Shown: one piece after another, positions 1-64,000 of the stretch
How positions within the stretch are numbered: position 1 is the stretch's first letter
Layout of the letters: the number at the start of each line of letters is the position of its first letter
Assembly: GCF_011440375.1 (NCBI RefSeq)
Contig: NZ_JAAOIR010000002.1
Coordinates: 248,001-312,000, forward strand
DNA: 64,000 nucleotides
From: Halorubellus sp. JP-L1
GTDB lineage: Archaea > Halobacteriota > Halobacteria > Halobacteriales > Natrialbaceae
Reading direction: 5' to 3'
The notes under the pieces: model-generated
The model's input: the letters and a program-made list of their open reading frames with translations, nothing else
The model's database searches: none
What the model was told of the DNA's origin: nothing
Made by a program: the position numbers and the translations under genes

Positions 1-1
1 C

Positions 2-1222
2 GCGCTCGGGGTCGGGACGTTCGCGGGGTCGCCGGCGGCCGCATTCGCCGGCGCGGTCGCGGTCGGGTACGTCGCGTGGGGGCGGGCGACGTCGGTGCCG
101 GCGGTGTCGCTCGCGGTCGACCGCGAGTTCTCGACGACGCTGCCCGAGCCCGGCGAGTCGGTGACGGTGTCGGTCCGCGTCGAGAACGTCGGCGACGCGA
201 CGCTCCCGGAGTGTCGGCTGGTCGACGGCGTGCCCGCGGCGCTGTCGGTCGTCGACGGTCGCGCTCGCGCGCACTGCTCGCTCGCGCCGGACGAGACGGT
301 CGCGTTCGAGTACGACGTCGTCGCACGCCGCGGCGTCCACGCGTACGAGGCGGTACTCGCGGTCGTCCGGGACCGCGCGGGCGCGGTCGAGGAACGGCAC
401 GTCGTCCCGGCTCCCGGCCAACTCGCGTGCGTGCCGGCGCTGGCGAGGTCGACCCGATCCGTGCCGCTACGCGAGCACACGACGCAGTACGCGGGCGACG
501 TGACGACGAACGGGGGCGGTGCCGGCCAGGAGTTCTTCCAGACGCGCGAGTACCGCCGCGGCGACCCGCTCGCTCGCGTCGACTGGAACCGGTTCGCGCG
601 AACGGGCGATCTGGCGACGATGGAGTTCCGCGAGGAGCGCGCGGCGTCGATCGTGCTCGTCGTCGACGGCCGGGCCGCGGGCTACGTCGCCCCGGACCCC
701 GAGGGTCCGCACGCGCTCGACCGCGCGGTCGACGCCGCCGGCGTGCTCTACGACTCGCTGGTCGCGGACGGGAACCCCGTCGGAGTGGCGGCGGTGTCGA
801 CGAGCGAGTGCTGGCTCGCGCCGGGATCGAGCCGCGAGCACCGCGAGCGCGTCCGGGAACTCCTCGGGACGCATCCGGCGTTGTCGCCGGTGCCCGCGGC
901 CCGGAACCTCCGCGTGAACCGGTCGGTCGATCGGCTCCGGCGACGCATCCCCGACGGCGCGCAGGTGTTCTTCCTGACGCCGCTGTGCGACGACCGCGCG
1001 GCCCGTATCGCGCGCCGGTTCGAGGCCGGCGGGCGCGCGGTCACGGTCGTGAGCCCCGACCCGACGCTCGCGGAGACGCCGAGTCACCGGCTGGCGCGCG
1101 TCGGCCGCCGCCTGCGCGTGACGGGCCTGCGCGGGGCCGGCGTCCGGGTCGTGGACTGGTCCTGGGACGAACCGCTCGGCGCCGCGCTCTCGCGGACGAC
1201 GGTCCGAGGTGAGGAGCGATGA
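2..1222 (+). CDS. DUF58 domain protein, 5'-truncated by window edge
   Basis: The frame is open from base 2, so the true start lies outside the window; an internal GTG at 95 is not the natural start. The first 30 residues are hydrophobic and look like the end of a membrane segment. They are followed by a beta-rich region and then the DUF58 signature YRRGDPLARVDW (about 555-590), characteristic of DUF58 proteins that partner MoxR ATPases. The C-terminal part resembles a von Willebrand-like fold, with a VLVVDG strand. It overlaps the next membrane-protein gene by 4 nt (ATGA), so the two are translationally coupled. A role in MoxR-linked assembly at the membrane is family knowledge; the substrate is unknown. 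A second DUF58 gene lies at 58.5 kb. Confidence 0.88.
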   Translation, partial: ALGVGTFAGSPAAAFAGAVAVGYVAWGRATSVPAVSLAVDREFSTTLPEPGESVTVSVRVENVGDATLPECRLVDGVPAALSVVDGRARAHCSLAPDETVAFEYDVVARRGVHAYEAVLAVVRDRAGAVEERHVVPAPGQLACVPALARSTRSVPLREHTTQYAGDVTTNGGGAGQEFFQTREYRRGDPLARVDWNRFARTGDLATMEFREERAASIVLVVDGRAAGYVAPDPEGPHALDRAVDAAGVLYDSLVADGNPVGVAAVSTSECWLAPGSSREHRERVRELLGTHPALSPVPAARNLRVNRSVDRLRRRIPDGAQVFFLTPLCDDRAARIARRFEAGGRAVTVVSPDPTLAETPSHRLARVGRRLRVTGLRGAGVRVVDWSWDEPLGAALSRTTVRGEER

Positions 1223-1752
1223 GCGGCCAGCGACGCTCGACCGGCGCCAGCGACGGGACGGATAGGTGCGGGCTCTCGGCGACCGACCCGGCGTTCGCGC
1301 TGGGCGTGCTCGCGGCGGTGGTGTCGTTCGCGGCGGTGGCCGCGTACTCGTGGGTCGGGTTCGCGGCCGCGGCGGTCGGTGCGGTCGTGCTCGCCGCCGG
1401 CGGCTACCTGGGCTCGCTGCCGGCGGTGCGTGCAGGGAGCGTCGGACTCGCCGCGGCGTCGGTGCTCGGCGGACTCGGCGGTGCGCCGCCGCTCGCGGTC
1501 GGCCTCGGTGCGTGGAGCGCGCTCGTCGCCTGGGATGCCACGACGTACGCGCTCGCCCTCGTCGACCACGTCGGCGACGCCACCGACCGCGCGACGGTGC
1601 TCGCGCACGTCCGGGACGCGACGCTCGTCGGCGCCGGCGCCGTCGCCCTCGCTGGCGGCGCGTTCCTCGTCGGCGCGACCGGGACGGGAGCGCTCGCCGG
1701 CGTCGCGGCCGTCGCGGCCGTCGCGCTCGCGCTCGCACTCGCGCTCGACTGA
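1219..1752 (+). CDS. Membrane protein downstream of DUF58 (haloarchaeal, DUF7519-like)
   Basis: A 177-residue protein with a short polar N-terminus and four to six Ala/Val/Leu/Gly-rich membrane segments, with almost no charged residues between them except around DHVGDATDRATV. The start ATG overlaps the stop of the DUF58 gene, so the two form one operon. Small multi-pass proteins are often found after DUF58 genes in haloarchaea; assignment to DUF7519 is from memory and tentative. No catalytic motif is visible. It is probably a membrane partner of the DUF58 protein. Confidence 0.75.
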   Translation: MSGQRRSTGASDGTDRCGLSATDPAFALGVLAAVVSFAAVAAYSWVGFAAAAVGAVVLAAGGYLGSLPAVRAGSVGLAAASVLGGLGGAPPLAVGLGAWSALVAWDATTYALALVDHVGDATDRATVLAHVRDATLVGAGAVALAGGAFLVGATGTGALAGVAAVAAVALALALALD

Positions 1753-1838
1753 CGCGACCGTTTCCGTCGCACTCCTCTTCGACCGGCCAACTCGGTACCT
1801 GCACGCACGTGTCCAGCCACTCCCCTCGACGATTCGAT

Positions 1839-1857
1839 GTATTCATAGTTGTGCAAC
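1839..1857 (+). promoter_or_regulatory. TATA-like box and short inverted repeat before the HTH-PRT gene
   Basis: A GTATTCAT box is centred about 29 nt before the ATG at 1872, which fits a leaderless transcript. Directly after it comes GTTGTGCAAC, whose GTTG/CAAC arms surround a 2-nt centre. Its position between the TATA-like box and the start would suit autorepression by the encoded regulator. The inverted repeat is short, so the operator role is only inferred. Confidence 0.4.
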
Positions 1858-1871
1858 CACGCATACCTGGC

Positions 1872-2582
1872 ATGAATCGAGCAGAGAAGGCCGCACTCCA
1901 GTTGCGTGCCGTCTCCGTCCTCCGGATGCTCAAGGAGACGCGCACGTACGACGAACTCGCCGCCCTCACCGACCTCCCCGCCGGCGACCTGAACCGGTAC
2001 GTGAACGGGCACGTCCTCCCGAGTGCCGACCGCGCCCGCGAGGTCGTCGAGGGCGTCGGCCGCGACGAACTCGCCGCCGAACTCGAGGAACGCGTTCGCG
2101 TCGACCACGAGGGCTACGTCGACAACTCCGCCGCCGTCTTCGACCAGTCCTTCCTCGACCTCGCCGCGCCCGTCGCCGCGGACGCGTTCGACTTCGAAGC
2201 CCCCGACGTCGTCCTCACGGCCGCCACGGACGGCATCACGCTCGCCGCCGCAATGGCGAGCTACTTCGGCGCTCGTTGCGCGTACGCGAAGAAGACGAAA
2301 GAGACCGCCGTCGAGGAGTTCGTCGAGGCCCGCCAGCGCCTCCAATCCGGCATCGAACTCACGTATTACCTCCCCGAGCGCGCGCTCGAGTCCGGCGACG
2401 CCGTCCTCGTCGTCGACGACCTCATCCGATCGGGCGAGACCCAGGAACTCCTGCTCGACATCGCGCACACCGCCGGCGCGGACGTCGTCGGCGTGTTCGC
2501 GCTCATCGCCGTCGGCGACGACGGCGTCGACCGCGCCCGCGAGCACACCGACGCGCCCGTCGGCGCACTCACGCAGTTCTGA
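1872..2582 (+). CDS. HTH-phosphoribosyltransferase fusion, probable transcriptional regulator
   Basis: A 236-residue protein starting MNRAEKAALQLRAVSVLRM. Residues 20-45 (YDELAALTDLPAGDLNRYV) form a helix-turn-helix. Residues about 90-230 are a phosphoribosyltransferase domain with the PRPP-binding loop VLVVDDLIRSGET. The architecture resembles regulators that sense PRPP or nucleotides through a PRT domain, such as bacterial PurR and haloarchaeal GfcR, although its N-terminal HTH differs from GfcR as I remember it. It may instead be an active purine phosphoribosyltransferase. An AzgA-type purine permease lies 3 kb downstream, which fits a purine theme. The ATG at 1872 was chosen because of the TATA-like box 29 nt upstream. 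Confidence 0.82.
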   Translation: MNRAEKAALQLRAVSVLRMLKETRTYDELAALTDLPAGDLNRYVNGHVLPSADRAREVVEGVGRDELAAELEERVRVDHEGYVDNSAAVFDQSFLDLAAPVAADAFDFEAPDVVLTAATDGITLAAAMASYFGARCAYAKKTKETAVEEFVEARQRLQSGIELTYYLPERALESGDAVLVVDDLIRSGETQELLLDIAHTAGADVVGVFALIAVGDDGVDRAREHTDAPVGALTQF

Positions 2583-2678
2583 GCGCGAGCGCGGTCGGAA
2601 AAGCGACCGCACTCGCCCGCGGTTGCAGACGTTCGGACGCGACCGCACTCGCCAGCGGTGGCGTCGGCCGTTCCAGTC

Positions 2679-4706
2679 CTATATCTCGACGGCGACCAGT
2701 TCGTCCCGCGTCTCCCGGATGACGGCGGCGACCGTCGACAGGTCGGCGTCGACGTGCTCGGTCAGGGACTCCGTCGCCGTCAACAGCCACTCGGCGCGCT
2801 CGAGCGACCGCCGGACGTCGCCGGGTTCGACGCCGTACTGTTCGCTGATCCCCTCCACGTCCATGCCGTCGGCGACGTCCTCCAGCATGAGCGCGGTCTT
2901 CAGCGCGTCCAGCCACGCCTGGTAGTCGCCGTCGAAGTCCATCACGTCCCGCGCCAGTTCCTCCCGTCGAGCCATCGCGGCGTCGCTCACCTGCCCGGCC
3001 TCGTCGTCGCGGACGTACACCGTCGGCATGTCCCGCGTGTCACAGACGAGTTCGAGCACCGTGAGCGCCGTCACGTGCTCCAGCCCCGCCGCACGTTCGA
3101 GCGCCTCGACGACGCTCGCGCCCGTCACCGGGTCGACGTAGACCCGCGACACCAGATCGCCTAGCGGCGTCGCACGGACCGTCCCGTTCTCGCGCTCGAG
3201 CATCCCGACCGCGTCCAAGTACGTGAGCACCTCGTCGACGACGTCGTCGATAGTTCCCTCGGCACTCTCCGCGTCCGTCGCCTCGGCAGTCGCCTCCGCC
3301 GCATCCCCTGCAGTCGCCTCCGCCGCATCCCCTGCAGTCGCCTCCGCCGCATCCCCTGCAGTCGCCTCCGCGCGCCGCTGGTGCGCGTAGAACGTCTCGT
3401 CGAGCAGTTCGAGGATGGCCTCGCGCGAGTCCGCGAACCCCGACGCGACGCTCGCGAGGACGTGCGTCCGGAGCGCGCGCTGACTCCGGAGCTTCGAGCG
3501 CACGGGCTCTGGCTCCGCGTCGACGTAGCGCTCGCGGACGTCGTCGACCTCGTTCGCGTCCGCGACCACGACCGCTTCGCCGTACGGGTCGAGGTGCGGG
3601 CGGCCCGCGCGCCCGAACATCTGGTGGACCTCGAGCACCGAGAGGGGCTCCATTTCCGAGCCGTTCCAGCGCTCGTGGTCGCGTACGACCACGCGTCGCG
3701 CCGGGACGTTCACGCCCGCGGCGAGCGTCGGCGTCGCCACGATCACCTTCAGGTCGCGGTCGCGGAACGCCCGCTCGACGACCTGGCGTTGCTCGCTCGC
3801 CAGTCCCGCGTGATGGAACGCGACGCCGTGCGCGACGCAGCGCGCGAGCGCCACGCCCGTCGCCGTGCGCGCCCCCGCCTGGACCTCCTCGGCGACGTCC
3901 GCGGGCGTCGCGTAGAACTCGTCGATCAGCGTGCTCGCGAGGTCCTGTGCGCCCCGCCGCGAGTTCACGAACACCAGGCACTGGCCGTCCTCTCCCTCGA
4001 CGACGTCCGTCGCGAGCGCGCGCGCCGCCCCCTCGTCGCCGGCCGGCACCCGCCGGACCTCGCCGTCGGAGAACCGCATCGCGTCGTCGGCGTACACGCC
4101 CGTCTTCAGGTCGACGGGCCGCCAGTCGGACTCGACGAGCGCGGCGTCGAGCCAATCCGCGATCGCGCCGGCGTTCCCGACGGTCGCCGACAGCCCGACG
4201 AGCTGGACCTCGGGCGTCAACCGACGGAGTTTCGCGATCGTGACCTCGAGCGTCGGCCCCCTGCCTTCGGCGTCGAGCAAGTGAATCTCGTCGACGACCA
4301 CGCACGACAGCGTCTCCACCCAGCCCGCGCCGTTCCGGATCGCGGAGTCGACCTTTTCGCTGGTCGCCACCACGACGTCGTGCTCGGCGAGGTCCTCGTC
4401 GGTCGCGTCGAAGTCCCCGGTCGCCATCCCGACGCTCACGCCGGGGAGCGCGTCGAACTCGTCGAACTTCTCGGTCGCGAGCGCTCGCAACGGCACGACG
4501 TACAGCGCGGGGCCGTCGCTCGTCAGCATCGCGAGCTCTGCGATGAAGGTCTTGCCGCTCGCGGTCGGGATGGCGGCGACGACGCGCTCGCCCTCGCAGA
4601 CGCCCGCGTCGACGGCCGCCGCCTGCGTCGGGTACAGTTCCTCGACGCCCTGCTCCTGGAAGTGCGCGACGAACTCGTCGTCGAGCGGGAGGTCCGCGAC
4701 GTCCAT
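2679..4706 (-). CDS. hel308: Hel308-type superfamily 2 DNA helicase
   Basis: A 675-residue Ski2-like helicase. Visible motifs are the Walker A PTASGKT (47-53), DEIH box (139-142), SAT (173-175), a motif IV-V region with FHHAGL and ATPTLAAGVNVPA, and motif VI QMFGRAGRP. A winged-helix and ratchet region follows, as in Hel308, which remodels stalled replication forks. An Ala/Glu/Thr-rich insert (about 446-474) made of three octapeptide repeats interrupts the region after the helicase core. The C-terminal RxxR-rich tail of classical Hel308 is not obvious, so this could be a Hel308 paralogue. A TATAAA box about 29 nt upstream supports the ATG at 4706. Confidence 0.88.
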   Translation of the reverse strand: MDVADLPLDDEFVAHFQEQGVEELYPTQAAAVDAGVCEGERVVAAIPTASGKTFIAELAMLTSDGPALYVVPLRALATEKFDEFDALPGVSVGMATGDFDATDEDLAEHDVVVATSEKVDSAIRNGAGWVETLSCVVVDEIHLLDAEGRGPTLEVTIAKLRRLTPEVQLVGLSATVGNAGAIADWLDAALVESDWRPVDLKTGVYADDAMRFSDGEVRRVPAGDEGAARALATDVVEGEDGQCLVFVNSRRGAQDLASTLIDEFYATPADVAEEVQAGARTATGVALARCVAHGVAFHHAGLASEQRQVVERAFRDRDLKVIVATPTLAAGVNVPARRVVVRDHERWNGSEMEPLSVLEVHQMFGRAGRPHLDPYGEAVVVADANEVDDVRERYVDAEPEPVRSKLRSQRALRTHVLASVASGFADSREAILELLDETFYAHQRRAEATAGDAAEATAGDAAEATAGDAAEATAEATDAESAEGTIDDVVDEVLTYLDAVGMLERENGTVRATPLGDLVSRVYVDPVTGASVVEALERAAGLEHVTALTVLELVCDTRDMPTVYVRDDEAGQVSDAAMARREELARDVMDFDGDYQAWLDALKTALMLEDVADGMDVEGISEQYGVEPGDVRRSLERAEWLLTATESLTEHVDADLSTVAAVIRETRDELVAVEI
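3286..3371 (-). repeat. 24-bp in-frame tandem repeat inside the helicase gene
   Basis: Three perfect 24-bp copies (3286-3309, 3310-3333, 3334-3357) plus 14 nt of a fourth. The unit is a multiple of three and encodes repeated EATAGDAA octapeptides, so reading is preserved. It lies between the helicase core and the C-terminal part and probably forms a flexible linker. The identical copies suggest recent slippage or a collapsed or variable locus. Confidence 0.95.
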
Positions 4707-4732
4707 CTACCACCGGCTTGGTCGCCTTCACG

Positions 4733-4738
4733 TATAAA
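4733..4738 (-). promoter_or_regulatory. TATA box of the Hel308 gene
   Basis: TATAAA on the plus strand (TTTATA on the coding strand) is centred 29 nt before the helicase ATG, matching a leaderless haloarchaeal promoter. Confidence 0.6.
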
Positions 4739-4812
4739 CGATGACCCGGGGGCGCGGTTCGGGAACGCGACTCGACGGCCCGCTTACGGCGCTGCGGGCC
4801 GTATCGTCGAGT

Positions 4813-5589
4813 ATGCTCTCGAAGCTGCCGCTGGCGATGGGGTGGCGGAACCTCGCGTTCCTCAACTACCCGGTCGACCCGCGGGCCGTCCGCGAGCGCG
4901 TTCCGAACGCGCTGGCGGTGGACACGTACGACGGCGACGCGTGGCTCTCGGTCGTCCCGTTCACGAACGTCCACGTCCGGCCGAAGGGCGTCCCGCGAGC
5001 GCTCGGCATACCGCTCCCCGAACTCAACCTCCGCACGTACGTCAGCCGCGACGACGGCGTCTCGGACGCCCCCGGCGTCTACTTCTTCAACCTCGACGCG
5101 GACGGCGACCTCGGCGTCCTCGGCGCGCGCCTCTTCCATCACCTCCCCTACTACCGGGCGGACATCTCGCTGGAACGCGACGGCACGGGGGGCGTTCACT
5201 TCCGGAGCGAGCGCACGCACCCCGGCGCGCGGCCGGCGACGTTCGACGCGACGTACCGACCGACCGCGGACCCGACCGTCGGCGGCGAGCGCGCGGACGG
5301 CACACCTCCCGGTGCCGGCCACCTCCCCGCCGACGCCGTCGACGCCCGCCCCGGGACGCTCGCGGAGTTCCTCACGGAACGCTACCGGTTCTACACCGAA
5401 TCCCCCGGCGGCGACCTTCGCACCACGGCCGTCGCCCACCCGCGCTGGCCGCTCGCACCCGCTCACGTCGACGTCCGCGAGAACCGACTGTTCGAGGCGA
5501 ACGGCTTCCCCCACCCCGACCGCGAGGGCCCGCACTACTACAGTCCCGGCGTCGACGTCACGACCTCCGGCAGCCGACGCGTCGACTGA
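4813..5589 (+). CDS. YqjF-like DUF2071 protein
   Basis: A 258-residue protein, MLSKLPLAMGWRNLAFLNY..., with the DUF2071 pattern: an N-terminal VDPRAVRERVP segment, SVVPFTNVHVRP, LRTYVS, GVYFFNLDAD and a C-terminal beta-rich half. Members resemble acetoacetate decarboxylase folds, but their function is not established. An ATG at 4741 in the same frame would add 24 residues, but the residues before 4813 look non-conserved. It is divergent from the helicase gene. Confidence 0.85.
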   Translation: MLSKLPLAMGWRNLAFLNYPVDPRAVRERVPNALAVDTYDGDAWLSVVPFTNVHVRPKGVPRALGIPLPELNLRTYVSRDDGVSDAPGVYFFNLDADGDLGVLGARLFHHLPYYRADISLERDGTGGVHFRSERTHPGARPATFDATYRPTADPTVGGERADGTPPGAGHLPADAVDARPGTLAEFLTERYRFYTESPGGDLRTTAVAHPRWPLAPAHVDVRENRLFEANGFPHPDREGPHYYSPGVDVTTSGSRRVD

Positions 5590-5691
5590 CTGCGCGAGGA
5601 CTGCCCCACCAGCGGCCGCCGCGACGCCAGAACGTTAGCTCTTCCCCGAACCTATGCAGGTATTTGAACATCTCCACCGGCTCGCAATCGA

Positions 5692-5701
5692 AAGTATTTA
5701 A
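5692..5701 (+). promoter_or_regulatory. TATA-like box of the purine permease gene
   Basis: The AT-rich string AGTATTTAAG stands out from its GC-rich surroundings about 35 nt before the permease ATG and is the likely core promoter. The preceding 100 bp are non-coding and hold nothing else I recognise. Confidence 0.5.
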
Positions 5702-5733
5702 GATAATGGTGTTGAGTTGGTCGGACGTGAATC

Positions 5734-7170
5734 ATGGCTCTGGGTGACAGCGTCGCGTCGTACTTCGGCTTCGACGACCACGGCACGGACTACTCGACGG
5801 AACTGCTCGCGGGCCTGACGACGTTCCTCACGATGAGTTACATCATCGTCGTCAACCCGCTCGTGCTCTCGGCCGCCATCACGAGCGAGAAACTCGGCGT
5901 CGCAGAGGGCATGCACATCCCGCTGCTCGCCGTCACAACCATCCTGTCCGCGGTCGCCGCCATGCTCGTCATGGCGTTCTACGCGAACCGACCGTTCGGG
6001 CTCGCCTCCGGCATGGGCCTGAACGCGTTCTTCGTCACCGTCGTCCTCTCCGAACCGCTCGGGATCACCTGGCAGACCGCGCTCGCCGCCGTCTTCCTCG
6101 AAGGCGTCCTCTTCATCCTCCTGACCGCAGTCGGCGCCCGCGAGTACGTCATCAACCTCTTCCCCGAACCGGTCAAGGCCGGCGTCGGCCCCGGCATCGG
6201 ACTGTTCCTCGCCATCATCGGTCTCCAGTTCATGCGGATCACCGCAACCGACGTCAACGACATCCTCTCGTTCAACCCCATCCTCGCCCAGGACCCCGTC
6301 GCCGTCGTCTCCATCCTCGGCATCCTCCTCACGTTCGTCCTCTACGCTCGCGGAACGCGAGGCTCGATCGTCCTCGGCATCGGCGCCACCGCCGTCCTCG
6401 GCTACGCCGCCGCCGCACTCGGGTTCGAAGCCGCGACGAACGAACCGACGCCGTTCAACACGCTCGCCGACGTCGTACTCGCACCCGGCGTCAGCGAGAT
6501 CACGTACGGCGCCAGCGCGTTCGACATCACGCCGCTCGTCGGCGCGTTCCTCGACGGGTTCGGGGACGTCACCGGCATCACGTTCGCGATGGTGCTGTTC
6601 ACGTTCTTCTTCGTCGACTTCTTCGACACCGCCGGCACGCTCGTCGGCCTCTCCAGGGCCGCCGGCATGACCGACGAGGACGGCGAGGTCCCCGACATCG
6701 ACGAACCGCTGATGGCGGACGCCGTCGGTACCACCGTCGGCGGCATCCTCGGCACCTCGACCGTGACGACGTTCATCGAATCCTCCACCGGCATCGAGGA
6801 AGGCGGCCGAACCGGCTTCACGACGCTCGTCGTCGCCGGCCTCTTCCTGCTCACGCTCCCGTTCATCCCGCTCCTGTCGGCACTCCCGTCGTACGCGCCG
6901 TACGTCGCGTTCCTCATCGTCGCCGTGTTCATGCTCCGGAACGTCACCGACATCGACTGGAGCGACAACGCCCACGCCATCCCCGGCGCGCTCACGATCG
7001 CGCTCATGCCGCTCACGCACTCCATCGCCACCGGCATCGCCGCCGGCCTCCTCTCGTACCCGCTCGTGAAGACCGCTCAGGGCGAGTTCGACGACGTCCA
7101 GGTCGGCCAGTGGGTGCTCGCCGCCGCGGTCGTCGCCTACTACGTCGTCCGCACCAACACGCTCGCATAA
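5734..7170 (+). CDS. AzgA/PbuG-type NCS2 purine permease
   Basis: A 478-residue membrane protein with about 12-14 transmembrane segments. Family signatures include the N-terminal TELLAGLTTFLTMSYIIVVNP stretch, the helix NRPFGLASGMGLNAFF, VKAGVGPGIGLFLAIIGLQ and VDFFDTAGTLVGLSRAAG. These match the AzgA branch (adenine, guanine, hypoxanthine:H+ symport) rather than uracil/xanthine permeases. It probably imports purine bases across the cytoplasmic membrane; exact substrate choice cannot be read from sequence. It is monocistronic, with its own TATA-like box. Confidence 0.92.
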   Translation: MALGDSVASYFGFDDHGTDYSTELLAGLTTFLTMSYIIVVNPLVLSAAITSEKLGVAEGMHIPLLAVTTILSAVAAMLVMAFYANRPFGLASGMGLNAFFVTVVLSEPLGITWQTALAAVFLEGVLFILLTAVGAREYVINLFPEPVKAGVGPGIGLFLAIIGLQFMRITATDVNDILSFNPILAQDPVAVVSILGILLTFVLYARGTRGSIVLGIGATAVLGYAAAALGFEAATNEPTPFNTLADVVLAPGVSEITYGASAFDITPLVGAFLDGFGDVTGITFAMVLFTFFFVDFFDTAGTLVGLSRAAGMTDEDGEVPDIDEPLMADAVGTTVGGILGTSTVTTFIESSTGIEEGGRTGFTTLVVAGLFLLTLPFIPLLSALPSYAPYVAFLIVAVFMLRNVTDIDWSDNAHAIPGALTIALMPLTHSIATGIAAGLLSYPLVKTAQGEFDDVQVGQWVLAAAVVAYYVVRTNTLA

Positions 7171-7278
7171 CCCACCACGAGCGACCCCACCCAGTCGACG
7201 GAGCCGACAGCCGACCACGCAGCCGCCTTGCAGTCGAGACCACGAGGCTTATGGCCGCCGTCGCGTTCCATTTCGACA

Positions 7279-8703
7279 ATGCTGTCTCTCTCGTCCATCG
7301 CGGACGCACCCCGTCGTCACAGGCTCCGGGCCGCGCTGGCGGTCGTCGTCCTCCTCCTCGTCGTCGGCGCAGGCGTCGCGACCGCGAACTACACGCCGCC
7401 AGAACTCGAAGCCGGGACCGTCGAGAGCGAAGCCAACGGCACGACGTACGTCGCCGTCCAGGGCTTCCACTTCGACGGCCAGGGCAACGGGAAGAAGCCC
7501 GCGCGCCTCGTCGCGACCGACGAACGCGCACAGGCGAAGTGGGTGTACGACGGCGGCGGCGACGTCTCGTGGTTCTACGACGTCGACCCGCTCCCGAACG
7601 GGAACCTGCTCGCCGTCAACACCAAACCCGGGAAGACGCTCGTCTACGAACTGAATCCCGAAACCCGCGAGCGCGTGTGGACGGAGACGCTGAACATCAC
7701 GGACACGCACGACGTCGATCTCATCAACGACGACCAGCTGCTCGTCGCGAACCTCCGGAACTCCGAGGGGTCGACGAGCGACGAAGGCATCTTCATCTAC
7801 AACCTCACGACCGACGAACGCACGTGGGAGTGGAAGTTCGAGAACCACTACCCCGACGACACGGACCAGGGGATCTCGAACACCGAGGACTGGTCGCACG
7901 TCAACGACGTCGACAAGATCGGGGACGGCGAGTACCTCGTCTCCCCGCGGAACTTCGACGAGGTCATCGTCGTGAACAAGTCGACGAAGAACGTCACGAT
8001 GCGACTCGGGTCGGACGGGAACCACGATATCCTGGACGAACAGCACAACCCAACGTACCTCGAGAGCGAGAACGGGACGCCGACGATGCTCGTCGCGGAC
8101 TCCGAGAACGACCGCGTCGTCGAGTACGCGTGCGAATCCCGTTACGAGAACGGGACGTGCGACTGGAATCTCGTGTGGGAAGTCGGCGACGGCCAGTTCG
8201 ACTGGCCGCGTGACGCCGACCGCCTCCCGAACGGGAACACGCTCGTCGTCGACACCCAGAACCACCGCGTGGTCGAGGTAACGCCCGAGGGCGAGATCGT
8301 CTGGGAGGCGCTCGCACCGTGGGCGCCCTACGACGTGGAACGCGCGGCCTACGGCGACGAAGCAATGGGGACGGACCGGCCGACGATCCGCGACATGAAC
8401 GAAAGCGGCTCCTACCAGCTCTCGGGGAGCGCCGGGCTCGTTCCCGGGACCGGTGACTCGATGAGCTTCTCGAACTGGGTGACGACGACGCTCGGCGACC
8501 TCCCGGTCGTCGGCGGGCCCGCGAACGCGTTCGCCGACCAGTGGGACGTCATCTCCGAGTGGGTGCGGCCCGTCTGGCTCGCCCCCTGGGGCTTCGTCGG
8601 ACTCGTCCTCGCGGGCGTCCTCGTGCTCGCGTGGCTCATCGGCGAGGTCGCGTACTGGCAGCGCGCCCGCATCGGCCGCGTCCAAGCCCGCCTCACCGGC
8701 TGA
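7279..8703 (+). CDS. Arylsulfotransferase-like membrane-anchored beta-propeller
   Basis: A 474-residue protein. It has an N-terminal membrane anchor or signal (LRAALAVVVLLLVVGAGVAT, about 15-35), then repeated propeller blades with motifs such as WFYDVDPLPNGNLLAVN, HDVDLINDDQLLVAN and DWPRDADRLPNGNTLVVDT, and a C-terminal transmembrane helix (about 435-460). This repeat pattern is that of Arylsulfotran (ASST)-type proteins in haloarchaea. Several NxT/NxS sequons occur in the presumed extracellular domain. ASST catalysis depends on a specific His that I cannot place here, so the activity is uncertain. An in-frame ATG at 7228 exists, but 7279 gives the cleaner signal. Confidence 0.8.
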   Translation: MLSLSSIADAPRRHRLRAALAVVVLLLVVGAGVATANYTPPELEAGTVESEANGTTYVAVQGFHFDGQGNGKKPARLVATDERAQAKWVYDGGGDVSWFYDVDPLPNGNLLAVNTKPGKTLVYELNPETRERVWTETLNITDTHDVDLINDDQLLVANLRNSEGSTSDEGIFIYNLTTDERTWEWKFENHYPDDTDQGISNTEDWSHVNDVDKIGDGEYLVSPRNFDEVIVVNKSTKNVTMRLGSDGNHDILDEQHNPTYLESENGTPTMLVADSENDRVVEYACESRYENGTCDWNLVWEVGDGQFDWPRDADRLPNGNTLVVDTQNHRVVEVTPEGEIVWEALAPWAPYDVERAAYGDEAMGTDRPTIRDMNESGSYQLSGSAGLVPGTGDSMSFSNWVTTTLGDLPVVGGPANAFADQWDVISEWVRPVWLAPWGFVGLVLAGVLVLAWLIGEVAYWQRARIGRVQARLTG

Positions 8704-8792
8704 CGGAACTTGCGGCTCTCGCCGTCTCGTTCCTGTGCGAGGCGTGCACGCGACCACGGCCCTCTTGACTCCGGAACCCCTGGCGCCTAGCG

Positions 8793-9047
8793 ATGGCACT
8801 GGAACTCTACGAACTCCCCGGCTGTCCGTACTGCGCGAAAGTCATCTCGAAGCTCGACGAACTCGACCTCGACTACGTCTCCCACGAGGTCCCGAGTTCG
8901 CACGCCCAGCGCGACGAAGTGAAGGAAGTCAGCGGCCAGACCGGCGTCCCCGTGCTCGTCGACACCGAACACGACGTCGAGGGCATGCCCGAATCCGACG
9001 ACATCGTTGCGTACCTCGAAGAGACGTACGGCCAGGCCGAAGCCTGA
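8793..9047 (+). CDS. Glutaredoxin-like protein (GST N-terminal fold)
   Basis: An 84-residue protein, MALELYELPGCPYCAK..., with the redox motif CPYC at 11-14 and the cis-proline region TGVPVLVD. The ending [12 protein letters not shown] is typical of glutaredoxin/GST N-terminal domains. It is probably a cytoplasmic thiol-disulfide oxidoreductase. Haloarchaea use gamma-glutamylcysteine rather than glutathione, so the physiological partner is inferred to be that thiol. Confidence 0.9.
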   Translation: MALELYELPGCPYCAKVISKLDELDLDYVSHEVPSSHAQRDEVKEVSGQTGVPVLVDTEHDVEGMPESDDIVAYLEETYGQAEA

Positions 9048-9175
9048 CTCACGCCCGGAACACCGCTTCCTCGACGCCGCGACGCAGCGACGACAAACGA
9101 GCGACGGCGACGGGTCCGCGTAGTACAACAGAGCCGATTCAGACCGATTAGCGGACCGACGCGGGACGCCCGCCC

Positions 9176-10159
9176 TCAGGCTGGCTCCTCGACGTCCGAA
9201 CGCTCGCGGATGATGTCGCGGAGCGTCTCCGCGTCCGAGACGTCCTCGACCTCCTCCATCTCGATGATGGCAGTGCCTTCGACGGACTCGCGCTTGGACC
9301 GATCGACGAAGTACACCGACCGCGTCCGCGTCACGTTCCCGATCGACGCCATGATGCGAGCGCGCTTCTCCGCGGTCCGGTTGAACTCCGAGTGCCCCGT
9401 CAGGACCGTCGACTCGACGTCGTCGCGGCCCTCGCGCTCCTCGTCCTCGCTCACCGCCTTGAACGGTGCGCGGAGCGTCGGATGGACGCTGAACCCAGCG
9501 CGCCGCAGGACCGCAACGACCGGTGCGTCGTCCGGGTCCGCCTCCGGATCGTCCGGCATCGGGTCCGCCTCCCGGACGTCCTCCGCACCATCCATGACGT
9601 CCACGGGCGCCGTCAACGGCGCGTCGAACAGCTCCTCTAGCTGTTGGGCGACCTCCACGGACGCGTTCATGCCGTCCTCGTACTTCGAGACGGTGCGCCG
9701 CGAGACGCCCAGTTCCTTCGCGAGCTGTCCGAGACTCATCTCCTCTCTCTGTCGTTCGTCCGCGAGCAGGTCCCCGTCGAGCGTGACGTACAACCCACCG
9801 GGTGCGGCGTAGATGAGCGGTGGGAGGCCGTCGACGAACAGCTGGACGGCGGTGTCCGGCGAGATCACCGGGATTCCGTGCCTGAAGTACGTCACGTCCG
9901 GTTTCAGGTCCTCGTCGCGCGTCCGCAGCCCGATCACGATCGGCGTTCCGTTCAGGTACGCGCCGAGTCGACGCAGTTCCGCGCCCGTCGCGGCGTCCAG
10001 CGCGTCGACGTTCGCGAGCACCTTCACCAGGAGGATCTCCTCGCCGCGCCGCGCGACCAGGTCGAAGCTCTTGGGGCGCACGGCGCACCGGTCGCTCACG
10101 ACGAAGCCAGCGTCGCCGAGCATCGCGGTGACGTTCCCCAGTAGTGCCTCCCGGGACAT
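9176..10159 (-). CDS. Archaeal HTH-type transcriptional regulator (MF_00584 family)
   Basis: A 327-residue protein. The N-terminal half (1-125) is a nuclease-like fold domain, [19 protein letters not shown]...[17 protein letters not shown]. It is followed by a Cro/C1-type HTH at about 130-185 ([21 protein letters not shown]) and a C-terminal domain. This is the conserved archaeal family of putative HTH regulators; targets are unknown. An ATG at 10165 adds two residues, but a CCATATAGG box at 10183-10191 sits 28 nt from the ATG at 10159, favouring the shorter start. It is divergent from tiaS. Confidence 0.87.
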
Positions 10160-10332
10160 ACGCATACGTAAGTGGACGACGCCATATAGGCGTTGTGACG
10201 CCCGCAGCTGCGTCCAGTCTGGTGATTCGGCCCCTCCACCGACGAATCACTTAAGTAGGATGGACGTGCGGTCCGGCGGCGGCGTACACGGCCCGAAACG
10301 GGTTTGTCACCGGGAGGCCCTACGGTCTCGCG

Positions 10333-11643
10333 ATGACGGTCGTGGGCGTCGACGACACGGATTCGCGCGAGACCGGGATGTGCACGACGTACGTCGCGCA
10401 CTCGATAGCGACCGCGCTCCGCGACCGCGGGCACGCCGTCGAGCGCGTAGTGCTCGCACGGCTGAACCCGGCGGTCCCGCACAAGACCCGGGGGAACGCG
10501 GCGCTCGCCGTACACACCGACGCTCCCGCCGAGGAGGCGTTCGATGTCGCTCGCGGGATCGTCGAGGAGTCGGCGCAAATCGCCGACCCGGGAACGAACC
10601 CGGGGGTCGTCGCCGCACCCGGAGACCCCGAGGACGTCCCAGACGCAGTCGGCACGTTCGCGGCCGACGCCGTCCGCGAGTTCCACGACCCCGAGGTCGC
10701 CCGCGAACTCGCGGCTGACTGTGGCTACGAGACGGCGTCGTGGGGCGACGGTCGCGGCGTCGTCGGCGCGCTCGCCGCCGTCGGCGCATGGTGCGGATTC
10801 ACCGACTGGACCGTCGAGCACATCGCGTACCGCGAGCGCGACCGCTGGGGGACAGACCGCGACGTGGACGCGGACGCGCTGTTCGCGGCCGCGGACGACG
10901 CCTATCCGGACGCGTGGGACACCGTCGACCGCGTGACCGGTGACCTCGTCTGCGTTCCGCGGACGCCGTGCCCGATCCTCCTCGCGGTCCGCGGCGACGA
11001 CCCCGCGGCGTGCCGGCGAGTCGTCGACGAAACGACCGACTCGACGGGGACGGAGCCGGTGCTCGCACGCGAGACGTTCGTCACGAACCAGGGGACGGAC
11101 GCCCACCTCCGGTCGGCGCCGTCGCTCGCGGCGCTCGAGGACGGACGCGCGTACCGCGTGGACGCGACGGTCGCCGGCGAACCGGAGACGCGTCGCGGCG
11201 GCCACGTCTTCGTCCCGCTCGCGGACGTGGGCGCTGACGAGGACGAAAGCGAGAGCGGGACTCTGCGGGAAGCAGCGGCGTTCGAGCCGACGAAGCACTT
11301 CCGGGATCGCGTGCGGTCGCTGGTGCCGGGCGACCGCGTGACGGCCTGTGGCGAGGTGAGCGACGGGACGCTGAAGCTGGAGAAGGTCGCACTCCGCGAG
11401 CGCGTGGAGACCGAACTCGCGACCCCGGACTGCCCCGAGTGCGGGCGGTCGATGAAGTCCGCCGGCCGCGACCAGGGCTATCGCTGCCGGGACTGTTCGA
11501 CGACCGCACCCGGGAAGGTCGAAGTGTCGCGCGACCGCGACCTCGAACCGGGCTGGTACGAGGTGCCGCCGTGTGCGCGCCGCCACCTGGCGACGCCAGT
11601 CGTCAGGGGCGGGTTCGACGCGCGCACGCACCCCGAGCGCTAG
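10333..11643 (+). CDS. tiaS: tRNA(Ile2) 2-agmatinylcytidine synthetase TiaS
   Basis: A 436-residue protein. It opens with MTVVGVDDTDSRETGMCTTYVAH, the TiaS N-terminal kinase-like motif, followed by LNPAVPHKTRGNAAL and GTNPGVV. It has an OB-fold-like region (VPGDRVTACGEVSDGTLKLEKV) and a C-terminal zinc ribbon, CPEC...CRDC. TiaS uses ATP and agmatine to modify C34 of tRNA-Ile so that it reads AUA. Length and domain order match complete archaeal TiaS. It is transcribed alone and converges on a Nudix gene. Confidence 0.95.
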   Translation: MTVVGVDDTDSRETGMCTTYVAHSIATALRDRGHAVERVVLARLNPAVPHKTRGNAALAVHTDAPAEEAFDVARGIVEESAQIADPGTNPGVVAAPGDPEDVPDAVGTFAADAVREFHDPEVARELAADCGYETASWGDGRGVVGALAAVGAWCGFTDWTVEHIAYRERDRWGTDRDVDADALFAAADDAYPDAWDTVDRVTGDLVCVPRTPCPILLAVRGDDPAACRRVVDETTDSTGTEPVLARETFVTNQGTDAHLRSAPSLAALEDGRAYRVDATVAGEPETRRGGHVFVPLADVGADEDESESGTLREAAAFEPTKHFRDRVRSLVPGDRVTACGEVSDGTLKLEKVALRERVETELATPDCPECGRSMKSAGRDQGYRCRDCSTTAPGKVEVSRDRDLEPGWYEVPPCARRHLATPVVRGGFDARTHPER

Positions 11644-11793
11644 GTGCGCGGTCGCGTCGCCGTGGGCTCTGGAGTTCGATGGCGAACAGGCGAACCCTGG
11701 CTACGTGTCGCGACGCTGGTTCACGCTTTCGTCGTGGACGACGCGGGCGACTCGTCAGCGCACGTCGACGGTGGCCGCGTCCTCTCTCTTAAA

Positions 11794-12330
11794 TCACTGC
11801 GCTCGGTCCGTCCCGAGTAACTTCCACGCGCGCTCGAACTCGACGTCGTGGGGTTCGTGGAGCTCGCTGCCCTCGAACTCCTCGGGCGTGAACCACTCGA
11901 CGGCCTGGACCTCCGGTCCCGCTTCCGGCGTACCGGTCGCGCGTTCCGCGCCGACGACGAACCTGATGGAGACGACGTGCTCGTCCGCGAACGACGTGGT
12001 GGTGAACGTGCCGACGATCTGGAGGTCGTCGGGGTCGACGCGGACGCCCGTCTCTTCCTCGAGTTCGCGAGCGGCGCCGACGGAGGGCGTTTCGTCGACC
12101 TCCAGGTAGCCGCCTGGGAGCGCCCACTTCCCGATGCCCGGCTCGATGTCGCGCTTCGTGAGGAGGACGCCCCGGTCGGGGTCGACGACGGCGACGCCCG
12201 CGCCCGGCGCTGGGTTGCGCCACTCGACGCGGTCGCAGGAGTCGCAGTACTGGCGGTCGCGGCCGTCGACGTGCTTCGTTCCGAGTTCGGTTCCACAGCG
12301 CGGACAGTAGGTGGCCGGATACACTGTCAT
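11794..12330 (-). CDS. Nudix hydrolase with N-terminal zinc ribbon
   Basis: A 178-residue protein with a zinc ribbon (CPRC at about 9-12, CDSC at 34-37), then a Nudix fold containing the complete box G-x5-E-x7-REL-x-EE-x-GV (GGYLEVDETP...RELEEETGV). It resembles NudC-like or ADP-ribose pyrophosphatase-type Nudix enzymes with a zinc ribbon, which hydrolyse nucleoside diphosphate derivatives; the substrate is unknown. It lies 9 nt downstream of the PLP-enzyme gene and heads the 3' end of a minus-strand operon. Confidence 0.9.
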   Translation of the reverse strand: MTVYPATYCPRCGTELGTKHVDGRDRQYCDSCDRVEWRNPAPGAGVAVVDPDRGVLLTKRDIEPGIGKWALPGGYLEVDETPSVGAARELEEETGVRVDPDDLQIVGTFTTTSFADEHVVSIRFVVGAERATGTPEAGPEVQAVEWFTPEEFEGSELHEPHDVEFERAWKLLGTDRAQ

Positions 12331-12339
12331 ACCAGGCGC

Positions 12340-13464
12340 TCACATCGTCTTCAGGCCGCTTCCGGTGAGCGGGACGACGACGTCGTGGTCGGGCGAGAGG
12401 ACGCCAGCGTCCTGGAGTTTCCGGAGGGCTGCGGGTGCGATCGCGCACGTCGGTTCGACGTAGAAGCCGTCCCGGTGGAGGTCGTCCAGCGTGTTCTCGA
12501 CGATGTTCTCGCCGAGCGCGATGGCGTCGCCGCCGGAGGCCTCGATGGCGTGCTGGATCTCGTCCAGACGCGCTGGCTCCCTGATCTGGATGCCGTCCGC
12601 GATCTCGTTCGGCGCCTCGGGTTCGTCCTCGTCGTGGATCGCGGTGGTGCCGACGGCGCCGTGGCGGGCCTCGACGACGGGCGCGTACCCGGCGGCCTGC
12701 GCTGCGAACAGCGGCGGAATCTCGTCGATGATGCCGGCGCGTTCGAGGACGTCGAACCCGCGGTACGCGCCCAGGAGGAGCGTGCCGTGCCCGCAGGGGA
12801 GGACGACCGCGTCGGGCGCGGTCCAGTCGCGTTGCGCGACGAGTTCGAGCGCGAACGTCATCGTCCCGGCATAGAACGCGGGATTCCACGCGTGACTCGC
12901 GTACCAGCCGTCGCCGTCCTCGACCGCGTCGATCGCGGCCGCGGTGACGTCCTCGCGACTGCCCTCGACGCGGACAGGGCGTGCGCCGGCGCGCTGGATC
13001 GCCATCAGCTTCGATTGCTTGACGTCCGCGGGCACGTAGATGTCAGCCTCGATGCCGGCGCGTGCGGCGTACGTCGCGATGGCGGCGCCTGCGTTCCCCG
13101 AGGAGTCCTCGACGACCTTCTCGACGCCGAGGTCGACGGCGCGCGAGAGCGTCGTGGTGGCGCCGCGGTCCTTGAACGACCCGGAGGGGAACAGGTACTC
13201 GAGCTTGAACGACGCGCCCCAGTCGTCGGCGTCGACGAGCGGCGTGAACCCCTCGTCGAAGCTCACGCGGCGCTCGACGGGGAGGAACTCGTGGAACGTC
13301 CACAGGCCGCGGCGGGTGTCGAGCTGGCTCACGGGGAGCGGGTCGCCGCCCGGAACGGGCTGGTCGACGAAGTTCAGGGCGTGCCCGCACGTGCATCGCC
13401 AGGGTTCGTCGGCGCTCGCCGCGTACGTCGCGTCGCAGTTCGGACAGGTGAGGTCGCGTACCAT
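12340..13464 (-). CDS. Threonine synthase-like PLP enzyme
   Basis: A 374-residue fold-type II PLP enzyme. An N-terminal zinc ribbon (C7, C10, C24, C26) precedes the catalytic domain. The PLP lysine is K98 in SGSFKDRG, and the SSGNAGAA loop binds the substrate carboxylate. Archaeal threonine synthases convert O-phosphohomoserine to threonine and share this layout. Paralogues in haloarchaea are common, so it could act on another substrate. The ATG at 13464 lies 3 nt after the upstream stop; a TTG at 13470 would add two residues and overlap it. Confidence 0.85.
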   Translation of the reverse strand: MVRDLTCPNCDATYAASADEPWRCTCGHALNFVDQPVPGGDPLPVSQLDTRRGLWTFHEFLPVERRVSFDEGFTPLVDADDWGASFKLEYLFPSGSFKDRGATTTLSRAVDLGVEKVVEDSSGNAGAAIATYAARAGIEADIYVPADVKQSKLMAIQRAGARPVRVEGSREDVTAAAIDAVEDGDGWYASHAWNPAFYAGTMTFALELVAQRDWTAPDAVVLPCGHGTLLLGAYRGFDVLERAGIIDEIPPLFAAQAAGYAPVVEARHGAVGTTAIHDEDEPEAPNEIADGIQIREPARLDEIQHAIEASGGDAIALGENIVENTLDDLHRDGFYVEPTCAIAPAALRKLQDAGVLSPDHDVVVPLTGSGLKTM

Positions 13465-13466
13465 GA

Positions 13467-14423
13467 TCAATAGGAGTCGACGTCGGTGCCGACCGAGCAG
13501 ACGTACTCGCCGGACGCGACCTGCGGGAGGCGTCGCGTCCGCCAGAACACGCCGGCGGAGTCGGCGGAGACTTCGGCCTTCCGCGTGCCGAACGGGTCGG
13601 TGACGGTGAACAGTCTATCGCCGCGGCTCACTTCCTCGCCGAGGTCGGCGTGGAAGTCGACGAGGCCGCCGGTCGGCGAGCCGTACTGGTCGAAGCCCTT
13701 CGCTCGCGTCTGGCTCTCTCGGTCGGCGGTGCCGTCGAGGAAGTCGTAGTACTGGAGGACGTTGAACACGCCGTCGACGCCGACCTGGATGGACTCCGGG
13801 TCGAACCCGACGCTCCCGCCGAGCTCGGGGTCGATCGTCGGGACGCCCTCGTCGGGGCCGGCGCGCGCGAGCTGGCCGTCCGGGCCCTTCTGGTCGAGGA
13901 TGTGTCCAGCGCCGAACACCTTCGCGAGCTCCAGGCACTTCTGGTGGAGGCGATGCCGGCGCCCGCACCGCACGCGCGCCTCGTCGATCATCCGACTCGT
14001 CGACCCCTGATGGAGGTCGAGCGCGAGGTCGGCGTTCCGGGCGACGTCGAACGTCGCCGCGGCGATGCGCTCGCTCGAGGATCCCTCGGTGTCGCCGGGG
14101 TACGCGCGATTCATCTTCGTGTCGTCGATCGGGTTGCGGTGCTGGGCGACCTGGAACGCGTGATAGTTCACGATGCCGACGATCAGGATCTCGCCGGCGA
14201 GTTCGCTCGGGTCGACTCGCGGCACGAACTCGCGGACGACGCCGACGCCGTTGAGTTCGTCGCCGTCGCTCGCCGCCTGCACGTAGAGCGTCCGGCCGTC
14301 GTCGGCGCCGTTGATGACGCAGACCGGGAGCCCCACGGGGCTGCCGTCGCGCGTCTCGCCGACCGTCAACCGCCCGGTGTCGACCTCGCCCGGGCCGGCC
14401 GTCGCACTTCCCAGCGTCGTCAT
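13467..14423 (-). CDS. Succinylglutamate desuccinylase/aspartoacylase family protein
   Basis: A 318-residue zinc-carboxypeptidase-like deacylase. Visible features are CVINGADDG, SDGDELNGVGVVREF (usual HGDE-type zinc site, here D-x-x-E), the conserved NPIDDTKMNRAYPG segment and ALDLHQGS with a zinc-ligand His. A C-terminal beta domain carries LVDFHADLGEEVSRGD. It probably hydrolyses an N-acyl amino acid. It is co-transcribed with the PLP enzyme and the Nudix gene, suggesting amino-acid turnover. Confidence 0.87.
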   Translation of the reverse strand: MTTLGSATAGPGEVDTGRLTVGETRDGSPVGLPVCVINGADDGRTLYVQAASDGDELNGVGVVREFVPRVDPSELAGEILIVGIVNYHAFQVAQHRNPIDDTKMNRAYPGDTEGSSSERIAAATFDVARNADLALDLHQGSTSRMIDEARVRCGRRHRLHQKCLELAKVFGAGHILDQKGPDGQLARAGPDEGVPTIDPELGGSVGFDPESIQVGVDGVFNVLQYYDFLDGTADRESQTRAKGFDQYGSPTGGLVDFHADLGEEVSRGDRLFTVTDPFGTRKAEVSADSAGVFWRTRRLPQVASGEYVCSVGTDVDSY

Positions 14424-14450
14424 TACCGGAACGGAACGCCCGACGTGCCT

Positions 14451-15662
14451 TTATTGTTCGGATGGACCAGGGGTGGCGGGCGGCTGCGGGTCGCGTGGTG
14501 CGAGCCGCGGTCGCGGGACGTGCGCGACCCCGAAGTACTCGAAGGGGCCGCGTCGACACCAGAGGTCGTACTCGCCCTCGATGGGGTGCGCGACGTCGTC
14601 GGCCGTCGGCGGGTCCCGCGTGAGTCTGGCGCCGTCGCCGTCCCCGTCGAACGAGAGGTACAGGCGACCGCCCGGTTCGACGGGGTCGTCGAGTTCGGTC
14701 GTCCCGGCGTTCCGCCGGTTCCTGCGGTCGTAGAGCACGACCTTCGTCCCCGGGCGCATGGGGTTCCCGTCGGTCTGCTCGACGACGATCGCGCTGGCGT
14801 CTTCCGCGAGCGAGACGGACGCCGTCGGCGCGCGCTCTCGGGCTGTCCCGAGCCAGTCCGGCGTCGGCACCGACACCGCGCCGAGGTCTCGCGTCCGGAG
14901 TTCGACCCGCCGTCGCTGAACGTCCTCGACGCGGTTGGTCTCGAACTCGAACTCGACGGTCAACGCCGCGACCGTCCCCGACTCCCGGACGAGGAGCTCG
15001 CCCTCGAACTCGCGGACCTCCCGAACGGGGAACCAATTCGGGAGCGACTTCGGCCACTCGACGCCCGGGGCGGTCACGCGCGCCAGACCGTCCTCGCGCA
15101 GTTCGGCGCTCGACCAGTCGCCGGCCTTCAAGAACCCCTCGACCCAGCGCGTCTCCGTCAGCAGCTTCTCCTGAGTCATCGCGTGCACCCTGGCCTGCCC
15201 GTACGTGTACCCGTCGCCGACGTCCTGCCGCCAGTATGGGCCCTCGTCGGCGTCGTCGTAGAACGCGTGGAGCCGACTGCCGTCCTGCAGCGACTTCGCC
15301 GCCCGGCCGTCCTCGTGTCGCGTCCGCCACGCGTGCTGTACGCGCCCTTCGTTCAGGTCGACGATCCGGAAGTCGAGTTCGTACGACGTCCGCCAGAGTA
15401 CCGACCGGTGGACGTCCGCCAGACCGTCCCTCGTCCCGTCCTCGCTCACGTACGGCGGGAACGACGGCTCGGACGCCGTCGCGGCGCCGTCGCCGGTCGC
15501 GGTGCCGGTCTCGTCGGTCGCCGCAGTCGACGCGCCGGCTGCGTCCGACCCCGCCATGCCGTCCCCGGTCGTTGCAGTCTCCTCGCCGGACAGCCGCAGA
15601 CACCCGGCGGTTCCCGCCAGCGCGCCGACGGCGGACAAGAGCGTCCGTCGCTGCGTCGTCAT
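14451..15662 (-). CDS. Secreted lipoprotein, paralogue A
   Basis: A 403-residue protein. The N-terminus MTTQRRTLLSAVGALAGTAGC has the twin Arg and the Ala-Gly-Cys lipobox of haloarchaeal Tat lipoproteins, followed by an Ala/Thr/Asp-rich spacer to about residue 65. The folded part has no motif I recognise. Its second half aligns by eye with the upstream neighbour: VPTPDWLGTARERAP against VPEPSWYQTAVDAAP, and FEYFGVAHV against LEYFGFVRV. Its start overlaps the upstream stop by 4 nt. Function unknown; it probably acts at the outer membrane face. Confidence 0.88.
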   Translation of the reverse strand: MTTQRRTLLSAVGALAGTAGCLRLSGEETATTGDGMAGSDAAGASTAATDETGTATGDGAATASEPSFPPYVSEDGTRDGLADVHRSVLWRTSYELDFRIVDLNEGRVQHAWRTRHEDGRAAKSLQDGSRLHAFYDDADEGPYWRQDVGDGYTYGQARVHAMTQEKLLTETRWVEGFLKAGDWSSAELREDGLARVTAPGVEWPKSLPNWFPVREVREFEGELLVRESGTVAALTVEFEFETNRVEDVQRRRVELRTRDLGAVSVPTPDWLGTARERAPTASVSLAEDASAIVVEQTDGNPMRPGTKVVLYDRRNRRNAGTTELDDPVEPGGRLYLSFDGDGDGARLTRDPPTADDVAHPIEGEYDLWCRRGPFEYFGVAHVPRPRLAPRDPQPPATPGPSEQ

Positions 15663-16801
15663 GCCCGCACCCGGACGAACCCGAAGTACTCGAGGCCCTC
15701 GTGGTCGACGAACGTCCGGAACTCGCCGTCGAGCGGCCGCGGGTTCGCGCTCGAGGGTCGGGACCCACGGCGGAACTCGAGGTCGTTCGTCCCCGACGGC
15801 ACCCACGCGTACAGCGTCTCTCCCGCGGCGAACGGCGCGTCGAGGCGTCCGTGCGCGAACCCGACGTCGTTCTCGCCAGTCGAGTGCAGGTGGAACTGGT
15901 CCCCGGCCGCGACGTCGCCCCCGCCCCGGTGCTCGAAGACGACGTAGTTCCCGTCCTCGGTCGCGCGCACCGTCACGTCCGGCGCCGCGTCGACCGCGGT
16001 CTGGTACCACGACGGCTCGGGTACGGTCGCCGTCCCGACGGAGAGCACGCGATGGTCGAACGCGACCTCGAACGGGCTATCCCGGTCGTCGTCGACCGCC
16101 TCCACGACGACCTGGAGGCCGTCGACGACGCCGTCCGGCGTCACCGTCGCCTCGCCCGAGACCGACTCGACGCTCGCGAACCCGAAGCGGTTCCGCATCG
16201 CGGTCGTGTCGTCGACACCAGTCGCCTCGACGCGCCACCCGCCGTCGACCGCCTCGGGGGCGCTCCACGCGCCACCGAGCAGCAACGCGCGGAGTTCGCT
16301 GATGCGAGCGACCCGCTGGAAGTCGAACGTCCCGTCCGCGCGCCCGTACAGGGGGTCGTCGCCGCGTGGCGCTCGCCAGTGGACGCCGTCGGCGGTGTGG
16401 TAGCTCGCGCCGTCGTGTTCGGGCGACGTGACGAGTGCGTTCCCGTCCGCGATGCGAGCGTTCGCACCGTGTTCGGTGCCGGCCGTCTGGTTCTGCCGCT
16501 GCCATCGTTCCTCGAAGGACGTCCGCGAGAGCTGGTTCAGGTGCGTGTCCGCGAGGTACGCGTACACGCCGTCCTCGTGCAGCCCCGTCGGGTACGTCGC
16601 TTCGTCGTCGTCGGCGATCGTCTCTTCGCTGTCCTCCGTCGCGGTCGCGCTGGCGCTGGCGGTCGCCGTCGCGGTCGCCGCGGTCGTCGATCGACGCGTC
16701 TCGCCGTCGGTCGCGGTCCCCCCGCTCTCCAGTCGGAGGCACCCCGCGACCGAGACACTCGCTACCCCCGCGACCGCCGCGAGCAGGCGTCTCCGGTTCA
16801 C
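15659..16801 (-). CDS. Secreted lipoprotein, paralogue B
   Basis: A 380-residue protein with N-terminus (GTG start) MNRRRLLAAVAGVASVSVAGC, a Tat-type signal with lipobox, then a Thr/Ala/Ser-rich linker. The mature domain is related to the next gene downstream, so the pair is a tandem duplication that has diverged strongly. The start at 16801 is supported by an ACGCTTAAG box about 27 nt upstream; longer in-frame starts would bury the signal peptide. No enzyme motif is visible. Confidence 0.86.
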   Translation of the reverse strand: MNRRRLLAAVAGVASVSVAGCLRLESGGTATDGETRRSTTAATATATASASATATEDSEETIADDDEATYPTGLHEDGVYAYLADTHLNQLSRTSFEERWQRQNQTAGTEHGANARIADGNALVTSPEHDGASYHTADGVHWRAPRGDDPLYGRADGTFDFQRVARISELRALLLGGAWSAPEAVDGGWRVEATGVDDTTAMRNRFGFASVESVSGEATVTPDGVVDGLQVVVEAVDDDRDSPFEVAFDHRVLSVGTATVPEPSWYQTAVDAAPDVTVRATEDGNYVVFEHRGGGDVAAGDQFHLHSTGENDVGFAHGRLDAPFAAGETLYAWVPSGTNDLEFRRGSRPSSANPRPLDGEFRTFVDHEGLEYFGFVRVRA

Positions 16802-16920
16802 GTCGTGACGATAACAGGAAACCCGCTTAAGCGTGTTGGGCCCCACCGGCGGGGATCGCTCGAGAGGGGAACGAGCCCGCAACCGTCGGGGCTTTGTGCG
16901 CGCCGTCCAATTCTCGCAGT

Positions 16921-17943
16921 GTGACAGACGCGTCGCCACCGAACGCGGCCGACGACCGCGCGACGGACGCCAGCACCGCTGCCGGTGCGGACGGCGAGAC
17001 GGGAGTGGGCGACCGCTCGGACCGCCCGGACCGACCGCCGAGTGCTCGCCTCGTCGACGCGCTCGGCGTCGTCGACCACGCCAAGCGCGGGCTCGCGGTC
17101 GGTCTGGCGCTCGCGGCCGCCGTGTTCGGGTTCTTCGTCGGCCTCCCGCTCGTCGACCCGTCGACGCCGGCGCGCCCGGAGTCACCGCTCCTGTACCTCG
17201 CGCTCGCGTTCGTCGCCGCGACCGCCGCGACGCTCCTCGTCGCGAGCGCCCTCGCGGTTCGCGCCGTCGCCGGCCGCGTCATGGACTACGCGAAGTGGAC
17301 GTGCCGCGGCGCCCTCGTCGGCGCACTCGGCGGCGCGTGGTGGACGGCGACCGGCGCGCTCGCGCTCGCGAGCACCGCCGGCGTCGCGCCCGAGAGCATC
17401 CGTGCGCTCGTCACCGCCACGCTCCCGCTCCCCGTACTCGTCCTCGCCGTCGGCGCGTGGAGCGCACTCGCACGCACCGCCGGCGACGGCCCCGACACTT
17501 CAGCCACCACGACAGAAGGGACGTCCGCGGACGCCGAGGGATTCGACCACGTCCTCGCACGACCACGGACCGCGACCGCAGGCGCCGTCCTCGTACTCGT
17601 CGGCGCCGGCGTCCTCCACGTCGCCACGTTCCTCGAAACCGACGCAGTCCTCGGCGCGAGCGCCCCCGCCCCCGCGAGCCTCCTCGTCCTCGGAACCCTC
17701 GCGCTCGCCGCCGGCACCGCCGCCCTCGCCGACGCACTCGCACGCCACAGCGACCTCGGCAGCCTCGCCGCCGCGAGCGGCGCCCTCGCCGGCGTCGCCG
17801 CCGGCCTCACCCTCGCCGCCGCCATCACCGGACCCCCGGCACTCGCACCGCTCGGCGCACTCGTCCTCCCCGGCATCGCGTGGCTCGCACTCGGCACCGC
17901 CATCGCACGCACCCCCGGCACCTACCCCGACCGCCCCGTCTGA
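16921..17943 (+). CDS. Multi-pass membrane protein of unknown function
   Basis: A 340-residue protein (GTG start). The first 45 residues are polar and Asp/Ala-rich. Then LVDALGVVDHAKRGLAVGLALAAAVFGFFV begins a series of about eight to nine hydrophobic helices, many of them Ala/Leu/Gly/Thr-only. A loop at 195-215 is acidic (EGTSADAEGFDHV). The charged stretch VDALGVVDHAKRG before the first helix looks conserved in haloarchaeal DUFs, but I cannot name the family securely. It is divergent from the lipoprotein operon, with 119 nt between them. Confidence 0.72.
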   Translation: MTDASPPNAADDRATDASTAAGADGETGVGDRSDRPDRPPSARLVDALGVVDHAKRGLAVGLALAAAVFGFFVGLPLVDPSTPARPESPLLYLALAFVAATAATLLVASALAVRAVAGRVMDYAKWTCRGALVGALGGAWWTATGALALASTAGVAPESIRALVTATLPLPVLVLAVGAWSALARTAGDGPDTSATTTEGTSADAEGFDHVLARPRTATAGAVLVLVGAGVLHVATFLETDAVLGASAPAPASLLVLGTLALAAGTAALADALARHSDLGSLAAASGALAGVAAGLTLAAAITGPPALAPLGALVLPGIAWLALGTAIARTPGTYPDRPV

Positions 17944-17970
17944 GCACCACGAGAACGCGTCGACGCGGAC

Positions 17971-18144
17971 AGGAACCGGCGGCCTGGGGGCCGCCGGATG
18001 CTGGTCAGTCGGTAGTCACGAACCTGCGCCACAGGAGGAACCGGCGGCCTGGGGGCCGCCGGACGCTGGTCAGTCGGTAGTCACGAACCTGCGCCACAGC
18101 AGGAACCGGCGGCCTGGGGGCCGCCGGATGCTGGTCAGTCGGTA
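17971..18144. repeat. 65-bp tandem repeat, each copy carrying a hairpin
   Basis: Copies at 17971-18035 and 18036-18100, plus 44 nt of a third at 18101-18144, with very few differences. Each contains CCGGCGGC-CTGGGG-GCCGCCGG, an 8-bp stem with a 6-nt loop. The third copy includes the stop codon and last codons of the PhoU/TrkA-C gene on the minus strand, so the 3' end of that gene has been duplicated downstream. The hairpins could stop transcription of the two convergent genes. Confidence 0.95.
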
Positions 18145-19433
18145 TTTGCCACGTCGAGTGAATCGTCTCCTGCGAGCGCCGCGATCCGCTCCGACCCGCT
18201 CCGCGTGCCCTTCGCGACGAACACGTCCCCGGCCGCCAGCGTCGTCTCCGGCCCCGGCGACACCTCCCACGCGTCGCCCTCCGCGTCCGCGTGCCGGACG
18301 GCGACGACGCGCATCCCCGTATTCGTCGACACCTCCCGCTCGCCGAGCGACGCCCCGTCAAGCGCACTCCCCGAGGCGACGGTCACGCGCACCACGACCT
18401 CGTCGCTCTCGAACACCGCCTCCGCGACGACCGGATGCGTCCCGAGGCCGCGGAGCACGCCCTCCGCGATCTCGAGCGCCGCGTCGCTGATGACCTCCGT
18501 CGACCCCGCGAGATGCACGAGCCCGCGGAGCGACACCGGATCGTCGACGCGCGCCGCCGCGCGGAGCGTCCACGCCTCGAACCGCGACTCCAGCGCGTCC
18601 ACCTCCGCCTCAAGTTCCGCGACCTCCTCCGCGAGCGCCTCGCTATCGTACAGGACCGCGCCGTACGCGAGGTCGACCGCGACCTCGCTCACGTTCTTCA
18701 TCAGGACGATCGCGTCCACCGCCCGCTCCAGGTCCGCGATCTCGGACTCCGCCTCCGCCGGCGGCTCGTAGGGCTCGCCCGACGCCGCCTCCGACACCGA
18801 CGCCACGCTCTCCTCGAGGCCCCGGAGCACGAGCACGTCGCCCGCGCGCAGGACCGTGTCGCGGTCCGGGTTCAGGAGCCACTCCCCGCGCGCCAGTCCG
18901 GCCGCGTCGTCTCGATTCGGCGCGTCGTCGCGATTCGGCGCGTCGTCCTCGCCTGCGCGACCGCCGCCTCGTCGGATGGCGATGACGCGCACGCCAGTCT
19001 CCGTCTCCAGGTTCACGTCCGCGAGATCCCGGCCCGCGTACGGCGACTCGGTAGTCAGGTCCGCTCGCGCCACCGTCTCGATCGCCTCCGGGAGCACCGA
19101 CCGCAGCGCGTCCGGAAGCCCGATCTCCTCGAGGACGACCTTCGCGATGTCGCCCGCCGCGTCGCTGATCTTCTCCGTCGCCCCGACCACGCCCAGGACG
19201 GGCGCGAGCGCCTCCGCGTCCTCCGGGCTGCGCGCCGCCATCAGGAGACTCATCCGCGCCCGCATCTGGAGGACGTCCATGCGGTCCTCGAGCGCCAGCA
19301 CCTCCTCCGCGACCGCCGGACTCCCGAACAGGACCGCCGAGTACGACAGGTCGATCATGAGCTCGGCGGTGTCCTTCATCTCCGCGAGCACCGCCTTCAC
19401 GCTCACCGGCTCGTACTCGACGCTCCCCGTCAT
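18135..19433 (-). CDS. Duplicated PhoU-TrkA-C protein (potassium channel/transport accessory)
   Basis: A 432-residue soluble protein made of two copies of the same module: a helical PhoU-like domain (about 10-115 and 225-330) followed by a TrkA-C/RCK-C domain (about 125-215 and 335-420). Paired phrases are VLEEIGLP with VLRGLGTHP, and TETGVRVIAIRR with TNTGMRVVAVRH. Such proteins accompany K+ or other ion channels and bind ligands through RCK-C. A short in-frame repeat (DDAPNR twice, 18 bp) lies in the first RCK-C. No channel gene is adjacent. The start follows from MTGSVEYEP and the 65-nt AT-rich region upstream. Confidence 0.85.
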   Translation of the reverse strand: MTGSVEYEPVSVKAVLAEMKDTAELMIDLSYSAVLFGSPAVAEEVLALEDRMDVLQMRARMSLLMAARSPEDAEALAPVLGVVGATEKISDAAGDIAKVVLEEIGLPDALRSVLPEAIETVARADLTTESPYAGRDLADVNLETETGVRVIAIRRGGGRAGEDDAPNRDDAPNRDDAAGLARGEWLLNPDRDTVLRAGDVLVLRGLEESVASVSEAASGEPYEPPAEAESEIADLERAVDAIVLMKNVSEVAVDLAYGAVLYDSEALAEEVAELEAEVDALESRFEAWTLRAAARVDDPVSLRGLVHLAGSTEVISDAALEIAEGVLRGLGTHPVVAEAVFESDEVVVRVTVASGSALDGASLGEREVSTNTGMRVVAVRHADAEGDAWEVSPGPETTLAAGDVFVAKGTRSGSERIAALAGDDSLDVANTD

Positions 19434-19637
19434 AGCTGGACCAACGCCGGGCCGCGAAAAAAGCGTTCGCCCCCGACGCGAACGCGAGTCCGCACAACCC
19501 CAACCAACGACCCGCCAGTCGTGTCGCCAGCCGTGTGAGTCCACCGCACGACCGAGTGAAACGGCAATCAACCCACTTCGCGGGGCTAACGTCGTGAACG
19601 ACAACCCTTTTCGGCTACCCCCGTGAAGATTCACGGT

Positions 19638-20774
19638 ATGTCTGACGAGCTAAAGAAGGGGCTGGAGGGCGTCCTGGTCGCTGAATCGGACCTGAGCTTC
19701 ATCGATGGTGACGAGGGACGCCTCATCTATCGCGGGTACGAGATCGAGGACCTCGCCCGCGGTGCGAGCTACGAGGAGGTGCTCTACCTCCTCTGGCACG
19801 GCGAACTCCCGAATCGAGACCAGTACGAGGAGTTCCGGGACACGATGGCCCAGGAACGTCACGTCGACGACGGCGTCGTCTCGACGGTTCGCGAGCTCGC
19901 CGAGCAAGACGAGGAGCCGATGGCGGCGCTCCGCACGGCGGTCTCGCAGCTCTCCGCGTACGACGAGGACGCGGCGGCGGACCCGACGGACCGCGAGGCG
20001 AACCTCCGGAAGGGACGCCGTATCACGGCGAAGATTCCGACGATACTGGCCGCGTACGACCGCGTGCGAAAGGGCGAGGACGTCGTGGAGCCGCGCGACG
20101 ACCTGAGTCACGCCGCGAACTTCCTCTACATGCTGAACGGCGAGGAGCCGAACGACGTGCTCGCGGAGACGTTCGACATGGCGCTCGTCCTCCACGCCGA
20201 CCACGGCCTGAACGCGTCGACGTTCACGTCGATGGTGATCTCGTCGACGCTCGCGGACCTCCACTCGGCGATCCCGGGCGCCATCGGCGCGCTCTCGGGG
20301 AGCCTCCACGGTGGCGCGAACCAGGACGTCATGGAGGCGCTCCTGGAGCTCGACGACACCGACATGGGTCCGGTCGAGTGGGTCGAGCACTTGCTCGACG
20401 AGGGCCGCCGCGTCCCCGGGTTCGGGCACCGCGTCTACAACGTCAAGGACCCGCGTGCGAAGATCCTCGGCGAGCGCTCGAAGGAACTCGGCGAGGCAGC
20501 GGGGGACCTGAAGTGGTACGAGTACTCCTCCAGCATCGAGGAGTACATCATGGACGAGAAAGGGTTGGCGCCGAACGTCGACTTCTACTCGAGTTCGACG
20601 TACTATCAGATGGGGATCCCGATCGACATCTTCACGCCGATCTTCGTGATGAGTCGCGTCGGCGGCTGGATCGCGCACGTCATGGAGCAGTACGAGGACA
20701 ACCGCATCATCCGGCCGCGCGCCCGCTACACCGGGAGCCAGAGCGAAGAGTTCGTGCCGCTCGACGAGCGATAA
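19638..20774 (+). CDS. gltA: Citrate synthase
   Basis: A 378-residue type II-like archaeal citrate synthase. Catalytic residues are visible: H189 in HADHGLN, H264 in GFGHRVY and D315 in VDFYSS, matching the His/His/Asp triad. R-rich CoA/oxaloacetate sites occur in IIRPRARYTG at the C-terminus. It condenses acetyl-CoA with oxaloacetate in the TCA cycle. The ATG at 19638 is preferred over an in-frame GTG at 19623 because family members begin close to this SDELKKGLEGV segment. The intergenic region upstream is divergent from the PhoU/TrkA-C gene. Confidence 0.96.
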   Translation: MSDELKKGLEGVLVAESDLSFIDGDEGRLIYRGYEIEDLARGASYEEVLYLLWHGELPNRDQYEEFRDTMAQERHVDDGVVSTVRELAEQDEEPMAALRTAVSQLSAYDEDAAADPTDREANLRKGRRITAKIPTILAAYDRVRKGEDVVEPRDDLSHAANFLYMLNGEEPNDVLAETFDMALVLHADHGLNASTFTSMVISSTLADLHSAIPGAIGALSGSLHGGANQDVMEALLELDDTDMGPVEWVEHLLDEGRRVPGFGHRVYNVKDPRAKILGERSKELGEAAGDLKWYEYSSSIEEYIMDEKGLAPNVDFYSSSTYYQMGIPIDIFTPIFVMSRVGGWIAHVMEQYEDNRIIRPRARYTGSQSEEFVPLDER

Positions 20775-20861
20775 CTGACCGACTGACCCAGCGTACGGCC
20801 ACCGTCAGGTCGCTGATTCCGGTTCGGTCGCGGTGCAGTTACGGTCGCGTTCGCGGTCGGT

Positions 20862-20956
20862 GTCGCTGTTGCGGTGCAATCGCTGACGCTGTTGCGGTGC
20901 AGTCGCTGACGCTGTTGCGGTGCAGTCGCTGACGCTGTTGGGGTGCGGTCGCTGTT
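20862..20956. repeat. 23-bp tandem repeat downstream of citrate synthase
   Basis: Three near-identical 23-bp copies start at 20871, 20894 and 20917, with partial copies on both sides. Copies differ by one base (CAAT versus CAGT). The unit is not a multiple of three and no reading frame is conserved, so it is a non-coding minisatellite. Confidence 0.92.
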
Positions 20957-20973
20957 ACTGTGTTCTCTGACGT

Positions 20974-21100
20974 CCGCCGGCCACTGGCCGGCGGTTCACC
21001 GGGCCGAGCAGCGCGAGGCCCGGCCTTTTTCACCCATGTTTTTGCAAGCGGGGGTCGCCGCAGCGCTCGCAGAGCGCAAGGCGACCCTCCGAAGCAAAAA
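20974..21100. other. Cluster of three palindromes, possible structured RNA or MITE-like element
   Basis: Three strong inverted repeats lie in 127 bp. The first is CCGCCGGCC-ACT-GGCCGGCGG (20974-20994). The second is CCGGGCC/GGCCCGG (20999-21023) followed by CCTTTTT, like an intrinsic terminator. The third is a 62-nt palindrome (21039-21100) with nested arms TTTTTGC/GCAAAAA, GGGTCGCC/GGCGACCC and GCGCT/AGCGC. The third sits directly after the stop of the small zinc-finger gene and would fold in its 3' UTR. No transposase or target-site duplication was seen. Confidence 0.6.
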
Positions 21101-21108
21101 GATGGTTG

Positions 21109-21204
21109 TTAATCCGCGCCGCTGTGTTCGCGCCAGCCGCAGCGTGGGCAGAGCGACGAGCCGCCGGTTTCGTCGGCGGTTCGGGTGCATCGTAGGCATG
21201 TCAT
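21109..21204 (-). CDS. 31-residue CxxC zinc-finger microprotein
   Basis: Reads MTCLRCTRTADETGG then SSLCPRCGWREHSGAD, with two CxxC knuckles (C3/C6 and C19/C22) suited to bind one zinc. A Shine-Dalgarno-like GAGGTGA lies 7 nt before the ATG, unusual here because most neighbours look leaderless. The divergent gene is an arsR homologue 194 bp away. Haloarchaea encode many such short zinc-finger proteins with regulatory roles; this one's role is unknown. The 3' end runs into a large palindrome. Confidence 0.72.
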   Translation of the reverse strand: MTCLRCTRTADETGGSSLCPRCGWREHSGAD

Positions 21205-21371
21205 TGGGGGGTCACCTCGTGGAAGGTCCGGAGGCGTCGCGTCGGCTTGAGGGTTGCGAGGGTCTGCGTCGCAGTGTCTCGGTGCCGTGGTCGTTGGTCC
21301 CGGTGGTGCGTCCGCTGGTCTCGGCGGACGACGGTTCGAGAGAGCGGGCGGTTGCGGAATCGGAACCTTGA

Positions 21372-21387
21372 TTGAATAGTTATTCAA
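21372..21387. promoter_or_regulatory. ArsR operator and promoter
   Basis: TTGAATAGTTATTCAA consists of 7-nt arms TTGAATA/TATTCAA around GT, in an otherwise GC-rich region, 11 nt before the arsR start codon. ArsR/SmtB repressors bind such AT-rich dyads over promoters, so autoregulation of the arsR-arsC pair is likely. The same site may influence the divergent zinc-finger gene. Confidence 0.7.
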
Positions 21388-21397
21388 ATGAACGAGC

Positions 21398-21793
21398 ATG
21401 CAAACGGAACGCCTGGAGCGGTTCGTGGCGGCGACGGTCGACGAGTGCTGTGGCGGTGACGTGACGGAGCGCCGTCGCGAGCTCGAGGGGTTCGCGGCGG
21501 TCGCGGAGGAGCGGACGGACTCGCGGGACGTGAACGCGCTGCGGGCGCTCGCGGACGACACGCGCTACCGGATCGTGCGGCTGCTCGCTGCGGCGGGCGA
21601 GGAGCTCTGCGTCTGCGAGTTCGCGCCGCTGCTGTCGGTGAGCGAGAGCGCGGTGAGTCACGCGCTCGGCGACCTCACGGATGCCGGACTCCTGACGCGG
21701 CGGAAAGACGGCCGGTGGCGGTACTACGGGCCGACGCCGCGGGCGCGAGCGCTCCTCGCCGCGCTCGACGAGACGCACGGGGGCGAGCGATGA
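21398..21793 (+). CDS. arsR: ArsR-family metalloid-sensing repressor
   Basis: A 131-residue winged-helix protein. It has the ArsR HTH LSVSESAVSHALGDLTDAGLL and the upstream ELCVCEF segment, whose Cys-x-Cys matches the As(III)-binding helix of ArsR. Two more Cys lie at 17-18 (DECCGGD). A dyad operator lies 11 nt upstream. It is followed 35 nt later by an arsenate reductase gene, so it probably represses arsenic resistance. No arsenite efflux gene is in the window. Confidence 0.9.
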   Translation: MQTERLERFVAATVDECCGGDVTERRRELEGFAAVAEERTDSRDVNALRALADDTRYRIVRLLAAAGEELCVCEFAPLLSVSESAVSHALGDLTDAGLLTRRKDGRWRYYGPTPRARALLAALDETHGGER

Positions 21794-21827
21794 GCGACGC
21801 GCTCGACGAACCGCACGAGGGGAAACG

Positions 21828-22274
21828 ATGACAGTCGCTTCGGCCGACGACGACCGGCTCGTCGTGGGGTTCGTCTGCGTGCAGAACGCGGGCCGGAGCC
21901 AGATGGCGACCGCGTTCGCCGAGCGCGAACTCGCCGAGCGCGACCTCGAAGACGACATTCGGATCGTCACTGGCGGCACCGACCCGGCCGAGCACGTCCA
22001 CGACGTCGTCGTCGACGTCATGGGAGACGTCGGGTTCGACCTCGCCGACCGCGTGCCGCGCGAGGTGACGTTCGAGGAGATCCAGGCCTGCGACTACGTG
22101 ATCACGATGGGGTGTGCCGCCGAGGACGTCTGTCCGGCGTCGTGGGCGGGCGAGAACCGCGATTGGGGACTCGACGACCCCGACGACGCGACGCGCGAGG
22201 ACGCGGTCGCGATCCGCGAGGAGATCGAATCGCGCGTCGCGGCGCTGTTCGACGAACTCTCGACCACGGCCTGA
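21828..22274 (+). CDS. arsC: Arsenate reductase, low-molecular-weight phosphatase type
   Basis: A 148-residue protein with the P-loop C-x5-R (C17 V Q N A G R23 S). Further Cys are in YVITMGCAAEDVCP, the second and third redox cysteines expected of thioredoxin-coupled ArsC, followed by the acidic DWGLDDP motif (general acid). It reduces arsenate to arsenite. It is in operon with arsR. A thioredoxin gene lies elsewhere in the window, not adjacent. Confidence 0.92.
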   Translation: MTVASADDDRLVVGFVCVQNAGRSQMATAFAERELAERDLEDDIRIVTGGTDPAEHVHDVVVDVMGDVGFDLADRVPREVTFEEIQACDYVITMGCAAEDVCPASWAGENRDWGLDDPDDATREDAVAIREEIESRVAALFDELSTTA

Positions 22275-22365
22275 GCGGGTCGCGGGACGCCACGATCGGA
22301 CCGAACTCGGGTGCGGGTCGCGAGCGAACCGCCACGGCTATGCGGGCGTCGCCGACAGTTCCGGT

Positions 22366-23382
22366 ATGGACCTCGGCAAGGTCGACCGCGAGTTCCTCGA
22401 CGCGCACGTCCTCGACCACCTCGGCGCTCCGCGCGAGGACGTCGCGCTCGGACCGGCCCACGGCGTCGACTTCGGCGTCGTGGACGTGGACGGAACGGCG
22501 CTCGTCGCGGCGACGGACCCGGTGTCGATCCTGCCGGCGCTCGGCTGGGAGCGCGCCGCCGAGTTCGCGCTCGGCGTGGTGCTCGCGGACGTCGCCGTGT
22601 CCGGGATTCCGCCGAGTCACCTCGCCGTCTCGTTCTCGCTGCCGCCCGAGATGACCGACGAGGCGTTCGCGGCGGTCTGGGAGACGATCGACGCGGAGTG
22701 CCGGGACCTCGGCGTGAGCGTCCTCACCGGCCACACCGCGCGCTACAGCGGGTGTTCGTTCCCGTGGGTGGGTGCGGCGACGGCGCTGGCGGTCGGCGAC
22801 CACGCGGACGTCGTCCGCCCGGACGGCGCCCGTCCCGGCGACCGCATCGTCGTGACGAACGGGCCGGCGGCGGAGGCCGCTGGCCTCCTCACGACGCTCT
22901 ACCCGGCGGGGTTCGACCTCGATCCGGACACCTTGGCGGCCGCGCAGTCCCGCCTGGAGGACGCTTCGTGCGTCCGCGAGGCGCTCCGGGTCGCCGCGGC
23001 GGCGGACGTACACGCGATGCACGACGCGACCGAGGGCGGCCTCGCCGGCGCGCTGAACGAGGTCGCGGCCGGTGCGGGCGTCCGCATCGACGTCGACGGC
23101 GAGCGCGTGCCGTACATGGACGGCGTCCGCGCCGCCTGTCGCGCACTCGACGTGGACCCGTGGGCGTGCACGTCCTCGGGGACGCTCGTCGTCGCCGTCC
23201 CGCCCGAGGCCGTCGACGACGCGCTCGACGCCCTGCACGCGGAAGGAGCGACCGTGGCCGAGGTCGGTTGCGTCTCCGAGGGCGCTGGCGTCTACCTCGA
23301 CGGCGAGCGCCTCGAGCACCCCGACGTCGACCCGTCGTGGGCGGCGTACGAGCGGCTCGCGACCGAGCACGGCGACGACTGA
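22366..23382 (+). CDS. AIR synthase (PurM/HypE)-like protein
   Basis: A 338-residue protein of the PurM/HypE/ThiL superfamily. It has an N-terminal ATP-binding half with ALVAATDPVSILPALGW and a C-terminal half with HDATEGGLAGALNEVA, the HypE/SelD-like motif. HypE and SelD use ATP to activate their substrates. No HypF or hydrogenase genes are nearby, so this is the orphan archaeal family whose reaction is undefined. It starts 91 nt after arsC, on the same strand. Confidence 0.85.
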   Translation: MDLGKVDREFLDAHVLDHLGAPREDVALGPAHGVDFGVVDVDGTALVAATDPVSILPALGWERAAEFALGVVLADVAVSGIPPSHLAVSFSLPPEMTDEAFAAVWETIDAECRDLGVSVLTGHTARYSGCSFPWVGAATALAVGDHADVVRPDGARPGDRIVVTNGPAAEAAGLLTTLYPAGFDLDPDTLAAAQSRLEDASCVREALRVAAAADVHAMHDATEGGLAGALNEVAAGAGVRIDVDGERVPYMDGVRAACRALDVDPWACTSSGTLVVAVPPEAVDDALDALHAEGATVAEVGCVSEGAGVYLDGERLEHPDVDPSWAAYERLATEHGDD

Positions 23383-23466
23383 CTGCGTCTTTCGAGCGAC
23401 CACGCGGACAGTGGGGCGCCACCGCGAACCAGTAATGACTTGGTGGTACGACTCGGTGGTTAATGC

Positions 23467-24885
23467 ATGCGCAAGGCCGCTCCAGTCAGTCGTCCGGTCG
23501 CGCTCACGGTCGCGGGCAGCGACGCCGGCGGCGGTGCAGGCGTCCAGGCGGATCTCCAGACGTTCGCCGGCCACGACGTCCACGGCACGAGCGTCGTCAC
23601 GGCCGTGACCGCCCAGCACACGCGCGGCGTCGAGTCGACGCACGTCCTCCCGCCCGGCGAGGTCGCCGCGCAGATCGACGCCGTCGCCGACGACTTCGCC
23701 GTCGGCGCGGTCAAGACCGGGATGCTCGCCACCGTCGACGTCGTCGAGACCGTCCACGACCACGTCCGGCAGGTCGACGCACCGCTCGTCGTCGACCCGG
23801 TCATGGTCGCGACGAGCGGCGACCGACTCCTCGACCGCGACGCCGAACGCGCGTACGACGACCTGCTCGCCGACGCCACGGTCGCGACGCCGAACGCCGA
23901 CGAAGCCGCCGTCCTCGCCGACGTCGACGTCGAATCGGTCTCGGACGCGCGAGACGCAGCCCTCGCGATCCGCGACCGCGGCGTCGACCACGTCCTCGTC
24001 ACCGGCGGCCACCTCGAAGACGACGACGCCGTCACCGACGTCCTCGCCACCGAAGACTCGGTTCGCACGTTCACGCACGACCGCATCCGGGACGCGGCCA
24101 CGCACGGTTCCGGGTGCACGCTCTCGGCCGCCATCGCCGCCACTCTCGCTCGCGAGGCTGGGAACGACGACCGAAGAAACGACGCCACCGGCCGATCCGT
24201 CGCCAGCGACGTCGTCGTCGACGCCGTCGCGGACGCCACCACCGTCCTCGAACGCGCCGTCCGCTACCACCACGACGTCGGGCAGGGGCCCGGTGCCGTC
24301 CAGCACCTCGTCGACGCCCGTACCGACGCCGCGCTCCCCGCCGTCGCCCGCGACGTCGAACGCGTCGTCGCGCACGTCGAGACCGCGACCGCACCCGTCG
24401 ACGCCCTGATCCCGGAGGTCGGCACGAACGTCGTCGGCGCACCCGCGCACGCCGAGACCGTCGCCGAGACCGTCGCCGTCGACGGCCGCCTCGCGACCAC
24501 CTACGCCGGCGTGCGCGCCACCGGCGGCGTCCGCCCCGGCGCATCCAGTCACGTCGCGCGGTTCCTACTCGCCGCACGCGAACACCACCCCGAACTCCGG
24601 TACGCCGCGAACTGCCGGTACGACGACGCCGTCGCCGACGCACTCGACGCACTCGAGTGGCCCGTCGCCGCCTACGACCGCGCCGACGAACCCGACGACG
24701 CCCCCGGAACGATGGACTGGGGCACCGACCGCGCGTACCGCCACGCGGACCTGCGACCCGTCGCGGTCGTCGACCGCGGCGCTCACGGCAAGGAACCGAT
24801 GACGAAACTCGCGACCGAGACCGCCGACGAACTCGCGAACCGACTCGACGCACTCGCGACCGAACTCGCGAACGGCGACCAGTAA
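23467..24885 (+). CDS. thiDN: Bifunctional ThiD-ThiN: HMP(-P) kinase and thiamine-phosphate synthase
   Basis: A 472-residue fusion. Residues 8-260 are ThiD, with LTVAGSDAGGGAGVQADLQTF, VKTGMLA, VDPVMVATSG, VTPN-like VATPNADE and HGSGCTLSAAIAA. Residues about 285-470 are ThiN, with IPEVGTNVV, GGVRPGASSHVARFLL and MDWGTDRAYRHADL. It phosphorylates hydroxymethylpyrimidine and joins it to the thiazole phosphate. I saw no TPP-riboswitch core upstream. An ATG at 23463 in another frame is not used. Confidence 0.94.
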   Translation: MRKAAPVSRPVALTVAGSDAGGGAGVQADLQTFAGHDVHGTSVVTAVTAQHTRGVESTHVLPPGEVAAQIDAVADDFAVGAVKTGMLATVDVVETVHDHVRQVDAPLVVDPVMVATSGDRLLDRDAERAYDDLLADATVATPNADEAAVLADVDVESVSDARDAALAIRDRGVDHVLVTGGHLEDDDAVTDVLATEDSVRTFTHDRIRDAATHGSGCTLSAAIAATLAREAGNDDRRNDATGRSVASDVVVDAVADATTVLERAVRYHHDVGQGPGAVQHLVDARTDAALPAVARDVERVVAHVETATAPVDALIPEVGTNVVGAPAHAETVAETVAVDGRLATTYAGVRATGGVRPGASSHVARFLLAAREHHPELRYAANCRYDDAVADALDALEWPVAAYDRADEPDDAPGTMDWGTDRAYRHADLRPVAVVDRGAHGKEPMTKLATETADELANRLDALATELANGDQ

Positions 24886-24888
24886 GTG

Positions 24889-25083
24889 TCAGATCCCGAG
24901 CGATGCGAGGACGAACGTCGTCACGACCAGACAGAACCCGAGGGTCACCGCCATCAATAGCGCGATCTCCATCCCGACCTTGAAGAGGAGCGCGACCGCC
25001 GGCGTCACCACGAGCGCCACCAGAAAGTACGAGAGCGCGCGAATCACCCGGTTCCGGTCGTGGTCGTCCCCACCGCGAGCCAT
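24889..25083 (-). CDS. Small two-helix membrane protein
   Basis: A 64-residue protein, MARGGDDHDRNRVIRALSY..., with two hydrophobic helices (about 18-35 and 38-62). It is convergent with thiDN, 3 nt away, and divergent from mutS. An upstream in-frame ATG at 25104 would add seven residues. The size and helix pattern resemble small haloarchaeal DUF proteins, but I do not recognise the family. Confidence 0.65.
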   Translation of the reverse strand: MARGGDDHDRNRVIRALSYFLVALVVTPAVALLFKVGMEIALLMAVTLGFCLVVTTFVLASLGI

Positions 25084-25239
25084 ACCCCGAACACCCGACG
25101 GCACTCGGGTTAACTCTTGTCCCCGCGGCGGTCGACGCGACCAGCCTCCCGACGTGGCCGAATGTCCCGGTCGGCGGGCCCGACCGACAGCGCGACGGCG
25201 AACGGAGCGATTATACGGCCGCGGGCGTCACGAACGTGT

Positions 25240-28017
25240 ATGCCAGCGGCGACGGGAATCGTCGGCGAGTTCCTCGCGCTCAAGGAGGCGACCGACGCCG
25301 ACGTGCTCGCGATGCAAGTGGGTGACTTCTACGAGTTCTTCGGCGACGACGCCGAACTCGTCGCCGACGAACTCGACCTGAAGACCAGCGAGAAGTCCAG
25401 CCAGGGCGGGTCGTACCCGATGGCGGGCGTCCCCATCGACGACCTCACGCCGTACCTCAAGGCGCTCGTCGAACGCGGCTACCGGGTCGCCGTCGCGGAC
25501 CAGCACGACGGCGCGGACGGCCCGGAACGCGACATCGCCAGGGTCGTCACGCCGGGGACGCTCCTCGAGACGACCGACGCGGACGCACGATTCCTCGCCG
25601 CCGTCGTCGACGACGGCGACGCGTACGGCCTCGCGTTCGCGGACGTCACCACCGGCCAGTTCGTCGTCACCAGTACCGACGACGTCGACGCCGCACTCTC
25701 GGAAGTGTACCGGTTCGATCCAGCGGAGGTCCTCCCCGGCCCCGGCGTCCGCGACGACGACGTCGTCGAGCGCGTCCGCGACCACACCGACGCACGACTC
25801 ACGCTCCACGACGACGAGGCGTTCGCGCCCGGACGGGCCACGCACGCCGCTCGCGACCACTTCGGCGCGGAGACGTTCGAGAGCGTCGGCGCGACCGACG
25901 CCGCCGTCCGCGCGGCCGGCGCCATCCTCGCGTACGTCGACGCGACCGACGCCGGCGTGCTCGCCTCCATGACGCGAGTGCGGACGCTCGCCGACGACGA
26001 CCGCGTCACGCTCGACGCCACCACGCAGCGCAACCTCGAACTCACCGAGACCATGCAGGGCGGCGCGGAGGGCTCGCTGCTCGCGACGCTCGACCACACC
26101 GTCACGAGCGCCGGCCGACGCCGCCTCGCCGCGTGGCTCCAGCGACCACGCCGCGACGTCGACGCGCTCCGCGACCGCCAGAACGCAGTGGAGGCGCTCG
26201 CGAGCGCCGCACTCGCCCGCGACGCCCTCCGCGAACTGCTCGGCGACGCCTACGACCTCGAACGGCTCGCGTCGAAGGCGACTAGCCAGAGCGCGACCCC
26301 CCGCGACCTCGCCAGGGTTCGCGACACGCTCGCACTCGTCGCGGTCGTCCACGACCGCATCGTCGACGACCCGACGCTCGCCGACAGCCCGCTCGCCACC
26401 GTCCTCGACGCCGACACGCGCGAGCGCGCCGCCACCCTCGAAGGGGAACTCGACGCCGCACTCGTCGCCGACCCGCCACAGACCACGACGCAGGGCGGGA
26501 TCTTCGCCCCCGGCTACGACGACGACATCGACGACGTCCGCGACCGTCACGACGCCGCCCGCGAGTACTTCGACACGCTCGAACAGTCCGTGAAGCGCGA
26601 GACCGGCCTCACGCACGTCACCGTCGACCGGAACAGGACCGACGGCTGGTACGTGCAGGTCGGCCGGAGCGAAGCCGACCGGATGCCCGAGCGCTTCCGG
26701 GAGGTGAAGACCCTGAAGAACTCGCGGCGGTTCGTCACGGACGAACTCGAGGAACGCGAGCGCGACCTCGTCCAGCTCGAGGACCGCCGGAGCGATCTGG
26801 AACGCGAGCGCTTCCAGGCGCTCCGCGAGACGGTCGCCGAGCACGCCGCCTTGCTCCAGGACGTCGGGCGAGCGTTCGCGTACGTCGACGCCCTCGCGTC
26901 GTTCGCCGAGCACGCGGTCGCGAACGACTGGACGCGACCGGAATTGACGACCGACGACGTCCTCGACGTCGACGCGGGCCGACACCCGGTCGTCGAGCAG
27001 ACGACGGAGTTCGTGCCGAACGACCTCGCACTCGACGCCGACCGGCGGTTCGCGGTCGTCACCGGCCCGAACATGAGCGGGAAGTCGACGTACATGCGCC
27101 AGACGGCACTGATCGTGTTGCTCGCGCAGGTCGGGAGCTTCGTGCCCGCGGACGCTGCCAGGGTCGGCGTCGTGGACGGCGTGTTCACGCGCGTCGGGGC
27201 GCTCGACGAGCTCGCGCAGGGCCGGTCGACGTTCATGGTGGAGATGACCGAGCTCGCGAACATCCTCCACACGGCGACGGCGGACTCGCTCGTCGTCCTC
27301 GACGAGGTCGGTCGCGGCACCGCGACGTACGACGGGATCAGCATCGCGTGGGCGGCGACGGAGTACCTCCACAACGAGGTGCGCGCGAAGACGCTGTTTG
27401 CGACGCACTACCACGAGTTGACGACGCTCGCGGACCACCTCGAACGCGTGGTGAACGTGCACGTGGCGGCGGACGAGCGCGACGGCGACGTGACGTTCCT
27501 CCGCACCGTCCGCGAGGGGCCGACCGACCGCTCCTATGGCGTGCACGTCGCGGACCTGGCGGGGGTTCCGGAGCCGGTCGTGGAGCGCTCTCGCGAGGTT
27601 CTCGATCGGTTGCGGGAGGATGAGGCGATCGAGGCGCGTGGTGGGAGCGGTGGCGACGGGACGCGCCAGGTGGTGTTCGACCTGGAGAGCGGCGAACTTC
27701 GACCGGGTGGTGCCGCCGCGAACGCGGCGGCGTCCGGGTCGCGCGAGGGGAGCGCGCCGCAGTCCGATGAGGGTGCGAGCGGAGCGGCCGCCGACGATGC
27801 GATGGGAGCGGCTGCCGACGGTGCCGGCGGTGCCGATAGTGCTGGTCGCGGGTCGAACGCGTCGGTGGACGGCGGCGCTGGTGGTGCTGACGAGGGGCTG
27901 TCGCGGGCGGAGCGCGAGGTGCTCGCGGAACTGGCGGACGTGGACGTTGCCGAGACGACGCCGGTCGAGGTGCTGTCTCGCGTGCAGGCGTGGCAGGAGC
28001 GACTCGAAGAGCAGTAG
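25240..28017 (+). CDS. mutS: DNA mismatch repair protein MutS
   Basis: A 925-residue MutS. The N-terminal mismatch-recognition domain has GDFYEFFGDDA with the F-x-E motif, then connector, lever and clamp regions. The ATPase has Walker A GPNMSGKST (609-617) and the Walker B/signature DEVGRGTATYDG (688-699). An unusually long low-complexity linker of Gly/Ala/Asp/Ser (about 815-890) precedes the C-terminal HTH-like tail. A TTATACGG box about 28 nt before the ATG at 25240 supports this start. MutL is not in the window. Confidence 0.95.
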   Translation: MPAATGIVGEFLALKEATDADVLAMQVGDFYEFFGDDAELVADELDLKTSEKSSQGGSYPMAGVPIDDLTPYLKALVERGYRVAVADQHDGADGPERDIARVVTPGTLLETTDADARFLAAVVDDGDAYGLAFADVTTGQFVVTSTDDVDAALSEVYRFDPAEVLPGPGVRDDDVVERVRDHTDARLTLHDDEAFAPGRATHAARDHFGAETFESVGATDAAVRAAGAILAYVDATDAGVLASMTRVRTLADDDRVTLDATTQRNLELTETMQGGAEGSLLATLDHTVTSAGRRRLAAWLQRPRRDVDALRDRQNAVEALASAALARDALRELLGDAYDLERLASKATSQSATPRDLARVRDTLALVAVVHDRIVDDPTLADSPLATVLDADTRERAATLEGELDAALVADPPQTTTQGGIFAPGYDDDIDDVRDRHDAAREYFDTLEQSVKRETGLTHVTVDRNRTDGWYVQVGRSEADRMPERFREVKTLKNSRRFVTDELEERERDLVQLEDRRSDLERERFQALRETVAEHAALLQDVGRAFAYVDALASFAEHAVANDWTRPELTTDDVLDVDAGRHPVVEQTTEFVPNDLALDADRRFAVVTGPNMSGKSTYMRQTALIVLLAQVGSFVPADAARVGVVDGVFTRVGALDELAQGRSTFMVEMTELANILHTATADSLVVLDEVGRGTATYDGISIAWAATEYLHNEVRAKTLFATHYHELTTLADHLERVVNVHVAADERDGDVTFLRTVREGPTDRSYGVHVADLAGVPEPVVERSREVLDRLREDEAIEARGGSGGDGTRQVVFDLESGELRPGGAAANAAASGSREGSAPQSDEGASGAAADDAMGAAADGAGGADSAGRGSNASVDGGAGGADEGLSRAEREVLAELADVDVAETTPVEVLSRVQAWQERLEEQ

Positions 28018-28170
28018 TCGCAACTCGCTGTCGGGGAGGGGGCGTGCGGGCGACCGGTGGCTGCTGGGGGTGTTCGGTGCGCGTCGGGTTGTCGCGCGAG
28101 CCCGTGTGGGCGTCGAGGGTCGCGTTCGCTTCCCTCGATGGGTGGTGTCGACGCGCGGTGGCTGTCAGGG

Positions 28171-28214
28171 CACGCCGGCGGTGGCCGCGGTCCCGTACTT
28201 GAATCTACGGGCCG
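28171..28214 (+). promoter_or_regulatory. Conserved upstream motif, copy A
   Basis: CACGCC, then GCCGCGG, then CGTACTTGAA followed by a CTACGGGCC-like end. The ACTTGAA core begins 73 nt before the acyl-CoA synthetase ATG. The same arrangement occurs at 50640 and, inverted, at 52329. The remaining part of this 250-bp gap (28018-28170) shows nothing recognisable. A TTTTAT box lies about 33 nt before the start. Confidence 0.6.
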
Positions 28215-28269
28215 TAAACGGTCGTTCGGTTCAGGGGTTTTATCGTACCTGAGTGGGTTATGGTGTGGT

Positions 28270-30234
28270 ATGGACTGGCGGGACGCGGAGACGGAGTACG
28301 AGGACGAGGTCGTCGGGGAGACGAATCTCGCGCGAATGTTCGAGGACAGTGCCCAGCGGAACGCGAACCGTCCGGCGCAGATGTACAAGGGGGGCGTGTA
28401 CGACCGCGCGATGACGCGGTCGGTGCTCCCCGGCGCACCCGACGGCGAGTATCGCGCGATCAGCTACGAGGACATGCGGACGATCGTCGCGCACCTCGCG
28501 ACCGGGTTCCGCGAACTCGGCGTGGAGCCGAACGACCGCGTCGGCATCTTCTCGCACACGCGAATGGAGTGGGCGCAGTGCGACTTCGCGCTCCTCTCGG
28601 CGGGGGCGGTCGTGACGACCGTGTACGCGGGGTCCTCGAAGCGGCAGGTCCGGTATTTGCTATCGGACCCGGACGCGACGGCGGTCGTCGTGGAGAACGA
28701 GGACATGCTGGCGCGCGTGCTCGCCGTCGAGGACGACCTCGACCTGGACGTCATCGTGTCGATGAGTGCGCTCGAGGAGCGCCGACATCAGCGCCGCGAG
28801 GACGTCTACACGCTCGACGAGGTGCACGACCTCGGGTCGAATCACTTCGACGAGGACGCGTACCTGGAGTGGGTGGACGACCGCGACCTCGACGACCTGG
28901 CGAGTCTCATCTACACGTCCGGGACGACCGGGCAGCCGAAGGGCGTCCAGTTGACTCACGAGAACTTCCGGTCGAACGTCAACCAGATCCGGAAGCGGTT
29001 CGGGCCGCGGCCCGACCGCGGGGACATGCCGAGCATCGACGTGGACACGCGAGCGGTGTCGTACCTGCCGCTCGCGCACGTCTTCGAGCGACTGGCGGGG
29101 CACTTCCTGCTGTTCGCGTCTGGGGCGTGCGTGGCGTACGCGGAGAATCCCGACACGCTCCAGGAGGACTTCTCGCTCGTGTCGCCGACGACGGCGACGA
29201 GCGTGCCGCGCGTCTACGAGAAGATCTACGACGCGATCCGCGAGCAGGCGACGGAGTCGTCCGTGAAGGAACGCATCTTCGAGTGGGCGACGGACGTCGG
29301 CGTCGAGTACCACACGACCGACGACCCGGGGGTGGTGTTGCGTGCGAAGGCGAGGGTCGCGGACCGCTTGGTGTTCCAGCAGGTTCGGGACGCGCTCGGT
29401 GGGAACATCGACTTCTTCATCTCGGGTGGTGGGAGTCTCTCCGCGGAACTGTGCGCGCTCTATCACGGCATGGGGCTCCCGATCCTGGAGGGGTACGGGT
29501 TGACGGAGACGTCGCCGGTGCTGACGGTGAATCCGCCGGAGGAACCGAAGATCGGCACGATCGGCTACCCGCTTCCGGGCGTGGAGTTGCAGGTCGACGA
29601 GGACGTGGTCGAACAGGAACCGTTCGCGGACGACCCGGGGGCGGTCGGCGAGTTGCTCGCTCGCGGCCGGAACGTGACCGAGGGGTACTGGAACAAGCCC
29701 GACGAGACGGCGGCGGCGTTCACGCCGGCGGACGACGGCGGCGACGACTGGTTCCGCACGGGTGACGTCGTGCACATGCGCGAGGACGGGTACGTGGAGT
29801 TCCGGGAGCGCTCGAAGCAGATCCTCGTGTTGTCGACGGGGAAGAACGTGGCGCCGGCGCCGATCGAGGACGCGTTCGCGTCGTCGAAGGTCGTCGAGCA
29901 GTGCATGGTCGTCGGCGACGGCGAGAAGTTCGTCGGGGCGCTGTTGGTCCCGAACTTCGAGCACGTTCGGTTGCTGGCTGCCGACGAGGGCGTCTCGCTG
30001 CCCGAGGACGACGAGGCAGCGGCGTCGCACGAGTTCGTCCGCGACGTCCTCGAGGCGGAGGTCGACCGCGTGAACTCGGACTTCGAGTCCTACGAGAAGA
30101 TCAAGCGGTTCCGCGTCGTCCCCGAGGAGTTCACGGAGGAGAACGAACTGCTGACGCCGACGATGAAGAAGAAGCGCCGGGACATCCTCGACCGGTACGC
30201 GGACGAAGTGGCGTCGATGTACGCCGAAGACTGA
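28270..30234 (+). CDS. Long-chain fatty-acid-CoA ligase-like AMP-forming enzyme, copy 1
   Basis: A 654-residue ANL-superfamily enzyme. It has the adenylate P-loop YTSGTTGQPKG (about 215-225), GYGLTETSPV (A5 motif) and the hinge/A8 region WFRTGDVVHMREDGYVEFRERSKQ. The A10 lysine region is near LLTPTMKKKRR. It matches the FadD-like long-chain acyl-CoA synthetase group. Haloarchaea have ether lipids, so such enzymes presumably feed fatty-acid degradation. A paralogue follows 146 bp later. Confidence 0.9.
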   Translation: MDWRDAETEYEDEVVGETNLARMFEDSAQRNANRPAQMYKGGVYDRAMTRSVLPGAPDGEYRAISYEDMRTIVAHLATGFRELGVEPNDRVGIFSHTRMEWAQCDFALLSAGAVVTTVYAGSSKRQVRYLLSDPDATAVVVENEDMLARVLAVEDDLDLDVIVSMSALEERRHQRREDVYTLDEVHDLGSNHFDEDAYLEWVDDRDLDDLASLIYTSGTTGQPKGVQLTHENFRSNVNQIRKRFGPRPDRGDMPSIDVDTRAVSYLPLAHVFERLAGHFLLFASGACVAYAENPDTLQEDFSLVSPTTATSVPRVYEKIYDAIREQATESSVKERIFEWATDVGVEYHTTDDPGVVLRAKARVADRLVFQQVRDALGGNIDFFISGGGSLSAELCALYHGMGLPILEGYGLTETSPVLTVNPPEEPKIGTIGYPLPGVELQVDEDVVEQEPFADDPGAVGELLARGRNVTEGYWNKPDETAAAFTPADDGGDDWFRTGDVVHMREDGYVEFRERSKQILVLSTGKNVAPAPIEDAFASSKVVEQCMVVGDGEKFVGALLVPNFEHVRLLAADEGVSLPEDDEAAASHEFVRDVLEAEVDRVNSDFESYEKIKRFRVVPEEFTEENELLTPTMKKKRRDILDRYADEVASMYAED

Positions 30235-30380
30235 CGAGGACGTCTCGGGATGGATCGTCGGGTTCCCTGTCTGGTTTGAGTGTTCCGGCCGTCGACGCCC
30301 GCGGGCGGTTTCTTCCGAATCGTGCGGCGTGGTAACGAGGGGGTTGATTTAAGCGGTCGGGGATAGTTCTACGGACGAAC

Positions 30381-32363
30381 ATGAGTTGGGTGGAGGCAGA
30401 GCGAGAGTTCACGGACGAGGTCGTGGGATCGAACACGCTCGCTGAGATGTTCGAGGACGCCGCGGACCGGCATACAGAGAGACCGGCACAGCGGTACAAG
30501 GGCGGCGTGTACGATCGGTCGCTGGCGTCGACGGACGCCATCGACCCCGCGCCGGACGGCGAGTACGGGTCACTCACGTACGGGGAGATGCGGGAGACGG
30601 TCAGGTACCTCGCCGCGGGCTTCCGGGCGCTCGGCGTCACGGACGGCCAGCGCGTCGGGCTGTTCGCGGACACGCGCATGGAGTGGGCGCAGTGCGACTT
30701 CTCCCTGCTCGCCGCCGGCGGCGTGGTCTCGACCGTCTACAAGTCCTCGTCGCCCGCGCAAGTCCAGTACTTGCTGAGCGACCCGGGCGCCACCGGCGTG
30801 GTCGTCGAGAACCGGGAACTCCTCGAGCGCGTCCTCGAGGTATCGGACTCGCTCGACGTCCGGTTCGTCGTGTCCATGGACGCGCTCCCGGACGAGTACG
30901 ACGACCGCGAGGGCGTGTACTCGCTCGCGGACGTCTACGAGCAGGGCCGAGAGCGCTTCGAGGAGCACGAGTACCGGTCGTGGCTCGACGACCGCGACCC
31001 CGAGGACCTCGCGAGCCTCGTGTACACGTCCGGGACGACCGGGCAACCGAAGGGCGTGAAGCTCACACACCGGAACTTCCGTGCGAACGTCAACCAGACG
31101 TATCGACGGTACGGGCCGCGTCCGGACAAGGGAGACGACCTGCCCGTCGTCGACCACGAGACTCAGACCGTCTCGTACCTGCCGCTCGCGCACGTCTTCG
31201 AGCGACTCACCGGGCACTTCCTCCAGTTCGGTGCCGGGGCGTGCGTGGCGTACGCCGAGAGCGTCGACACGCTCAAGGAGGACTTCCAGACCGTCGAACC
31301 GACGACGGCGACGAGCGTCCCGCGCGTCTACGAGAAGATCTACGACGCGATCCGCGAGCAAGCCCAGGAGTCCGGGTTCAAGGAACGGATCTTCAACTGG
31401 GCGACGGACGTGTCCCGCGAGTACTATCGCGCCGACCGCCCGAGTGGCGTCCTCCGCGCGAAGTACTGGCTCGCGGACAAGCTCGTGTTCAGTGACGTCC
31501 GGGACGCGCTCGGTGGGAACATCAACTACCTCATCTCGGGCGGCGGGACGCTCAGCGAGGAGCTGTGCACGCTCTATCACGGTATGGGACTCCCGATCTA
31601 CGAGGGGTACGGGCTGACGGAGGCGGCGCCGGTCGTCACTGCGAACCCACCAGAGGAGGTGAAGATCGGGACGATCGGCGTCCCGCTGTCGGGCGTCGAG
31701 ACGAAGATCGACACGAGCGTCGTTCCGGAGGACCAGACCGTCGACGCGCTCGGCGACCTCGGGGAACTCCTCGTGAAGGGCGCGAACGTCACGGACGGCT
31801 ACTGGAACAAGCCCGCGGAGACCGAGGAGGCGTTCACGGACGACGGCTACTTCCGAACCGGCGACGTCGTCCAGCAGCGGCCGGACGACTACATGGTGTT
31901 CCGGGAGCGCTCGAAGCAGATCCTCGTGCTGTCGACGGGGAAGAACGTGGCGCCAGCGCCGCTCGAGGACGCGTTCGCGTCCAGCCAGATCGTCGAGCAG
32001 GTGATGGTTATGGGTGACGGCGAGAAGTTCGTCAGCGCGCTCGTCGTTCCGAACTTCGAGTTCCTCCGGCAGGCGGCCGAGCGCGAGGACGTGGACGTCC
32101 CCGAGGACCCGTCGGAGATGGTCGAACACGACCGGATCGTCGAGGTGGTTCAGGAGGCGGTCGACGACGTGAACGAGCGCTTCGAGCCACACGAGCAGAT
32201 CAAGGAGATCCAGCTGGTCACCGAGGAGTTCACGGAGGCAAACGACATGTTGACGCCGACGATGAAGAAGAAGCGCCGGACGATCCTGGAGCGCTACGAC
32301 GACCTCGTCGCGGAGATCTACGCGGAGTCCGACCAGCGGTCACCGGCCGCGGCGGACGACTGA
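30381..32363 (+). CDS. Long-chain fatty-acid-CoA ligase-like AMP-forming enzyme, copy 2
   Basis: A 660-residue paralogue of the preceding gene with the same motif order: YTSGTTGQPKGVKLTH, GYGLTEAAPV, YFRTGDVVQQRPDDYMVFRERSK and LTPTMKKKRR. Similarity runs along the whole length, so this is a tandem duplication of a complete gene. Differences cluster in the N-terminal 60 residues and in the loop before the A8 motif, suggesting different chain-length preference. It has its own promoter (TTGATTTAAG at about 30342-30351). Confidence 0.9.
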   Translation: MSWVEAEREFTDEVVGSNTLAEMFEDAADRHTERPAQRYKGGVYDRSLASTDAIDPAPDGEYGSLTYGEMRETVRYLAAGFRALGVTDGQRVGLFADTRMEWAQCDFSLLAAGGVVSTVYKSSSPAQVQYLLSDPGATGVVVENRELLERVLEVSDSLDVRFVVSMDALPDEYDDREGVYSLADVYEQGRERFEEHEYRSWLDDRDPEDLASLVYTSGTTGQPKGVKLTHRNFRANVNQTYRRYGPRPDKGDDLPVVDHETQTVSYLPLAHVFERLTGHFLQFGAGACVAYAESVDTLKEDFQTVEPTTATSVPRVYEKIYDAIREQAQESGFKERIFNWATDVSREYYRADRPSGVLRAKYWLADKLVFSDVRDALGGNINYLISGGGTLSEELCTLYHGMGLPIYEGYGLTEAAPVVTANPPEEVKIGTIGVPLSGVETKIDTSVVPEDQTVDALGDLGELLVKGANVTDGYWNKPAETEEAFTDDGYFRTGDVVQQRPDDYMVFRERSKQILVLSTGKNVAPAPLEDAFASSQIVEQVMVMGDGEKFVSALVVPNFEFLRQAAEREDVDVPEDPSEMVEHDRIVEVVQEAVDDVNERFEPHEQIKEIQLVTEEFTEANDMLTPTMKKKRRTILERYDDLVAEIYAESDQRSPAAADD

Positions 32364-32454
32364 CGACTCCGCTGGGGCGGGAGCGACGACGTCTCGCTGA
32401 CCGTCCACCGCAAACGACCGGTTTATGCCCGACGCGCCAGTGGTACTTGGATAC

Positions 32455-34368
32455 ATGCTCGGGTTCGAGAGCGCCCAGGTGCTCGCTACGGGTGGCGAGG
32501 GTCTCGACCTGTTGACGTTCGTCGCGCTCATCGTGGCGCTCGGTGTCGGATCGCAACTCCTCGGCGCTCGCTTCCGGGTTCCGAGCGTGCTCTTCCTCAT
32601 CGCGGCCGGCATCGCCGTCGGTCCGGCGACCGGGCTCATCACGCTCGAGACGCTTGGGGGCGCCGGCCCGCTCTCGACCATCGTCGGGCTCGCGGTCGCC
32701 ATCATCGTCTTCGAGGGCGCATTCCACCTGAAGATATCGAAGCTCAAGGAGGCCCAGGGGGCGGCGCTCAGACTCGTCACGATCGGCGCCGCCATCGCCC
32801 TCGTCGGCACCGCCGTCGCCGTCCACTACCTGCTGGGTGCGGGCTGGCGCATCTCCTTCCTCGTCGGAGCGCTCCTCGTGGCGACGGGCCCGACCGTCGT
32901 CACCCCCATCCTCGAGGTCGTCCCGGTTCGCGACCGCGTCGCAGCCGCCCTCGAGACCGAAGGCATCGTGAACGACGTCACCGCCGCCATCGTCGCCGTC
33001 GTCATCTTCAAGTCGATACGCATCACCACGCCGGACGTCGCCGACTACGCCCGGCTGTTCGCCGAACGCCTCGGGACGGGCATCGTCGTCGGCCTCGCCG
33101 TCGCCGCGGTCGTCTACTACATCATGCAGTACGTGGACGTGTCGCCGGACAACGCCCCCCAGAACGCGCGCTTGCTCACGCTCGCCGGCGCCATCGTCGC
33201 GTTCGCGATCGCGAACCAGCTGTTCACGGAAGCGGGGGTCGCGGCGGCCGCGACGGCCGGCCTCGTCCTCGGGAACGCGGACCTCCCCTACGAGCGGCAG
33301 ATAGAGGAGTTCAAGGGCGACGTGACGCTGCTCGTGCTCTCGTTCGTCTTCATCGCGCTCGCCGCACTCCTCGAGTTCGAGCAACTCCTGGCGCTTGGCT
33401 GGGAGGGACTCGCCGTCGTCGTCATCGTCGCGCTCGTCCTCCGCCCGCTGCTCGTGTTCCTGTCCACGACCGGCGGTCGGTTGACGTTCGACGAACGGAT
33501 GTTCGTCAGTCTCGTCGGCCCCCGCGGGATCATTCCGGCTTCCGTCGCGACGCTGTTCGCGCTCGAACTGTCCAACCCGGAACTGGAGATCTACGATCCG
33601 GCCGCCGCCAACGTCCTCGTCGGCACCGTCTTCCTCGTCATCCTCGTCACCGTCGTCTTCGAGGGTGGCCTCGCCAGACAGATCGCCGAATACCTAGATG
33701 TGATACCAATGCGCGTAATCGTCGTCGGAGGCGGCAAGGTGGGTCGTGCACTCGCCGAACGCCTCGAAGACCGTGGAGAGAACGTCGTCCTCGTCGAAGA
33801 CGACGAAGTAGTCGTCGAACGGGCTCGCGACGCCGGCTTCACCGTCCACGATGGCGACGGGACGAGCACGGACGTCCTGCGGGACGCGGGCGCGGAGAAC
33901 GCGAAGATCGTCGTCGCTGCGACCGGCGACGACGACGCGAACCTCCTCGTGGCACAGCTGGCCAAGAGCAAGTTCGACGTCGAGACGGTGCTCGCTCGCG
34001 CGAACCAGCCCGACAACGTCGAGGCGTTCGAGGACGTCGGCGTTCGCACGATCTCCTCGACGATGGCGACCGCGTGGGCGCTCGACAACCAGATCGAGCG
34101 GCCGGCGCTCGCGGACTGGATGACGCACATCGGCGACAACGGCGACGTCCAGGAGGTCGAAGTGACGAGCGATCACCTCGCGGGTCGAACGATCCGCGAG
34201 GTCGGCCCGGAGCTCCCGGACGGCTGCATCATCGCGCTCGTCGAACGCGACGGACAGGCGGAGGTGCCGGCCGCGGAGTTCACGCTCCAGCGCGGCGACT
34301 CCATCACGCTCCTCGGGCGGCGCGAGGGCGTCCGCGAGGCGATGGCGTTCTGCCACCCGGAGGACTGA
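32455..34368 (+). CDS. NhaP/CPA1-type cation:proton antiporter with TrkA (RCK) regulatory domain
   Basis: A 637-residue protein. About 12-13 membrane helices (1-400) carry CPA signatures such as IVGLAVAIIVFEGAFHL, ATGPTVVTPI, ETEGIVNDVTAAIV and LVGPRGIIPA. The cytosolic RCK domain follows at MRVIVVGGGKVGRALAERLED (NAD-binding GxGxxG-like) and ends with an RCK-C domain. It exchanges Na+ or K+ for H+, gated by ligand. An ATG at 32425 is in frame, but TTTATG there looks like the TATA box about 30 nt before 32455, so I chose 32455. Confidence 0.9.
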   Translation: MLGFESAQVLATGGEGLDLLTFVALIVALGVGSQLLGARFRVPSVLFLIAAGIAVGPATGLITLETLGGAGPLSTIVGLAVAIIVFEGAFHLKISKLKEAQGAALRLVTIGAAIALVGTAVAVHYLLGAGWRISFLVGALLVATGPTVVTPILEVVPVRDRVAAALETEGIVNDVTAAIVAVVIFKSIRITTPDVADYARLFAERLGTGIVVGLAVAAVVYYIMQYVDVSPDNAPQNARLLTLAGAIVAFAIANQLFTEAGVAAAATAGLVLGNADLPYERQIEEFKGDVTLLVLSFVFIALAALLEFEQLLALGWEGLAVVVIVALVLRPLLVFLSTTGGRLTFDERMFVSLVGPRGIIPASVATLFALELSNPELEIYDPAAANVLVGTVFLVILVTVVFEGGLARQIAEYLDVIPMRVIVVGGGKVGRALAERLEDRGENVVLVEDDEVVVERARDAGFTVHDGDGTSTDVLRDAGAENAKIVVAATGDDDANLLVAQLAKSKFDVETVLARANQPDNVEAFEDVGVRTISSTMATAWALDNQIERPALADWMTHIGDNGDVQEVEVTSDHLAGRTIREVGPELPDGCIIALVERDGQAEVPAAEFTLQRGDSITLLGRREGVREAMAFCHPED

Positions 34369-34539
34369 CGTCGAGGCGTCCGCGGCCCAACCGACGACCG
34401 ACGACTGACGACCGACGATCGTCGTCGGTGGCCGCTTGCGGATGCGCACGCGGCCGTGGCTCGCGTGTCGGCGACCGAACCGTTCTTCCGAGTGGCCGGC
34501 GTACGGGACTGCCGTGAGTGACCGCGTCGGGTGGTGGTC

Positions 34540-34890
34540 GTGACCAACGCCTTCGAGGAGTGGCGTCGCGACCTCGAAGCCGCCGGCGAGTTGACGCCGG
34601 ACGTCGTCGGCCGCATCGTCGACGTGCACGGGGACCGCGGGCAGCGCGCCATCGAAGCGGTGAGCGAGGGTCGCGTGAAGGAGTACCGGGACTTCACGGT
34701 CGTCGTCGGGCACCGCGCGGAGTACGTCGTCGAGGGCGACGGCTGCACGTGCAAGGACGCGGAGTACAACCTCGACCCCGAGGACCCGACCGAGCACTGC
34801 TGGCACGTGCTCGCGGCGGTCGTCGCGGACGCCATCGACGCGACCGAGTACCACGACATGTGGTACTCGGAGGTCCGAGAGTTCCTGTAG
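34540..34890 (+). CDS. SWIM-type zinc-finger protein
   Basis: A 116-residue protein (GTG start, MTNAFEEWRRDLEAAG). The C-terminal half has CTCKDAEYN...HCWHV, the C-x-C...C-x-H pattern of SWIM zinc fingers, suited to DNA or protein binding. The N-terminal half is helical. GTG codons at 34531 and 34534 are alternative starts. It stands alone, 161 bp after the antiporter gene. Role unknown. Confidence 0.75.
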   Translation: MTNAFEEWRRDLEAAGELTPDVVGRIVDVHGDRGQRAIEAVSEGRVKEYRDFTVVVGHRAEYVVEGDGCTCKDAEYNLDPEDPTEHCWHVLAAVVADAIDATEYHDMWYSEVREFL

Positions 34891-35023
34891 CGTCGTGGTT
34901 CCTGTAACGTCGTGAACTATCACGCGCGGAGCGCTCCTCTACGGTCGCGAACGGCCACGTGACTGGGGTTTTCGTGGTGTTGCGAGCGAACCTTTACGTA
35001 GCGGCGTCCGCAACAAGGGGGGT

Positions 35024-36259
35024 ATGTCGGTCGGCATCGAGCGCGAGGCGGAGGCCGTGATCCGGGTGTTGCACGCGGAGGACGACGGCCAGTTCGCGTC
35101 GCTCGCCGGCCAGTTCATGGAACGCGAGGGGCCGCTGTCCGTGACGCACGTCGCCGACGCCCAGACTGCACTGGAGCGTCTCGAGGAGGCGTCGTTCGAG
35201 TGCATCGTCAGCGACTACGACATGCCGGGGATAAACGGCCTGGCGTTTCTCGACGCGGTCCGCGAACGGCACCCCGACCTGCCGTTCGTTCTGTTCACGG
35301 GAAAAGGGAGCGAGGAGGTCGCGAGCGACGCGATCTCGAAGGGCGTCACGGACTACCTCCAGAAGGAGACGGGGACCGAACAGTACGCGGTGCTCGCGAA
35401 CCGCATCCAGAACGCCGTCGACGGGTATCGCGCCGAACGCGAACTGGAGCGTCGCGTCGACCAGCTCCGGGAGAGCGAGCGGCGGTTCCGGACGCTCGTC
35501 TCGAACCTCCCGGGGATGGTGTACCGCTGCGAGAACGAGCGCGGATGGCCGATGTCGTTCGTGAGCGACGGCGCCGAGGCGCTGACCGGGTACGCGGCCG
35601 CGGAACTGGAGTCCGACGCGGTGAACTGGGGCGCGGAGGTGCTCGTGGAGGACGAACGCGACGGACTGTGGGAGACCGTGCAGGTCGCGCTCGACGACCG
35701 CGAGCCGTTCCAGGTCGAGTACGAGATCCAGACGAGCGACGGCGAGTCGAAGTGGGTGTGGGAGCGCGGCCGGGGCGTGTTCGAGGACGACGACCTAGTG
35801 GCGCTCGAGGGCGTCATCACGGACGTGACCGACGAGCGCGCGCTCCGCGAGGACTTGCGTCGGGAGCGAGACCTCACTCGCCAGCTCCTGGAGACGAGCC
35901 CGGTCGGGATCATGGTGAACGAGCTCGACGGCACGTACCGGCTGGTGAACGACCGGGCGGCGGAGATCCTGGGGACGACGCGCGAGCGCATCCTCGACCG
36001 GACGTACGACGACGACGAGTGGGCGCTCCAGACGACCGACGGCGACGCGCTCCCGTCGTCAGAGACGGCGTTCGAGCGATTGAAGGCGAAAGCAGAGGGG
36101 TCCTCGCCCGACGACGACGTGTTCGTGCGCGATCTCCCGCATTCGGTGGTCCGCGGCGACGGCGAACGTCGCCTGCTATCGGTGAACGGCGCGCCGCTGT
36201 ACGACGACGACGGCGACCTCGACTTGCTCGTGTTCACCATCCAGGTCGTCGACGAGTGA
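35024..36259 (+). CDS. Response regulator with two PAS domains, no kinase
   Basis: A 411-residue protein. An N-terminal receiver domain (about 12-130) has phospho-acceptor D64 in VSDYDMPG and the conserved K in FTGKGSEE. A first PAS (about 150-275) and a second PAS (about 285-410) follow; the second ends with LLVFTIQVVDE. No histidine kinase, GGDEF or HTH domain follows, so it is a REC-PAS-PAS adaptor. Such orphan signalling proteins are numerous in haloarchaea; the partner kinase is not local. A CCTTTACG box lies about 30 nt upstream. Confidence 0.85.
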   Translation: MSVGIEREAEAVIRVLHAEDDGQFASLAGQFMEREGPLSVTHVADAQTALERLEEASFECIVSDYDMPGINGLAFLDAVRERHPDLPFVLFTGKGSEEVASDAISKGVTDYLQKETGTEQYAVLANRIQNAVDGYRAERELERRVDQLRESERRFRTLVSNLPGMVYRCENERGWPMSFVSDGAEALTGYAAAELESDAVNWGAEVLVEDERDGLWETVQVALDDREPFQVEYEIQTSDGESKWVWERGRGVFEDDDLVALEGVITDVTDERALREDLRRERDLTRQLLETSPVGIMVNELDGTYRLVNDRAAEILGTTRERILDRTYDDDEWALQTTDGDALPSSETAFERLKAKAEGSSPDDDVFVRDLPHSVVRGDGERRLLSVNGAPLYDDDGDLDLLVFTIQVVDE

Positions 36260-36356
36260 CCGCGGCGGTGCGACGCCTGCAGACCGCTCGCCGCCGTATG
36301 ACCGGCGTATCCAGGCGGAGCAGGCCGAGTGCCTGGGGGCTCGACCCCGGGGCGGT

Positions 36357-37214
36357 TCACGCCGGGTCGACGAAGGCGGGGAGGGCGACAGCGCCGCTCG
36401 TGGCGACCACGGCGACGGTGAACGCGAGCACGGGCGTCGCGCCGAACGCGAGGATGGGGGTCGCGGCGACGGCGGCGATACCGACGGCCACGAGCGCGCG
36501 CTTCGCGGTCGCGGCGGAGGGCGTCCAGGGGTCCTCGGGGAGGTCGACGCTCGCCCACATCAGGCCGACGCCGGCGACGACGCCCGCCGCGGCGACGACC
36601 TCGACGGACCCCGGGAGGACGGCGACCGACAGGAGGACGCCGACGGTCCCGACCGCGAGCGAGCCCTTCGGCGCGCCCAGCCAGCCGTCCGCGAGTCGCG
36701 CCGCGGCGACGACGCCCGCGGCGAGTGCGATGCCGCCGGCGACGTCCGCGAGGTAGTGGACGCCGAGGAACACTCGCGACCCGCCGACGAGCGCGACGAG
36801 GACCGCGGCGACCGCCAGCCACCGCCGGCGGTCGGCGGCGTCCAACGCCGCACCGCCGAACACGGCCGCTGCAATGGTCGTGTGCCCGCTCGGGAACCCG
36901 GACTCGTCGGTGTCCAGCAGGTCGCGGTAGATCTCGTCGAACGGCGCGGGCACCGCCGACAGGGGTGCGCGCAGCTCCGCCGGCGGTCGCGCGAGCGCGA
37001 ACTCGTGCTTGAGCGCGAGCATGAGCGCGAACGCGGTCGCGACGACGACCGCGAGCCGCATCCCGTCCCCGCGGTCCCGGAACCAGTACCGGCCGAGGAC
37101 GACCGCGACGACCACGGGCGCCTCCGCGAGCGTCGTCGCCAGGAGGACGACGGGGAGCGCCCACGGCGGGACGACCCCGGTGAGGAACTCCGCGACGCCG
37201 AGACTTCGACTCAC
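36357..37214 (-). CDS. PAP2-family membrane phosphatase
   Basis: A 285-residue integral membrane protein with the PAP2 triad motifs: KHEFALARP (about 69-77), PSGHT (about 108-112) and SRVFLGVHYLADV (about 145-157). These define lipid or undecaprenyl/dolichyl phosphate phosphatases acting on the outer face. The stop is followed by the minus-strand end of the operon. Its start overlaps the BrkB-type gene by 4 nt, suggesting a shared envelope-related role. Confidence 0.9.
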   Translation of the reverse strand: MSRSLGVAEFLTGVVPPWALPVVLLATTLAEAPVVVAVVLGRYWFRDRGDGMRLAVVVATAFALMLALKHEFALARPPAELRAPLSAVPAPFDEIYRDLLDTDESGFPSGHTTIAAAVFGGAALDAADRRRWLAVAAVLVALVGGSRVFLGVHYLADVAGGIALAAGVVAAARLADGWLGAPKGSLAVGTVGVLLSVAVLPGSVEVVAAAGVVAGVGLMWASVDLPEDPWTPSAATAKRALVAVGIAAVAATPILAFGATPVLAFTVAVVATSGAVALPAFVDPA

Positions 37215-38737
37215 GACCGCCAGTCGCCGACGACGTCCCGCAGGCGCCCCGGGACCGACAGCAGGTTGAATCCGATTCCGGCGAGCACCATCAGGACGTA
37301 CAGGCCGAGCGTCGACAGCCAGATGACGACCATCGCGAAGATCGCCCAGCCGCCCGAGAGGTACGGCGTGTAGAACGCGCCGAGGGTCATCGCGGTGCCG
37401 TAGAGGAGGACGAGGTACGGCCCCCAGCCGCGGGCCTTCCCGCGGCGGACGCGCCGGCGCACGTACCGCTTCAGGTCCCCCTCGACGTCGTCGCGGTGGA
37501 GCGTCCGGGATTCGACGTCGTCCTCGAACGACTCGAGTTCCGCGCGGAGCTCCTCGATCTCTTCGCGGAGCGCCGCCGCGTCGCGGTCGTCGTCGTCCCC
37601 GCCGATCGTCTCCTTGCCGCCGTCGCCGCCGTCGCCGTCGTCGCCGCTGGGAGCACCCGCACTGCTGTCGTCACCGTCGCCGCCTGGAGCGCTGTCGCTG
37701 TCGCCCTCGTCGCCGTCACCGTCGCCGGGTGCGCTCGCGCCGCCGTCGTCGACTGTGCTGGTGGCGCGCGCGCCGGTCGTGGCGTCCGCGTCGCCGGTCG
37801 AGTCGACGACGTCCCGGCTCTCGTCCTCGCCGTCGGCGGCGTCCTCGGACTCGTCGCGGTCGTCGACCATTCTTGAGTCAGACTGTCGACGGCCCGCATT
37901 TTGAAGGTGCCGGTCGACCGCACTCGCGACGTCAGATTCGACGTCCGGGACCGTCTGGCCGGCGAGGGTCGCGTTCAGGGCCGCGCCGACGAGCAAGCAG
38001 AGGGCGCCGACGTACAGCCACGTCACGACGACGAGCGCGGCGCCGAGGACGCCCCAGAGCGCGAAACTGGCGGCGTTCGAGACGTACAGCTGGAACAGCG
38101 TGGAGAGCGCGGTCCAGCCGCTCGCGGCGAACAGCGCTCCGGGCAGCGCCTCGCGGTAGGAGACGTCGACGCCCGGGAAGAGGTAGTACAGCGGGTAGAA
38201 CGCCGCGGTCAGGAGGAACACCTCGACGACCACCCCGAGGCGTTCGAGGAACGGCACCTCGAAGAGCGTGAGGACGGCGACGAACGCGACGCTCGCGGTG
38301 ATCGCGACGCCGACCGCGCCGAGCGCGACGGCGCCGTCGACGACCGCGTCGAGAAAGCCCTCCTCGGCCGGTTCGCCGTACACGATCGAGAACGCGGTGT
38401 CCAGCGCGCGGAACACCTTCAGGGAACTCCAGAGGAGCGCGACGAGCCCGACGAGCGTCGCGGATCCACGGCCGGTCGTCGTCGTCAGCGTCGACAGGAG
38501 GACGTCCTGGCTCGCGGGCGTCAGCGTCTGCCCGAGGAAGGAGACGAGGTCGCGCGCGAACGCCTCCCCGCCGACGACGCTCGCCACGACTGCCGTCAAC
38601 AGCAGCAGCGGGACGACGGAGGCGAACGCGTAGTACGCGATGGCGGCGGCGAGGAACGTGATCTGCTCGGTACGGGCGAGCGAAACCGTCGCCCGACCGA
38701 CGCCGACGCCCCGCCGGATGCGTGAAACCTCGAACAC
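37211..38737 (-). CDS. YihY/BrkB-type membrane protein with acidic linker and extra C-terminal membrane pair
   Basis: A 508-residue protein. Residues 1-265 form the YihY/UPF0761 fold, with ITFLAAAIAYYAFASVVPLLLL, FLGQTL, LLWSSLKVFRALDTAFSIVYGE and WLYVGALCLLVGAALNA. Residues about 285-395 are an extremely Asp/Gly/Ser-rich linker, then a coiled-coil-like stretch (LREEIEELRAELESFEDDV). Two more membrane helices lie at about 445-495. YihY function is debated. The acidic insert and second membrane domain look like haloarchaeal additions. It overlaps the PAP2 gene by 4 nt. Confidence 0.86.
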   Translation of the reverse strand: MFEVSRIRRGVGVGRATVSLARTEQITFLAAAIAYYAFASVVPLLLLTAVVASVVGGEAFARDLVSFLGQTLTPASQDVLLSTLTTTTGRGSATLVGLVALLWSSLKVFRALDTAFSIVYGEPAEEGFLDAVVDGAVALGAVGVAITASVAFVAVLTLFEVPFLERLGVVVEVFLLTAAFYPLYYLFPGVDVSYREALPGALFAASGWTALSTLFQLYVSNAASFALWGVLGAALVVVTWLYVGALCLLVGAALNATLAGQTVPDVESDVASAVDRHLQNAGRRQSDSRMVDDRDESEDAADGEDESRDVVDSTGDADATTGARATSTVDDGGASAPGDGDGDEGDSDSAPGGDGDDSSAGAPSGDDGDGGDGGKETIGGDDDDRDAAALREEIEELRAELESFEDDVESRTLHRDDVEGDLKRYVRRRVRRGKARGWGPYLVLLYGTAMTLGAFYTPYLSGGWAIFAMVVIWLSTLGLYVLMVLAGIGFNLLSVPGRLRDVVGDWRS

Positions 38738-38825
38738 GTCCCACCGTTCGACGACGACGGTTAAAATGGTCCGCCCGACGCGACCGGGTTCGTGCCGCTC
38801 GACGGGACGGAACCGGTTCGCTCGG

Positions 38826-39944
38826 TCAGGGCGCGAGGTCGCTGGTGGCGTCGCGCATCGCGTCGATGCTCGCGGTGGTCTTGAACGTCGTGCCGCCGTA
38901 GTGCGCGGGCGAGGCGTCGTGGCCCTCGTCGCGGATGGCGTCTAGAAATGCGTCCATGGCGCTCGCGCCGATCCCCCACTGCTTGCAGAGGCGATGCTGG
39001 TCGTAGTGACTGGGCTCGTCGAGTTCGCCCTCGAGCGTGGTGCAGAGTTCGCGGGCGTCCTCGGCGGTCCCCATGTCGTCGGTGACGCGCTCGCGGACGG
39101 TCGCGGCGAACTCGCGGTCGACGTACGCGTCGAGCCAGAGCGGGCCGGCCGCGGAGATACGGGCGCTCTCGCAGCGCGGGCACGTCTCGGGCGGGTGCGC
39201 GATCAGGCCGCGGTCGGCGTCGCGGTAGAGGCAGTCCTCGCAGTGATAGAGGTGCCCTTGAGCGTCCTGAACGCTCTGGTTCGACGCGGTCGCGCTGTGC
39301 GAGCAGTCGAGGTACGTGCGGACGTAGTGACTGGTGGCGTGCGTGAAGATCGGGTCGACGCCGACGTCGAACCGGCCGGCGGTCCGCGCGAGCGCACCGA
39401 GGAGTATCCGGAGGCCCATCTCGGCGTGGAAGTCCGTGTTCCGCGGGGTCGCGCTATAGGAGCGGACGCCCGAGTCGAAGTGCGCGCCACAGAGCGGCGC
39501 GGTGTCGGTCGCGGTGATGCAGACGAGGTCCCGGGTGTTCGCGAACGCCGCGTCCGCGAACGGCATCGGCGACCCGAACGGGTCTATGTCGACGACGTCG
39601 ACGTACTCGTCCCACAGCAGCGCGTTCACGTCGCGTTCGACGACGCGCCCGTCGAGGTCGTTCCGCTCGAGGTTCGCCCGGGCCAGCTCGACGGCGTCCG
39701 GGTCGACGTCCGCGCACGTCACGTCCCACCCCTGCGCGGCGGCGCGCGCGCCGCGGACGCCGGTCGCGGTCATCGCGTCCAGGTACGTCTCCGCGCGGTC
39801 CTCGCGCTCGCGGTACGCGTCCAGCACGGCGACCGTCAGGTCGCGGTTCAGCTCCTGAACGGCGTTGAAGAACACCGCGTCGCCCTTCCCCTCGCCGTCC
39901 TGTTCGGGGACCTCGATCGTCACCGCGCCCTCCGTGACCTCCAT
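38826..39944 (-). CDS. trm1: tRNA (guanine-26-N2)-dimethyltransferase Trm1
   Basis: A 372-residue class I SAM methyltransferase. N-terminal [19 protein letters not shown] binds SAM, and [11 protein letters not shown] is the Trm1 active-site signature. A zinc site, CEDCLYRD...CPRCE, and a C-terminal wing with HYGGTTFKT follow. It dimethylates G26 of tRNA. An in-frame start at 39971 exists, but the [17 protein letters not shown] start at 39944 matches the family. It is divergent from the HAD gene. Confidence 0.95.
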
Positions 39945-40094
39945 ACAGCGAGCGTCGCCATCGACGGGCAAAAGGAACGCGGAACTGGCCGCACGAGCAT
40001 CCGGCGACCGCTCGGTCGCCGGTTCGGTCTACGCGCGTCTACGCGGTCTCCCGGAGTCGGGACGCTCTTGGCCCCGCCCCGCGTCGACCCGAGC

Positions 40095-40967
40095 ATGAAC
40101 GTGGACGCGGTCGTGCTGGACGTGGACGGCGTGCTGGTGGACGTCGCGGATTCGTACCGGCGCGCGATCGTCGAGAGCATCGAGACGGTGTACGGGCGGA
40201 CGATCAGGAGGGCGGACATTCAGTCGTTCAAGGACGCCGGTGGGTTCAACAACGACTGGGAACTCACGGACGCTGCCGCGCTGTTCGTGCTGGCGAAGGG
40301 CGAGGGGTTCGCGCTCTCGATGGACGACTACACCGACCGTATCGCCGAGGAAGGCGGCGGCGTCGACGCGGCCGAGCGAGTCGTATGCGCGGAACTGGGC
40401 GGAAACGCGACCGAGCGCGTGCGCCGCGAGTGGAACCGCGAGCGCTTGCGAGACGTCTTCCAGCAGCTCTACCTCGGCGCGGACCTCTACCGCGGCATCG
40501 AGGACGCGGAACCGGACCCCGACCTGGCTGGTGACGGGTTCATCCACGACGAACCCGTCATCGTCGCGCCGGAGACCGTCGACGCCCTCACGAGGCGGTT
40601 CGACGTCGGCGTCGTCACCGGCCGGCCGGCCGCGGAGGCCGAGATCGCCCTGGAGCGGGCGGGCCTCGACGTCCCCCTCGAGCACCGGTTCACGATGGAC
40701 GACTGGGAGGAGGGCAAACCCCATCCCTACGCGCTCACGACGCTCGCCGAGCGCTTCGCCGCGGACTCGGTTGCGTTCGTCGGTGACACCCTCGACGACG
40801 TCCGCACCGCGGTGAACGCCGCCGACGCGGACCCGAGCCGCGAGTACCCCGGCATCGGCGTCCTCACGGGCGGCCTCACCGGCGACGACGGCCGCCGCAA
40901 GTACGAGGACGCGGGCGCGAGCGCTGTACTCGACTCCGTGAACGACCTTCCCGAGTTCCTCGACTAG
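40095..40967 (+). CDS. HAD-superfamily hydrolase (subfamily IA, TIGR01548-like)
   Basis: A 290-residue protein. Motif [11 protein letters not shown] (D9, D11) begins the fold. A long helical cap (25-170) has the conserved [15 protein letters not shown] segment of this subfamily. Motif II is VVTGRP, motif III EGKPHPY and motif [14 protein letters not shown]. It is a phosphatase of unknown substrate; TIGR01548 was once linked to histidinol phosphatase-like roles, which I cannot confirm. Confidence 0.87.
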
Positions 40968-41134
40968 ACGTCCCCTCGCGTCGTCTTCGGTCTCGAACTC
41001 GCGTCGTCCGCCGACTCGCGCCGTCTTGGCCCGTGTTACTCGACGGCAAGGAACTGCAAGCCGGTCGCTTACCTCTCCGTTCCCGCAGTATCAGTTCGTG
41101 CGAACGGCCGCCAGCCGACCGCCTCTCCAGACCC

Positions 41135-43378
41135 ATGACAGACGACGCCCCCGACGACGACGCATCCGACGACGGAGTCGAACAGGAATCGACCGACAGT
41201 ACCGACGCCGAACGGCACGACGCGCGCGCCGACGGCGGGGACGACGTCGACGAGAACAGTAAGCGCGAGCAGCTAGACGAGGCGAGCGAGCTCCCCGACG
41301 ACGAGTACCTGACGACCGACCAGGGCGTCCGCGTCGACGACACGGACAACTCGCTCACCGCCGGGGCGCGCGGGCCGACGCTGATGGAGGACTTCCACTT
41401 CCGGGAGAAGATGACGCAGTTCGACCACGAGAGCATCCCGGAGCGAGTCGTTCACGCCCGTGGTACCGGCGCGCACGGCTACTTCGAGCCGTACGACGAC
41501 CCCGACCTCGGAGAATACGACGACGTTTCGGACCTGACGAAGGCGTCGTTCCTCCAGGACGCCGACCAGCGGACGCCCGTGTTCGTGCGGTTCTCCACCG
41601 TCGTCGGCTCCCGGGGGTCCGCGGACACCGTCCGGGACGTCCGCGGGTTCGCGACGAAGTTCTACACCGAGGACGGGAACTACGACCTCGTCGCGAACAA
41701 CATGCCGCCGTTCTTCATTCAGGACGCGATGAAGTTCCCCGACCTCGTCCACGCCATCAAGCCCGAGCCCGACGACGAGATCCCGCAGGCGTCGGCCGCC
41801 CACGACACGTTCTGGGACTTCGCGTCCCTCCAGCCCGAGACCACGCACATGCTGATGTGGGTGCTCTCGGATCGCGCGCTCCCCCGCTACTTCCGCACGA
41901 TGGAGGGCTTCGGCGTGCACACGTTCCGGCTGGTGAACGACGCCGGCGAGTCGCGCTTCGTGAAGTTCCACTGGCGGCCGAAGTACGGCACGCACTCGCT
42001 GGTGTGGGACGAGACCCAGAAGCTCGCCGGGAAGGACCCGGACTTCAACCGCCGGAACCTCTACAGCGCCATCGACGGCGGCGACTACCCCGAGTTCGAA
42101 CTCGGCGTGCAGATCGTCGAGGAGGACGACGCCGACCGGTTCGACTTCGACCTGCTCGACCCGACGAAGCTCGTCCCCGAGGAGGAGGTGCCGGTTCGGC
42201 CCATCGGGCGGATGGTCCTGAACGAGAAGCCGGACAACTTCTTCGCGGAGACCGAGCAGGTCGCGTTCCACCCCGGCAACGTCGTCCCCGGCATCGACTT
42301 CACGAACGACCCGCTCCTGCAGGGCCGACTGTTCTCGTACCAGGACACCCAGCTCAATCGCTTCAACGGCGCGAACTGGGACGAACTCCCCATCAACCGG
42401 CCGCTCGCTGAAGTCCACAACAACCAGCGCGCCGGGTTCATGCGGCGGACGATCAACGGCGGGAAGGGGTCGTACTCGCCGAACTCGATCGCGGACGGCG
42501 AGCCGACGGAAGCCACCGAGGAGGAGGGCGCGTACGTCCACCACGCCGAGAAGGTGGAGGGGAAGAAGATACGCGAGCGCAGCGAGAGCTTCCAGGACCA
42601 CTTCTCGCAAGCGCGCTTGTTCTGGAACAGCATGAGCGAGGCGGAGAAGCAGCACATCGTGAACGCGACGCACTTCGAACTCGGGAAGGTCGAACGAAAG
42701 GAGGTCCGGGAGCGCGTCGTCTACGACCTCTTCAACAACGTCTCCCACGACCTCGCCGTCCGTGCCGCGGAGGGGATCGGGATCGAGCCGCCCGCGGAGC
42801 CCGGCGACGAGATCGCGGACCACGACCGGGAGTCGCCCGCGCTCAGCCAGGAGAACACGACGATGGACACCATCGAGACGCGTCGCGTCGCGGTCCTCGT
42901 CGACGACGGGTTCGACGACGACCAGGTATCGGACGTGATGGACGACCTCGAGGAGCGCGGAGCGACGGTCGAGGTCGTCTCGAAGATGCTCGGAGAGCGG
43001 TCCGGCGCGGACGGAACGACAGTGGAGGCGGACAAGAGCCACGTGACGTCGGCGTCCATCATGTACGACGCGGTGTTCGTGCCGGGCGGCCGAGAGAGCG
43101 TCGACGCGCTCGAAGAGCAAGGCGACGCGAGGCACTTCGTGGCGGAGGCGTTCAAGCACAAGAAGCCCATCGCCGCGCTCGGCGACGGCGTCGAACTGCT
43201 CGAGGCCGTCGACCTGCCGGACGTCGACCTCTCGGGGGACGGCGACGACGTGGTCGCGGAGCAGGGCGTCGTCACGGACGCCGCCGCGGACGACGTGGAC
43301 GCGTTCGTCGACGCGTTCGCGGACGCCATCGCCGAGCACCGGCACTGGGACCGCACCGACGAGACCGTCTCCGCGTAG
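41135..43378 (+). CDS. katE: Large-subunit heme catalase (HPII type) with C-terminal DJ-1-like domain
   Basis: A 747-residue clade-2 catalase. The catalytic His is H107 in VVHARGTGAHGYF, heme-pocket motifs include RFSTVVGSRGSADTVRD, and the proximal heme ligand is Y402 in FSYQDTQLNR. After about residue 585 comes a flavodoxin/DJ-1-like domain (VAVLVDDGFDDDQVSDVMDDL, FVPGGRESV), usual for HPII. The first 45 residues are an acidic Asp-rich extension typical of halophiles. It converts H2O2 to water and oxygen. Large catalases are mainly bacterial, so this gene may have come by transfer. Confidence 0.95.
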   Translation: MTDDAPDDDASDDGVEQESTDSTDAERHDARADGGDDVDENSKREQLDEASELPDDEYLTTDQGVRVDDTDNSLTAGARGPTLMEDFHFREKMTQFDHESIPERVVHARGTGAHGYFEPYDDPDLGEYDDVSDLTKASFLQDADQRTPVFVRFSTVVGSRGSADTVRDVRGFATKFYTEDGNYDLVANNMPPFFIQDAMKFPDLVHAIKPEPDDEIPQASAAHDTFWDFASLQPETTHMLMWVLSDRALPRYFRTMEGFGVHTFRLVNDAGESRFVKFHWRPKYGTHSLVWDETQKLAGKDPDFNRRNLYSAIDGGDYPEFELGVQIVEEDDADRFDFDLLDPTKLVPEEEVPVRPIGRMVLNEKPDNFFAETEQVAFHPGNVVPGIDFTNDPLLQGRLFSYQDTQLNRFNGANWDELPINRPLAEVHNNQRAGFMRRTINGGKGSYSPNSIADGEPTEATEEEGAYVHHAEKVEGKKIRERSESFQDHFSQARLFWNSMSEAEKQHIVNATHFELGKVERKEVRERVVYDLFNNVSHDLAVRAAEGIGIEPPAEPGDEIADHDRESPALSQENTTMDTIETRRVAVLVDDGFDDDQVSDVMDDLEERGATVEVVSKMLGERSGADGTTVEADKSHVTSASIMYDAVFVPGGRESVDALEEQGDARHFVAEAFKHKKPIAALGDGVELLEAVDLPDVDLSGDGDDVVAEQGVVTDAAADDVDAFVDAFADAIAEHRHWDRTDETVSA

Positions 43379-43392
43379 CCGCCGTCGCTCCC

Positions 43393-43440
43393 CGCAGTCG
43401 CGCTCGTCGTTCGTTCCGCAGTCGCGCTCGTCGTTCGTTC
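43393..43440. repeat. 24-bp direct repeat, two copies
   Basis: Perfect copies at 43393-43416 and 43417-43440, 15 nt after the catalase stop. No reading frame or hairpin is evident. Confidence 0.9.
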
Positions 43441-43567
43441 CGTGTTCGAAAGACGCGGCCGACCGCCCGCCCGACGCCAGCGCGTCCGCGTCTCGACGTG
43501 ACCGTCCGGCCCGGAGCGTGACGGTAGGACGACAAGATTTACGCCGGTTCCGCCGGCAGCGTCGCGC

Positions 43568-44011
43568 ATGCAGTCCGCCTCTTCGGTCGCCCCGGTCTCG
43601 GCCGTCGACCGCGCGCTCGGCGCGCTCGTCACGTTCGCGGGCGGTGCCGTCGTCGGGTTCGTGCTCGCGCTCCTCCTCGCTCCGAACCCCACCGAGAGCG
43701 CGCTCGTCGTCCCGCTCGCCACCGCCGTCCTCGCCGGAACGGCTGCGGCCGGCGCGCTCGTGTACGCCGGCGGCTACGACCGCATCCTGATCCCCGTCGA
43801 GGGCCGTCGCTGGACCGTCGAGCTCGCGTTCGCGCTCGCCGTCGTCGCCGGCGCGTTCGCGCTCGCCGACGTCGCCGACGTCGTCTCGGACGTCCTCGTC
43901 GTCGGTATCGTCGCCCTGTCGCTCCTCGGCACGCGCCGAATCGGCGACGCCGTCGCCGACGCCCGCGGCTGGTACGACCGCGACGACTACTACCGCGAGA
44001 ACGAGCGCTGA
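43568..44011 (+). CDS. Small membrane protein, PVEGRRWTVEL family, member 1
   Basis: A 147-residue protein with two pairs of hydrophobic helices around a central conserved cytosolic loop, YDRILIPVEGRRWTVELAF. It ends with a charged tail, RGWYDRDDYYRENER. The next gene encodes a protein with the same loop and layout (YARILVPVEGRRWTVELGV). A TTTACG box about 30 nt upstream suits the ATG at 43568. Function unknown. Confidence 0.78.
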   Translation: MQSASSVAPVSAVDRALGALVTFAGGAVVGFVLALLLAPNPTESALVVPLATAVLAGTAAAGALVYAGGYDRILIPVEGRRWTVELAFALAVVAGAFALADVADVVSDVLVVGIVALSLLGTRRIGDAVADARGWYDRDDYYRENER

Positions 44012-44055
44012 CGGTAGCGCATTCCCCGAGGAGAACGGTCCCGACGGGAAGATTG

Positions 44056-44550
44056 ATGACGCGTCCTCGTGGACTCGTCCGTGTGTCCTTCGCGTCCGAC
44101 GACGCCCCGGTCCCGCTCGTCGACCGCGTCCTCGGAGCGGCCCTCACGTTCCTCGCGACCAGCGCACTCGGGACGTTCGGGGCCGTAATATTCGCCACCG
44201 ACCTCGTCGCGCCGACCGACGCCGACGCGCTCCTCGCGGGCGCGACCGTCGGCGTCCTCGCAACCGTCCTGCTCGTCCCCGCAGACGGCTACGCACGCAT
44301 CCTCGTCCCCGTCGAGGGCCGGCGCTGGACCGTCGAACTCGGCGTCGCCGCACTCGCGCTCGCGACCGCGAACGCGCTCGTCGAACTCGCGCCCGCGTTG
44401 ACCGTCGTCTGGGTCGCGCTCGCACTCGCCGTCGCGTACTACGGGACCGTCTACGTCGGCGAGCGCGTCGCGGACGCCTTCGAGTGGTACGACCGCGACG
44501 CCTACGCCTGGCGGACGCCCGCTCGGTCCTCGGCGTCGGACGACCGCTAA
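44056..44550 (+). CDS. Small membrane protein, PVEGRRWTVEL family, member 2
   Basis: A 164-residue paralogue of the preceding gene, sharing LVDRVLGAALTFLA, the YARILVPVEGRRWTVEL loop and the tail FEWYDRDAYAWR. It has about four membrane helices. The start is uncertain: a TTG at 44053, the ATG at 44056 and a GTG at 44083 are all in frame; the conserved part begins near VSFASDDAPVPLVDR. It starts 44 nt after member 1. Confidence 0.75.
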   Translation: MTRPRGLVRVSFASDDAPVPLVDRVLGAALTFLATSALGTFGAVIFATDLVAPTDADALLAGATVGVLATVLLVPADGYARILVPVEGRRWTVELGVAALALATANALVELAPALTVVWVALALAVAYYGTVYVGERVADAFEWYDRDAYAWRTPARSSASDDR

Positions 44551-44566
44551 ACTGCAGGGGTCGGCC

Positions 44567-44617
44567 TCGCCCCGGTATCGCGACGACTCGCCCCCCGGTA
44601 TCGCGACGACTCGCCCC
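44567..44617. repeat. Imperfect 21-23-bp direct repeat, two copies
   Basis: The string CCGGTATCGCGACGACTCGCC occurs twice, flanked by C-runs of different length, in the short gap before the F420 oxidoreductase gene. Confidence 0.8.
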
Positions 44618-44688
44618 CGCTCGCTGACGGGCGTATAGAGACCGGCGTGTTCCAAACGCTTAATCGGCCTCCTGCCTCACGTGAGAGC

Positions 44689-45357
44689 ATGCGAATCGCA
44701 CTACTCGGCGGTACCGGCGACATCGGGCAGGGACTCGCGCTCCGCTGGGCGTACGACACCGACCACGAGGTCCTCATTGGCTCCCGGGACCCGGAGAAGG
44801 CGCGGACGAAGGCCGAGGAGTACGAGACGGAACTCTCGTCGCGCGGCCGGGACTGCACCGTGAATGGCTTCGAGAACGCGATGGCCGCGGACCGCGCGGA
44901 CGTCGTCGTCCTCGCCGTCCCACCGTACCACGTCGGTGACACCGTCGACGCCGTCGCCGACCGCCTCGACGACGACACCGTCCTCGTCTCGCCCGCCGTC
45001 GGCATGAAGGGCGACGAGGACGGCATGCACTATCACCCGCCGAGCGCCGGGAGCGTCACCGCGCTCGCCGCGCGCGCCGCCCCCGACGACGTCAGCGTCA
45101 TCGGCGCGTTCCACAACCTCAGCGCCGACCGCCTCGCGAACCTCGACGTCGAACTCGACCTCGACACCCTCCTCGTCGGCGACGACCCCGACGCAAAGGA
45201 TACCGTCGAGCGACTCGCCGACGCCATCGAAGGCCTCCGCCCGCTCGACGCCGGCCCCATCGCGAACGCCAGCGAAGTCGAATCCATCACGCCACTCGTC
45301 ATCAACATCGCCCGCCACAACGACGGCATGCACGACGTGGGCGTGCGCTTCCAGTAG
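44689..45357 (+). CDS. npdG: NADPH-dependent F420 reductase (F420:NADP oxidoreductase)
   Basis: A 222-residue protein. The Rossmann motif LLGGTGDIGQG binds NADP, with IGSRDPEKA after it (Ser-Arg, NADP-specific). Later motifs are VVVLAVPPYHVGDTV, SPAVGMKGDEDG and VIGAFHNLSA, all matching the F420:NADP oxidoreductase family. It moves hydride between coenzyme F420 and NADP. GCTTAATC lies about 27 nt upstream of the ATG. Its last eight codons and stop are the first copy of a 38-bp repeat array. Confidence 0.93.
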   Translation: MRIALLGGTGDIGQGLALRWAYDTDHEVLIGSRDPEKARTKAEEYETELSSRGRDCTVNGFENAMAADRADVVVLAVPPYHVGDTVDAVADRLDDDTVLVSPAVGMKGDEDGMHYHPPSAGSVTALAARAAPDDVSVIGAFHNLSADRLANLDVELDLDTLLVGDDPDAKDTVERLADAIEGLRPLDAGPIANASEVESITPLVINIARHNDGMHDVGVRFQ

Positions 45358-45520
45358 CAGTCGGTTCGCACGACGTGGGCGTGCGCTTCCAGTAGCAGTC
45401 GGTTCGCACGACGTGGGCGTGCGCTTCCAGTAGCAGTCGGTTCGCACGACGTGGGCGTACGCTTCCAGTAGCAGTCGGTTCGCACGACGTGGGCGTGCGC
45501 TTCCAGTAGCAGTCAGTTCG
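45331..45520. repeat. 38-bp tandem repeat, five copies, seeded by the npdG 3' end
   Basis: Copies start at 45331, 45369, 45407, 45445 and 45483, five in all with only two single-base changes. The first copy contains codons HDVGVRFQ and the stop of npdG. Copies lie directly head-to-tail with no spacers, which rules out CRISPR. The unit repeats the gene's terminal codons and stop in the 3' UTR. Confidence 0.96.
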
Positions 45521-45612
45521 AAAACGAGAGTTCTCGCGTACGAGACGGATGCGTTCTCGCGAAGCAGTCGCTCGTCGGTCGAGCGAGAGCGATTCGAGAA
45601 GGCTCGACTCCG

Positions 45613-45882
45613 TCAGGCGCCGGCCTGTTCGAGCGCGTCCTCCAGGTCCTCGCGCTGGGTGACGCCGACGAAGCGCTCGACGATGCCGTCGTCGTTCTCG
45701 ACGACGAGCGTCGGCAGCGACCGAACCTGGTACTCGTTGGCGACGTCCTGCTCCTCGTCGACGTTCACCTTCTCCACCTGGAACCGGCCCTCCCAGTCCT
45801 CCTCGAGCTCGTCGAGGATCGGGTCCTGGGTCTTGCAGGGGCCACACCAGTCCGCGTAGAAGTCCTTGAGCGTAACCGTCAT
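45613..45882 (-). CDS. trxA: Thioredoxin
   Basis: An 89-residue protein, MTVTLKDFYADWCGPCK, with the active site WCGPC (C13/C16) and the cis-proline in VRSLPTLVV. It is shorter than usual thioredoxins (about 105) because the N-terminal strand is reduced. It is a cytoplasmic disulfide reductase and could recycle the ArsC enzyme. The ATG at 45882 is preferred to an upstream start at 45936, which would add 18 unconserved residues. It converges on npdG across the repeat array. Confidence 0.93.
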   Translation of the reverse strand: MTVTLKDFYADWCGPCKTQDPILDELEEDWEGRFQVEKVNVDEEQDVANEYQVRSLPTLVVENDDGIVERFVGVTQREDLEDALEQAGA

Positions 45883-46024
45883 GCTGTCTACCTGAAGTTG
45901 CCCATCGGTCGGGTTAAGGGTTTGGTTGACGGGCATCGATGCCGCTCAGCCGCCCCCCGCGACCGCCGTCGGCGAAGGGTAGCGCCATCTCCGATTCGCG
46001 CCGACTACGCGCGCCCGCCGCGAA

Positions 46025-46068
46025 GTCGGGCGTTCGCCGGAGCGAGGTCGGGCGTTCGCCGGAGCGAG
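46025..46068. repeat. 22-bp direct repeat, two perfect copies
   Basis: Copies at 46025-46046 and 46047-46068 in the 230-bp gap between the divergent thioredoxin and secG genes. The second ends shortly before the secG TATA-like box. The rest of the gap is featureless. Confidence 0.88.
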
Positions 46069-46114
46069 CGCGGAGGTCGAAAGGTTTAGTGACCGGCGGC
46101 GCAGAGTGTCGCGC

Positions 46115-46276
46115 ATGAGCAGTGGTGAAAACTCCGGCGGCCTGATGTCCAGTGCGGGCCTCGTCCGGTACTTCGACGCCGAGGACAGCAACGCAATCCG
46201 CATCGACCCGCGCACCGTCGTCGCCATCGGCATCGTCTTCGGCGCGCTGGTGTTCGTCCTCGCCGCCTCGTTCTAG
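46115..46276 (+). CDS. secG: Preprotein translocase subunit SecG/Sec61-beta
   Basis: A 53-residue protein. The N-terminus is polar and Gly/Ser-rich ([20 protein letters not shown]), followed by [19 protein letters not shown] and a single C-terminal membrane helix. This matches archaeal Sec61-beta: a short cytosolic part then one tail anchor with the IRIDP motif before the helix. It is the third subunit of the SecYE-beta protein-conducting channel. A GTTTAGT box about 28 nt upstream indicates a nearly leaderless transcript. Confidence 0.92.
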
Positions 46277-46377
46277 AGCGGCCCACGGCGTCGCCGCGAC
46301 CCGTTCGCTGGACCGCAGCCCGCGACCGTCAGGGACAGTTCCGTTCGCTTTTGGTCACCGAACGCCTACCCGTCGGT

Positions 46378-46977
46378 ATGACTCTCGTAGCGGGCGTCGT
46401 CGCGGTCCAGGGCGACGTCTCCGAGCACGCGGACGCGATCCGTCGCGCCGGCGCTGCCCACGGCGAGACCGTCGAGGTCCACGAGATCCGCCAGTCCGGG
46501 TCCGTCCCCGACTGCGACGTTCTCCTGCTCCCGGGCGGCGAATCGACCGCGATCTCGCGGCTCCTCCACGACGAGGGGATTGCCGAAGAAATCATCGCGC
46601 ACGTCGACGCCGGAAAGCCGCTGCTCGCGACGTGTGCCGGCCTCATCGTCGCCGCCCGCGACGCGAAGGACGACCGCGTCCGCGAACTCGACGTCCTCGA
46701 CGTCTCCGTCGACCGGAACGCGTTCGGCCGCCAGAAGGACAGCTTCGAGGCCCCGCTCGACGTCGCCGGGCTCGACGAGCCGTTCCCCGCGGTGTTCATC
46801 CGCGCGCCCGTCATCGACGCGGTCGGCGATGGCGTCGACGTGCTCGCCTCGTGGGACGATAACCCCGTCGCGGTCAAGGACGGCGCGGTCGTCGGGACGA
46901 GCTTCCACCCCGAACTGACGACGGACTCGCGGCTCCACGACCTCGCGTTCTTCGACGCGGTCGCCGTCGACGCCTGA
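46378..46977 (+). CDS. pdxT: Pyridoxal 5'-phosphate synthase glutaminase subunit PdxT
   Basis: A 199-residue class I glutamine amidotransferase. PGGESTAIS forms the oxyanion hole, nucleophile C86 is in ATCAGLIV, and the His-Glu pair is in SFHPEL (H177, E179). It supplies ammonia to PdxS for PLP synthesis. PdxS is not in the window. An in-frame GTG at 46351 exists, but the family start is near MTLVAGVVAVQGD. Confidence 0.94.
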   Translation: MTLVAGVVAVQGDVSEHADAIRRAGAAHGETVEVHEIRQSGSVPDCDVLLLPGGESTAISRLLHDEGIAEEIIAHVDAGKPLLATCAGLIVAARDAKDDRVRELDVLDVSVDRNAFGRQKDSFEAPLDVAGLDEPFPAVFIRAPVIDAVGDGVDVLASWDDNPVAVKDGAVVGTSFHPELTTDSRLHDLAFFDAVAVDA

Positions 46978-47069
46978 GTGACGGTCGAACGCGCCAGGGG
47001 TCGTAGGGCAGGCGACGGGAGTCCCGCGGAGTAGGTGTGTTTTTCCCGCTGGCGGGCGTCGACGGACGT

Positions 47070-47519
47070 ATGCATGCGACGATCGACTCGGTCCGCGTGG
47101 CTGCGACGCACGACGGTCCCGCCCCCGTCGTCCTGCTGGCCGTCGACGACGAGGCCGAGGTCGTCCCGATCTTCGTCGGTGGCGAGGAGGCGCTCGCCAT
47201 CGCTCGCGGACTGGACGCGCAGGACGTCGGCCGGCCGCTCACGCACGACCTCCTCCTGGACGTCATGGAGGAACTCGGCGGACGCGTCGAGCGGGTCGTC
47301 GTGAGTCGCGTCGAGGACCGGACGTACATCGCGGACCTCCACCTCGAGACGCCTCGCGGCGAGCAGGTCGTCGACGCCCGACCGAGCGACTGCCTGGCGC
47401 TCGCCGCCCGCACGAACGCCCCGATCGAGGTCTCCGAATCGGTGTTCGAGAGCGGACGGGCGGACCCCGCCGAGTTCGACGAGTTCGACGACGTCCGCGA
47501 GGTGACCGACTACTCATGA
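47070..47519 (+). CDS. Bifunctional nuclease family protein (BFN, DUF151)
   Basis: A 149-residue protein, MHATIDSVRVAATHDG. It has the BFN motifs VVPIFVGGEEALAIARGL, RPLTHDLLLDVMEELGG, TYIADLHL and DARPSDCLALAART. BFN proteins were linked to nuclease activity in plants and bacteria; archaeal function is unknown. The last codons overlap hisE by 4 nt (ATGA), an operon with histidine biosynthesis. Confidence 0.9.
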   Translation: MHATIDSVRVAATHDGPAPVVLLAVDDEAEVVPIFVGGEEALAIARGLDAQDVGRPLTHDLLLDVMEELGGRVERVVVSRVEDRTYIADLHLETPRGEQVVDARPSDCLALAARTNAPIEVSESVFESGRADPAEFDEFDDVREVTDYS

Positions 47520-47860
47520 CCGACGCAGATGGTGACGTGGACGTCGACGGCGTAGCGGAGCGGAGCGACGCGTCCGCGGACGAGATCCTGGAGGAGCTGT
47601 TCGCGGTCGTCGAGGACCGCAAGCGCGAACTCCCCGAGGACTCGTACACGGCGTCGCTGTTCACGCACGAGAAGGGCGAGAACGCCGTGCTGGAGAAGCT
47701 CGGCGAGGAGACGACCGAGCTCGTCCTCGCGGCGAAGGACGACGACCACGACGAGATCGCGCACGAGAGCGCGGACATCGTCTACCACCTCCTCGTCTTG
47801 CTCGCGATGAAGGACGTGCCGCTGTCCGCGCTCCGCGAAGAACTCGCGTCGCGCCGATAG
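47516..47860 (+). CDS. hisE: Phosphoribosyl-ATP pyrophosphatase HisE
   Basis: A 114-residue MazG-like all-alpha pyrophosphatase: ILEELFAVVEDRKRELPEDSYTASLF, then EKGENAVLEKLGEETTELVLAAK with the EExxE metal site, and HESADIVYHLLVLL. It catalyses the second step of histidine biosynthesis. The first 25 residues are an acidic extension. It is coupled to the BFN gene. Confidence 0.95.
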   Translation: MTDADGDVDVDGVAERSDASADEILEELFAVVEDRKRELPEDSYTASLFTHEKGENAVLEKLGEETTELVLAAKDDDHDEIAHESADIVYHLLVLLAMKDVPLSALREELASRR

Positions 47861-47988
47861 CCAGCGTCGCTGCAGTGACGGCTGCGGAGGTCGCTGCGGA
47901 GAGTCGACCGCGGGCGCGTCGTGGGCCGGCGTCGCACGCGCAGGCCCCGATAGACGCGCTTTTACGTCGCAGCCGTGTACGTTCCGGC

Positions 47989-48954
47989 ATGATTTTCGAG
48001 AACCTCCCCACGACACCTCGGTCGGAGGAACTCATCGACAAGGCGTTCTCGCGGGCGGCGCGCTCCGGACGCGCGAAGTCCGGGCTGGAGGCCCAGCAGT
48101 CGATGCTGACGACCGCGTCGAACATCCTGTCGGACAACCTCGAGAACGTCGTCACGGCGTGGCCGGACTTCTCCACCGTCGACCCGTTCTACTACGAGCT
48201 CGCGGACGCCATCGTCGACGTGGACGCGGTCCGACAGAGCCTGAACGAGGTGACGTGGGCGAGCCGGAAGACCGCGGAGATCCAGAGCGAGTACCAGCCG
48301 AAGCTCCGGAAGACGGACGCGGACACCGCCCGCAAGCACCGCAAACAGGCGTTCGCGCGGATGGCGGACGTCGTCGAGGAGATCGAAGACGACCTGTTGC
48401 GGATCGGCGAAGCCCGCGACGACCTGAAGAACCTCCCGGACATCGACCCCGACGAGCCGGCGATCGTCGTCGCCGGCTACCCGAACGTCGGGAAGTCCTC
48501 GTTCGTGAACGCCGTCACGGCCGCACGCGGCGAGACCGCGAGCTATCCGTTCACGACGAAGGGCATCGGCGTCGGGCACTTCAAGCGCGGGCACCTCCGA
48601 TACCAGATCGTCGACACGCCCGGACTCCTGGACCGACCGGAGGCAGAACGGAACGACATCGAAGCGCAAGCGGTGTCCGCGCTCACGCACCTCGCGGACT
48701 GCGTGATCTTCATGCTGGACGCGAGCGCGGACTGCGGGTACCCCCTCGACTCGCAACTGGAGTTGCTCGCGGAGGTCGAGTCGCGCTTCGACGACGTCCC
48801 CGTCCTCGTCGTCTGCAACAAGAGCGACCGGTCGACGGACGTCGATGCGGACGCGTACATGAGCATCACGGAGGACGAGGGCGTCGACGCCGTCCGCGAC
48901 ATGGCTGTCGACGTCATCGACTACGAGCCCGAACTCCCCTACGACGACGCCTGA
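47989..48954 (+). CDS. NOG1-type GTPase
   Basis: A 321-residue protein. A helical N-terminal domain (1-155) precedes a GTPase with G1 GYPNVGKSS (163-171), G3 DTPG and G4 NKSD. The N-terminal segment MIFENLPTTPRSEELIDKAF is the NOG1 signature. Eukaryotic NOG1 acts in 60S ribosome assembly, so an assembly role is likely. CTTTTACG about 27 nt upstream indicates a leaderless transcript. Confidence 0.9.
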   Translation: MIFENLPTTPRSEELIDKAFSRAARSGRAKSGLEAQQSMLTTASNILSDNLENVVTAWPDFSTVDPFYYELADAIVDVDAVRQSLNEVTWASRKTAEIQSEYQPKLRKTDADTARKHRKQAFARMADVVEEIEDDLLRIGEARDDLKNLPDIDPDEPAIVVAGYPNVGKSSFVNAVTAARGETASYPFTTKGIGVGHFKRGHLRYQIVDTPGLLDRPEAERNDIEAQAVSALTHLADCVIFMLDASADCGYPLDSQLELLAEVESRFDDVPVLVVCNKSDRSTDVDADAYMSITEDEGVDAVRDMAVDVIDYEPELPYDDA

Positions 48955-49000
48955 CAGGCGGTCGGTCCGTCTCGTCGAGCGTCCGAGCGGAGAGAGCCAG

Positions 49001-50365
49001 TCAGCCCGTACAGCCGAGCGTCCCGGTCGAGCCGGGATTCGGCGGGGTGGTGACACCGAGGGGTGCGTACTCGGTCTCGACGAACCGTACCTCGATGGTC
49101 GTGCTCGCCATGTCGCTGGAGAGTTCCTCGTAGATGTCGCTCGCGAGTGTCGGGTACGTCTCTCCGGGGTCGACTGCGACCGACACCACGAGGTGTTCCG
49201 GCGCTGGATTCCGGAAGACAGCGAGGCTACGGCCGCTTTCGACGGACTGGACGCTGACGAGACGGATCTCCTCGTACGCCTCGTCGTCGAGGACGCCGTT
49301 GATGTCCTCGCAGACGGTCGACTCGGTGAGGGAGGTGGTGTACGAGACGTACGTCGTCCCGCCGAGGAACACCGAGATGAGGACGATGGCGGCGAAGAGC
49401 ACGCCGATGCGGGAGAGCGTCGCGGAGCGTGCTTCGTCTCGACGGAGCCAGTTGTCCGGTCGGTACCCAGAGTACCACAGCGTCGACATCGCGGCGAGGT
49501 TGATCGAGAGGACGTTCACGGTGACGAGGATGCTCGCACCGAGGACGACCACGGGGAGCCCCCACGCGATACCGATCCCGATGACGGCCGTCGGCGGGAC
49601 GAGCGCAACCGCGATCATGACGCCGACGAGCGACGCGGAGACGCCCGACCGGAGCGAGACCGCGCCGGCGATGCCGGCGCCGAGCGCGACCGCGAGCGAC
49701 AGGAAGTCCGGGGAGAGCCGGGACGACACCTGGTCGATGGTCGTCGGGTCGAGTCCGGGCGGGACGAAGTTCACGCTCTTCACGAGCCACGCGAACCCCG
49801 CGGCCGCCGCGATCGCGATCGCGAACCCGAGTATCTGGAGTTTGAGTCCGCGACGGAACATCGGCTCGTCGTCGACGACGGTTCCGGCGGCGGTCGTCAT
49901 CGCCGGCCCGATGAGTGGCGCGATGACCATCGACCCGACGACGACCTCCGGGGAGTCCATGAGGATGCCGGCGGTCGCGATGACGACGCTCACGATCGTC
50001 ATCAGGACGTACGTCGAGAACGCGGGCGCGAGGTCCCGGGCGCGCGCGGTGAGTTCCTCCCGGGCGATCCGGTCGCCGGTGCTCTCCTCGTCCTCTGCGT
50101 ACTGTTCTTTGAGCTTCTCGAACTTCTGGGAGACGACGGTCTCGGCGTTCAGGACGATCGTGAACGACTTGCGTTCGATTCCCGCGTCGCGGAGGCTCTG
50201 CAGTACCGGTTCGACGGCTTCCGTGGGGAGCGGGAACGAGACGATCGCCGTGTACTCGCGGCCGCTGGTCTCGTCGGTGACGGCGTAGTCGATCCCTTCG
50301 TCGTCGAGGACGTCGAGGATCGTCTGGCGTTTCCCCGCCGGCACCATTACCTGAACGAGTCGCAC
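49001..50365 (-). CDS. DUF389 (TIGR00341) membrane protein
   Basis: A 454-residue protein. An N-terminal soluble domain (1-90, [23 protein letters not shown]) resembles ACT-like folds. About eight membrane helices follow, with the DUF389 motifs [16 protein letters not shown] and [23 protein letters not shown]-terminal extracytosolic domain ends in a Cys-containing tail. Family function is unknown; suggested roles include transport. It converges on the NOG1-type gene. Confidence 0.9.
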
Positions 50366-50418
50366 GGTTCACGCGACGGCACGACCGGAGAAATATGTCG
50401 GGGGTCGACGACGCGGCG

Positions 50419-50514
50419 CAGTCGCTGGGGGAACGGACAGCACAGTCGCTGGGCGAACGGATGGCACGGTGGCTGGGGGAACGGACAGCACAGTCGCTGG
50501 GCGAACGGACGGCA
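50419..50514. repeat. 24-bp tandem repeat, four copies in a 48-bp higher-order pattern
   Basis: Copies start at 50419, 50443, 50467 and 50491. Alternate copies are more alike (GGGGGAACGGACAGCA versus GGGCGAACGG...GGCA), indicating a 48-bp duplication of a diverged 24-bp pair. It lies in the 376-bp divergent region between the DUF389 gene and engB; the rest of that region holds motif copy B and nothing else recognisable. Confidence 0.92.
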
Positions 50515-50639
50515 CGGTGGCGGGCAGACGCGGAGACGGTCCGTTCTCTCACGTCCTAGTGGTGGCGAGCAGGTGGCGCTCGACGCCCGCCCGGTGCTGC
50601 GCCACGCTCCCGTCTCGGGTCACCGGGGGCGACTCTCCG

Positions 50640-50683
50640 CACGCCCCGGGGCTTGCCGCGGTCCCCTACTTGAACTCTCGTGC
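50640..50683 (+). promoter_or_regulatory. Conserved upstream motif, copy B
   Basis: CACGCC, then TTGCCGCGG, then CCCTACTTGAACTCTCG. The ACTTGAA core begins 74 nt before the engB ATG, the same spacing as copy A. A GGCTTTTCC tract sits about 30 nt before the start as probable core promoter. Confidence 0.6.
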
Positions 50684-50741
50684 GAGCGGGACCTCGCGGG
50701 CAACGAGGCAGGCTTTTCCCCGTCGGTCGGGTACGAGTGGT

Positions 50742-51359
50742 ATGTTCGAGACGCGTCCCGACCGGAGCGACGAGGTGGTGCTCGTCGGCCGGTCGAACGT
50801 CGGGAAGTCCACGCTGATGCGCGAGATAACGGGGCACTCGTTCGATACCGGCCAGAAGCCCGGTGTCACGCGCGAACCGAATCACTACGACTGGGCGGGC
50901 GACGACTTCGTGCTCACGGACCTCCCCGGGTTCGGGTTCATGTCCGGGGTCGCCGACGAGCACCGCGAGCAGATCAAGGACGACATCGTCGCGTACCTCG
51001 AGACGTACGCGGACAACTTCCTCGTCGCAATCCTGGTCGTGGACGGGAAGAGCATGATCGACATCATCGACCGGCACAGCGGCGAGGACGAGATCCCCTA
51101 CGTCGTCGAGATGTTCTACGTCCTCGAGGACCTCGGGGTGCCGACGGTCGTCGCGGTGAACAAGATGGACAAGGTCGACGACGAGGACGAGCGACTGAAC
51201 GACCTCTGTGACCGCCTCGGCCTGTTCCCGCCCTGGCAGCAGTACCAGAACATCATCGCGCCCGTGACGGCCAAACAGGGCCGCATCCAATCGCTGAACG
51301 ACGCGGTCCGCACGCACCTCCACGACGCGAAGCGCGACGACCTCTTCAAGTTCTTCTGA
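50742..51359 (+). CDS. engB: EngB-type GTP-binding protein
   Basis: A 205-residue GTPase with G1 GRSNVGKST, then [14 protein letters not shown]3 DLPGFGFM and G4 NKMD. The [17 protein letters not shown] region near the C-terminus is close to the G5 loop. EngB/YihA proteins act in large ribosomal subunit maturation in bacteria. Upstream in-frame starts to 50469 would run through repeats and are rejected. Confidence 0.93.
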
Positions 51360-51437
51360 CGGCCCGGAATCGCTGGCGGCTCGCGTGCACGAAAAGAACG
51401 GGCGGTCGTCGAACGACCGGTGGGTGTTCGGCGAGCG

Positions 51438-52052
51438 CTACGAGTGACTCACTCGGGACGTGCTCGAACTGGTGGTTTCGTCGCTCCCGTCGCTCTCGTC
51501 GGTCCCGCTGGCGTCGTCCTCGTCCGAGCGGAGCGACTTCTCCATCACGCGGACGTCGACCGTGGCGGTCACGCCGTTCCCCTTCGTCTCGAACGACGCG
51601 ACGTCCGTGACCGCGTAGTCGTGGTATTCGTAGAACCCGACGGCGTTCAGCGACGACGCGAGCGACAGCGCGTCGAGCCCGTGCTCGCGCGCTCGCGCCT
51701 CCAGGTGCTCGAGCAGCTGCGTGCCGACGCCCTCGCCGGCGTACGTCGGACTGACGTACACCGCCTGCACCTCGCCATCGTCGACCTGCAGGTGCCCGAA
51801 CCCGGCGACGTCGCCCTCGCCACCGCCCGGGGAGCGCTCGACGCGCGGCGCACGCGTCTCGTCGGGCGCCGTGACGGCGACGACGAACGTCGCGTCCGGA
51901 TCGTTCAGGTCGTAGTCGCACCGACAGCGGTCGCCAGCCCACGCCTTCGCCGTCCGGTCGTCGTACGCGGCTGTGCCGAGTTCGCGCGCCGAGCGCCGAT
52001 GCAGGTTCGCGACCGCCCCGCGGTCGAGGTCGGTCATGCGTCGCACGTTCAT
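51438..52052 (-). CDS. GNAT-family N-acetyltransferase
   Basis: A 204-residue protein, MNVRRMTDLDRGAVANLHRRS. The acetyl-CoA-binding motif A is VQAVYVSPTYAGEGVGTQLLEHLEA, followed by NAVGFYEYHDY. A Ser/Asp/Thr-rich C-terminal tail of about 30 residues is probably disordered. The substrate is unknown. A small, apparently broken gene ends 19 nt upstream on the same strand and could have been its operon partner. Confidence 0.86.
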   Translation of the reverse strand: MNVRRMTDLDRGAVANLHRRSARELGTAAYDDRTAKAWAGDRCRCDYDLNDPDATFVVAVTAPDETRAPRVERSPGGGEGDVAGFGHLQVDDGEVQAVYVSPTYAGEGVGTQLLEHLEARAREHGLDALSLASSLNAVGFYEYHDYAVTDVASFETKGNGVTATVDVRVMEKSLRSDEDDASGTDESDGSDETTSSSTSRVSHS

Positions 52053-52071
52053 ACCCACACGGACGACCCCC

Positions 52072-52267
52072 CTACAAGAACCAGCGGCGGTCCTGCAGGT
52101 CGCACCTGTCGAACCACGAAGCGTCGTCGAATCGCCCGGCTGCGACGTGGTCGTCGCTCGCGACCGTCGAGTGGCGACGCCACGAGAAGTCACTCGCGAA
52201 CGCTGGAAGGCGGCTCGGAGGGAAGTCCCTCGTCAGAAGGGGCTCGGTGGGGGTAACGCGTCGTCAC
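52072..52267 (-). pseudogene. Small conserved-looking gene with an apparent +1 frameshift
   Basis: From the minus-strand stop TAG at 52072, an open frame runs back to 52263 and reads convincingly as protein, ending HVAAGRFDDASWFDRC then DLQDRRWFL, with high GC3. It has no ATG or GTG start; an in-frame TGA closes it at 52264. A GTG at 52267 lies in the other frame and stops after 25 codons. Removing one T at about 52255-52257 would fuse them to a 64-residue protein starting MTTRTPTEPLLTRDF. Either a real frameshift or a sequence error; family not recognised. Confidence 0.45.
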
Positions 52268-52328
52268 TGCCGCCACGAGAACGTAGACGCGGCCCGCTTT
52301 TGCCCGTTTCGACTCGGCCACCGTCCCA

Positions 52329-52372
52329 CCGACCGTGGGTTCAAGTGCGAAGCCGCGGCGACCGTCGGCGTG
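52329..52372 (-). promoter_or_regulatory. Conserved upstream motif, copy C
   Basis: On the minus strand: CACGCC, then GTCGCCGCGG, then CGCACTTGAACCCACGG. The ACTTGAA core begins 79 nt before the GTG at 52267, close to the 73 and 74 nt of copies A and B. A GCAAAAGC tract lies about 33 nt before that GTG. The match in spacing supports a gene start at 52267. Confidence 0.55.
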
Positions 52373-52538
52373 ACGTGACCGTCGCCGCGCGACGGCCTCG
52401 CGAATTCGACGACGTCCCGTCGCGCGCCCCCGCAGAGCGGACGCCCCCGACCGACAGCCGTCAGCGTCCGGTGCCGACGCGTCGTCGTTGCAAGCCCCCC
52501 TATTCGTCCCACTCGGCGGGTTCTTCGAGCGCCGGCAG
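52373..52538. other. Intergenic stretch with no recognised feature
   Basis: This is the rest of the 486-bp gap between the GNAT-side genes and the Nudix-eIF2B gene. I see no start-anchored reading frame with haloarchaeal codon bias, no repeat and no strong hairpin. It probably contains the 3' untranslated region of the Nudix-eIF2B gene. Confidence 0.5.
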
Positions 52539-53798
52539 TCAGTCGTCCCAGTCGGCGAGGTCCGCGAGCTCCGCCGCGACGTCGCCGATCGCGGCCGGGT
52601 CGACGTCGCCGCGCTCCGTGACGATCGCGTCGACGAGGTGCGGCGGCGTCACGTCGAACGTCGGGTTCGTCACCGAGAGCGCCGCGTCGCCGTCGTAGAC
52701 AGCCGACCGCCGCCCGGACTCGAGGTTCACCACGTCGTCCGCCCGGACCTTGTCCGTCGCGCACGCGACGAATACCGGCACGCCCTCGTGAGCGGCCGCG
52801 AGCGCAGCGAGCCGCGTCCCGGTCTTGTTCATCACGTGGCCGTCCGGGAGCACCGCGTCAGCGCCGACGAGCACGCAGTCCACGTCCTCGGTCGCGAGCA
52901 CGTGCCCGACGGCGGCGTCCGTCAGGAGCGTCACCGGCCCCTCCTCGAGCAGCGCCTCGGCGACGCCGACGCCCTCGCGCTCGGGGCGTGACTCCGCGAC
53001 GAACACCGTCGACGGATCCGCTGCCCGGAGCGCGCGCAAGACCGTTCCCGACCGGGACAGCGTCAGGACGGTGCGGTCGCCGACGAGCGCCGCCGTCCGT
53101 TCGGCCGCGTCCACGTCGACGCGGACCGCGCGATCGATGCCGTCCATCGCCGCGGACTCCAGGCTCGCCGCGTCCCGTTCGGCGGTCGCCATCGCGCGGT
53201 TCACGCGGTTCTCGAGGACCGCCATGCTCGGGCGAGCGGTCCGGAGCCGCCGGGCGAGGTCCGCGACCTCGTCCCACGCCGCGGCCGGCGATGCGTCTTC
53301 GTCGCGGAGCACGGCTGCCCGATCACGCAGCACCTCGAGCGCCCGCACCGACAGGGACGCCGCGCCGTGCTCGCCGTCCGCGGTGACCGACCGCACGGAC
53401 GGCGCGACGCGCTCGTACGCCGTCCACAGCCCCGGCACGCAGTCCCGCCGGAGGATCTCCGTCGCGTGCACCCACTCCGTGGTCTCGTGTTCCTCGCTCG
53501 GGGTGACGTCGCAGTCATCGACGTCGAACAGGTACGGGTGTACGACCCAGTGCCGGTCGGCGTCCTCGTCGACGACGTCGACGGTCGCCCCGGCGCGCAC
53601 CAGCTCGATCGCGTCCCCCTCGAGCCCGGTCTCTTCGCGGATCTCGATGCGGACCTGCTCGTCGGGGTCGTCCTCGGCGAATCCCGAGACGCCGCCCCAG
53701 CGACCGACGTACGTCCCGACGTGCTCGCTCCGACGACACAACAGGAGCAGGCCGTCGTGTCGACAGAACGCCGTGACGACGTGGGTCTCCTCGTCCAT
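52539..53798 (-). CDS. Nudix-eIF2B-like fusion protein
   Basis: A 419-residue fusion. Residues 1-130 are a Nudix domain with box GFAEDDPDEQ...IEIREETGL (the first Arg of the REUxEE consensus is Ile). Residues about 145-419 are an eIF2B alpha/beta/delta-like domain, with LTLSRSGTVLRALRAA, VFVAESRPEREGVG, VLVGADAVLPDGHVMNKTGT and LAALAAAHEGVPVFVACATDK. The second domain resembles ribose-1,5-bisphosphate isomerase and related sugar-phosphate isomerases more than a translation factor. The fusion suggests hydrolysis of a nucleotide sugar followed by isomerisation of the product; this is inferred. Confidence 0.85.
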   Translation of the reverse strand: MDEETHVVTAFCRHDGLLLLCRRSEHVGTYVGRWGGVSGFAEDDPDEQVRIEIREETGLEGDAIELVRAGATVDVVDEDADRHWVVHPYLFDVDDCDVTPSEEHETTEWVHATEILRRDCVPGLWTAYERVAPSVRSVTADGEHGAASLSVRALEVLRDRAAVLRDEDASPAAAWDEVADLARRLRTARPSMAVLENRVNRAMATAERDAASLESAAMDGIDRAVRVDVDAAERTAALVGDRTVLTLSRSGTVLRALRAADPSTVFVAESRPEREGVGVAEALLEEGPVTLLTDAAVGHVLATEDVDCVLVGADAVLPDGHVMNKTGTRLAALAAAHEGVPVFVACATDKVRADDVVNLESGRRSAVYDGDAALSVTNPTFDVTPPHLVDAIVTERGDVDPAAIGDVAAELADLADWDD

Positions 53799-53853
53799 GC
53801 GTCGCGCTTGGAACGCCCCCGGGAACTTTGTTGCGACTCGCCGTACTACTGGT

Positions 53854-54339
53854 ATGCGACTCGTCATCTTCGGCGACACGCACGTACCGTCTCGTGCGAG
53901 CGAGATCCCCGAGTGGGTGCTGGACGCGGTCCGGGAGGCGGACCACGTCGTCCACACCGGCGACTTCGACTCGCAGGAGGCGTACGAGACCGTGACGGAT
54001 GCCGCGCCGTCGCTGACGGCGGTCGCGGGGAACATGGATCCGCGGAATCTCGACGTCTCGGTCGTGGAACCGTTCGAGCGCGAGGGCGTCCGGTTCGTCG
54101 TGACGCACGGCACCGGGCCGGTGGAGTCGTACCGCGAGCGCGTACTCGACGTCGGCCGGGAGGAGGACGCGGACGTGGTAGTCGCCGGGCACACGCACGA
54201 GGTCGTGGACGAGGTCGTCGACGGCATCCGGCTCCTGAACCCGGGGAGTGCGACCGGGGCGGCGCCGGCGACGCGCACGACGCTCTACGAGGTCGAGGTC
54301 GTGGACGGCGACCTGGACGTGACGCTCAGGGCGGAGTGA
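53854..54339 (+). CDS. YfcE-type metallophosphoesterase
   Basis: A 161-residue protein with all calcineurin-like motifs: FGDTHVP, HTGDFDS, VAGNMD, VVTHGTG and VAGHTHE. The YfcE/MJ0936 group are Mn2+/Ni2+-dependent phosphodiesterases with unknown natural substrate. It is divergent from the Nudix-eIF2B gene across 55 nt and on the same strand as cofE, 94 nt upstream. Confidence 0.93.
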   Translation: MRLVIFGDTHVPSRASEIPEWVLDAVREADHVVHTGDFDSQEAYETVTDAAPSLTAVAGNMDPRNLDVSVVEPFEREGVRFVVTHGTGPVESYRERVLDVGREEDADVVVAGHTHEVVDEVVDGIRLLNPGSATGAAPATRTTLYEVEVVDGDLDVTLRAE

Positions 54340-54433
54340 CGCGGTGGCGACCAGCGGGCCGGTCCCGGCGTGGGCGGCGCCGATAGCGTCCGGTATCGGT
54401 TCGCCTTTCACGTCGGCTCCCGGAGGACCGGGC

Positions 54434-55192
54434 ATGCAACTGCTGTCGGTCCCGGACGTCCCGGAGGTCCGCGAGGGCGACGATCTCGCGGCCGTGGTGG
54501 AGGACCGGTTCGAACTCGAGCCCGCGGACGTGGTGGTGGTGGCGTCGACGGTCGTGTCGAAGGCCGAAGGTCGCGTCGCGGACCTCGAGGCGTATCCGGC
54601 GGGTCCACGTGCGCGGGAGATCGCCGGCCGGCTGGAGGATATCGCGGGCGAGTCGAAGGACCCGCGGTTCGCGCAGGCGGTGCTCGAGGAGTCGACCGAG
54701 TTGCTGATGGAGGCGCCGTTCCTCCTGACGGAGACGCGGTTCGGGCACGTTGGCGTGAACGCTGGCATCGACCGGTCGAACGTTCCGTCTGGGGATCTGC
54801 TCTTGCTCCCGAAGCGACCGAACGAGAGTGCGGCCCGCGTCCGGTCGGGCCTCGAGCACGAGAATCCGGTGGTGGTGACGGACACGAGCGGGCGGCCGTT
54901 CCGGCACGGCCAGACGGGGGTCGCGATCGGGTACGCTGGGATGCCTGCGAGCCGGGACTATCGCGGCGAGACCGACCGGGACGGGCACGAGCTGCAGGTG
55001 ACGGTGCAGTGCGTCGTGGACGAGCTCGCGGCGGCCGCGAACCTCGTGTCCGGCGAGGCGGACGCGGGGACGCCGGTGACGGTCGTGCGCGACTGGGAGT
55101 TCGGGGACCTCGATGGGAGCGAGAACCTCCATCGGTCGGTCGACGGCGACTTCGTCCGGCAGGCGCTCCGGGAGTGGTCGTATGACGAGTGA
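54434..55192 (+). CDS. cofE: Coenzyme F420-0:L-glutamate ligase CofE
   Basis: A 252-residue protein, MQLLSVPDVPEVREGDDLA. It has CofE motifs ASTVVSKAEGRV, GHVGVNAGIDRSNV, LLPKRPNESA, VVTDTSGRPFRHGQTGVAIG and ASRDYRGETDRDG. It adds glutamates to F420-0 using GTP. An in-frame start at 54344 would add 30 unconserved residues. It overlaps mer by 11 nt, so the two are co-transcribed. Confidence 0.95.
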   Translation: MQLLSVPDVPEVREGDDLAAVVEDRFELEPADVVVVASTVVSKAEGRVADLEAYPAGPRAREIAGRLEDIAGESKDPRFAQAVLEESTELLMEAPFLLTETRFGHVGVNAGIDRSNVPSGDLLLLPKRPNESAARVRSGLEHENPVVVTDTSGRPFRHGQTGVAIGYAGMPASRDYRGETDRDGHELQVTVQCVVDELAAAANLVSGEADAGTPVTVVRDWEFGDLDGSENLHRSVDGDFVRQALREWSYDE

Positions 55193-56234
55193 CGAGGGGG
55201 TCGTCGGCGGTGCGGGCGTCGACGGTGCGGACGCCGGGGAGCCGCCGGTGCGTTTCGGCGTGGAGATCACGCCCGAGCATCCGATCGACGACCTGGCGCG
55301 GTTCGGGGCGGCGGCGGAGGACGCGGGGTTCGACGCGGTGTTCGCGTCGAGTCACTACAACAACCGCGATCCGTTCGTGGCGCTATCGCGGATGGCGGCG
55401 GTGACGTCGTCGATACGGCTCGGGCCGGGCGTCGTGAACCCCTACGAGACGCATCCGGTGACGCAGGCGTCGCGGGTCGCGTCGCTCGCGGAGGCCAGCG
55501 GCGGTCGGGCGACCTACGGACTCGGAGCGGGCGACGCGTCGACGCTCGCGAACCTCGGCGTGGCACAGGACCGGCCGCTCCGGCGCGTCCTGGAGTCGTT
55601 CAGGGTCGCGCGCGAGCTGTGGGCGGGCGAGCGCGTCGACCACGACGGGACGTTCGTCGCGCGGGACGCGGGATTGAACTTCGAGCCGCCGGGCGAGATT
55701 CCGGTGTACGTCGGCGCGCAGGGCCCGCACATGACGCGAATGGCGGCGAAGCACGCGGACGGCGTGCTCTACAACGGGTCGCATCCGCGGGACTTCGAAT
55801 GGGCGGCCGAGCGCGTCGCGGAGGGCCGCAGCGAGCGCCCCGACGAGTTCGGGGAGTCGACGTTCCTGGCGTACGCGAGCGTGAGCGTCGCCGAGGACGA
55901 GCGGATGGCGCGGGACGCGGCCCGCATCCCGGTGGCGTTCATCGCCGGCGGTGCGCCGGGGCCAGTTCTGGACCGGCACGACCTCGACCGGGAGCGGGCG
56001 ACGGCGGTCGGTGAGGCGGTGTCGGCGGGCGAGTTCCGCGAAGCGGCGGGGCTGGTAACGGACGGGATGCTGGACGCGTTCTGTATCGCGGGGACGCCGG
56101 TGTCGGTCGCGGACCGGCTCGTGGACGTCCTCGAGTACGCGGACGGCGTGGTCGCGGCGGCGCCGCTCGGGCCGGACGTCGAGGACGCGATCGAGTTGAC
56201 GGCGGACGCGGTCGCGCGGGCGCGACGCGACTGA
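55182..56234 (+). CDS. mer: F420-dependent 5,10-methylenetetrahydromethanopterin reductase-like protein
   Basis: A 350-residue luciferase-like TIM barrel. VRFGVEITPEHPIDDLARFGAAAEDAGFDAVF opens the fold, SSHYNNRDPFVALSRMA and GPGVVNPYETHPV follow, and GRATYGLGAGDAS and VYVGAQGPHMTRMAAKHADGV bind F420. It has the Mer layout, with a 25-residue Gly/Asp-rich N-terminal extension. In haloarchaea Mer probably serves one-carbon metabolism. It shares an operon with cofE, which supplies its cofactor. Confidence 0.9.
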   Translation: MTSDEGVVGGAGVDGADAGEPPVRFGVEITPEHPIDDLARFGAAAEDAGFDAVFASSHYNNRDPFVALSRMAAVTSSIRLGPGVVNPYETHPVTQASRVASLAEASGGRATYGLGAGDASTLANLGVAQDRPLRRVLESFRVARELWAGERVDHDGTFVARDAGLNFEPPGEIPVYVGAQGPHMTRMAAKHADGVLYNGSHPRDFEWAAERVAEGRSERPDEFGESTFLAYASVSVAEDERMARDAARIPVAFIAGGAPGPVLDRHDLDRERATAVGEAVSAGEFREAAGLVTDGMLDAFCIAGTPVSVADRLVDVLEYADGVVAAAPLGPDVEDAIELTADAVARARRD

Positions 56235-56355
56235 GCGACCCGGCCATGAATCGCGAGCCGGGGGCTATCGCGAGGGTCGAGCCCCGTGAGAATCGAGCGG
56301 CGCGTCGAGGTTGGTGTTTCGTGGTCGGTACGCTGCCGTAGGGCGCCCGTTGTCG

Positions 56356-56574
56356 TCACTCAGTCGGTCCGGGTGGGGAGCGGGAGAAGGCGTCGGCGAC
56401 GGCGTCGAGGACGGCGCCGGCGACGAGTCCGCCGAAGGCGAGTGACGCACCGGCGGTGATGAGGCCGCCGAGGACGACGAGCACGGCGGAGATCGGGTCG
56501 ACGCTGGCAGCGGTCGCGAAGGAGTCCGCTGCGGTCTGCAGTTCGGACAGGAGCCAGAACGTCTCGCTTGCCAT
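56356..56574 (-). CDS. Small membrane protein
   Basis: A 72-residue protein, MASETFWLLSELQTAADSF. A soluble helical start is followed by one long or two short hydrophobic segments (SAVLVVLGGLITAGASLAFGGLVAGAVLDAV) and a polar tail. It converges on mer. I do not recognise the family. Confidence is limited by its size, but codon bias fits a real gene. Confidence 0.6.
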   Translation of the reverse strand: MASETFWLLSELQTAADSFATAASVDPISAVLVVLGGLITAGASLAFGGLVAGAVLDAVADAFSRSPPGPTE

Positions 56575-56640
56575 GGTCGAACGTTCGGCCGCTGGTACTT
56601 GTCCGTTGCGCTCAAGTTCCGTCCCGTCGTCGGGGCGCGT

Positions 56641-56949
56641 ATGGGAGATGACGCGTCAATCGACGACTTCGTGCCTGGCGACGACGACGAGTCGGTCACC
56701 GACGACCGGTCGGGCGACGCGGACGGCGAGCCAGCCGTCGACGACGAGGAGCTAGATGCACGGGGGGAGCCGGACGGTTCCGGGGACGCGGCCGCGACTG
56801 GGGTGGTCTCGCCGTCGTCGGTGACGCCGGCGGCGTCGACGTCGCGGGTCGCTCCGGATGGGGGTTCGTGTTCGGCGTGCGACGCCGACGTGGAGCGACT
56901 CTGGTTCGACGGGGACGACGCGGTCTGTGCGGCGTGCAAGTCCTGGTGA
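56641..56949 (+). CDS. Acidic zinc-ribbon protein (DUF7573-like)
   Basis: A 102-residue protein. The N-terminal 75 residues are disordered and very acidic, starting MGDDASIDDFVPGDDDES. The C-terminus is a small zinc knuckle pair, CSACDADVERLWFDGDDAVCAACKSW. This layout matches haloarchaeal DUF7573 as I remember it. Function unknown; short zinc knuckles in haloarchaea often act in regulation. It is upstream of cspA on the same strand. Confidence 0.78.
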   Translation: MGDDASIDDFVPGDDDESVTDDRSGDADGEPAVDDEELDARGEPDGSGDAAATGVVSPSSVTPAASTSRVAPDGGSCSACDADVERLWFDGDDAVCAACKSW

Positions 56950-56996
56950 CTGGCCGCTGAGGGCCGCTACCGGGCGTTCGACGGTCACGCCAAAGT

Positions 56997-57003
56997 TTAT
57001 ATC
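56997..57003 (+). promoter_or_regulatory. TATA box of cspA
   Basis: TTTATAT is centred about 28 nt before the cspA ATG, the clearest core promoter in this part of the window. Confidence 0.65.
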
Positions 57004-57027
57004 CGCGAACGTCCTCTGTGGTACTGC

Positions 57028-57222
57028 ATGCCAACAGGTACGGTCGACTTCTTCAACGACACGGGCGGTTACGGATTCATCGAGAGCGAGGACGCGGACG
57101 AGGACGTCTTCTTCCACATGGAGGACATCGGCGGTCCCGACCTCGAGGAAGGACAGGAGGTAGAGTTCGACATCGTGCAGGCCGACAAGGGCCCGCGCGC
57201 GGAGAACCTCACGCGTCTCTGA
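57028..57222 (+). CDS. cspA: Cold-shock protein
   Basis: A 64-residue OB-fold cold-shock domain: MPTGTVDFFNDTGGYGFIES with RNP1-like GYGFI and RNP2-like DVFFHM. It binds single-stranded nucleic acid and acts as an RNA chaperone. Its surface is strongly acidic, unlike bacterial CspA. A CACAAA/TTTGTG hairpin downstream (about 57238-57256) may end the transcript; the remaining 200 bp to the MoxR gene hold nothing recognisable. Confidence 0.95.
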   Translation: MPTGTVDFFNDTGGYGFIESEDADEDVFFHMEDIGGPDLEEGQEVEFDIVQADKGPRAENLTRL

Positions 57223-57460
57223 CCGCGGGACACGTTCGCACAAACGAATCTTTGTGTCCCCGGCAACGTTACATGGGAGCGACCGCTACACTCTGCCATT
57301 CCGTGGTGTGTCACGCTCGAACAGGGGGCAAGCGGGTTCGGTCTGCGGTAGTCATACGCAAACCCAACGCCCATGCACGGGCGGGACGCACGACGAAGGC
57401 AAACGATAGCCCTCCAGCCCGGCCGCCAGCCGCGTCGCTGGGGCTGCCGGACGACAACAC

Positions 57461-58453
57461 ATGACGGACGCAAACACTCCAGACGCGACGCCGCAGTCGA
57501 GTCGCCCAGAAACCGACCCGGAATCGCTCCCGATCGAGGAGGCCGCGCAAGTCAGTCGGAACGTCATCTCGAACGTCGAGGACGTCATCGTCGGCCACCA
57601 CGACGAGATCGAGCACGTCGTCACCGCCGTGCTCGGGCGCGGGCACGTGCTCCTCGAGGACGTCCCGGGCGTGGGGAAGACGATGCTCGCTCGGGCGCTC
57701 GCGGCGTCGATCGAGTGCTCGTTCAAGCGCGTGCAGTTCACGCCCGACCTCTTGCCGTCGGACATCACGGGCGTGAACGTCTTCAACCAGAAGACGCGCG
57801 AGTTCGACTTCCAGAAGGGGCCGGTGTTCGCGAACGTCGTGCTCGGCGACGAGATCAACCGCGCGCCGCCGAAGACCCAGAGCGCGCTCCTGGAGGCGAT
57901 GGAGGAGGAGCAGGTGACGGTCGACGGGACGACGCGCGAGCTCCCGCAGCCGTTCACGGTGATCGCGACGCAGAACTCCGTCGAGCCGAATCGGACGTAC
58001 GAGCTGCCGCTCGCGGAGGTCGACCGGTTTATGAAGAAGCTCCACCTCGGGTACCCCGACCAGGCCGAGGAGTCGGAGGTGGTGGCGCGAGCGGTCGGCC
58101 ATCACCCGATCGAGACGCTGACGTCCGTGACGGACACCGCGACGATTCGACGGGCGCGCGAGACCGTCGCGAACGTAACGGTGAAGGACGCCGTCCGCGA
58201 GTACGGGACGCGCATCGCGGCGTACACGCGCGAGAACGCGAAACTCGGCGTGTCGCCGCGCGGGACGATCGCGCTCTTGCGGGCGTCGCAGGCGCGTGCG
58301 GTCCTGCGCGGTCGCGGGTACGTGACGCCGGAGGACGTCCAAGCGGAGGCGCCGAGCGTGCTCAGTCACCGCATCCGCCTGTCGGCCAGTGGTCCACGGG
58401 ACCAGGGCGAGCAGGTGGTCGCGGACGCAATCGAGACCGTTCCGGTCGAGTGA
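57461..58453 (+). CDS. MoxR-family AAA+ ATPase
   Basis: A 330-residue AAA+ ATPase with Walker A LLEDVPGVGKTMLARAL, Walker B VVLGDEINRAPPKTQSALLEAM, and sensor 1 IATQNSVEPNRTYELPLAEVDRF. MoxR ATPases act as chaperones that insert cofactors or assemble membrane complexes, together with DUF58 proteins. It is 1 nt upstream of a DUF58 gene, the first gene of a MoxR-DUF58-transglutaminase operon. Confidence 0.94.
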   Translation: MTDANTPDATPQSSRPETDPESLPIEEAAQVSRNVISNVEDVIVGHHDEIEHVVTAVLGRGHVLLEDVPGVGKTMLARALAASIECSFKRVQFTPDLLPSDITGVNVFNQKTREFDFQKGPVFANVVLGDEINRAPPKTQSALLEAMEEEQVTVDGTTRELPQPFTVIATQNSVEPNRTYELPLAEVDRFMKKLHLGYPDQAEESEVVARAVGHHPIETLTSVTDTATIRRARETVANVTVKDAVREYGTRIAAYTRENAKLGVSPRGTIALLRASQARAVLRGRGYVTPEDVQAEAPSVLSHRIRLSASGPRDQGEQVVADAIETVPVE

Positions 58454-58454
58454 G

Positions 58455-59477
58455 ATGCGCCTGACGCGACGCGGCAAGGGGGCAGTCGGCGTGGTCGCGC
58501 TCGGCGTCGTCGCCTCGGTCCTCTTCGGCGCGCGAGAGCTTGGTGTCATCGTCCTCCCGGTCCTGGTCGCGGTCGTCGGCGCGGCCGTCCAGGTCCGGCG
58601 AGCGGGGCGGCCGGCGGTCACGCGGCAGGTCCCAGAACCCGGGTTCATCGACGAGACGAAGCAGGTGACGCTGTCGTTCGACGTGTCGTCGCCGGTCGCG
58701 GCGACCGTCGAGGACCATGCGGACGACGGCCTGCGGCTCCACGGCGGGCGGTTCGAGGCGACGCTCGGGGCGACGGACCTGACGTACCACGTGACCTACA
58801 CCGCGCGCGGTCGACACGAACTCGGGCCGCTCTCGGTCCGCATCGTCGACGTGCTCGGTCTCGCGGAGGCCGAGCAGACGTACGGCGCGCTCGACAGCGT
58901 GCTCGTGTTCCCGCGCGTCTACGCGCTCACGGGGTCGACGCGGCACGAACTGAACCTCCTGCCGGAGGGCGGGTTCGAGCACAACCGCGAGGAGTTCGAT
59001 CGGCTCCGCGAGTACGACCGCGGGGACTCGCTCCGGGACGTCCACTGGAAGTCGAGCGCGAAGCGCGCCGCGGACGACCTCGTCGTGAAGGAGTTCGTGA
59101 GCGAGGAGGACGTCGGCGACGTCACGATCGCGTGCGAGAGCGCGATGGGGTGGGACGACCACGTGGCGGAGGCGACGGCGAGCATCGCGCTCTACCTGCT
59201 CGACTCCGGCATCCGAGTCGGATTGTCCGCGCCGAACGGCGAACTGGAGACGGACGCGGGCGCGGACCAGCGCGAGGCGATCCTCTCGCTGTTGGCGACG
59301 GTCGGCCCCGGGCAGGTGCCCGACGAGCATCGGTCGCGCGCGAACGTCGTCGTGACGGGGAGCGAGTCGACGGGCGTGCGCGTGGAGATGCCCGAGCGCG
59401 AGGTGCCGTTCTCGTCGTTCGTCGAGGACGCACCGGTCGGCGAGGAAGCCGCCGTCCACGAGGAGGTGCGCGCGTGA
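58455..59477 (+). CDS. DUF58 domain protein
   Basis: A 340-residue protein. Two N-terminal membrane helices (8-45) are followed by a beta domain and the DUF58 core at REEFDRLREYDRGDSLRDVHW, then KSSAKRAADDLVVKEF. The C-terminal part is von Willebrand-like. The start ATG is 1 nt after the MoxR stop; an earlier in-frame ATG at 58389 would overlap moxR. The stop overlaps the transglutaminase start by 4 nt. Confidence 0.93.
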   Translation: MRLTRRGKGAVGVVALGVVASVLFGARELGVIVLPVLVAVVGAAVQVRRAGRPAVTRQVPEPGFIDETKQVTLSFDVSSPVAATVEDHADDGLRLHGGRFEATLGATDLTYHVTYTARGRHELGPLSVRIVDVLGLAEAEQTYGALDSVLVFPRVYALTGSTRHELNLLPEGGFEHNREEFDRLREYDRGDSLRDVHWKSSAKRAADDLVVKEFVSEEDVGDVTIACESAMGWDDHVAEATASIALYLLDSGIRVGLSAPNGELETDAGADQREAILSLLATVGPGQVPDEHRSRANVVVTGSESTGVRVEMPEREVPFSSFVEDAPVGEEAAVHEEVRA

Positions 59478-61741
59478 GTACCGTCGACCGGCTCGGCGGG
59501 CGGTTCGCGTCGGACGCGGAGAGCCAGTCGAGTCGCTTTCGCGTGCTCGCGCTCGCTGGCGTCGCCGGACTGACGGCGACGTACCTCGCGGTCCTGTTCG
59601 AGCTGACGTCCGTGCCGTCCGTCGGCGGGACGCCCGAACTCGCGATCCTCGTCGTCGGGTCCGTCGCCGCGGGGTACGCGCTCTCGCGGACGATCGGGGA
59701 GCGCGTCGCCGCGCTCCTCACCGTCGCGATCGTACTCGCGGGCGGGCTCGCGTACCTGCTCGCGACCCCGTTGGGTGTCGCATCGCTGACGACGCGCGGC
59801 GGACGCATCCTCGTGGACTCGTACGCGCTCCTGACGGGCTGGCGCGTGCTGAAGCTCGTGGAGCCGACCGTGTGGATACTCGGGTTCGCGCCGGCACCCG
59901 TGTTCGTGACGACGTACCTCGCGCTCCGGCGGCGGTACGTCGCCGCGGTCGGCGTCGGCGGGCTCGCGCTCGCGATCCTCATCATGACGGGCGACGCGCC
60001 GGTCCTGCTCGGTCGCGTCCCGCTCCTGTTCGGAGCGGTCAGCGGGATCGCCGCGATCGGGTTCGGCGAACTCGAACGCCGCGGCGGGACGCTCAAGCAG
60101 GTCGACGTCCTCATCGTGCTGTTCGCGGCGATGCTCGTCGTCTCCTCGGTCCCGGTGTTGCCGGGGAGTCCGCTCCTCCTGCCGCGCGCCGGCGGGGAGG
60201 GTGCGGCGACCGTCGAGGGGAGCCTGACCGCGGAGACCGGGCGGGCGCCGATCGTCGGCTCGATCGAGCTGTCGCCGGAGGTCCGGTTCCGCGTCGAGGC
60301 CGACCAGGGCCAGTACTGGCGCGTCGCGTCCTACGACCGGTTCACGGGCCAGACGTGGTTGCGGAGCGGCGAGAACCGCGACTACTCGCCGTCACTCCTG
60401 GACGAACCACCCGGCGAGACGGCGCGAGTGAGTCAGACGTTCGAAGTGCTCTCGCCCGCGAAGGTGATGCCCGCCGCGAACCAGCCAGTCGAGGTCCGCG
60501 GTGACGTCCGCGAGTACACGCAAGTGACGATGAACGGCGGCCTGAAGTCGTCCGTTCGGTTCCGCGAGGGCGACCGGTACAGCGTCGTGAGCGCGGTGCC
60601 GACGGCGGACGAAGAGACGCTCCGGGAATCGGACGCGAACTATCCGTCGCGGGTCGAGGCCCGGTACACGGAAGCACAGGGGCTGTCCGACGAGTTCACG
60701 ACGGAGACCGAGCGCATCGTCTCGGACGCGGAGTCGCCGTACGAGACGGCGGTCGCCATCGAGGACTGGCTGGAGTCGAACAAGGACTACTCCCTCGACG
60801 TCGACCGCCCGAGCGGGAACGTCGCGGAGAAGTTCCTGCTCGAGATGGACGCGGGGTACTGTACGTACTACGCGACGACGATGGTGATGATGCTCCGCAG
60901 TCAGGACATTCCCGCGCGCTTCGCGGTCGGGTACACGGCAGGTCAGCAGGTCGAGGACAACGAGTGGGTCGTCCGTGGGTCCGATTCGCACGCGTGGGTC
61001 GAGGTGTACTTCGAGGACGTCGGGTGGGTGAAGTTCGATCCGACGCCCGCCGACCCGCGCCAGTCCGCGGAGGTCGCGAGCGTTCAGGACGCGCGCGCGA
61101 GCGGCGCGGAGAACGTCGACGTCGACGAGAGCGAGGACGCGCCGTTGACGACGACGCCGGAGACGACGCCGACGCCGAACGAGACGGTCGCGCCGAACGG
61201 GTCGAATCAGACGTTCCGGAACCCGGACATCGCGCCGACGACCAGCCCCGGTGGTGGGAACGTCACGCTGCAGACGCAACCGACGGTGACGAACGGGAGC
61301 GGCGGTGACGGCGACGGCGATGGCGACGGTGGTGGTTCCGGGCCGATCCCGCGCGAGACGATCGTGGTGGCGCTCGTCGCGCTCGTCGGACTCGCCGCGG
61401 GCGCGCACCGGAGCGGCGCAACCGATCGCGCGCTGCGGACGGCGAAGATCCACTGGCACGGCGGTCGCGTCGATCCGACGACGGACGTCGAGCGCGCCGT
61501 CTCTCGCCTCGAGTTACTGCTCGCTCGCGAGTACCGGCCGCGGCGCGTCGACGAGTCGCCGCCGGCGTACATCGAGGCGTTGACGCTCGCCGGTCTCGAC
61601 GAGGACGCGACGCGCGTCGGGGAGCTCTACGAGCACGCCGTCTACGGCGATGGCGTGACGTCGGCGGAGGCCGACGAGGCCATCGCGATCGTCGACGACG
61701 TGGTCCGCGCGCACACGCCGCTGCTCCGACGGCTCCGGTGA
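59474..61741 (+). CDS. TgpA-type membrane transglutaminase-like protein
   Basis: A 755-residue protein (GTG start). About six N-terminal membrane helices (30-235) precede a large extracellular domain. The transglutaminase triad is visible: C463 in [10 protein letters not shown]506 in SDSHAWVEV and D522 in KFDPTP. A Thr/Asn/Gly-rich stretch (about 560-625) leads to another membrane helix near 630-650 and a C-terminal cytosolic DUF4129-like domain. It is the last gene of the MoxR-DUF58 operon, probably crosslinking or cleaving cell-surface proteins. Confidence 0.92.
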
Positions 61742-61848
61742 GGCCTGACGCCGCGAGTTCGCCGCTGTCGCACCGACCCGGAACGCGCTGTAAACGCGCC
61801 GACGGGCGCGGATTCGAGTTTTATTCGCCTCCGCGAGTCCCGATAGTG

Positions 61849-61856
61849 TTTAATAT
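61849..61856 (+). promoter_or_regulatory. TATA box of the SUI1 gene
   Basis: The AT-rich TTTAATAT lies about 29 nt before the ATG at 61882. It contains the in-frame ATG at 61855, which is therefore promoter and not the start codon. Confidence 0.65.
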
Positions 61857-61881
61857 GGCGACACCGTACCTTCGACTCGTA

Positions 61882-62175
61882 ATGTCGGAAGTCTGCTCGA
61901 CGTGCGGGCTCCCCGAGGAACTCTGCGTCTGCGAGGACGTGGCCAAGGGAGATACGGAGATAACCATCCGCATTGACGAGCGCAGATACGGGAAAGAGGT
62001 AACGGTCATCGAAGGGTTCGAATCGAAGGACGTCGACATCGACTCCCTCTCGTCGGACCTCAAGTCGAAGTTCGCCTGTGGCGGGACCGTCGAGGACGGC
62101 CACATCGAACTGCAGGGGAACCACTCGGGCCGCATCGAGGACTTCCTCCGCGACCGCGGGTTCAACGTCGCCTGA
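61882..62175 (+). CDS. Translation initiation factor SUI1/aIF1
   Basis: A 97-residue protein. The N-terminus has a zinc-knuckle [13 protein letters not shown], then the SUI1 fold with [46 protein letters not shown] and the tail [10 protein letters not shown]. aIF1 helps select the start codon on the small ribosomal subunit. In a mostly leaderless-transcript organism, start selection matters particularly. The ATG at 61882 fits the TATA spacing. Confidence 0.95.
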
Positions 62176-62217
62176 CTACCCTCTCCTCCGATTCGTTCTC
62201 GCGCCGCGAGCGACAGC

Positions 62218-62305
62218 GCCGTCGGTCACGAGCGATGATGCCGTCGGTCGCGAGCGATGATGCCGTCGGTCGCGAGCGATGATGCCGTCGGTCGCGAGCG
62301 GTAGT
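62218..62305. repeat. 22-bp tandem repeat, four copies
   Basis: Copies start at 62218, 62240, 62262 and 62284; the first and last differ by one to three bases. It lies in the 190-bp gap between the convergent SUI1 and rhodanese genes. Its GCCGTCGGTCG core also occurs in the 21-bp repeat within the rhodanese gene. Confidence 0.93.
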
Positions 62306-62365
62306 GTCGTTCGCGTCGAGCCGAGCGGTCGTCGGTAGTCGGTGCGGGCAGCGCGATGCCGGGCG

Positions 62366-62737
62366 TCAGAAGGGCGCGGCGGGGCCGTCGGTCGAACCGT
62401 CGGGGCCGTCGGTCGAACCGCCGGACGTGACGAGGTCGCCGTCGTACGCGGTGAGGCCGCCGGCCATGCTCTCGACGGGTGCGTCGACGCCCGCGTAGGA
62501 CGCGATGAGGCGCGCGGCCTGGACGCTGGACTTCCCGTGCGGGCAGACGGTGACGTACCGGTCGGCGTCCGGGAGCGCGTCGACTTCGCCCGTGAGTTCC
62601 GGGAGCGGGACGTTCAGCGAGTCGGGGACGTGGCCGCGAGCGTAGCTCGAGGGGTTCCGGATGTCGACGATGCAGACGTCGACGTCGTCGTCGTCGCGGA
62701 GCGTCTCGACGCGGTCGGGGTCGACTTCGCCGTCCAT
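62366..62737 (-). CDS. Single-domain rhodanese (sulfurtransferase)
   Basis: A 123-residue protein. The rhodanese fold has VCIVDIRNPSSYARGHVPDSLNVP and the active-site loop CPHGKSS with C65. It can carry sulfur as a persulfide. The C-terminus has two GSTDGP repeats from a 21-bp DNA duplication. It is 28 nt downstream of the HTH_10 regulator on the same strand, so regulator and rhodanese form an operon, possibly for sulfur stress. Confidence 0.9.
   Translation of the reverse strand: MDGEVDPDRVETLRDDDDVDVCIVDIRNPSSYARGHVPDSLNVPLPELTGEVDALPDADRYVTVCPHGKSSVQAARLIASYAGVDAPVESMAGGLTAYDGDLVTSGGSTDGPDGSTDGPAAPF
62381..62422 (-). repeat. 21-bp in-frame repeat at the rhodanese C-terminus
   Basis: Two near-perfect copies, 62381-62401 and 62402-62422, encode the GSTDGP repeat near the end of the protein. 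Confidence 0.85.
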
Positions 62738-62765
62738 CGTTGCCCGGCCTACGCGGTGGGTCGTG

Positions 62766-63518
62766 TTAAGGAGCGTGTTCTGGTGCGTCGACGTCCTCGA
62801 CGCCGAGACAGCCCTGCGTGAACTCGGTCGCGAGCCACGTCTCCGCGCGCTGGAGGCGGTACTGGAGCGTCGAGCGCGGGACACCGGTCTCCTCGGCGAC
62901 GTCCGCGAGCGTGCTCTCGCGCGGGGTCTCGTAGTAGCCGGCGTCGACGGCTGCCTCGAGCGCGGCGCGTTGCTCGTAGGGGAGTTCCGCGTCGGTACTG
63001 GGGTCGTCGCCCCAGTGGGTCGGGTCGCTGAGTTGGCTGAGGGAGATCCCGATGCTGTCCGGGAAGTTCTCGCGCATGGCGTCGAACAGTTCTCCGGCAC
63101 CGTCGCCGTTGCGCGTGAGGATGCGCCAGACGTACTCGTCGCCGCGGCGGCGCGTCTCGAAGAAGAGGCCGGGGCCGAGGTGGTCGGTGGCGTGGTAGGG
63201 GAGCGCCGGGCAGGCGTCGATGCCCTGGCGGTACGTGTAGACGGTGGCGGTCGTCGGGTCGTGCTCCAGGAGTTGGTGTTCGCGGTAGGAGTCGCAGGCT
63301 CCCTCCGGGCACTCGTTGCAGCGGTTCGCGTCGAGCACGAGCGCCTCGAGCGCGTCGATCGCGGGCTCGGGACCGCTGAATCGGTCGATGCGCCACATGT
63401 CCTCGCCGACGACGTTGCACGCCACGGAGCGCGCGATCGCCTCCGGGTGGTCGATGAAGACGTCGGCGATGGGGTCGACGCCCCGCTCGTACTCGAGCGT
63501 GAAGACGTATTCTCGCAT
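62766..63518 (-). CDS. HTH_10 (bacterio-opsin activator-type) regulator with Cys-rich sensor domain
   Basis: A 250-residue protein. The N-terminal domain (1-180) contains clustered Cys at 34, 67, 70, 75 and 103 (CNECPEGACDSY and QGIDACPALPYHA), suited to metal or thiol sensing. The C-terminal HTH_10 (about 185-240) has YEQRAALEAAVDAGYYETPRESTLADVAEETG. Such regulators control specific pathways in haloarchaea; this one is upstream of a rhodanese and divergent from a TFB gene. A TATGCCAA site lies over its promoter. Confidence 0.87.
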   Translation of the reverse strand: MREYVFTLEYERGVDPIADVFIDHPEAIARSVACNVVGEDMWRIDRFSGPEPAIDALEALVLDANRCNECPEGACDSYREHQLLEHDPTTATVYTYRQGIDACPALPYHATDHLGPGLFFETRRRGDEYVWRILTRNGDGAGELFDAMRENFPDSIGISLSQLSDPTHWGDDPSTDAELPYEQRAALEAAVDAGYYETPRESTLADVAEETGVPRSTLQYRLQRAETWLATEFTQGCLGVEDVDAPEHAP

Positions 63519-63533
63519 ACCTCGAGTTCGGTC

Positions 63534-63648
63534 TATGCCAACCTAACTGTTTCGCCGAAGGTGCTCGAGACGGGACAATCGCTGCATGCGGTCCGTCTGT
63601 CTCCGGTCTTCTACCACCGGCTCCGGGGCGACTTTGGCATACGCCAAA
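63534..63648. promoter_or_regulatory. Divergent promoter region with shared candidate operator
   Basis: TATGCCAA at 63534-63541 lies 16 nt upstream of the regulator start. TTTGGCATACGCCAAA at 63633-63648, a dyad with 6-nt arms, contains the reverse complement of the same octamer and lies just upstream of the TFB promoter (AGCTATTGG, about 30 nt before the TFB ATG). One protein could bind both sites, most simply the HTH_10 regulator, and control itself, the rhodanese and the TFB. Confidence 0.6.
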
Positions 63649-63684
63649 CGAAGCTATTGGGGGCTGTCCGTTCACTAGGATGGT

Positions 63685-64000
63685 ATGACGACTCAACGCT
63701 TCGAGCGCCGAACTCGCTCCGGCGACGACGGGTCCTCGCGAGCCACGTCGCGAACGCGAACCCGGGACGAGGACGAGGATGCAACTGCTCCCGCAGAGCG
63801 CACTCGCGAGCACCCCGGGGACGTGACGACCTGCCCCGAGTGCAGCGGGCACGTCGCGCACGACGAGGAGCGCGGCGAGACCGTCTGCGAGGACTGCGGG
63901 CTCGTCGTCACGGAGGACGAGGTCGACCGCGGCCCCGAGTGGCGCGCGTTCGACGCCGCCGAGAGCGACGAGAAGTCCCGCGTCGGCGCGCCCACGACGA
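63685..64000 (+). CDS. tfb: Transcription initiation factor IIB (TFB), truncated by window end
   Basis: The first 105 residues of a TFB. After a basic and acidic N-terminal extension of about 45 residues comes the zinc ribbon with C50, C53, C68 and C71 (CPEC and CEDC), then the B-finger region [20 protein letters not shown]. The cyclin folds lie outside the window. Haloarchaea have several TFBs with different promoter preferences. This one is divergent from an HTH_10 regulator. Confidence 0.93.

What the first reader, a model, noticed from the sequence alone, without database searches (positions are those of the whole stretch)
45331..45520. Five-copy 38-bp array made from the end of npdG
The repeat unit contains the last eight codons and stop codon of npdG, then 3' UTR sequence, five times head-to-tail. 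Any frameshift or readthrough meets repeated stop codons, and the 3' UTR carries repeated copies of the gene's tail. The near identity of copies suggests recent expansion. It separates two convergent genes.
Basis: seen in the sequence. Interest (0 to 1): 0.6.

Follow-up and report, generated by a model that had tools for sequence, protein, structure and literature searches.

The report
Gene-tail minisatellite in a salt-loving archaeon
The last 28 bases of one gene plus 10 bases beyond it are copied five times in a row in this salt-loving archaeon; it is a young, probably harmless DNA stutter of a known kind, but the genus has dozens of similar stutters that sit across gene ends far more often than across gene starts.

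Summary
In detail: a 38-bp unit repeated five times (window 45330-45519, one extra base at 45520; two substitutions in 190 bp), spanning the last eight codons and stop of npdG and running into the gap before convergent trxA. The unit occurs nowhere else in 125 family genomes; the only held congener, Halorubellus salinus, has a single tail copy and no array. It is a recent, lineage-specific tandem duplication (minisatellite). The proposed roles fail where I could test them: no RNA structure, no T-stretch, period-mod-3 at chance among such arrays, no significant convergent bias, and a candidate trxA terminator already precedes the array.

Following it outward: in 1.82 Mb of Halorubellus (two species) I found 179 near-identical arrays, about three times the density in other haloarchaea sampled. 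35 span a stop codon and 2 a start codon; random placement gives 4.4 and 3.6. Stop-spanning arrays are about 3 times denser than in intergenic gaps and favour 30-38 bp units. 19 of 20 that could be checked are absent at the sister orthologue.

Best reading: ordinary slippage or unequal-exchange duplications, tolerated across stops because the first copy keeps the gene intact. The residual excess at gene ends and the unit-length preference are unexplained.

The parts
44689..45357 (+). npdG, NADPH-dependent F420 reductase; supplies the tail that is repeated
   Evidence: TIGR01915 equivalog 266 bits over cut-off 149.8; PF03807
45330..45367 (+). copy 1 of the 38-bp unit: last 28 bases of npdG (third base of a codon, eight codons, stop TAG) plus 10 bases downstream; the functional gene tail
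   Evidence: sequence; tail homologous to single-copy tails in relatives
45368..45443 (+). copies 2 and 3, identical to copy 1, non-coding
45444..45481 (+). copy 4, one substitution (G>A, unit position 16)
45482..45519 (+). copy 5, one substitution (G>A, unit position 34); 45520 is one further matching base
45522..45545 (-). hairpin-plus-T site that could terminate trxA transcripts before they enter the array
   Evidence: consensus scan: 1 found, 0.4 expected in shuffles; weak
45613..45882 (-). thioredoxin gene (trxA), convergent with npdG
   Evidence: PF00085 E=2e-21; neighbour conserved in many haloarchaea

Best explanation
This is a young minisatellite. One duplication copied 38 bp across the npdG stop codon. 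The array then grew to five copies by replication slippage or unequal exchange between copies. It has no function of its own. It persists because a tandem duplication across a stop codon leaves the gene intact: the first copy still supplies the true C-terminus and stop, and copies 2-5 are 3'-untranslated DNA. It is one of many such arrays in Halorubellus, a lineage that gains short tandem arrays readily. Shown: the copies, absence in the sister species, uniqueness of the unit, and the genome-wide class. Inferred: the mutational mechanism and the lack of function.
For: Array real and unique. The congener has the tail once. Sampling 1.82 Mb of two Halorubellus species gave 179 near-identical arrays, 35 across stops and 2 across starts, against 4.4 and 3.6 expected by random single-unit placement. 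19 of 20 stop-spanning arrays whose orthologue lay in the sampled sister sequence are absent there, so they arise independently and recently. Genic arrays have periods in multiples of three while stop-spanning ones do not, as expected if only disruption of coding is selected against. No RNA structure, Rfam match or T-stretch in the array.
Against: Tolerance alone does not fully account for the pattern. Stop-spanning arrays are about 3 times denser than arrays inside convergent gaps (1.09 against 0.37 per kb of opportunity, p=0.003) and inside tandem gaps (0.75 against 0.21, p=0.0001). They prefer units of 30-38 bp (20 of 35 against 8 of 64 intergenic; hold-out 4 of 9 against 2 of 23, p=0.04). 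Only 1 bp of homology flanks this array, so the first duplication was not slippage between longer pre-existing repeats. No strain-level or read data were available.
Confidence: 0.8

Rival explanations
1. Gene ends in Halorubellus are mutational hot spots. A process at transcript ends (RNA polymerase pausing or termination stalling the replication fork, or R-loops) causes template switching over a length close to an elongation-complex footprint, producing 30-38-bp tail duplications.
For: 35 stop-spanning against 2 start-spanning arrays; 3-fold excess over intergenic gaps, including convergent gaps; unit-length preference of 30-38 bp, weakly repeated in hold-out sequence.
Against: Unit-length band chosen after seeing the first 26 arrays; overlap with the coding end is spread from 1 to 38 nt, not fixed; 7 of the 35 overlap the stop by 5 nt or less and may be intergenic arrays; no transcript-end data. 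The footprint argument is from general knowledge only.
Confidence: 0.15
2. The array is selected as a 3'-UTR device: repeated stops against frameshift and readthrough, or a buffer against convergent transcription.
For: It lies between convergent genes and holds stops in all three frames.
Against: Period mod 3 at chance across the class (12 of 35); convergent bias not significant (p=0.11); in-frame readthrough is not stopped for 37 codons; no structure; absent at the sister orthologue.
Confidence: 0.03
3. Assembly artefact: fewer copies in reality, expanded by misassembly.
For: No reads available; tandem repeats are a known source of assembly error.
Against: Copies 4 and 5 each carry a private substitution that anchors them; the whole array (191 bp) is short; the contig is 1.03 Mb; similar arrays are common in two independently sequenced Halorubellus genomes. 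Copy number could still be off by one.
Confidence: 0.02

Closest known systems
Prokaryotic minisatellites / VNTR loci
   Same: Head-to-tail near-identical copies of 38 bp, lineage-specific, in a non-essential stretch
   Different: Copy-number variation between strains could not be tested; the unit includes a functional gene tail and stop codon
Tandem repeat regions of archaeal Borg elements (PMC9879509)
   Same: Young, independently arising, near-perfect arrays in an archaeal setting; [quoted passage not shown] partial repeats often flank arrays (compare)
   Different: Borg arrays are A-rich, on extrachromosomal elements, and almost absent from the host; these are GC-rich and on large contigs of a haloarchaeal genome. 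The Borg passages read here report no stop-versus-start count
Repeat-mediated indels of Haloquadratum walsbyi (PMC3119063)
   Different: Those are mainly deletions between separated repeats, not tandem expansions; only 1 bp of homology flanks this array

Membership tests
Minisatellite / VNTR | Contiguous head-to-tail copies of a unit of roughly 10-100 bp | tested here: met
   38 bp x 5.0, 98%
Minisatellite / VNTR | Locus-specific unit, not a dispersed element | tested here: met
   Only at this locus in own genome and in none of 124 other family genomes
Minisatellite / VNTR | Copy number varies between strains | not testable with these tools
   One genome per species held; sister species has one tail copy
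CRISPR array | Repeats separated by unique spacers | tested here: not met
   Copies directly abut at exactly 38 bp
Integrase attachment-site duplication | Gene-tail copies flank an inserted element | tested here: not met
   No DNA between copies
Known structured RNA | Match to an Rfam family or unusually stable fold | tested here: not met
   No Rfam match up to E=1; z=+0.79
Haloarchaeal intrinsic terminator | T-stretch at the transcript end (PMC7237163) | tested here: not met
   Longest T run in the array is 2 on + and 1 on -

The most novel reading that the evidence does not exclude
Halorubellus has a gene-end-directed duplication process. Stop codons, but not start codons, repeatedly acquire 30-38-bp tail arrays, independently in each species, at about 2% of genes, through a mechanism coupled to transcription ends.
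Probability: 0.17. Interest if true: 0.65.

Novelty: new member of a known kind. Interest (0 to 1): 0.35.

Why it matters
Alone, the npdG array is ordinary. As a class, stop-spanning arrays offer a natural record of where short tandem duplications arise and which survive. The strong stop-over-start contrast shows how gene anatomy filters duplications, and the remaining excess at gene ends makes a testable prediction about transcript ends as mutational hot spots in archaea.

Tried and rejected
Functional RNA or terminator: no Rfam match, fold no better than shuffles, no T-stretch. CRISPR or integration-site duplication: no spacers or element between copies. Dispersed element: unit unique. Stops in all frames as a selected feature: period mod 3 at chance. 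Convergent-gene buffering: no significant enrichment. Strand bias of stop-spanning arrays: suggestive in one contig (13 + against 3 -), not repeated elsewhere. Ku end-joining or reverse transcriptase as a lineage-specific cause: neither Ku nor RVT_1 found in 25 genomes, Halorubellus included. Literature searches found no report of stop-spanning arrays in haloarchaea in the held library; subscription papers are not covered.

Full report
Observation. The array is real. Tandem Repeats Finder gives window 45330-45520, period 38, 5.0 copies, 98% matches, score 368; the best score in 40 first-order resamplings of the whole window is 76. Copies begin at 45330, 45368, 45406, 45444 and 45482. Copies 1-3 are identical; copies 4 and 5 have one private G>A each. 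Copy 1 contains the last eight codons and the TAG of npdG; npdG is a confident NADPH-dependent F420 reductase and the convergent neighbour is a thioredoxin.

Origin. The unit is found only here, five times, in own genome and in none of 124 other genomes of the family, allowing three mismatches. The only other genome held for the genus, whose contig matches Halorubellus salinus GX3 in length and position, carries the homologous npdG tail once, followed by unrelated sequence and trxA. Among 103 haloarchaeal npdG loci (some are duplicate records) the stop is spanned by an array in this genome and in one other, Halomicrococcus gelatinilyticus (L042), where a different 26-bp unit (x2.5) spans the npdG stop. 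That is an independent event of the same kind.

A class, not a singleton. I sampled 1.264 Mb of the window's genome and 0.560 Mb of its congener, called genes with a codon-usage model (which reproduces npdG, trxA and neighbours) and classified non-overlapping arrays (period 15-150, at least 90% matches, at least 1.8 copies, score at least 60). Of 179 arrays, 78 lie inside genes, 64 between genes, 35 span a stop and 2 span a start; single-unit random placement gives 145.8, 25.2, 4.4 and 3.6. The counts change little with a laxer gene-calling threshold. Density is 9.8 arrays per 100 kb against about 3.0 in other haloarchaea sampled. The share of stop-spanning arrays is also higher than elsewhere (35 stop to 64 intergenic against 2 to 22; p=0.012), though gene calls in two of the control genomes look incomplete (72% coding).

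Independence and age. For 20 stop-spanning arrays the orthologous gene end lay in the sampled sister sequence; 19 show no array there and one shows a degenerate 27-bp pattern. Orthologues generally end at the same residue or within a few residues, which supports the view that the first copy is the genuine gene tail.

What constrains them. Arrays inside genes have periods that are multiples of three; stop-spanning arrays do not (12 of 35, chance level). This fits simple selection against disrupting proteins. A duplication across a stop leaves copy 1 as the intact tail; one across a start places a second start region between promoter and gene. So the stop-over-start contrast follows from tolerance (inference).

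What tolerance does not explain. Per position of opportunity, stop-spanning arrays are about three times denser than arrays lying wholly in convergent gaps (p=0.003) or tandem gaps (p=0.0001), while divergent (promoter-side) gaps carry arrays about as densely as other gaps. Stop-spanning arrays prefer units of 30-38 bp: 20 of 35 against 8 of 64 intergenic. I chose that band after seeing the first 26, so the fair test is the sequence added later: 4 of 9 against 2 of 23, p=0.04. Seven stop-spanning arrays overlap the stop by 5 nt or less and could be intergenic arrays touching it. The excess is therefore suggestive, not established.

Function. I find no sign of one for the npdG array. It has no T run above 2, while termination in Haloferax intergenic regions uses a T-stretch (PMC7237163). 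Its RNA folds no better than shuffles. A hairpin-plus-T candidate for trxA lies between trxA and the array, so trxA transcripts may stop before reaching it (inference from a consensus match). In-frame readthrough of the npdG stop would run 37 codons before the stop in copy 4, ending again in HDVGVRFQ.

Mechanism. Only 1 bp of homology flanks the npdG array. Across the stop-spanning class the leftover partial copy ranges from 0 to 44 bp, recalling the partial repeats that flank Borg arrays. The first duplication at npdG was therefore probably a template switch with minimal homology, followed by slippage or unequal exchange among copies (inference). No Ku or reverse transcriptase was found in Halorubellus.

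Verdict. A confirmed, young minisatellite of a known kind, most likely neutral. The wider pattern, many independent gene-tail arrays in one archaeal genus, resembles Borg tandem repeats whose first unit lies in gene ends (PMC9879509) and deserves a proper genome-wide test.

Noticed in passing
own-genome G000:C2 near 336964, 782174 and 799990; array unit at G000:C2:38586-38747: A recurrent terminator-like element (GCATACGGCGACCGCCAGGTCGCCGTTTC and variants): 22 hairpins with 7-9-bp stems followed by TTTC in 1.82 Mb of Halorubellus, 21 intergenic, against 2 for an AAAC control. Several also sit inside tandem arrays.
   Followed up: partly
window 17970-18144: 65-bp unit x2.7 spanning the end of the gene at 18135-19433 (-); the unit contains a hairpin. 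The sister orthologue has one such element and no array.
   Followed up: partly
window 43392-43442, 44570-44618, 62218-62300: Further near-identical short arrays just downstream of genes (24 bp x2.1, 23 bp x2.1, 22 bp x3.8).
   Followed up: partly
L042 3649-3712: Independent 26-bp x2.5 array across the npdG stop in Halomicrococcus gelatinilyticus, the same gene end as in the window.
   Followed up: yes
L027 2263-2435; L008 npdG 3' region: L027 has a 51-bp x3.4 perfect array 94 nt after npdG; L008 has a degenerate second copy of the npdG tail (CTTCACGACGTCGGC) about 50 bp downstream.
   Followed up: no
L237 15820-16065; L219 16925-17116: Longer intergenic arrays in Halomicrococcus: 26 bp x9.5 (99%) and 18 bp x10.7.
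   Followed up: no
window 44689-45882; L001-L104: The convergent npdG-trxA pairing is conserved: trxA lies convergent within about 1.4 kb in 64 of 103 loci examined (some duplicate records).
   Followed up: partly
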